From positions 1-26,993 of the IMG/VR virus record IMGVR_UViG_3300013132_000217: a stretch of DNA of 26,993 nt, one strand, 5' to 3'. The notes under the pieces were generated by a model. That model did not search any database. It was not told the DNA's origin and saw nothing but the letters and a program-made list of their open reading frames with translations. Below are positions 1-26,993 of this stretch, one piece after another; position 1 is the first letter of the stretch; every line of letters starts with the position of its first letter. Source of the stretch: a virus. The translations under genes were made by a program, and so were the position numbers.

Positions 1-3000
1 TGATTATCTACGGGTTCGGTCAACCATATTTGACTCATTAAGGCTTGGAAGTTTCTATTTACAAAGGTATTATCACTAATAATTGTTGAATCGACATCGT
101 TAAATGATTGTGAGAATTTTAAAAACTCAGATTCAAAAGTATCTAAGATTTGTGTCTTAAATACACCAAATATCTCTTCAAAATTTGTATACTTTTGACC
201 TAATTTAAAAGTTTCTTGAGGTGTTGTGCCAGAATAAACTTCTTTAAAATATTCTTTGTAATTTGGTTTTATAATATTTTGTAATTCAAAGTATCCATAA
301 TTAGATGCCGCCCAAAAACTTCTTGCACTACCATTGTATACCGCGCTGTTATTGAACGTCTCGGTTTTTAACTGTAATCCACTTGGTGTCAGTGTAAAAC
401 ACTCACCAACAATTTGATTATATAAAGTACCAAAACTTGGTAACACCATTGTTTTGTTTAATTGGAACGATTTAAATCTTGGTGAGTTTTTAGTATCAAA
501 TGTTGCATACCACCCATTTAAATTAAGTGTTCTGTTAGATTGTGCGTTATCATATCCTGTTGGTAGTGGTATTGCTGAAGATGGTATTGGACCAACATTT
601 AATCCGTCCGTAATAGCTTGTTGTATTTCAGTATTGGTATACGCACTAAACAAATCATGACCACTAATAAAATAATAAACATCGTTAATTAGTTGGGGAT
701 AAAATCCAATATTTTGGTCGGCTCTTTGAATTGAGTTATTTGTAAAACTTCCTTGTGCAACAATATTATATAGTTGCCCTGTTTGACCAGTAAAAGTATA
801 TTTGTCAAATAAACTATTACCACTTGGTGAATAATATTGTGATGCCGGTAAATTTGTCCAAACAGAATCTAATATATCAACACCAGTATCAATGAATTTT
901 TTATAACGATACCAAATTGAACCATACTTTAAAATCCAAGCGTATGGTAATTTATGTATACCACCAAATTTTGTTAAGGTGGCAAACATATAATCCAAAT
1001 CAGTTTCTTGGTCTAATGAATTTGGGGCTTTAATATTTTTATATTTTTCTCTTAGAGTTGATAAGGGTAATGAATTTAAAAATAAATAAGCGGCTTTAAC
1101 ATATGGATTATTATTCCCAACTGTTTTGTCATTAACAACACCTTCGTGAATTGCATTCATAAAGAATGGTGTATTCAATATTGATGTTGTTTGAAAATCG
1201 GTAATTAACGGGTTTGACCTTCCTGAATAATTTAAAGAACCTTCAGTCACAAAATAATCCGAACCATTATTACTTCTTTTTTCAATGTAAAATTGGTTGA
1301 AGAAATCATTTTCTAAACTTCTAACTTGACTTTCAGGTAAATTACTTGATAAAAAAGAACCATTAACAAAAGGTCTATTATTTAGTTGTTCTTCAGGGGA
1401 AATGTAATTAGTAATAAATTTCTTTTCAGGATTTAAATTCAAACTTTTGGTTGTATCATAAACATTTGTTGATGATATAAAATTAGCAAGATTATTAGTA
1501 GCCCAATTTTGATAAACAAAAGGGTATAAATCAGTAATATCAGTTTGACTAGACGTTGTTGATTTTACATACTCTTCAACTTTTGAAATTGATTCAGTTG
1601 TTAACGCAGTTGATATTGATTCTGGTTGAATGTAAGAATTATTTAATAATTCAAAATCAACATCGGTAATTGCTCTAAGATATGTCGAAGTAAATCCACC
1701 TCTAATAAATGTTTGCCATGATGGACCAGTACCGTCATTTGAAATTTGTCTAAGTACCGCCAAGTAGTTTACAGGATTTAATGAAATGTTCTTTAAAATT
1801 TTAGTAAGATACGGGCTTGAACCATTTAGAGATTTAGTAATGTTTGTAACTTCAATATCCGATATGGCTTTATAAACTTCTAATTGATTAGAATTTGGTT
1901 TAGATAATCTATCCCAATATGTTGCCAATAAAACTCTTTCATATATTTCATACAGGTATTTTACACTATCATAATCACTATATGGTTTATTAGTTAGTGG
2001 GAAATCAACCGCGTTTACCGATAAACGGTTAATAGTTTTTCCTTCATTTTGGTCTGATGAAGGTCCAGTCGGAACTGAAGTTCTTTGTGCCAATCCCCTA
2101 ATGTATTCCTCAACAAATTGTACTTCAGGCCACACTTCAAAATTGTTCGCTCTAGTTCTTGATATTTCTCTTGGGTCACCAGGATACCTTAGTTCAAATT
2201 GTTCACCATTGTCAGAATTTGTTTCAACAAAATATTGTGGCCATGGATATACAGGTATACTCGCCAAATTATCACCGTTTGTTTTTTGAACCAAATCTTT
2301 ACTATCTGAGGTTACAGATGTTTTAGAACCATCATAAACCGCTCTTTTTCTTATCGGATTTAATCTTTGTGACCAAGCTTGTGAATGAACTTCATCCATC
2401 AACCTATAAAACGCTTCTACTGAGGCAAATATCATAGACATAATATTTCTCATGGTTGGTTTAAATCCTAAACCATCATCACCTTCAATTTTTTTAGAAA
2501 GAAACTCACTTAATTTAATAACAATAAGTTCTTTCTTTTGTGATATTTCTCCAAATATTTTATCAACAATACCACTAAAATTATTTTTACCTTCAAAAAC
2601 AAAATTATATGTTGGAAAAGTTAATGAGTCAGTATTTCCTTCTTCAATTGGTTTAAAAAACTCAGATTCTTGAAGTTGTAACCTAGCAACTTCAATACTT
2701 GATGGTTCTCGTTGATTTCTTAATATGAATGTTTCATACCAATCAATTTCTTCAGAACTAATAGACTTTCTAACACAATCGGGATTTATGACATTTGGTG
2801 GTGATGTTCGTATTGTTATATTTTTTATCTGTTTAATTTCAGAATCGTACTTAACTTTTTCAACAGTAAAACTACCACCCAATCCCAATGTTTTATTGGC
2901 GGTTAAGTCTTTTTTATATTGTGTTATAATCTGTCTTAACTCATTGTAAGCATCCTCCCTTGTTTGAGCGGTTTCACGAGTTTTTTGATTGTATATCCAA

Positions 3001-4181
3001 GTAATAACATTTGTTTGTCCATCAACAATATTTGATTTTAATATAAATGGTTTGCTTTGGTCTATGTATTTTGAAAACCAACTATTGTCTGAAGATGTTA
3101 CATCATCCCTCATTTTGGTTAACAATGTAAAATAAGTATCAACGTCAGAAAGAGGTGTAAAATCTTCTTGACCAAAACTCATTTGTATATTTTTTTCTAA
3201 TGCTTCTAAACGAGCCTTTAACTCAGGAAATGATAATTCGGGTAAATCAGACTGTATTAGACCTTCTGCCTTATATTTTTTGTAAACATCCCTAATCATT
3301 TGATAACCTTTTGTGGTTCTAATGTTTACCGTTTGTGTTGTTGCACCATTTCCTGTAGCAATACTATTTGAAGCCGCTGCAACACCAGGTGCTTGTGGTT
3401 GTGTGGCACTAATCTTAAAGTCTGATGGATACATGTATGGTGTTGCAAACAAAGAACCAACTTGGGACTCAGCTAAAATTGTATATTTGTACGAATAGAA
3501 TTTTAAACTTATTCTATAGTTTCCAGTGTTACCTTCAAAAGCCGCTGAAAAATTAGTTAAAATAAGTTGATATCTAATGGCTTTTCCATAATACCCTTTT
3601 AGGGTAAGATAGAATGTTGGATATGGTAAATTAAAAAATGCCGCGTATTCTGAATTTTCACCCTTTTCAAAAAGAGCCCTACCTTGAGTATCAATTAGGG
3701 TCATTTCAACAGTTGGTGTTAAATTTCTCGTATTTTTAATACGAATCGATTCAATACCCAATAATCCAGTGTCTACACTTTTTAGAGTATTTTGTTTAAC
3801 GTAAAATTCGTTTGGTTTGTCCTCAATTTGAATGTTTCTACCAGGTTGGTTTGTACCTTTATTATTAACTGTATTTAAACCTGTGATTTCATCCAAATAT
3901 TTATTTTTTAAAGTAGTATCCCCACCAGGTCTTAAAAAATTGATTGACGCAACAGGTAAAACTCTAACAGCATCAGTAAGCGATGAACCAACAGCTAATT
4001 TTGTTCTTGGGAGCATTTTTGCCTCCAAGTTTGCATACATTACTAAATTTCCATGATGGATTTGTCTTTCTTGAATGGTTCCATCCAAATTTACTGTTTT
4101 ATTCGGGTCTACTAAAACAATATTTTGGTAATCGAAATCTACAAGTATATTATCATTAGTGTTATATTCGTTACCTGCCAT
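1..4181 (-). CDS. Giant baseplate/tail structural protein, 3' end outside window
   Basis: An open frame on the minus strand starts at ATG 4181 (protein begins MAGNEYNTNDNILVDFD) and stays open for 1393 codons to the left edge, so the C-terminus is missing. The start overlaps the end of the gp53-like gene by 11 bases, which implies translational coupling. No catalytic motif or signal peptide was recognised. Residues about 130-220 are rich in beta-type sequence with repeated aromatic/glycine patterns (FNLPYPTFYLTLKGYYGK), of a kind I associate with T4-like baseplate hub and wedge proteins. The remainder is Asn/Ser/Tyr-rich and lacks low-complexity repeats. Its place after tape measure and baseplate genes, in the same direction, makes a virion baseplate role likely. 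I cannot name a specific T4 homologue. The reading frame is certain; the function is inferred from context. Confidence 0.8.
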   Translation of the reverse strand, partial: MAGNEYNTNDNILVDFDYQNIVLVDPNKTVNLDGTIQERQIHHGNLVMYANLEAKMLPRTKLAVGSSLTDAVRVLPVASINFLRPGGDTTLKNKYLDEITGLNTVNNKGTNQPGRNIQIEDKPNEFYVKQNTLKSVDTGLLGIESIRIKNTRNLTPTVEMTLIDTQGRALFEKGENSEYAAFFNLPYPTFYLTLKGYYGKAIRYQLILTNFSAAFEGNTGNYRISLKFYSYKYTILAESQVGSLFATPYMYPSDFKISATQPQAPGVAAASNSIATGNGATTQTVNIRTTKGYQMIRDVYKKYKAEGLIQSDLPELSFPELKARLEALEKNIQMSFGQEDFTPLSDVDTYFTLLTKMRDDVTSSDNSWFSKYIDQSKPFILKSNIVDGQTNVITWIYNQKTRETAQTREDAYNELRQIITQYKKDLTANKTLGLGGSFTVEKVKYDSEIKQIKNITIRTSPPNVINPDCVRKSISSEEIDWYETFILRNQREPSSIEVARLQLQESEFFKPIEEGNTDSLTFPTYNFVFEGKNNFSGIVDKIFGEISQKKELIVIKLSEFLSKKIEGDDGLGFKPTMRNIMSMIFASVEAFYRLMDEVHSQAWSQRLNPIRKRAVYDGSKTSVTSDSKDLVQKTNGDNLASIPVYPWPQYFVETNSDNGEQFELRYPGDPREISRTRANNFEVWPEVQFVEEYIRGLAQRTSVPTGPSSDQNEGKTINRLSVNAVDFPLTNKPYSDYDSVKYLYEIYERVLLATYWDRLSKPNSNQLEVYKAISDIEVTNITKSLNGSSPYLTKILKNISLNPVNYLAVLRQISNDGTGPSWQTFIRGGFTSTYLRAITDVDFELLNNSYIQPESISTALTTESISKVEEYVKSTTSSQTDITDLYPFVYQNWATNNLANFISSTNVYDTTKSLNLNPEKKFITNYISPEEQLNNRPFVNGSFLSSNLPESQVRSLENDFFNQFYIEKRSNNGSDYFVTEGSLNYSGRSNPLITDFQTTSILNTPFFMNAIHEGVVNDKTVGNNNPYVKAAYLFLNSLPLSTLREKYKNIKAPNSLDQETDLDYMFATLTKFGGIHKLPYAWILKYGSIWYRYKKFIDTGVDILDSVWTNLPASQYYSPSGNSLFDKYTFTGQTGQLYNIVAQGSFTNNSIQRADQNIGFYPQLINDVYYFISGHDLFSAYTNTEIQQAITDGLNVGPIPSSAIPLPTGYDNAQSNRTLNLNGWYATFDTKNSPRFKSFQLNKTMVLPSFGTLYNQIVGECFTLTPSGLQLKTETFNNSAVYNGSARSFWAASNYGYFELQNIIKPNYKEYFKEVYSGTTPQETFKLGQKYTNFEEIFGVFKTQILDTFESEFLKFSQSFNDVDSTIISDNTFVNRNFQALMSQIWLTEPVDN

Positions 4182-4491
4182 AATAGAAGAAATAGTTATC
4201 TAAACCATTTTTATAATCCTGTAATGAAGATATGAGAGGATATGGTATAGTCAATATACTATTGTTAGGTATATTCCATTCCAATCCTCCATACTGAGGA
4301 TTTGCTTGTAAAATTAACCAACCAAATAAAGGTGTACCATAATATTGTTGTGATACTTTATCTAACCTACTAAAACCTGTTCTATAGATATATCTTTGGT
4401 CGGAAGTTTTGGATGGTAACGGCACAAATGGAACAACAGTTTGTTCACCGTTAATCAAGAATTGTTGGTATCGGTTATAATATGCGTCCAT
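4171..4491 (-). CDS. gp53-like baseplate wedge protein (LysM-like fold)
   Basis: A 106-residue protein whose central part (about residues 40-90) has the pattern of T4 gp53 and LysM-type domains: a start like RLDKVSQQYYGTPLFGWLIL, then N-P, then a short IPNNSILTIPYP segment. In T4, gp53 (196 residues) is a baseplate wedge component that joins neighbouring wedges; this version is shorter and lacks the gp53 N-terminal part. The start codon at 4491 shares its A with the stop of the upstream 1618-residue gene (TAATG), and its own end overlaps the next gene by 11 bases. All three are therefore probably translated from one message in fixed proportion. A generic phage LysM protein is the main alternative. 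Confidence 0.65.
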   Translation of the reverse strand: MDAYYNRYQQFLINGEQTVVPFVPLPSKTSDQRYIYRTGFSRLDKVSQQYYGTPLFGWLILQANPQYGGLEWNIPNNSILTIPYPLISSLQDYKNGLDNYFFYYGR

Positions 4492-7400
4492 TAGTTAAAT
4501 TTACGTTTAAAGTTGTAAGGATTAAAGTTATTACTATCGTTTTTATTTGCGTAAATACTTTGAAGGGTTTTCTTAGTTGCTTCATCAGCAGAACTATTTT
4601 CCGAGGCAGCAAAAATTCTTGTTTGAGTTGTTCCAAAAGTTGGTGTGTATTTTACATAAGTTTGACCGGTTTCACTGTCTTTAAATCCGTTTAAAATTGA
4701 AATCCCATTCTCATTATATTTTTTATATTCATTATATAATAGATTTCCATAATAGTTTTCAACAACGTTTTTAGTTGTTTGGTCTAAACCAACTATTAAA
4801 TCATTAACAAATGTTGTTTTGTTTTTATCAGATAACGCAACAGACATACATAAGTATTCAATCTTTTTAGGTGATGAACTCAATCCATCAAAACCAGCAG
4901 GTAATGTGTATTGGTCAATACCACTATTAAACGCTGTCGGTACAAATAAGTTGGCAGATGTTAAAGCTGATATAAATTGGTTATTGTTATTTGCAATTGT
5001 TGTATAATCATTCTTTAAAGAAGTATATGTGTCAATTGAAGCTCCATTTACAGTTTCACTATTACCTGTGGTTGAGAATATAACAGCAATATTTTTATCA
5101 TTTAATTTACCGTCTTGACCATTTGTAGAACCTGAAACAACAAAATTTAATCTATCAGCATTGTATACATAATCTTGTTCTATTTGAACTAAAGTATTTA
5201 CTGGTTCTGTTGTACCACCAATAAATGTTTCTTTATATGTGTTTGTTACAAATTTTTTGTAATTTGATTTAAAAATTCTTTTTTGAGCGTTTGTAACCGC
5301 AGCTCCAAATGTTGAAAAAATCGGTAGTGTTTCATCATCTAAGTCTGACAATAACTTATCAAATGCTGAGTTAAGAAGTTCTTGAGTTTTTAATGGCTTA
5401 CCGTACAAAGTAGTTGTTGTAGAACCAAATGAACCAGTATTATAACCTATGTTATTATCTTTAGAACTATTAAGTAATTGAAGTGTTGGGTAATTATAGT
5501 TTAATAATGTACTGTTAAACATATTCAACACCCCGTTATAATACTCACCCGTTTTGGTAACAAAATTATTCATAAATGTTGCATATTCTATGGTACCTGT
5601 AACACCACTTGATGTTGCACCGGTTGAAGTGAATACCCCAATCGTATTTCCACCATCATTAGTATTTTGACCTTGATTATTTGATACACCAACAACAGGA
5701 TTTTGTTTTGTTAACGCATCTACAATTTGTTTGTCTAATTTACTAGTATCTTCAGTAGCTTCGGCTCTTTCATCATACATTTCAGTATTTGCATAATAGT
5801 TAAATGATAACGCATTTTGTAATGTGTCCACAGGATTTTTCAATCCAGAACCGCCAACAAAATTAAAACTCAAATTAGCCTCAACAATCATGGGTTGGAA
5901 TCCAATACCTTCAGGATTCATATCAAACGTTTTGTCGTAACTAAAGTTAATTGATGTTGGAATTATTTTGGTATTAAAAAAATCACCAACTCTTAAAACT
6001 AACACTGGCGGTGCCCCAAAAGATGTGTTAAGAGCATCATTATATAATTTCTCACCATTAGGACCAATAGTTGGTATGGTGTCGCCAGGTCTCATACATT
6101 GTTGTAGGAACGTTAATCTTGAGTTAAGTCCTTCAGGTGTTGTTGAGTGGAATGACGGTTGAAAATATTTTAATTTTTCTTTAATAGAATCATATATAAA
6201 TGGATTTTCAGCCTTTAAGACTTCAAAATAATCACATTCATTTAATAAGTATCTTAGTAGTTTTTTAGACGCACCTTTATATAGGTCTTTTTGCGGCTGT
6301 TGCGACCCACTGTTAACGTTTGCACCAGGTTTAATTGGTTGTGGATTTTTTCCGTCAGCAACCAAATTAGCGTTTGGTGCTGTGTTTGTTGGTTGTGAAT
6401 TTGGAACAACAGGTGTTGCAGTAACATTTTTAATTAACGCAGTTCTACAAGCCATTGCTCTAACTGTGTAAATTTCTTTGTTTGGTTGATTGTTTGGGTC
6501 ACCGTCAGTACAATTAAAATTACCAAGATTGATAACACCTTTTGGTGATACGGTGGTTGTTTCACCAACACTAGTTCCTTTTACTACTAATCTACCATCG
6601 TTAATAAAATCATTTAATGAAATACCTCCAGGAAAACTATAAGTTTGGAAAAATTGAATTGCGGAATCTATCCTACGACTTCCTAAATCTTTATTATATC
6701 CTTGAGTTTGTGGTGGTGACGCACTTGCTTGTAATTCAATAGTTACTTGTTGTACTTGGTTTTGAGTTAATTGTTCATAAACTTTAAGACCAAGTTGTTC
6801 TATTTGGGTAAAATTGTTTTCAACAACACCTGAAAAGAAAGTGTTTGTTGCTTGGGCGTTTTGTCCGTTTTGTTCATAAGACAACTGATTTGGTGATGAA
6901 ATATAAGCACTATAAGATTGTTGATATGCGGCATTTGCCACCACACCAGTCTGTGGACCAGGAATATCGTTATCAAAATAAAATCCTAAACCAACGTAAG
7001 TGTTAAAATCAACAGTTTGTGGTGACGATGTTGTCGAACCTCCCGCTAAACTAGCGGTTGATTCTGAATTATTACCCAAATTATTAGAAACGTCACGATA
7101 TTGTTCTTGTGATACATTTGGGTTGTTAACAATTTCCTGCCAAGCTTGTAAATCGGTTAACGGAACAGTATTATAAATTTTTGCCAACTCATATAAATCA
7201 TACTTTTTACATCCAGCAAAGAAGGAATTAACAATTGAATCAACTTTTTCTCTATCACCTTGGTTGGCCAACACTTTGTTGACAATTAAATTCATAATTG
7301 AAGGGTGGTCAACAATCATTTTCCACTTTAAAGTGCCGCTTCTTGATGTATTTTTATATGTGTATATTGGTTCGGGTCTTCCCAAAAATGTTGTTTCATT

Positions 7401-9347
7401 AAATGATGGTCTAGTGTCCTCAGTAAATGTTAAATCATATGGGGGAAACCACATCACTCTACCACCATTTGGTCCTTTTTCACAAGCGGGCAAATCATCA
7501 ACTCGATATCCTGGTCTGTATCCTGTTCTCCAAGCCAAGTTTTCAATAGAAAACATATATTTCTTAACTTGCCCATTAACAATACTATCACCCCCTTTTT
7601 CAGGAGCAATATTGATATTATATGTCGAATCCATTACAGAGTAAGAAAACTTACGAATGTTACCGTCTCTTTTTTGTAAATCATTAAATGTCATATACGG
7701 AGTGTCTTTTGAGAACACTCTACAATACTCCATACCCACATTTTGTTGTCCGTCAGTATATCTTATAACTTGTGAACCTTTAGTAATTTCTTTATATCCG
7801 TCAAAGAAAACTTTAGATGTTTGGTCAATGGCATTACCAACGTGTCCAAATCTAGCACCAGTATTTGGGACAGAATCAATAAGTCTCTGAGTATCATCTA
7901 AAATAGACCCAGGTTTGAAATCATAATTGATTGATGATGTTGATGTTAAATCATCGGCAATTGAAGGGTAGTCAGGGTCTTGTTGACCATAATCACCACC
8001 AGGTTTTTGATACCTACCAGCATTTGGTGCCCATTTACCATTAACCCAAGAAAATCCACCTGTAATATCACCAGTATCATCATATGTTCTTCCCGCCAAA
8101 CCAAATTCAAAGTTTTGGTCGGGTCCTTCATATTCTTTACCTAAGATGTCAGGTCCATAAACAGGAGCGTTTACTTGTTCACCAAATTGGTCAATTGGTA
8201 CTTCACCAGGAGGTGATGTTAAATAACCCGGTTCTCTTTCAGGACTACCAACATAATAAAATCCTGCAGATGCGGCATCGGCAAATCCACCTGTAATAGC
8301 ATTTCCAAGTGCTGAAATAATACCCGTACCACCCGTATTGTATTTCGGACGGAAACGGTTCATGTCAATATTAGATGTCAACTGAGCTCTTTGTCCTGAG
8401 CCAGTGTAGTCCAAAAATAATTGTGATGGTGATGTTGGTCTACTACCAAATAAACCAAATAGACCACCTCTTAAACCCCTTCCAGCGGCTTGTGATTCCG
8501 ATTGTGTTGAGTTAAAATCTCTTTGTTCAAAATAACTACCAGGAATTGGTGAGAATGGGAATGTGAATCCGGCAATTCTTTGGACAATATCTTGTCCTTG
8601 TGATATTGCATCACCACCTGATGTAATTTTCCAATCTCTATCGACAATTGGTCTTTTACCAGCAATTATTTGGGATAAATTAACCGGGTCTTGTAAACCA
8701 TTTAAAATATTTACCCTACCAATAGTATTGTTCCTAACATTTTGGTCAACTCTTTGTTTAAATGAATATTTCGCCCTTTCTGTAGCAATTTTTGCCATCT
8801 CAGAATCTTGGGATAATAAACCATTATCACCTGTTGGGTCTTCTTGTATTAAAACTGCGTATGGTGAATACGATGAAGGTCTAAAACTTGGTGGGTCCCA
8901 ATATGTGGCGTTTTTTTGTACCTTAACAATATCACCAATATTATATAAATTTAAGTAACCACCTTGTGGTCCATACACGTTTTTAATGTATTGTCTTTTT
9001 TGGAATGTTGTTGAATATAATTCTAAGGCATCCGTATATGGGGGATAAGCACCGTAAGGTCCTTGATTTGGATTGTTTGGTGATGTGTTTATTAAACCAC
9101 TAATATCTTTGTCATACCCACCTAATGGACCAAATTCATTAAGTGGATAAAGTATATCTGAGTATGGACTACTATCTATTAAAATATCAGGTGAATCAAC
9201 GATATTGTAATCACTTTGTACTAGTTCCGAAGTTCCTGGTGCCGATGTGGGAACAAAATTTCCAGGTTTTACATATGGTAATAAGTTTCTTAAGAGTAAC
9301 TTATCCCTTAATAATTTTGTCGCACTGAAACTTAACGGACTTGGCAT
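4491..9347 (-). CDS. 1618-residue baseplate/tail structural protein
   Basis: A very long intact frame starting at ATG 9347 (MPSPLSFSATKLLRD). The N-terminal third has recurring Gly-Pro-Gly-Gly-Tyr-type motifs (FGPLGGY, YGPQGGY). Around residues 640-690 there is a block with FLGRPEPIYTYKNTSRSGTL, and around 1118-1195 a block with MNPEGIGFQPM, FNFVGGSGLKNPV and LQNALSFNYYAN. These two blocks look like conserved phage baseplate/tube-cap motifs, but I cannot assign them to a particular T4 gp number. A Gln/Asn/Thr/Ser-rich linker lies at about 950-1030. No enzyme motif was seen. It follows the tape measure gene and is joined by a TAATG junction to the gp53-like gene. A TATTTAT element lies 14 bases before the start. 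A virion structural role is very likely; the exact position in the baseplate is unknown. Confidence 0.8.
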   Translation of the reverse strand: MPSPLSFSATKLLRDKLLLRNLLPYVKPGNFVPTSAPGTSELVQSDYNIVDSPDILIDSSPYSDILYPLNEFGPLGGYDKDISGLINTSPNNPNQGPYGAYPPYTDALELYSTTFQKRQYIKNVYGPQGGYLNLYNIGDIVKVQKNATYWDPPSFRPSSYSPYAVLIQEDPTGDNGLLSQDSEMAKIATERAKYSFKQRVDQNVRNNTIGRVNILNGLQDPVNLSQIIAGKRPIVDRDWKITSGGDAISQGQDIVQRIAGFTFPFSPIPGSYFEQRDFNSTQSESQAAGRGLRGGLFGLFGSRPTSPSQLFLDYTGSGQRAQLTSNIDMNRFRPKYNTGGTGIISALGNAITGGFADAASAGFYYVGSPEREPGYLTSPPGEVPIDQFGEQVNAPVYGPDILGKEYEGPDQNFEFGLAGRTYDDTGDITGGFSWVNGKWAPNAGRYQKPGGDYGQQDPDYPSIADDLTSTSSINYDFKPGSILDDTQRLIDSVPNTGARFGHVGNAIDQTSKVFFDGYKEITKGSQVIRYTDGQQNVGMEYCRVFSKDTPYMTFNDLQKRDGNIRKFSYSVMDSTYNINIAPEKGGDSIVNGQVKKYMFSIENLAWRTGYRPGYRVDDLPACEKGPNGGRVMWFPPYDLTFTEDTRPSFNETTFLGRPEPIYTYKNTSRSGTLKWKMIVDHPSIMNLIVNKVLANQGDREKVDSIVNSFFAGCKKYDLYELAKIYNTVPLTDLQAWQEIVNNPNVSQEQYRDVSNNLGNNSESTASLAGGSTTSSPQTVDFNTYVGLGFYFDNDIPGPQTGVVANAAYQQSYSAYISSPNQLSYEQNGQNAQATNTFFSGVVENNFTQIEQLGLKVYEQLTQNQVQQVTIELQASASPPQTQGYNKDLGSRRIDSAIQFFQTYSFPGGISLNDFINDGRLVVKGTSVGETTTVSPKGVINLGNFNCTDGDPNNQPNKEIYTVRAMACRTALIKNVTATPVVPNSQPTNTAPNANLVADGKNPQPIKPGANVNSGSQQPQKDLYKGASKKLLRYLLNECDYFEVLKAENPFIYDSIKEKLKYFQPSFHSTTPEGLNSRLTFLQQCMRPGDTIPTIGPNGEKLYNDALNTSFGAPPVLVLRVGDFFNTKIIPTSINFSYDKTFDMNPEGIGFQPMIVEANLSFNFVGGSGLKNPVDTLQNALSFNYYANTEMYDERAEATEDTSKLDKQIVDALTKQNPVVGVSNNQGQNTNDGGNTIGVFTSTGATSSGVTGTIEYATFMNNFVTKTGEYYNGVLNMFNSTLLNYNYPTLQLLNSSKDNNIGYNTGSFGSTTTTLYGKPLKTQELLNSAFDKLLSDLDDETLPIFSTFGAAVTNAQKRIFKSNYKKFVTNTYKETFIGGTTEPVNTLVQIEQDYVYNADRLNFVVSGSTNGQDGKLNDKNIAVIFSTTGNSETVNGASIDTYTSLKNDYTTIANNNNQFISALTSANLFVPTAFNSGIDQYTLPAGFDGLSSSPKKIEYLCMSVALSDKNKTTFVNDLIVGLDQTTKNVVENYYGNLLYNEYKKYNENGISILNGFKDSETGQTYVKYTPTFGTTQTRIFAASENSSADEATKKTLQSIYANKNDSNNFNPYNFKRKFN

Positions 9348-9361
9348 TATTTTATTTTTCT

Positions 9362-9368
9362 ATAAATA
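9362..9368 (-). promoter_or_regulatory. TATTTAT promoter-like element before the 1618-residue gene
   Basis: Read leftward the sequence is CCTATTTATAGAAA, ending 14 bases before ATG 9347. It matches the element found before most other transcription units here in the same orientation relative to the gene. The promoter role is inferred. Confidence 0.45.
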
Positions 9369-9384
9369 GGTGTTAGTTAATTTT

Positions 9385-11208
9385 TTAACTACCAATCTTG
9401 TTTGGTACACTCGAATATGGTCCACTAACTTGTGAGTCTGATATCATCTTATTTAATTGTTTTAAAAATTGTTCATTCTTAAATAAGTCAGCCACTTGGG
9501 AGTCAGTAAGTGTTTGTGTTGTGCCGGCAGGTGTTGTTACTTCAACTTTAATAGTTCCTTGGTGTTGTATTGGGTTAACAATTAAATTTTGTTGGGTTGT
9601 TGGTGCGTTAATAATTGGTTTAGCACCTTCGGGTGATAATACGGGTGTTACAGTTGTTAATGCCGTCTCTGTTAATTTTTTTGTACCAGCAGAAAGAGTT
9701 TCAAATAACTTATTATTCTCATTGATATACTTGGAAATTGATTCACCTAAGTCTAGTTCACTTATTTGTTTGCTTAACCCACTTAATCCCTCACCTAATT
9801 CTTTTGTTGTTACACCAACAATATTACCTAAGTCTTCTAAACTACCCTCACCAGATATAAGTTTTGTAATAGCAACCGCAGCTGCATCACCAACATTGTT
9901 TACTCGGTCTATACCTGTTCTAACATCAGGAAGTAATCCCAAACCCTCTTGAGATAGTCCTTGGACTGATGCTCTTAGTATCTCATTTAAATCACCGGTA
10001 ATTCTAGCACCAGCAGGTACCGCACCAAGTTTAAAGGCGATTGAATTTAGCGCTGAGATTTGTAATTCTGAGTTTGTTAATTGAGCTTTGGCAATATCTT
10101 CTAAAGTAGCAGGTTCTTCGGTAAGTTTTTGAACGTCTTCGTTACTTAATTCAGAAACTAATTTTGTTTCACCAGTTTCCAATTTAACTTCGTAAGCCCC
10201 TTCTTTATTTAGATATGCAACATTAGCGATAAATTGTTTTGATTCTTCATCAATTCCGGCAAATTTAAAATCTTTTTGAATTGCGTTCAACTTTTGTTGA
10301 CCTATCGACATTTTAACCAACTCATCATAACTTATACCCATTTGAGTTGCTAATTCCCTCAAATCCCTTTTTGCGTTTGGAAATACTTTAAATTCTTTTG
10401 ATTTTTCATCAAAATATGTAAACTTCTGTGTCATTTGAACCACTTGATTTTGTAGTTCTCCAACATCTTCAGAAGCCAAATACATTAACCTAAATGGGTC
10501 TGCTAAATCACCCGCAGCAACACCTAATCTTTGGAAAGCAGCAACCATGTCAGTAGCACCTTCAGGGTCAAAAACTTTGTCAGCAAATCTAAATACATTA
10601 TCCATACTGATTCTAAGACCAGCAGCTTGTGCGGACATTTTTGCTAATCCTTGTACCCCATTTTGGAATCCAAATTCATTTATCTTAGATAAATTACTTT
10701 GAACACCTTTAAATACAGCACCTGTATTAACACCAACAGCTCTTGCAATGTCAACACTGTCTTGTATTCTATCTCTAATAAAAGCACTTTCAATACCAGC
10801 ATCACGAAATCCTGACACTAACTCACCAACATTCTCACTTGATAATCCTACAGCTTTAGCTGCGGTGAATAAATCTGAGGTTGTCTCTCCTAAAGTTATT
10901 ACATTTGTATTTAAATTTTGTGCAATATCTCTTTGAATATTTAGAACGTCTTGTGTTGAACCACCTAATTCAATAATTCTAGGTGTTGCAACCGCAATTT
11001 CTTCTCTAATACCCCTTACAGCTTGTTGTGTAGTACCAAATAACCCCGCAATTTCCGCAGATGATTGTTGAGTTCTAACAATTAAAATATCTATAGCAGA
11101 CTTTACCTTTGAGTTAAAGTCATCAACTTTAGATAACCCCTTCTCAATTAAATTTGTTTGGTCAGGAGGTTGGTTTTGATTTTGATTGGGTGTTGGATTT
11201 GTCTGCAT
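9385..11208 (-). CDS. Tail tape measure protein (T4 gp29-like in size and position)
   Basis: A 607-residue, largely helical protein with a Pro/Asn/Gln-rich N-terminus. The patterns around residues 85-220 (LGETTSDLFTAAKAVGLSSE, then AFIRDRIQDSVDIARAVG) are typical of tape measure proteins, which span the tube lumen and set tail length. T4 gp29 is 590 residues, so the tail would be of about T4 length. It lies directly after the tail chaperone gene, the arrangement conserved across tailed phages, and before the baseplate genes. The C-terminal 100 residues turn polar and Thr/Pro-rich (about 525-560), then end in a short helical segment. No lysozyme or peptidase motif was seen. ATG 11208 is the first in-frame start and has a TATTTAT element 19 bases upstream. 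The assignment rests on pattern, length and synteny. Confidence 0.7.
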   Translation of the reverse strand: MQTNPTPNQNQNQPPDQTNLIEKGLSKVDDFNSKVKSAIDILIVRTQQSSAEIAGLFGTTQQAVRGIREEIAVATPRIIELGGSTQDVLNIQRDIAQNLNTNVITLGETTSDLFTAAKAVGLSSENVGELVSGFRDAGIESAFIRDRIQDSVDIARAVGVNTGAVFKGVQSNLSKINEFGFQNGVQGLAKMSAQAAGLRISMDNVFRFADKVFDPEGATDMVAAFQRLGVAAGDLADPFRLMYLASEDVGELQNQVVQMTQKFTYFDEKSKEFKVFPNAKRDLRELATQMGISYDELVKMSIGQQKLNAIQKDFKFAGIDEESKQFIANVAYLNKEGAYEVKLETGETKLVSELSNEDVQKLTEEPATLEDIAKAQLTNSELQISALNSIAFKLGAVPAGARITGDLNEILRASVQGLSQEGLGLLPDVRTGIDRVNNVGDAAAVAITKLISGEGSLEDLGNIVGVTTKELGEGLSGLSKQISELDLGESISKYINENNKLFETLSAGTKKLTETALTTVTPVLSPEGAKPIINAPTTQQNLIVNPIQHQGTIKVEVTTPAGTTQTLTDSQVADLFKNEQFLKQLNKMISDSQVSGPYSSVPNKIGS

Positions 11209-11227
11209 TTTTATTTAAAACCTTATA

Positions 11228-11234
11228 ATAAATA
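11228..11234 (-). promoter_or_regulatory. TATTTAT promoter-like element before the tape measure gene
   Basis: Read leftward the sequence is TTCTATTTATTATAAGG, ending 19 bases before ATG 11208. It lies just after the end of the chaperone extension frame (stop at 11242), so the tape measure gene may have its own promoter. Confidence 0.45.
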
Positions 11235-11241
11235 GAATTAC

Positions 11242-11403
11242 TTAAGGTTTTTTGTGACTTTCAACTATTTTGTCAATTAAATATCGTCTAGCGTATGTTG
11301 GCATAGTTAAATAATCACCCCAAGACATGTGAAGGTCTCGAGCTAAAAGGTAAAATTCGTCTAATTGGTATCTTGAGTAATCAGAAGAAAGGCCGAAAAA
11401 ATT
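11242..11403 (-). CDS. Frameshifted C-terminal extension of the tail assembly chaperone (GT-like)
   Basis: A 53-codon frame, offset +1 (equal to -2) from the chaperone frame, is open from 11403 to a TAA at 11244-11242. Its protein is clearly real in character: FGLSSDYSRYQLDEFYLL followed by a segment ending TYARRYLIDKIVES. It resembles the short helical tails (a glycine, then Leu-rich helices) added to phage tail chaperones by frameshifting. A stop lies immediately upstream in this frame (11406-11404), and the only ATG codons are deep inside (LHMSW, LTMPT), so it cannot easily be made alone. The overlap with the chaperone frame contains a T6-C run at 11401-11395. The expected fusion product is about 295-296 residues. 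The alternative is that one T of the run is a sequencing error and the gene is a single frame. Confidence 0.75.
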   Translation of the reverse strand, partial: NFFGLSSDYSRYQLDEFYLLARDLHMSWGDYLTMPTYARRYLIDKIVESHKKP

Positions 11404-12130
11404 CTACCCCGAAGGCGATGTTCACATCTACCTTTTCTCCTGACGGGGCAATAACAGTTTTGGCTAAATCTAACCTTGGTTCATTTTCATCAATGAAATT
11501 TCTAATGTATTTTGAATCCATAATTGGAAGACCTTCAACAAATTTTACAATTGTTGATTTGTCACTATCACCATTAACAGAAACAATTTGTTTTTGTAAT
11601 TTCCATTGGATTCTTGGAGCAACTCTACCGGTAGGATACATTTCAGCATCTTTATTGATTTGAGCCATCTCTTGATAAGTTAATGGTTTTAAAACAACTT
11701 TTACATTAGATTTGGGTAAAGTAGTATTAAAAGTACCATCTTCATTTGGTTCAGTCTCAGTTTTTTTGAAGTCTAATTCATCTAATTTAATTACAGATGC
11801 GAATTTTTTTCCTGTTACAGGGTCTACAAGTTGGACATTATATTCGGGTCCAAATGATGTGTTTCTTAAAAATATTAAAATGGCTTCAATATCACCATTT
11901 AACATTTCCTCAGGTTTTAAATCGGGTTCATATAATTTTTGTCGAACCAATGACATTACAATATTATCTGAATTGGTTGATAAGATAATGTTTTCATCCG
12001 CAGCAGTTAGATAACCAACTTTAACAGATTTTTTTTTGTTTTTATAAAATTTACCACCTGATGGTAATTTTACCACATCGTGTGGTAACGAGAAATCTTT
12101 TTGACCATATTCTAATACATTATCTTCCAT
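11381..12130 (-). CDS. Tail assembly chaperone / T4 gp26-type baseplate protein
   Basis: A 249-residue protein from ATG 12130 (MEDNVLEYGQKDFSLPH). A GTG at 12142 would add MFFF, but those codons are the T-tract of a terminator, so ATG 12130 is chosen. The N-terminal LPSGGKFY segment and the following helix (VMSLVRQKLYEPDLKPEEML) resemble the T4 gp26-type baseplate-hub/tail chaperone family. The gene sits immediately before the tape measure gene, the standard place for tail chaperones (lambda G/GT). The frame stops at TGA 11383-11381 just after GVEFFRPFF, while a second frame continues (see 11242-11403). Both products would be cytoplasmic assembly factors coating the tape measure rather than abundant virion parts. 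No typical ribosome binding site is visible. The family call is moderate; the context is strong. Confidence 0.65.
   Translation of the reverse strand: MEDNVLEYGQKDFSLPHDVVKLPSGGKFYKNKKKSVKVGYLTAADENIILSTNSDNIVMSLVRQKLYEPDLKPEEMLNGDIEAILIFLRNTSFGPEYNVQLVDPVTGKKFASVIKLDELDFKKTETEPNEDGTFNTTLPKSNVKVVLKPLTYQEMAQINKDAEMYPTGRVAPRIQWKLQKQIVSVNGDSDKSTIVKFVEGLPIMDSKYIRNFIDENEPRLDLAKTVIAPSGEKVDVNIAFGVEFFRPFF
11395..11401 (-). promoter_or_regulatory. Candidate frameshift site T6-C
   Basis: Read leftward, the chaperone codons are GAA TTT TTT CGG CCT. A Phe-tRNA on the second TTT could slip +1 onto TTC, aided by slow decoding of CGG (Arg codons nearby are mostly AGA or CGT), or slip -2 onto TTT. Either lands in the open 53-codon frame. 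The -2 case parallels the G6-C site known for phage Mu tail genes. A sequencing homopolymer error remains possible. Confidence 0.55.
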
Positions 12131-12160
12131 AAAAAAAAACACAGGGATTAGCCCCTGTGT
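12131..12160 (-). terminator. Intrinsic terminator after the tail tube gene
   Basis: Read leftward: an 8-base stem ACACAGGG/CCCTGTGT (12139-12160, six-base loop), extendable by A-T pairs and followed by about eight T residues. It lies 50 bases after the tube stop. Its T-tract runs directly into the ATG of the chaperone gene at 12130, so chaperone expression probably depends on read-through. Confidence 0.85.
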
Positions 12161-12197
12161 TTAAATATACCTAACAAAATTTATTTATCAATAAAAA

Positions 12198-12204
12198 GTA
12201 AATA
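12198..12204 (-). promoter_or_regulatory. Weak TATTTAC promoter-like element between tube and chaperone
   Basis: Read leftward: ATAGTATTTACTTTT, one mismatch from the shared TATTTAT element. It lies just after the tube stop and before the terminator hairpin. A transcript started here would still pass through that hairpin. Confidence 0.25.
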
Positions 12205-12209
12205 CTATA

Positions 12210-12698
12210 TTAGTAAACTAAGATACAACGGTCCATCTGCAATGTTGCTTCAAGTCCTGCTAATTTGTCATCACTATAAGAAACTTGGTCCCAAGCCACT
12301 TTAGTAATCATACATCCTTCTAAAATCCATTTTTCTACAACAACACCTGTTGGGTCTAACATTTCTAAGTCAACATTTTTCTTGTAACCTGCGGCGTATC
12401 CCATACGACCAGTTACAGATTCAGCGTGTAGACGAACCCATTCCATCAACGCTTGTGTTGCTGATGGACCAATTGGGTCACGGAATTTCACATTTATAGC
12501 ATTCCATTTAAATCTACCAGCAACAAAAGTTGATGTATTTAAAAATTGGATTTCTACTGGGTTAATATCAATATTGGGTCTACCTGATGATTCTACAAAC
12601 CATTCGTTAATACCCAATGTGGTGTCAAATCTTAAAATAAATCGATTCGCTCTTTTTGGTTCATACGGAACCGGCATTTTCATCAATAAATCAGCCAT
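12210..12698 (-). CDS. Tail tube protein (T4 gp19-like)
   Basis: A 162-residue protein, almost exactly the length of T4 gp19 (163). The sequence has the tube-protein layout: an N-terminal PYEPKRANRFILRFD strand, a central FKWNAINVKFRDPIGPSAT segment, a helix with LMEWVRLHAESVTG, and a C-terminal GCMITKVAWDQVSYSDDKLA strand pair. It stacks as hexameric rings to form the inner tube around the tape measure protein and is a high-copy virion component. It lies downstream of the sheath gene as in T4, though here a HAD gene separates them. A TATTTAT element lies 41 bases upstream and a strong terminator follows, so it probably has its own short, abundant transcript. Confidence 0.9.
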   Translation of the reverse strand: MADLLMKMPVPYEPKRANRFILRFDTTLGINEWFVESSGRPNIDINPVEIQFLNTSTFVAGRFKWNAINVKFRDPIGPSATQALMEWVRLHAESVTGRMGYAAGYKKNVDLEMLDPTGVVVEKWILEGCMITKVAWDQVSYSDDKLAGLEATLQMDRCILVY

Positions 12699-12739
12699 GG
12701 TATATTTTTTCTTTTATTAGTTGTTTTATTTATTTCACT

Positions 12740-12746
12740 ATAAATA
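12740..12746 (-). promoter_or_regulatory. TATTTAT promoter-like element before the tube gene
   Basis: Read leftward: GGAAGTATTTATAGTG, ending 41 bases before ATG 12698, within the 102-base AT-rich gap after the HAD gene. The leader that follows is A/T-rich and has no Shine-Dalgarno sequence. Confidence 0.45.
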
Positions 12747-12800
12747 CTTCCTATTTGAAAATTTTTGTATTTACTTTGTTTTTGAAAAGTTTATTCTCCC

Positions 12801-13613
12801 TTAGAATCTAGTTTTAGTTCCTCCTGCTGTAGAGTAAGTTTGTAATGATGGTTCATCTTCAAAATGTTTCTTCATAACTTCTACATTTCTTATATCATCA
12901 TCTGAAAATCCAATACTAGGTACAAATTTATTTCTTACATCATCTTTAATGTATAATTTTTTCCCTAGTTCTTTAGCTTGAGTTTTAACATAAGAAATAA
13001 ATTCTTTCATTGCACTAACTTTTAATTCCTCAGGACTGGCGGCTCCCGCATCAGTACCGTAAGATACGGGGTAATATTTGTTTAATTCTAAATATTCTTT
13101 AATCAGTTCGGCATCACTCTTATCTTCCATATCGTGAATGTCACGGTATTTTCTAAGATTTCTAACTAATAAGTCTTTATTGATACCCATATGGTCAGAC
13201 ACAATTAAATTGTAAACAGCCTCTTTTAATGTGTTTGGATGGTGACCTCTTGCAGTAATAATTGAAAAGATTGAACCGTTATTGATTGTTTCGACAAAAT
13301 CTGGCCAAGCCGGTCCCGCCTTTGCTCTCATTGAATCAATTAAAAATTGTTTGTCCCCTAAAGTTCTAAAATTTCTAAACGGGTCTTCGGCAAAACCAAC
13401 AACTTTAACACCTTTATAGTCAAATGGTTCTTTACCAATTTTACTTCTATATTCAGCAAAATCTTCTGTGGACATACCAACTTCATTATTATTTTCATCT
13501 AAAACAATAATCTTGGTTGGCATAAACATAATATTATCGTCCCAATCAAAAGCGTAATACTTTAAATCTGGTGTTCCTACATCATCAAATCCCTCAATTA
13601 AATTTCTTTTCAT
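12801..13613 (-). CDS. HAD-superfamily phosphatase between sheath and tube genes
   Basis: A 270-residue protein with recognisable HAD motifs: motif I FDWDDN (D23 and D25 as nucleophile and acid/base), motif II IITARG (T120), a candidate motif III lysine at 198 or 203, and motif IV GFSDDD (D238-D240). The long stretch between motifs I and II (about 95 residues) suggests an inserted cap. HAD enzymes use magnesium to hydrolyse phosphate esters; the substrate here is unknown. T4 Pnkp (PseT) contains a HAD-type 3'-phosphatase, but no kinase P-loop is present in this protein. The gene follows the sheath terminator and is read in the same direction as the tail genes. It could act in nucleotide or DNA-end metabolism or in virion maturation. 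The superfamily call is good; the role is unknown. Confidence 0.75.
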   Translation of the reverse strand: MKRNLIEGFDDVGTPDLKYYAFDWDDNIMFMPTKIIVLDENNNEVGMSTEDFAEYRSKIGKEPFDYKGVKVVGFAEDPFRNFRTLGDKQFLIDSMRAKAGPAWPDFVETINNGSIFSIITARGHHPNTLKEAVYNLIVSDHMGINKDLLVRNLRKYRDIHDMEDKSDAELIKEYLELNKYYPVSYGTDAGAASPEELKVSAMKEFISYVKTQAKELGKKLYIKDDVRNKFVPSIGFSDDDIRNVEVMKKHFEDEPSLQTYSTAGGTKTRF

Positions 13614-13617
13614 GTAT

Positions 13618-13651
13618 AAAAAATGGCTAAAGGTGGGGATTTCTCCCCACC
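13618..13651 (-). terminator. Intrinsic terminator after the sheath gene
   Basis: Read leftward: stem GGTGGGGA/TCCCCACC (8 bp, loop GAAA, 13632-13651), then TTTAGCCATTTTTT. It begins seven bases after the sheath stop and ends four bases before the HAD start codon. The GC-rich stem stands out in this AT-rich sequence. Confidence 0.8.
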
Positions 13652-13658
13652 ATAATTA

Positions 13659-16600
13659 TTAAATGTTTTCAAATGAAGCTCCAGTTGGGGTAATCAAGAA
13701 TTCAATATCAATGAATTCAAGTGCCTTAGTTGGTTTCAAGTAAATTTTACCTGTCATAGTATTTCTATCCAAATCTTCAGGTGAATTACTTACCGTTACT
13801 CTGAAATCATATAAACCTCTATCTCTTCTGATTGCATCTAAGATTGGGTTAACTGAATCCAAGAAGTCTTGTCTAACTTTAGCGTCATTTTGTTCAAACA
13901 ACAATCTTACAGCTACTGCCGAAATTAACTTACGAGCTTGTAATAACAATCTTCTTACGTTAATTCTGTTCAACGCTGTGTCAGCAATTTGTAAAGTTTT
14001 ATTACCCCAAATTACTGTTCCAACATCAGAGAATGTTGCGATTGGGTTAATTCTACCTTGGTATAAAGTATCTCTATCTTCTTGTGTAAGTTTCTTACGT
14101 GCTTTGATAGCATTTACTAAACCTCTTGTATAACCCGCAGTTGCGAACCATGGGAATGAGATATTATCAGTTAATGCTAAGTTTCTACATACTTCATTTG
14201 TTGGTGGAATGTAAATTTGTGTATTATTTACAGTGTCTCTAACCAAAATCCATGGGTAGTAAGTTGCTGTGTAGTTATTATCGATACCAGTATTGTCAAG
14301 ATTATCAACCGCCTCAGTTGGGTATATAAAGTTGTCTGTTTGAGTTGGTATATAAACGTTACTGTCAGGTGTTGTTACAACGTAGATAGAGTCAGCTCTG
14401 TCATATGTAACCATATCAATAGCCGCTTCAGCCAAGTTTGAGTTATTAACATAGTCAATACCAGGAGTTGCAAATACGTTAATGTTTACTGCCTCAGGGT
14501 TATTGAATGTGTAGATACCTAACAAGTAAGCATAGTAGTCAGTATTAGCAAAATCAGTGAAGTTACTAATTGTAATTGGTTTAAACGCTCCCCAACCTGT
14601 TGCGTTTGGATAACGAGTTGTTGAACAAGCTCCCGCTTGATAACCAGCTCCACCCAATACAAATCTATCAGTGTTAGTTCTGTATTCTCTGTAAATGTCC
14701 CATCCGTCAAAACCACCTTGTACTAAGAATGAGAATTTACGTGCTTGGATTTGGTAGTAAGGACTCGCAGAAGTTTCAGGGTCAGATTGGAATGAAGCGT
14801 CACCACAATCAAAAGCTGATGTACCTGAAGTAGGTCCAGTTGCGATTGTTACAACAGTAGCTCCTGAATCCATGTGGAAACCTTTTGTTATGTAATTCCA
14901 AGGTTCTGCTACCACATCAACACAAAGATTATTAGGTTTTTGAGCTCCTTTATATTCGTAGAACATAGGGTCATATCCAATTTGTGAAGAAATACCTAAG
15001 TAAGAACTTCTAACTTTGTCACCAGCGCTTTCAACAGAATTATCAGCTCCCGCAGTTGTGCCAAATGGTGGGTTGTAAATAACTTGACCTGGGAAATTGT
15101 ATGATGTTTTATATACTGGGAATGGAGGTGTTGCACTTGAGTACTCTCTAATTGTGTAACCTTCAAATCCACTTGGAAGTGAGTCGATTGGACAATCAAC
15201 GTTCAATTCCAACATAATATATTTTGAATTTAATGCATATTCTCCGTCAGATGTTCCAATTTTAACACCAATATAACTATTGTTAGCAGGGTCCATAGAA
15301 CAATTTGTGAATTTTTCTAAGATAACAGGATTAGTATCTGTATCGAAGAAATCACGAACCGCTAAGTCAAATGAGCCGTTGGTAAATGATATATTTTGAA
15401 TTGAAATTTTTATTTGTGTGTTAGCACTGTTACCATCAGCAATTGTGATAACCTTAAACATTTTATCAACCGTACTACCACGTAATTGTGATACAACCCA
15501 TGGAGATTCTGCTGATTTATATTTTTCTAAATAATATGCAATTGTTCCTGTTGTAGAACCATATCTTAATCCTGGTAATGATACTAATGTAGAATTAAGA
15601 CCTCTAATATAACCTTTGTTATATCCGTAGTTTAATAAGTTCTGATACCACTCTTCAGTAAACAATGGAATTTCAGCTCTTGGTTTACCAAAGTTAGAAA
15701 CACCAAATACTTTATTGATGTAGTTAGCATCTGAACTATTTAATGATGTTGCAAATGAGAATGATTCAGGTGATGAAGCTCCGTCTGTATAACCTGAAAT
15801 CGCAAATTGTGCGTATGGGTTTTGAGAAATACCTGAATATGAACCAGTATCATCAATAACAACACTTGTTAAACCTGTTACTTGGTAAGCCGGACCTGTA
15901 TTTGAACCAACATATGTTGAAATACCTCTTGAACGAAGAGTTGCCACCACCAAATTGTTATAGTCTGAATAAGCAGTACCTGTATATGTGTATACCGTTC
16001 CTGAAACTGTACCAGTAAAAGCTCCAGAACCTAAATCAGCCATTTGATTTACTAATGTGTAGAAAGAGAAACCTGTATACGCGTTTCCTGATGAAATATT
16101 AAAGTTAGAGTAATACCAAGAATCATTTAAACTTGATGTAAAATCAGCATCTGATGTTGAAACGCCAGAAACTTGGAATACGTTTGTCTCTGCGGTGTAA
16201 GTAGTTGACAATCCAGTATATCCTGAAGCAGGTATTGTACCAAAATAAGAAATGGAACTTCCTGATGTTGAACCCGAATCATTTATAATTTCAGTAATTT
16301 GTGTGTTTAAGTCATTTTGAAAAGTTGTAGTACTTCCATTATATTGTGTGTATTGGGTATTTAATTGGGTTTCAATTATTGACGGGAACGATGTTGTAAA
16401 ATTAACTGATGTCGAACCTGTAGAACCTGACCAGTTAACACTGAAAGTTGTTCCGGTACTTGCCGTGTTTAAACCAACTGTTGAACCGCTAACATTAGCA
16501 ATTGTTGTTATAGACCAAGATGGACCCGCATCGTAACCCGATAGTCCAAGTACTCTTGTTACAAACAATTGGTTAGATTGTTGAAGGTATGATTTGGCGA

Positions 16601-16838
16601 TATAGGCCAATTCGTATTTAGGGATTTGGGTGTTTACAAATTTTTCAGGAATTGTCCCGCCAAAGTAAGCTTCGAATTCATCGTAGTTAGTGATAAAGAT
16701 AGGTTCAAACGCTGGACCTGTTAATGTCTCACCAACAAGACCCAAAGTTGTTACACCCACACTTTGAGCTACGAAGCTAAGGTCTCTTTCTGATGTGTAT
16801 ACACCAGGAGAAACGAAAATTTTATTTGATACTGCCAT
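13659..16838 (-). CDS. Tail sheath protein (T4 gp18-like) with large insertion
   Basis: A 1059-residue protein. The N-terminus (residues 1-105, beginning MAVSNKIFVSPGVYTSERD) and the C-terminus (about 860-1059: FATAGYTRGLVNAI, NKTLQIADTALNRINVRRLL, FRVTVSNSPEDLDRN, VYLKPTKALEFIDI-type end) are classic contractile sheath domains that form the linked outer tube. T4 gp18 is 659 residues, so this protein is about 400 longer. Most of the excess lies at 106-385, a Ser/Thr/Gly/Tyr-rich beta-type region, probably an exposed decoration domain on the sheath surface. More variable sequence fills 460-760. ATG 16838 is preceded by a TATTTAT element and followed by a strong terminator, as expected for a high-copy late product. 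Confidence 0.92.
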   Translation of the reverse strand: MAVSNKIFVSPGVYTSERDLSFVAQSVGVTTLGLVGETLTGPAFEPIFITNYDEFEAYFGGTIPEKFVNTQIPKYELAYIAKSYLQQSNQLFVTRVLGLSGYDAGPSWSITTIANVSGSTVGLNTASTGTTFSVNWSGSTGSTSVNFTTSFPSIIETQLNTQYTQYNGSTTTFQNDLNTQITEIINDSGSTSGSSISYFGTIPASGYTGLSTTYTAETNVFQVSGVSTSDADFTSSLNDSWYYSNFNISSGNAYTGFSFYTLVNQMADLGSGAFTGTVSGTVYTYTGTAYSDYNNLVVATLRSRGISTYVGSNTGPAYQVTGLTSVVIDDTGSYSGISQNPYAQFAISGYTDGASSPESFSFATSLNSSDANYINKVFGVSNFGKPRAEIPLFTEEWYQNLLNYGYNKGYIRGLNSTLVSLPGLRYGSTTGTIAYYLEKYKSAESPWVVSQLRGSTVDKMFKVITIADGNSANTQIKISIQNISFTNGSFDLAVRDFFDTDTNPVILEKFTNCSMDPANNSYIGVKIGTSDGEYALNSKYIMLELNVDCPIDSLPSGFEGYTIREYSSATPPFPVYKTSYNFPGQVIYNPPFGTTAGADNSVESAGDKVRSSYLGISSQIGYDPMFYEYKGAQKPNNLCVDVVAEPWNYITKGFHMDSGATVVTIATGPTSGTSAFDCGDASFQSDPETSASPYYQIQARKFSFLVQGGFDGWDIYREYRTNTDRFVLGGAGYQAGACSTTRYPNATGWGAFKPITISNFTDFANTDYYAYLLGIYTFNNPEAVNINVFATPGIDYVNNSNLAEAAIDMVTYDRADSIYVVTTPDSNVYIPTQTDNFIYPTEAVDNLDNTGIDNNYTATYYPWILVRDTVNNTQIYIPPTNEVCRNLALTDNISFPWFATAGYTRGLVNAIKARKKLTQEDRDTLYQGRINPIATFSDVGTVIWGNKTLQIADTALNRINVRRLLLQARKLISAVAVRLLFEQNDAKVRQDFLDSVNPILDAIRRDRGLYDFRVTVSNSPEDLDRNTMTGKIYLKPTKALEFIDIEFLITPTGASFENI

Positions 16839-16876
16839 TTTTCTTGTTGTTATTCAGTTTAATTTATTTTTATTAC

Positions 16877-16883
16877 ATAAATA
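16877..16883 (-). promoter_or_regulatory. TATTTAT promoter-like element before the sheath gene
   Basis: Read leftward: GTGAATATTTATGTAATA, ending 38 bases before ATG 16838. It lies back-to-back with a similar element on the other strand at 16920, so this 125-base gap appears to be a divergent promoter region. Confidence 0.45.
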
Positions 16884-16919
16884 TTCACAGAAAACAGAAA
16901 AACTTTACTTTATATAATC

Positions 16920-16926
16920 TATTTAT
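16920..16926 (+). promoter_or_regulatory. TATTTAT promoter-like element before the small RHH-like gene
   Basis: AATCTATTTATAAAATG on the plus strand, 37 bases before ATG 16964. A TATAAT hexamer overlaps at 16913-16918. The sequence is close to palindromic, so it could also be read leftward. Confidence 0.4.
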
Positions 16927-16932
16927 AAAATG

Positions 16933-16956
16933 GGCAGATTATATTCTGCCTTTTTT
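16933..16956 (+). terminator. Hairpin plus T6 in the leader of the small RHH-like gene
   Basis: Stem GGCAGA/TCTGCC with a six-base loop, followed by TTTTTT, a compact intrinsic terminator in the rightward direction. No rightward gene ends before it. It lies between a promoter-like element (16920) and the ATG at 16964, so it could act as an attenuator or could stop antisense transcription. Confidence 0.65.
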
Positions 16957-16963
16957 CTACCTT

Positions 16964-17119
16964 ATGCAGAAGAAGATTAAAAACTTAAAGATATCTGAAG
17001 AGTCACATCAAATACTAAAAAAGTATTGTGATGAAAAGGGTATTAAGATGTATAAGTTTTTGGAAAATTTAATTAAAGAAAATTGTCAAGGAAAAAAAGA
17101 TATCTACGGAGAATATTAA
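16964..17119 (+). CDS. Small ribbon-helix-helix-like protein
   Basis: A 51-residue protein from ATG 16964. An upstream ATG at 16793 is in frame, but it would overlap the sheath start and add an implausible Phe/Tyr/Leu-rich stretch, so it is rejected. The sequence has a short basic strand (KIKNLKISEES) followed by two predicted helices (HQILKKYCDEKGIKMYKFLE, then NLIKENC). This is the layout of Arc/MetJ-type DNA-binding repressors, which act as dimers. It is the only rightward gene inside the leftward tail cluster and converges on the gp15-like gene with a four-base 3' overlap. A small regulator of nearby promoters is plausible. An attenuator-like hairpin in its leader hints at controlled expression. 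Existence as a gene is likely; the function is inferred from the pattern only. Confidence 0.6.
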   Translation: MQKKIKNLKISEESHQILKKYCDEKGIKMYKFLENLIKENCQGKKDIYGEY

Positions 17120-18159
17120 AGTAGTTTGATAGAGTACTCCAAATTAGATGTTTGACCTGTAGTTGACTTAGTTATATCAAACCTCAGTGTGTCGTTAGTA
17201 TTAACTTGAATCGTTTCAATATTGGTTCCGTAAAAATCATCATTTATATAAACTTCATAAGTGCTAACATTATTTGAACCTAACAAGTTAAAATCACCAG
17301 TATAATCTGCTACTAATGATTTTGAAACCACTGATGAATCAAACTCAACAATAGTTTTAACAACATCTTTATTTTCAGGATATTTTTTTCTTTTTGTTCT
17401 TGGGTTTTGAGTATCTACTTCAAAGCTATTAAAAACTCTTGATACCGCGGGGGCGACCTCAAACTCTTCCTCATCTAATAGGAAACCCATCATAGTAAAT
17501 TCGTAACTTTGAATATAAAATCTTCTTTTTTGAAAATCTGTTACAGATTCGTCAGACGAAATATTATTAAGAATAATTGGAATGTAGTGACCATTTATCA
17601 TTCTATAGGCTTGTCTTGATGCAAAAGTTTGAATTACATTTTTATTAAATTCATTCAACTCTCTCATTCTATTACACAAAATTTTTACTTGGTAAGTAAT
17701 ATCAACAGGAACAGGTTGTGGTATTTTGTATATATCAATACCTTTAATATTACCGTTCCATGATGGAACCGCAGCATAGTAGTATTCTTTTCTATTAGGA
17801 ATGTTATATATAATTGCCGGATTGTTTCCGTATTTTACATCAGGTTGACGAACAACTGTAATAAATGGAAGTGTTGGATTACCATTTAAATCTTGGAAAT
17901 TCCAAGTTTCAGTGAATTGAGCCCAGTTTTGTGTTGTGATAATTAAATCAACCATTGGTACTATTTGACCAGATACAACAGTTTGTAAATCTTCTTTAAC
18001 AAAATCTAAAAATCCCCTATCTAAATCAGGATGTAGCAATGATTTAGGTAAATAAGTTCCATCTTCCTTAATATAATCAACAAGTTGTTCTCTTCTCTCC
18101 CAAAGAATTTTTTCGGGTTTAAGATTTATTGTTGGTATTATTTTTTTTGGGTATGCCAT
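17116..18159 (-). CDS. gp15-like tail completion / sheath stabiliser protein
   Basis: A 347-residue protein. The central block (about residues 105-240: a run ending YKIPQPVPVDITYQVKIL, then helix MRELNEFNKNVIQTFASR, then a DFQKRRFYIQSYEFTMMGFL segment) fits the pattern of T4 gp15, the ring that caps the tail and joins it to the neck. T4 gp15 is 272 residues; this protein has an extra C-terminal beta-rich segment of about 80 residues. The start shares a base with the upstream gp14-like stop (TAATG), so the two are coupled. The order gp14-, gp15-, then sheath mirrors T4 (14, 15, 18), which strengthens the call. Sequence similarity alone would be weak evidence. Confidence 0.6.
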   Translation of the reverse strand: MAYPKKIIPTINLKPEKILWERREQLVDYIKEDGTYLPKSLLHPDLDRGFLDFVKEDLQTVVSGQIVPMVDLIITTQNWAQFTETWNFQDLNGNPTLPFITVVRQPDVKYGNNPAIIYNIPNRKEYYYAAVPSWNGNIKGIDIYKIPQPVPVDITYQVKILCNRMRELNEFNKNVIQTFASRQAYRMINGHYIPIILNNISSDESVTDFQKRRFYIQSYEFTMMGFLLDEEEFEVAPAVSRVFNSFEVDTQNPRTKRKKYPENKDVVKTIVEFDSSVVSKSLVADYTGDFNLLGSNNVSTYEVYINDDFYGTNIETIQVNTNDTLRFDITKSTTGQTSNLEYSIKLL

Positions 18160-18674
18160 TATAATCCTCTAAATTCATTTTCACTTACAGGTGTTGCGGT
18201 GTATGAATAATAGAATGACTTATATCCTCCGTAAGTGTGTTTATTATCATAATCAGGAATACCCGCATCAATAACTGAATAATAACGAGCTTGTGACTCG
18301 GTAATCCAATATCCTATATAATCACCAAGTTCAATATCCAATTGTAAATCTTCCAAATCTTTTTTATAAATTGAAAACTTTAATAATCCTGGTTCATTTT
18401 GGATTATTTTACTATTACCCATAAAAGTAGGGGTCGCTTCTTCAATTCTAACATATGCGGTAACAGAGACTGGCGGTAAAAATTGAATACCATCCTGTAA
18501 TACTTCACCATATACATCATCCTGTACCGTTTTTGTTCTATCAACTTTATATACAATAAGTTCAAAATTCATATCACCACCAAGCCATTCACGACCCATA
18601 GAAATATCTAAAGAAAAATCCTCACCACCGAAGAATTTACCTAATCTTGTAATTGGAACTAACTTTTCAGACAT
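18159..18674 (-). CDS. gp14-like neck protein
   Basis: A 171-residue protein. It contains YKVDRTKTVQDDVYGEVL, then a beta-rich part with LLKFSIYKKDLEDLQL and LGDYIGYW, which recalls the T4 gp14 neck protein pattern (a segment with DDLFGE, then strands, then a GD-I motif). Gp14 forms part of the neck that binds the completed head to the tail. It is shorter than T4 gp14 (256 residues). It starts at ATG 18674 behind a TATTTAT element and leads directly into the gp15-like gene by a TAATG junction. The helicase gene is divergent from it across a 50-base gap. The assignment depends partly on gene order; a generic virion protein is the alternative. Confidence 0.55.
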   Translation of the reverse strand: MSEKLVPITRLGKFFGGEDFSLDISMGREWLGGDMNFELIVYKVDRTKTVQDDVYGEVLQDGIQFLPPVSVTAYVRIEEATPTFMGNSKIIQNEPGLLKFSIYKKDLEDLQLDIELGDYIGYWITESQARYYSVIDAGIPDYDNKHTYGGYKSFYYSYTATPVSENEFRGL

Positions 18675-18690
18675 AAAAAACGATATATTG

Positions 18691-18697
18691 ATAAATA
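18691..18697 (-). promoter_or_regulatory. TATTTAT promoter-like element before the gp14-like gene
   Basis: Read leftward: TGTTGTATTTATCAATA, ending 16 bases before ATG 18674. It lies in the 50-base gap shared with the divergent helicase gene, for which no equally good copy is visible on the plus strand. Confidence 0.45.
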
Positions 18698-18724
18698 CAA
18701 CAATTTTTATTATCTTTTCAAAGA

Positions 18725-20494
18725 TTGGAAAATGCTGAAAACATAAATAATATTTCCGTTGTGGAAAGGAAAGCCCTCGACATACTTGAAACGTATGAAG
18801 GAGCTAACAATTATATTATGCGGTTAAAATCCAAAATGATTAACAATCCAAAGTTTTATCCTACAAGAGCTCAAGCCGAATACATAGTTAACTACCATAC
18901 AAATATACCTAAGGTTGCTAAAAAATGGGTTGGTTTGGATATGTATTTTGCCAATAAAATTGCTGATGAAAAATTGTTTCAACAAACACCAACACATGTT
19001 TATGTTGAAAAGTTACTAGTTGAAAAAGATACGTCATACCATATTTGGGGTAAGTATTTTGAATCCGAAGAAATTAAAGATTTTTGGGTTCCCAAAGCGG
19101 CGTTATTTAAAGATAATAAAGTTAAAAATGTTGTTATTGATTTTGACAAATACTCAAACCGTCCACCATTAGAACATCAAAAAGAGGCTATTAAGTCTTT
19201 GCTCGAAAACAAAAAGTTTATTTTGGCGGATGATATGGGATTGGGTAAAACCACATCAACCATTATCGCTGCTTTAGAAACGGGTGCTAAAAAAATTATG
19301 ATAATATGTCCAGCGTCTTTAAAGATTAACTGGCAAAGAGAAATTCAAAATTATTCTGATAGACCTACATCTATTATTGAAGGGAAAAAATGGGAAGATG
19401 GTGATTTTATTATTATCAATTATGATATAATAAAAAACTTTCACGATGAAAAAGATAAATCAAAATCACTTATTCTTAACTCAGGTTTTGATTTGGTAAT
19501 TGTTGACGAGGCTCATTATATTCAAAACAAACAAGCACAAAGAACCAAGTTAATTAACGATATTGTTAAAAATATTGATAGGTTATGGTTGTTGACAGGT
19601 ACACCAATTACCTCAAGACCAATTAACTATTTTAATTTACTTAACCTAATCGATAGTCCTGTAGCACTTAATTGGATGGCATATGTTAAAAGGTATTGTA
19701 ACGGATTTCAATTCAGAGCGGGAAAAAGAAAAGTTTGGAATGTAAGTGGGGCTTCTAATTTAGAAGAATTAAGAGACAGAACATCACCACAAGTATTAAG
19801 AAGACTTAAAGAAAATGTGTTAGATTTACCTGATAAAATTATAACACCTGTTTATCTTAGATTAAAATCAAAAGAATATGAATCTTTAATGGGTGAGTAT
19901 TATGAGTGGTATGACAAAAGCGGTGAAGCGGATTCTTTAACACTTCAATTTACAAAATTAACTAAAGTTAGACAAGTGATTGCCGAAGAAAAAGTTAGTT
20001 CTACTATTGAACTTTGTGAAAATATTATTGAACAGGGTAAAAAAGTTATTGTCTTTACAAACTTTACAAAAACTTTGGAAATGATATTGGAACATTTTGG
20101 AAAAAAGGCTGTTAGACTTGATGGTAGTATGTCCCAAAAAGATAGACAAATTTCTGTTGATAGATTTCAAACTGACGAAAATGTAATGGTGTTTGTTGGG
20201 AATATTAAAGCGGCTGGTGTTGGTATTACTTTAACCGCGGGTGAAGCTGTTGTAATGAATGACTTATCATTTTTACCTTCGGACCACTCACAAGCCGAGG
20301 ATAGAAGTTACCGTTATGGACAAAAAAATAATGTGTTAGTTTATTACCCAATTTTTGACAATACTGTTGAGGGAATCATTTATGACATGCTCAAAAAGAA
20401 GAAAGATATTTTTGAAACTGTCATGGGAGATAAAATTGCAAATGGTGATTATGTCCAAGAAATTTTAGAAGTTATAAATAATTGGAGAAGATAA
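18725..20494 (+). CDS. SNF2-family DNA helicase/translocase
   Basis: A 589-residue SF2 ATPase. Motifs seen: LEHQKEAI (Q-like, about 149), Walker A DDMGLGKT (169-176, K175), Walker B DEAH (261-264), motif III TGTP (291-294), a C-terminal lobe with VIVFTNFTK, and motif VI QAEDRSYRYGQ. These match SNF2 proteins of the SMARCAL1/HARP-like type more than T4 UvsW. Such enzymes move on double-stranded DNA and remodel forks or displace proteins. Residues 1-140 are a separate, unassigned N-terminal domain. The start is unusual: the frame begins at TTG 18725 (LENAENINN). No ATG occurs in frame until residue 32, although residues 2-31 look coding. It heads the rightward block and is divergent from the gp14-like gene. 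Confidence 0.88.
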   Translation: MENAENINNISVVERKALDILETYEGANNYIMRLKSKMINNPKFYPTRAQAEYIVNYHTNIPKVAKKWVGLDMYFANKIADEKLFQQTPTHVYVEKLLVEKDTSYHIWGKYFESEEIKDFWVPKAALFKDNKVKNVVIDFDKYSNRPPLEHQKEAIKSLLENKKFILADDMGLGKTTSTIIAALETGAKKIMIICPASLKINWQREIQNYSDRPTSIIEGKKWEDGDFIIINYDIIKNFHDEKDKSKSLILNSGFDLVIVDEAHYIQNKQAQRTKLINDIVKNIDRLWLLTGTPITSRPINYFNLLNLIDSPVALNWMAYVKRYCNGFQFRAGKRKVWNVSGASNLEELRDRTSPQVLRRLKENVLDLPDKIITPVYLRLKSKEYESLMGEYYEWYDKSGEADSLTLQFTKLTKVRQVIAEEKVSSTIELCENIIEQGKKVIVFTNFTKTLEMILEHFGKKAVRLDGSMSQKDRQISVDRFQTDENVMVFVGNIKAAGVGITLTAGEAVVMNDLSFLPSDHSQAEDRSYRYGQKNNVLVYYPIFDNTVEGIIYDMLKKKKDIFETVMGDKIANGDYVQEILEVINNWRR

Positions 20495-20502
20495 ATGAAA
20501 AT

Positions 20503-20538
20503 CGGCTTATTTATAAACAATAAACTTTTAATAAGCCG
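20503..20538 (+). promoter_or_regulatory. Inverted repeat in the leader of the SOD-fusion gene
   Basis: A perfect 9-base inverted repeat CGGCTTATT/AATAAGCCG around an 18-base AT-rich centre, between the helicase stop and the ATG at 20544. The left arm overlaps the TATTTAT element. No T-tract follows, so it is not a standard terminator; an operator or mRNA leader hairpin is more likely. Confidence 0.45.
20508..20514 (+). promoter_or_regulatory. TATTTAT promoter-like element before the SOD-fusion gene
   Basis: CGGCTTATTTATAAACAA, ending 29 bases before ATG 20544. It is embedded in the left arm and loop of the inverted repeat at 20503-20538. Confidence 0.4.
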
Positions 20539-20543
20539 CACAT

Positions 20544-22094
20544 ATGAAGAATCTTAAAAATAAGATTGAAGTAATTGAAGAAGAATTACAAAAAAACGAA
20601 GAAAAAAGAAAACACGAACAATCAATTAGAAAAAGTGTTAACGAAAACAAACAAATTAAAATAGAAAGATTACCGTATTCATACTCAGCGTTGAAACAAT
20701 TTATTGACCCTGAGACAATGAATGTTCATTACAACAAGCATTATAAAGGGTACGTTGATAAGTTAAACAACGCTCTAAATAACAAAGATGATAAAGAATT
20801 ATCATTAGAAGAAATTATAAAAACTATTGAAAGGTTTAATAAATTTATTCGTGATAATGCTGGTGGAGCTTATAACCATCAATTATTTTGGAAGATGTTA
20901 ACCCCAAAACCAACTAAAATGGGTCCAATTACAACCAAAAAAATCAATCAAGCATTTGGTTCATTTGTAAATTTTAAAAAGAAGTTTGAAGGTCAAGCTA
21001 AGGATAGATTTGGTTCAGGATGGGTTTGGTTAGTTCTTACAAAAAGAGGTGTTGTAAAAATTATGACAACCCCAAATCAGGACAATCCTCTTATGGATGT
21101 TGTTGAACAAGGTGGTTACCCAATATTGGGATTGGATTTATGGGAACACGCGTATTACCTAAAGTATAGAAATAGACGTGATGAATACATTAAGAACTTT
21201 TGGAAGGTTGTCAATTGGGATTATGTTGAGAATGAATTAAAATTAAAATCTGACAAACAAATTAAAGAATCTCAAATCGCTAAGGAAGTATTGACCGAAG
21301 CTGTTAAAAGCGAACCATGTACCCAATCTGAAAAGATGGATTCGAAAAAATTATTTAATACAAATAGAGACGCATTATCGGTTTATAAAAATGCGATAAT
21401 GCAAATTTTAAAAGAAGTTTTTGCCGACAGATATTATGGACGAGATGAATATGCACCAGGTCAAATGTCAGGAATTTATAATTTAGAAGGTGAAGGTAGG
21501 TCTGTTATAAATTATTTAAACACTAACTACAGTGCTTTTTGTGTTCTTAAAAAAGACCTTAACAAATACCTAAATAAAGTTGGTCAACCCATAATAGATT
21601 TTTCAAACAAAAATCCAAAAGAACAAGTTGATGAAATGGTTAGGATGTTAAAAATTTTAAACCAAGTTAAATTTAGAGTTTTTTCATCAGAATCAGAAAC
21701 ATTTAAAACAATAATGGGTGTTATGGGAGCAACATCCACAAAAGGTAATAAAACCGAAGATGTTGTTGTTGAGAAACTAAAGTCAGTTTTTGGTGATGAC
21801 AATGTGATTAGAATAGGTGAACTTGGAAGTAAGGAAGATATGATGGCTGGTGTGGATGTTAAAATTATTATAGACGGAAAAGAACATACTGCACAAGTTA
21901 AACCGTTCAGTCATATAACAAGAGTGGAAGATGATTATAAAGTTGATGGAACTGCGAATGTTAAAAAATACAAAACGGATTGGATGATATTTTTAAAACG
22001 TTTAGAAGACTTAGTTATTTTTGATAATTCAAAAACTAAAATAATTGATGGTGTTTATTTCTTTCCTGTAGATACAAAATTGTATCAATTGTAA
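20544..22094 (+). CDS. Mn/Fe superoxide dismutase fused to PD-(D/E)XK-like domain
   Basis: A 516-residue protein in three parts. Residues 1-35 are a charged, probably coiled-coil segment. Residues 40-235 are a full Mn/Fe superoxide dismutase domain: ligands H62 (VHYNKHY), H112 (AYNHQLFW), D198 and H202 (LDLWEHAYY), gateway tyrosine Y70, and NQD at 178-180, which places the active-site glutamine as in Mn enzymes. Residues 265-400 are unassigned. Residues 400-516 look like a PD-(D/E)XK nuclease fold: E405, D438 in GVDVKIIIDG, and QVK at 451-453. Bacterial SODs are about 200 residues and stand alone, so this fusion is unusual. The metal centre looks intact, so dismutase activity is plausible, but the domain could also serve as a structural or redox-sensing module. 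It lies between the helicase and neck genes in the same direction. Confidence 0.85.
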   Translation: MKNLKNKIEVIEEELQKNEEKRKHEQSIRKSVNENKQIKIERLPYSYSALKQFIDPETMNVHYNKHYKGYVDKLNNALNNKDDKELSLEEIIKTIERFNKFIRDNAGGAYNHQLFWKMLTPKPTKMGPITTKKINQAFGSFVNFKKKFEGQAKDRFGSGWVWLVLTKRGVVKIMTTPNQDNPLMDVVEQGGYPILGLDLWEHAYYLKYRNRRDEYIKNFWKVVNWDYVENELKLKSDKQIKESQIAKEVLTEAVKSEPCTQSEKMDSKKLFNTNRDALSVYKNAIMQILKEVFADRYYGRDEYAPGQMSGIYNLEGEGRSVINYLNTNYSAFCVLKKDLNKYLNKVGQPIIDFSNKNPKEQVDEMVRMLKILNQVKFRVFSSESETFKTIMGVMGATSTKGNKTEDVVVEKLKSVFGDDNVIRIGELGSKEDMMAGVDVKIIIDGKEHTAQVKPFSHITRVEDDYKVDGTANVKKYKTDWMIFLKRLEDLVIFDNSKTKIIDGVYFFPVDTKLYQL

Positions 22095-22102
22095 GTTAAA
22101 GA

Positions 22103-22109
22103 TATTTAT
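22103..22109 (+). promoter_or_regulatory. TATTTAT promoter-like element before the gp13-like gene
   Basis: AAAGATATTTATTAGTAA, ending 12 bases before ATG 22122, in the 27-base gap after the SOD-fusion gene. Confidence 0.45.
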
Positions 22110-22121
22110 TAGTAAAAAAAT

Positions 22122-23240
22122 ATGGCGGTAATTCCTGAACCACAAAGAACAAGACTCTACAATCGAATTTTAAATCAATTGGGCGCTCCATTAAGAGCGG
22201 TTGAATTAGAGTTTGAAATGATGGACTCGTTGTTAGAATTGTCCATTGGTGATTATACACAATACGTTTACGATTGGTTAATTGAATCTCAGTGGACAAC
22301 ACTTTATGGTATGAATTTAGACACCCAATCTGTGGCTAACGCTTTAGTTAGAAGGACTCTTGATTGGGAAACTCAATATACTTACGCGTATTCAAAAATT
22401 GTAGGTCTTCAAAGTAATGGTCCTTGGGTTTTGAAAAAAGACTATTTTGAATTACAAGAAAACGTTCAAATTTATGAAATACCTGCCGGTCGTGAAATTA
22501 ACGAACTTTTATGGTATTCGCCAGCAGAAGAAAACAACATGATGTTTGACCCATGGTCATTTGGGTCTTTTGGAGGTAGTGGTGGACTTGGTGGACCTGG
22601 CGGGTTTGCTCAAACAGGGTATGGTGGTGGAGGATATTTCTTTTTCCAATCTTATGATGTTTTAGCTAGACTACAAGACGTTAATTTAAAAAGAAGAATT
22701 ATACAACCAGATGTTAGTTATAGAGTAACAGCACTTCCAGATGGAAAAAGAGCCATAATGCTTTATAATACACCGGGTGGTAAATTTGATTTTGGTGACT
22801 CAGAACTCATGAGAGGTAGAGTTTGGTATTGGTATTATGATACTGGAGATGCCGATAGAGACCAATGTTTGAAAGACAATCCTGACATCGTAAAATTACC
22901 ATCAGACATCCCATTGGATGCTTTAGAGTGGATTGATTTGAATGACCCCGCACAACAATGGGTTAGAAGATGGTTTACCTCATATTGTAAAGAAACATTA
23001 GCCAGAGTTCGTGGTAAATTTAGTGGTAATTTAAAAACTCCTGATAGTGAGTTAACGATGGATTATCAATCTTTACAAACTGAGGCTAAAGATGAAAAAG
23101 TCTCTTTATATACAGAACTTAAAGAAAGATTAGAAAGACTTCGTCCAGAAAAACAAATGGAAAAAGAAGCGTCAATCGCTGAAAACTTAAACAAACAACT
23201 TAAGTTTAGAGCAATGCCAATTCCAATTACAGTAGTTTAA
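22122..23240 (+). CDS. gp13-like neck protein with Gly-rich loop
   Basis: A 372-residue protein. The N-terminal helical domain (NRILNQLGAPLRAVEL, then LELSIGDYTQYVYDWLIE) matches the pattern of T4 gp13, a neck protein that starts with a similar LGAP-VEL helix pair and helps close the portal vertex. T4 gp13 is 309 residues. Residues about 148-171 form a Gly-rich stretch (SFGSFGGSGGLGG and GYGGGGYFFF), probably a flexible loop. The C-terminus (300-360) is a charged helix rich in Glu/Lys. A TATTTAT element lies 12 bases upstream. One base separates its stop from the next gene. The presence of gp14- and gp15-like genes nearby supports a neck role, although here it is on the opposite strand. Confidence 0.55.
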   Translation: MAVIPEPQRTRLYNRILNQLGAPLRAVELEFEMMDSLLELSIGDYTQYVYDWLIESQWTTLYGMNLDTQSVANALVRRTLDWETQYTYAYSKIVGLQSNGPWVLKKDYFELQENVQIYEIPAGREINELLWYSPAEENNMMFDPWSFGSFGGSGGLGGPGGFAQTGYGGGGYFFFQSYDVLARLQDVNLKRRIIQPDVSYRVTALPDGKRAIMLYNTPGGKFDFGDSELMRGRVWYWYYDTGDADRDQCLKDNPDIVKLPSDIPLDALEWIDLNDPAQQWVRRWFTSYCKETLARVRGKFSGNLKTPDSELTMDYQSLQTEAKDEKVSLYTELKERLERLRPEKQMEKEASIAENLNKQLKFRAMPIPITVV

Positions 23241-23241
23241 T

Positions 23242-23577
23242 ATGTCAATTATTAGAAGTATACCAGCAAAGAAAATTATTAACGGTTTTGAAGTTAAAAC
23301 TTCAGAACTGGCAATTGTATCTGAAAAAGAATATAAAACAAATGGTGAATATTCCATTGTAATTAGAGGAGTTGAATCTTGTAAACTAAAATTAGACTCA
23401 TCAACAACTGATAGAATTAAAATCAAAGCAATGACAAATGTTCTTGTTATTCCTGACATGAATTCTGTAGATGAAGAATGGGACGAAATAACCTTAGAAA
23501 AAGGTGCCTGTGTTGAGTTTGTGTTTATTAACCAAACTTGGTATATACTATCTTCAGATGGTTTGAAAATCTGGTAA
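23242..23577 (+). CDS. Small beta-rich protein of unknown function, probably virion-associated
   Basis: A 111-residue protein starting one base after the gp13-like stop (TAATATG), so it is almost certainly co-translated. It alternates short hydrophobic strands with polar turns and ends in a CVEFVFINQTWYILSSDGLK motif, a Trp-Tyr-Ile-plus-Ser-Asp-Gly ending that I associate with small phage tail or head decoration proteins. No catalytic residues or membrane segment were recognised. Its last 24 bases overlap the end of the convergent DNA polymerase gene, an unusually tight tail-to-tail arrangement. I do not recognise a family. Confidence 0.65.
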   Translation: MSIIRSIPAKKIINGFEVKTSELAIVSEKEYKTNGEYSIVIRGVESCKLKLDSSTTDRIKIKAMTNVLVIPDMNSVDEEWDEITLEKGACVEFVFINQTWYILSSDGLKIW

Positions 23578-26370
23578 GTTTATCATTAAATCTCTCCAAC
23601 CATCTTCAGCGTTATCATAGATATACGTTGGTTCCAAACCTCTTTTTTTCCAATAACTTAATTCATTTTCGGATATTGTTAAAACGTCATTTAAATCATC
23701 TTGGTCACCATCACCCAAAGGATGTCCGTTAATTAGTTCACATTGTGAAGTGGTAAAAATACCTCTATCTTCAGGTTTATCAACAATCAAAGCCTTTCTA
23801 ACTTCATCTTTAAAAACAACCAATAATGGTTCAATTCGTTTGTTGAATGTTGACATTGCTCTTGGAACGTTGTATTCACCGGTTAAATCGGGGTTATTTT
23901 CTAATTCAGAGGTATCTAACATATAACAATTAAGTCTAATCATAGAATCTAACTTATCATCAGGATTTTTACCATAAGTTGTTAAATAATATTTTAAATC
24001 ATCTTCTCTCCAACCACTCTTAAGTTTATTAACTTTTTGAACATCCCCATGAGAAGCTTTAGTTCCGTTATTAACATACATAATAACATCACCCAAATTA
24101 ACATTTAATTTGTGTTGTATTGCAAGTTCCATATGAGCTTGTCTAGACATTAAAGAACCCGCCTTTGTTTTTTGAGTACATCTTGATTTATAATCAGACA
24201 AACTCTGTTTTACTTTAGCTCTTTGAGCAATTTTTGCCAATGGAACTTTTTGGTCGTAAATTTTTTGAATATATTCATAGTAATATTCAATAAAGTCTTT
24301 ACCCTTACCTTCTAAAAGTAATTTAATTCCTTTGTCCAAAAACTCCTCAATATAACCTGGTAATTTCTTTGATTTAATTGTATTACCAACCAATTTGATT
24401 TTACCTTTATCAGTCATAAGAGCGTAGTTTTTACGAGCCAAATTTATACACGCCGGCCAAACACCATCATTATCAAGAGCCATTTCTCCTCTCATGAATA
24501 TATCGTTATATTCGGCAATATCTGCCGCAGCACCAATATATTCTTTACCTTCTTTTACTTTCCAATTTAAACCTCGTCCAATATATTTTCGAGTTTCCAC
24601 ATCTGGTGGTGATGAAAAGTTAACACCGTCAGTATCCATAACCAATGGTTCATATCCTCGTTTCATAAAGAAACCAATCATCTGACGCAAGTACTGACGA
24701 CCCGTACAAGTGATTTGTTCACCCATGTACATATCACCCCAATGGAATACCTGTGGAGCGGATAATGCACCAAACATCGAGTTAATAAAAATCTTAATAG
24801 GTAATTGTTTACGGTCATAAGATTTAGATTTTTTAGGGTCAGACTTTTCAAATTCTTCCGCTAATTGTTTGTATTTGATACGAGTTGAACGAAAATATCC
24901 CAATAAACCTTTCATCGCGCCTGTCACATCACATTCAGGAAATACATCGTGTACCAACTGAATTGATGGGTATAGTGATGAGAAGTCCAATTTCAATACA
25001 GATGTTGAGTATCCTACTTTAATCAAACGTGATAGTCCCCCAACAAAATCGGTTTTACTTTGTTTTTCAGGAATGGCTAAGTTGTACTTATACGACCAAG
25101 CCAACATAATCATTTTCCATAATGTTGCGGTACCCATAGTTGAAACCCTTTCATATGTTGTTGGGACCAAAGACGCCAACAAAAATGAACCCTGATTAAA
25201 TTCATCATCTACTCGTAAGGTTTCATCCAAGTCATCATCAAGATATTGTTCAACCAATTGGTCACCTGTAACTTTTTTATAGGTACCAGGAAATCTAACA
25301 TCCAAATTATCAAATTGTGGATTGTCAGCTCGTTTATATTTACCATTTTTGATGTTTAACCAATATTCTTCTTTCTTAGAATACATGGGACCAATATCCG
25401 TATGGTCAATATATACACGGTCTTCATCCTCAATTTCTAGATACTGAGTAATATATTTCAAACCTGCCGACTTAATATTTGAGTTGATGGCTTGAGCTCT
25501 ACGTACCGAATGTAAAATATCAATAATGTTATATCCCCACATAGAAGTTTGGGGGTATCTTTCCACCTCATTAGCCAATTTCAACATTTGTTCTTTTTGA
25601 GAAATTGGTCTATCGGGATTTAATGATTTGGCAACTTTTCTAATATCTAAACCCAAAGCTTTTGCTCTTTCGAATATCCAATACCAGTCGAAGTTAAATG
25701 AATTGTATCCACCAATAATACTTGGTTTTAGTTCATTTATTGTGTCAAAAAAACGTATAATTCCTTGTTTTTCCTTTTCTTCAGTATCACATTCAATAAC
25801 TTCATGAAAACCTCTATTTGTTTTCATTCCAATCATAAAAATACGACCGTCCTTTGGTTCAAGTGAGGTCGTTTCCAAGTCAAATACAAATCTGGTTATG
25901 TCATTATATTCTTCATACCCCTTGAATAGTCTCTTTTCTTTTTGAATTAAGTATTGTTCAACAGGGGGTAACATTAAAAATAACTCACGAGATTTCTCAC
26001 CCCAAGGGTCTATACCACCATCACGAAAAAATTGAGTTAATGCTCTGTATCCCGCCAAAGATTTAACCATATAAGTCAAACCTTTTTCTAATCTTTCATT
26101 TCCATGTGTTTCTAACTTGTCAATAACAATCTTATGTTTTGACATTGCCTCTTTTTGTAATGCTTTTGAACCTTGGTAGAAATTTAATCCTCTAAGGTCG
26201 CCAACCCACGCAAATGGAACAAAATGGTCTTTTAAAATTTGTTTTCCCTTACCAGGAATCTCCTTAATCTTATAAATGGAGTCAGTCACATAGTCAAATT
26301 CTATGGACACAATAAATTCTTCTGGGTCGTTGCCCTGAAGAAAAGATTCAATTTCTTCGTTAGATATCAT
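23554..26370 (-). CDS. Family B DNA polymerase (T4 gp43-like) with proofreading exonuclease
   Basis: A 938-residue replicative polymerase (T4 gp43 is 898). Exonuclease motifs: Exo I FDLETT (D164, E166), Exo II GYNSFNFD (D228), Exo III YLDDD (Y376, D380). Polymerase motifs: A LDFSSLYPS (D462), B KIFINSMFG (K526, N530), C VMDTDG (D579, D581). All key residues are present, so both 3'-5' proofreading and synthesis should work. It would copy the phage genome together with other replication proteins not in this window. The start at ATG 26370 has no TATTTAT element upstream, unlike the virion genes, which fits expression at an earlier phase from a different promoter. Its 3' end overlaps the convergent small gene by 24 bases. 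Confidence 0.95.
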   Translation of the reverse strand: MISNEEIESFLQGNDPEEFIVSIEFDYVTDSIYKIKEIPGKGKQILKDHFVPFAWVGDLRGLNFYQGSKALQKEAMSKHKIVIDKLETHGNERLEKGLTYMVKSLAGYRALTQFFRDGGIDPWGEKSRELFLMLPPVEQYLIQKEKRLFKGYEEYNDITRFVFDLETTSLEPKDGRIFMIGMKTNRGFHEVIECDTEEKEKQGIIRFFDTINELKPSIIGGYNSFNFDWYWIFERAKALGLDIRKVAKSLNPDRPISQKEQMLKLANEVERYPQTSMWGYNIIDILHSVRRAQAINSNIKSAGLKYITQYLEIEDEDRVYIDHTDIGPMYSKKEEYWLNIKNGKYKRADNPQFDNLDVRFPGTYKKVTGDQLVEQYLDDDLDETLRVDDEFNQGSFLLASLVPTTYERVSTMGTATLWKMIMLAWSYKYNLAIPEKQSKTDFVGGLSRLIKVGYSTSVLKLDFSSLYPSIQLVHDVFPECDVTGAMKGLLGYFRSTRIKYKQLAEEFEKSDPKKSKSYDRKQLPIKIFINSMFGALSAPQVFHWGDMYMGEQITCTGRQYLRQMIGFFMKRGYEPLVMDTDGVNFSSPPDVETRKYIGRGLNWKVKEGKEYIGAAADIAEYNDIFMRGEMALDNDGVWPACINLARKNYALMTDKGKIKLVGNTIKSKKLPGYIEEFLDKGIKLLLEGKGKDFIEYYYEYIQKIYDQKVPLAKIAQRAKVKQSLSDYKSRCTQKTKAGSLMSRQAHMELAIQHKLNVNLGDVIMYVNNGTKASHGDVQKVNKLKSGWREDDLKYYLTTYGKNPDDKLDSMIRLNCYMLDTSELENNPDLTGEYNVPRAMSTFNKRIEPLLVVFKDEVRKALIVDKPEDRGIFTTSQCELINGHPLGDGDQDDLNDVLTISENELSYWKKRGLEPTYIYDNAEDGWRDLMINLPDFQTI

Positions 26371-26462
26371 AATTCAACATTTTACGAGTGACACATTATC
26401 TTCCGAACATACGGAATTTGTCTTCCTCACCTACTAAAATATATATCTAAAAAAGTGTTGAA

Positions 26463-26843
26463 TCAACAACAGGGACTATCAATGATGAAACTTTCTTGAA
26501 CGTAAATGTTCAACTCATCTCTAAGGGGTAAAATTAAATTACCGTCATCATTTTTTATTAAGAACTGACCTACGTATTGACCAACTTGATTTGTGTCTCT
26601 TGATGTAAACCTAAAATAAATATAGTATTCGGGTTCAGCATTTTCATCTAAACCTGTTAATTCTACAATGTACGCTGGTTTAGCAACTATCTTTGGAATA
26701 CCTGTAGCAACATTTACCATTGTGAAAAATATTGATGCCGTTGTTAAAGATTCCATAAACGATTGATACTCGCTACGACCATCTTTAATTACCTGCATTT
26801 TAAGTAGTGGTAATGTTGCGTTCTTTTTGATATAGAAATCCAT
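26463..26843 (-). CDS. Small beta-rich virion-like protein (baseplate BppU-like pattern)
   Basis: A 126-residue protein from ATG 26843 (MDFYIKKNATLPLLKMQVIK). The layout, an N-terminal extended strand with LPLLKMQVIKDG, a central FFTMVNVATGIPKI strand, then YYIYFRFTSRDTNQVGQYVG and a final strand with LNIYVQESF, resembles the small N-terminal beta domain of phage baseplate/upper-baseplate proteins such as BppU. It ends in a Cys-Cys pair. It lies between DNA polymerase and an unidentified upstream gene, in the same direction. A TATTTAT element ends only five bases before the start codon, so a transcript from it may be leaderless. The family suggestion is tentative. Confidence 0.6.
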   Translation of the reverse strand: MDFYIKKNATLPLLKMQVIKDGRSEYQSFMESLTTASIFFTMVNVATGIPKIVAKPAYIVELTGLDENAEPEYYIYFRFTSRDTNQVGQYVGQFLIKNDDGNLILPLRDELNIYVQESFIIDSPCC

Positions 26844-26848
26844 CGTAT

Positions 26849-26855
26849 ATAAATA
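26849..26855 (-). promoter_or_regulatory. TATTTAT element directly before the 126-residue gene
   Basis: Read leftward: GATAGTATTTATATACG, then ATG 26843. The spacing of five bases is the shortest among the copies in this window, consistent with a leaderless mRNA or with the real start lying further downstream. Confidence 0.4.
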
Positions 26856-26858
26856 CTA

Positions 26859-26993
26859 TCAAGATTCTTTTCTCAAACTACCATCATAAAAATCAAATCT
26901 GTCATGTTCAGTGGGGGTCAAAAGTAATAAAGCGGGATTTATATTACCTTTTATTGTTTCTTGAAACATGTGACTCATCCAAGTTTGTTCAAA
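26859..26993 (-). CDS. C-terminal part of an unidentified gene, 5' end outside window
   Basis: An open frame enters from the right edge and ends at TGA 26861-26859, followed by a second in-step TAG. The visible 44 residues (FEQTWMSHMFQETIKGN at the start, HDRFDFYDGSLRKES at the end) look coding, with charged and hydrophobic residues well mixed and no low complexity. The product cannot be identified from this fragment. It is read in the same direction as the 126-residue gene, 15 bases downstream, and may belong to the same transcription unit unless the TATTTAT element between them is a promoter. Confidence 0.6.
   Translation of the reverse strand, partial: FEQTWMSHMFQETIKGNINPALLLLTPTEHDRFDFYDGSLRKES

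Follow-up and report, generated by a model that had tools for sequence, protein, structure and literature searches.

The internal proteins IPI-IPIII and Alt of phage T4 carry a capsid-targeting leader which is removed by gp21, and these proteins are ejected with the DNA. Most of the proteins known to be injected by phages are anti-restriction factors, ADP-ribosyltransferases or polymerases. In T4 the prohead protease gp21 cleaves after L/I-X-E, and the N-terminal CTS leaders of T4 have been shown to suffice for the packaging of foreign proteins, nucleases included, into the head (PMC9026906). The leaders of giant phages are longer and carry several protease sites (PMC5694885). A superoxide dismutase (SOD) is packaged in the virion of the chlorovirus PBCV-1 (PMC7019647). 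Here we describe a phage gene whose product joins a SOD to a nuclease-like module. The gene lies in IMG/VR record IMGVR_UViG_3300013132_000217, positions 1 to 26,993, and this whole stretch of 26,993 nucleotides is referred to as the window. From its sequence and from structural models we consider it moderately probable that the product is a capsid-targeted cargo precursor, cut in the prohead into a SOD and a nuclease. The parts of the gene are listed below; a slash in a motif marks the point after the Glu.

20544-22094, plus strand: SOD-nuclease precursor ORF, 516 aa
20544-20645, plus strand: N-terminal leader, residues 1-34, predicted helical, charged and variable; candidate capsid-targeting propeptide
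20637-20648, plus strand: site 1, V-N-E34/N, of the gp21-type form [LIVM]-x-E
20661-21239, plus strand: Fe/Mn superoxide dismutase domain, residues 40-232 (H62, H112, D198, H202; Q179)
21240-21317, plus strand: linker, residues 233-258, variable and of low confidence
21261-21272, plus strand: site 2, I-K-E242/S
21291-21302, plus strand: site 3, L-T-E252/A, between SOD and nuclease
21324-21743, plus strand: helical N-terminal half of the C-terminal module, residues 261-400, with the motif NTNYSxFC
21744-22091, plus strand: PD-(D/E)XK-like nuclease core, residues 401-516 (E405, D432, D438, Q451-x-K453)

Both Fe/Mn SOD domains of Pfam are found in the N-terminal half of the protein (Sod_Fe_N, 7.2e-21 at residues 40-119; Sod_Fe_C, 5.4e-39 at residues 131-230), and the alpha-hairpin and C-terminal domains were present in 25/25 family members checked. 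The closest PDB structures are Mn-SODs, with 6gsc as the top match (3.4e-60). Alignment to the E. coli Mn-SOD places the metal ligands at H62, H112, D198 and H202, the second-sphere or gateway residues at H66, Y70 and E201, and the Mn-type glutamine at Q179; the roles of these residues, assigned by alignment and from general knowledge of SODs, are presumably those of the known enzymes. The four ligands and the glutamine had already been picked out in a first-pass annotation made from the letters alone, which named loss of the ligands in homologues as the outcome that would count against it. The homologues were examined, and ligands, second-sphere residues and Q179 are unchanged in all 38 non-redundant relatives with a SOD domain. 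By sequence, the SOD half is thus a complete, canonical Mn-type enzyme with its catalytic residues intact. Values of dN/dS, for pairs with estimable dS, were about 0.03-0.14 for the SOD and nuclease-like domains alike, and on this measure strong purifying selection acts on both. A frameshift, an assembly artefact or chance was ruled out as the origin of the fusion since the same ORF is present on hundreds of contigs, with at least 362 IMG/VR stretches encoding relatives of the protein. In a tree the phage SODs form a single clade relative to the cellular SODs sampled, which is most simply read as a single ancient capture. Most of the nearest cellular SODs come from Bacteroidota and are about 50% identical. 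Ordinary bacterial-looking SODs were also seen in four unannotated INPHARED 'phage' records, some of them very short (OR845917, OR851122, OR850395 and OR846594), and these probably reflect host DNA in the deposits.

In the C-terminal part the first-pass annotation had read a PD-(D/E)XK-like pattern (E405, D438, Q451-x-K453), and both conservation and predicted structure agree with it. E405 and D432 are kept in 41/41 aligned rows, and D438, Q451 and K453 in the 40/40 rows that extend that far, one of the 41 being incomplete; the E405/D438/Q451/K453 arrangement was also found again in distant relatives of the module. Structure prediction, which the annotation had proposed as a check, was run with AlphaFold2 on residues 253-516 with 29 relatives (mean pLDDT 88, pTM 0.81) and gave, rather than some other fold, a mixed alpha/beta core of the PD-(D/E)XK type. 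In this model E405 lies on a long helix, D438 starts one strand and Q451-x-K453 is on the next. The best Foldseek matches in the PDB were I-Ssp6803I and the archaeal Hjc, with the resolvases Hjc/RecU also matched, and the top 21 were all PD-(D/E)XK enzymes of the I-Ssp6803I/Hjc type (probability at most 1.00, best E 1.6e-3). In Pfam the module has no match, and its matches among the PHROGs are scattered and weak. As its sequence profile gave only chance-level matches against the PDB, assignment of the fold rests on the predicted structure, and a PD-(D/E)XK-type nuclease fold is likely but not proven. PADLOC returned no defence-system match for the fusion protein and only generic SNF2 matches for the neighbouring helicase. 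The deposited phage protein A0A6J5L953 aligns to the entire module (TM 0.91, 34% identity). The same module is seen in BFVD entry A0A8D9CCA0, an uncultured marine phage protein of 1113 aa (TM 0.84), and other, larger fusions therefore exist.

The genes around the fusion gene are those of a myovirus, and the sheath and polymerase genes flank a conserved locus.

13659-16838, minus strand: tail sheath protein (phrog_23, 1.1e-55), giving the myovirus context
18725-20494, plus strand: SNF2-family helicase, conserved upstream neighbour (Pfam SNF2-rel_dom, 9e-29; phrog_62, 1.1e-112)
22122-23240, plus strand: gp13-like neck/head-completion protein, conserved downstream neighbour (phrog_211; PDB profile match)
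23554-26370, minus strand: family B DNA polymerase (phrog_262, 2.9e-55; Pfam DNA_pol_B)

The downstream gene was assigned to phrog_211, a head-tail adaptor, in 13/13 members, and its profile match to the T4-type neck protein gp13 in the PDB is weak (E 0.01). A search for the same domain order in other phages, also suggested in the first-pass annotation, was productive: 228 complete copies were collected, some contigs being represented more than once, of which 173 have the SOD (SOD+) and 55 lack it (SOD-). A further 90 copies from two divergent queries all had the SOD, and a search with the C-terminal profile gave at least 452 relatives. The SNF2 translocase noted beside the gene in that annotation is real and its position is conserved, the order SNF2 helicase, fusion gene, gp13-like gene being found in 168/173 SOD+ loci and 52/55 SOD- loci. 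The largest contigs with relatives reach 318 kb. The closest named DNA match of the capsid protein, over a short stretch, is to the Flavobacterium phages 'immuto'; this, together with the mostly Bacteroidota affinity of the nearest cellular SODs, makes Bacteroidota hosts likely for the carriers, a widespread group of freshwater T4-like phages. Two further ORFs of the window may be recorded here. The sheath protein (13659-16838, minus strand) is 1059 aa long, its sheath domain being preceded by about 750 residues, and is much longer than T4 gp18; a 1618-aa ORF in the tail/baseplate region (4491-9347, minus strand) has no Pfam match.

In the alignment the freely varying regions are the leader (residues 1-38) and the linker (residues 233-258), and the full-length model falls below a pLDDT of 50 only at residues 28-35 and 239-250. 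The leader varies in both sequence and length yet is present in every SOD+ form. Within these regions E34, E242 and E252 have hardly changed while the residues around them diverged widely. E34 is present in 38/38 rows, with L, I or V at P3 in 38/38; E242 is present in 40/41; and E252 in 40/41, with L or I at P3 in 39/41. Two residues before each Glu stands L, I, V or M in almost all cases (V at the end of the leader in the window protein and a small number of relatives), and forms such as LFLNE/M, FLTE/A and VLSE/G are found among the relatives. The [LIVM]-x-E motif was counted in SOD+ rows, in fixed intervals set from the SOD start and the invariant Cys259, and compared with proteins whose leader and linker had been shuffled. 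It ends the leader, at site 1, in 55/55 non-redundant relatives (6.0 in shuffles), and occurs at site 2 in 55/55 (8.5 in shuffles) and at site 3 in 54/55 (6.5 in shuffles), the exception being the SOD+ relative L060. All three motifs occur together in 54/55, against a mean of 0.1 and a maximum of 2 in shuffles, although kinship among the proteins inflates these counts. The three sites are therefore put forward as candidate prohead-protease cuts, and because two conserved sites of this type lie in the linker and a third at the N-terminus, the SOD and the nuclease are predicted to be separated. Against this, L-x-E is a short motif and conservation of the Glu could reflect folding or another contact.

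The SOD has been lost twice, as strongly supported branches of the tree force two separate changes; the tree was rooted on a megaphage protein, a poor root with a zero-length branch, and was used solely for the nesting of SOD-less rows. In the first SOD-less lineage (309 aa; L209/L213) the protein reads ...PSINE/MKKIEIEKLKSIISE/GKSERCS, so that sites 1 and 3 are kept and the SOD is gone. In the second (277-294 aa) the leader is joined to LSE/S or LSE/T, and in two short members the Glu itself has gone (LIQ in L220, LST in L237). A similar leader is retained in the 294- and 309-aa forms. Six SOD-less contigs (91-318 kb, possibly incomplete) showed no SOD at any other position. With the SOD lost, the module kept and no SOD found elsewhere, the SOD is the optional part and the nuclease-like module the constant one; judged from these proteins the SOD behaves as a cassette between sites, whose loss leaves the nuclease and, in most cases, the site beside it. 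This does not favour a joint task for the fused domains, as the first-pass annotation had supposed, since the sites predict their separation and the nuclease stayed through both losses. The module also stands alone in larger phages. A 290-aa form with no obvious leader is encoded in a 735-kb phage (L082:5743-6615; LR756501.1), and no relatives of this protein were found among viral contigs. A more distant form of 251 aa, from a 634-kb phage (L464:3632-4387; LR745206.1), starts MKKFTEYIKE/S, which we take to be closely like the leader of T4 IPIII.

As the window is a 27-kb fragment, genes for a prohead protease and a capsid protein were sought in its relatives. Peptidase_S77 was found in 5/10 large related contigs, most of these contigs being genome fragments, and a Gp23-type capsid protein in 5/8 related contigs. 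The two capsid proteins read begin ...ASHLINE/ASST and ...ASFLINE/ATAE and continue into a conserved mature region; in both, LINE/A follows a conserved pre-sequence and has the same form as the sites of the SOD-nuclease protein. A pre-sequence followed by a mature region is likewise the arrangement of T4 gp23. In the two relatives of 295 kb and 309 kb, 12 and 14 ORFs open with a leader of the type '[LIVM]xE[ST]...LxE/'; shuffling gave 1.1 and 1.65, and later windows 0-4. The linker of the SOD-nuclease protein fits the pattern 'LTES...LxE/' in 128/135 cases, with 0.05 matches per protein elsewhere. This shared leader may be a general capsid-targeting leader of these phages, and the ORFs bearing it may encode head cargo. 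A family of small ORFs in the relatives G002 and G001 (L333-L347, L348-L363) begins MKKI[IV][KR]LTESDLxxIVKRVLxE/Q or MKLIITESQYxxLxxE/; examples of leader-bearing ORFs are G002:102905-103375, G002:186729-187427 and G001:287929-288825.

A scheme may be built on what is seen in the sequences and models, namely both domains with their catalytic residues, the three motifs, the protease and capsid site of the relatives and the modular loss of the SOD. The leader would carry the precursor into the prohead, where the phage's own S77 (gp21-like) protease would cleave on the C-terminal side of E34, E242 and E252; this would remove the leader and free the Mn-type SOD from the PD-(D/E)XK-like nuclease. 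Both would stay in the mature head and probably leave it with the DNA when a host is infected. The SOD would then clear superoxide from the surroundings of the entering genome or of the early infection complex, and the nuclease would act on host or competitor DNA or on branches, its substrate being a guess. Packaging, cleavage, ejection and the two enzyme activities are what we infer. We count in favour of packaged cargo the gp13-like neck neighbour, the stand-alone relatives, one of which has a T4-like leader, the shared leader type, and the precedent of the virion-packaged SOD of PBCV-1. Points on the other side are that a nuclease in the head would have to spare the DNA of its own phage, that the upstream neighbour is a helicase and not a head gene, and that the pattern has gaps (the Glu lost in L220 and L237, site 3 absent in L060, the 290-aa relative leaderless). 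The fuller proposition, that the head carries and injects an antioxidant SOD and a DNA nuclease from one prohead-protease-cut polyprotein with the SOD as an exchangeable cassette, falls somewhat short of an even chance. Of the earlier suggestions for the SOD, the one that placed it in the virion came closest, as predicted packaged cargo, while a structural role for the fold is not supported; superoxide sensing was dropped as nothing spoke for it.

The conserved, co-directional adjacency to the SNF2 helicase makes a partnership of the nuclease with that helicase possible, and taken with the Foldseek matches to Hjc/RecU resolvases it could point to an intracellular, Holliday-junction-resolvase-like nuclease acting with the helicase in recombination, repair or the clearing of branches for packaging, the SOD shielding the complex. 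We think this unlikely, as it leaves unexplained the three L-x-E sites, a leader that varies, the T4-like leader in the 634-kb phage and the loss of the SOD, and the other neighbour is a neck gene. It is less probable still that the protein is an auxiliary metabolic SOD which lowers superoxide in the infected cell, with the C-terminal domain a passive DNA- or capsid-binding anchor devoid of nuclease activity. The intact catalytic residues and purifying selection suit such a role, and a captured host enzyme is possible given the Bacteroidota-like SOD and the Flavobacterium phage as closest named capsid relative, but conservation of the nuclease motif is no lower than that of the SOD ligands, and the module persists in the SOD-less contigs. 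A homing-type endonuclease joined to a SOD gene, suggested by I-Ssp6803I as top Foldseek match, is very improbable and was dropped, as the gene occupies a single fixed locus with the same neighbours in 220/228 loci and shows a vertical signal with no sporadic insertion pattern.

A search of the open-access literature gave no paper describing a fusion of SOD and nuclease in a phage, or a SOD in a phage virion. Phages were already known to target cargo to the capsid and to process it with a prohead protease; what appears to be new is a precursor in which protease sites separate a SOD from a nuclease. If the SOD is packaged or injected, it would follow that superoxide genuinely endangers incoming phage DNA, or is a host response that it pays the phage to block, and cargo domains set between prohead-protease sites would offer a natural way to load more than one enzyme into a capsid as a polyprotein. 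Candidate head cargo could be picked from the genomes of these uncultured phages by means of the conserved L-x-E sites and the 'LTES...LxE/' leader.

Among deposited proteins, A0A6J5L953 (501 aa, uncultured Caudovirales phage) is a homologue of the fusion, although its title, 'superoxide dismutase', omits the second domain. The stand-alone Mn/Fe SODs of other phages, such as the Pseudomonas PA5oct group and Vibrio phage 2.275.O, have the SOD domain in common with the fusion but are only 28-29% identical, with the match limited to the SOD part and none to the nuclease part. I-Ssp6803I and the archaeal Hjc share the predicted core fold and the E...D...[EQ]xK arrangement, but the relationship is remote (E at least 1.6e-3, TM to target 0.41-0.49); the matches do not extend over the helical half, and the acidic residue of the xK motif is replaced by Q in the fusion. 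We know of no SOD among the ejection proteins of giant phages of the phiKZ/SPN3US type. These proteins resemble the fusion in their longer leaders with several protease sites and in belonging to large phages (PMC5694885), although the phiKZ protease cuts after S/A-x-E (PMC9026906). PBCV-1 is likewise a dsDNA virus that packages a SOD, packaging in the fusion phages being predicted, but it is a eukaryotic virus and its enzyme (A245R) is a Cu/Zn SOD with no nuclease partner described there (PMC7019647). There is also a likeness to IPI-IPIII and Alt of T4: the leader of the fusion also ends in a hydrophobic-x-Glu site (PMC9026906), and its large relatives encode an S77 protease as well as a capsid protein of the Gp23 type whose site is similar. 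The fusion differs in a leader of about 30 aa against about 10, in showing no sequence similarity to the IPs, in that its packaging is predicted, and in that one precursor joins two enzyme-like domains, with internal sites lying between the two.
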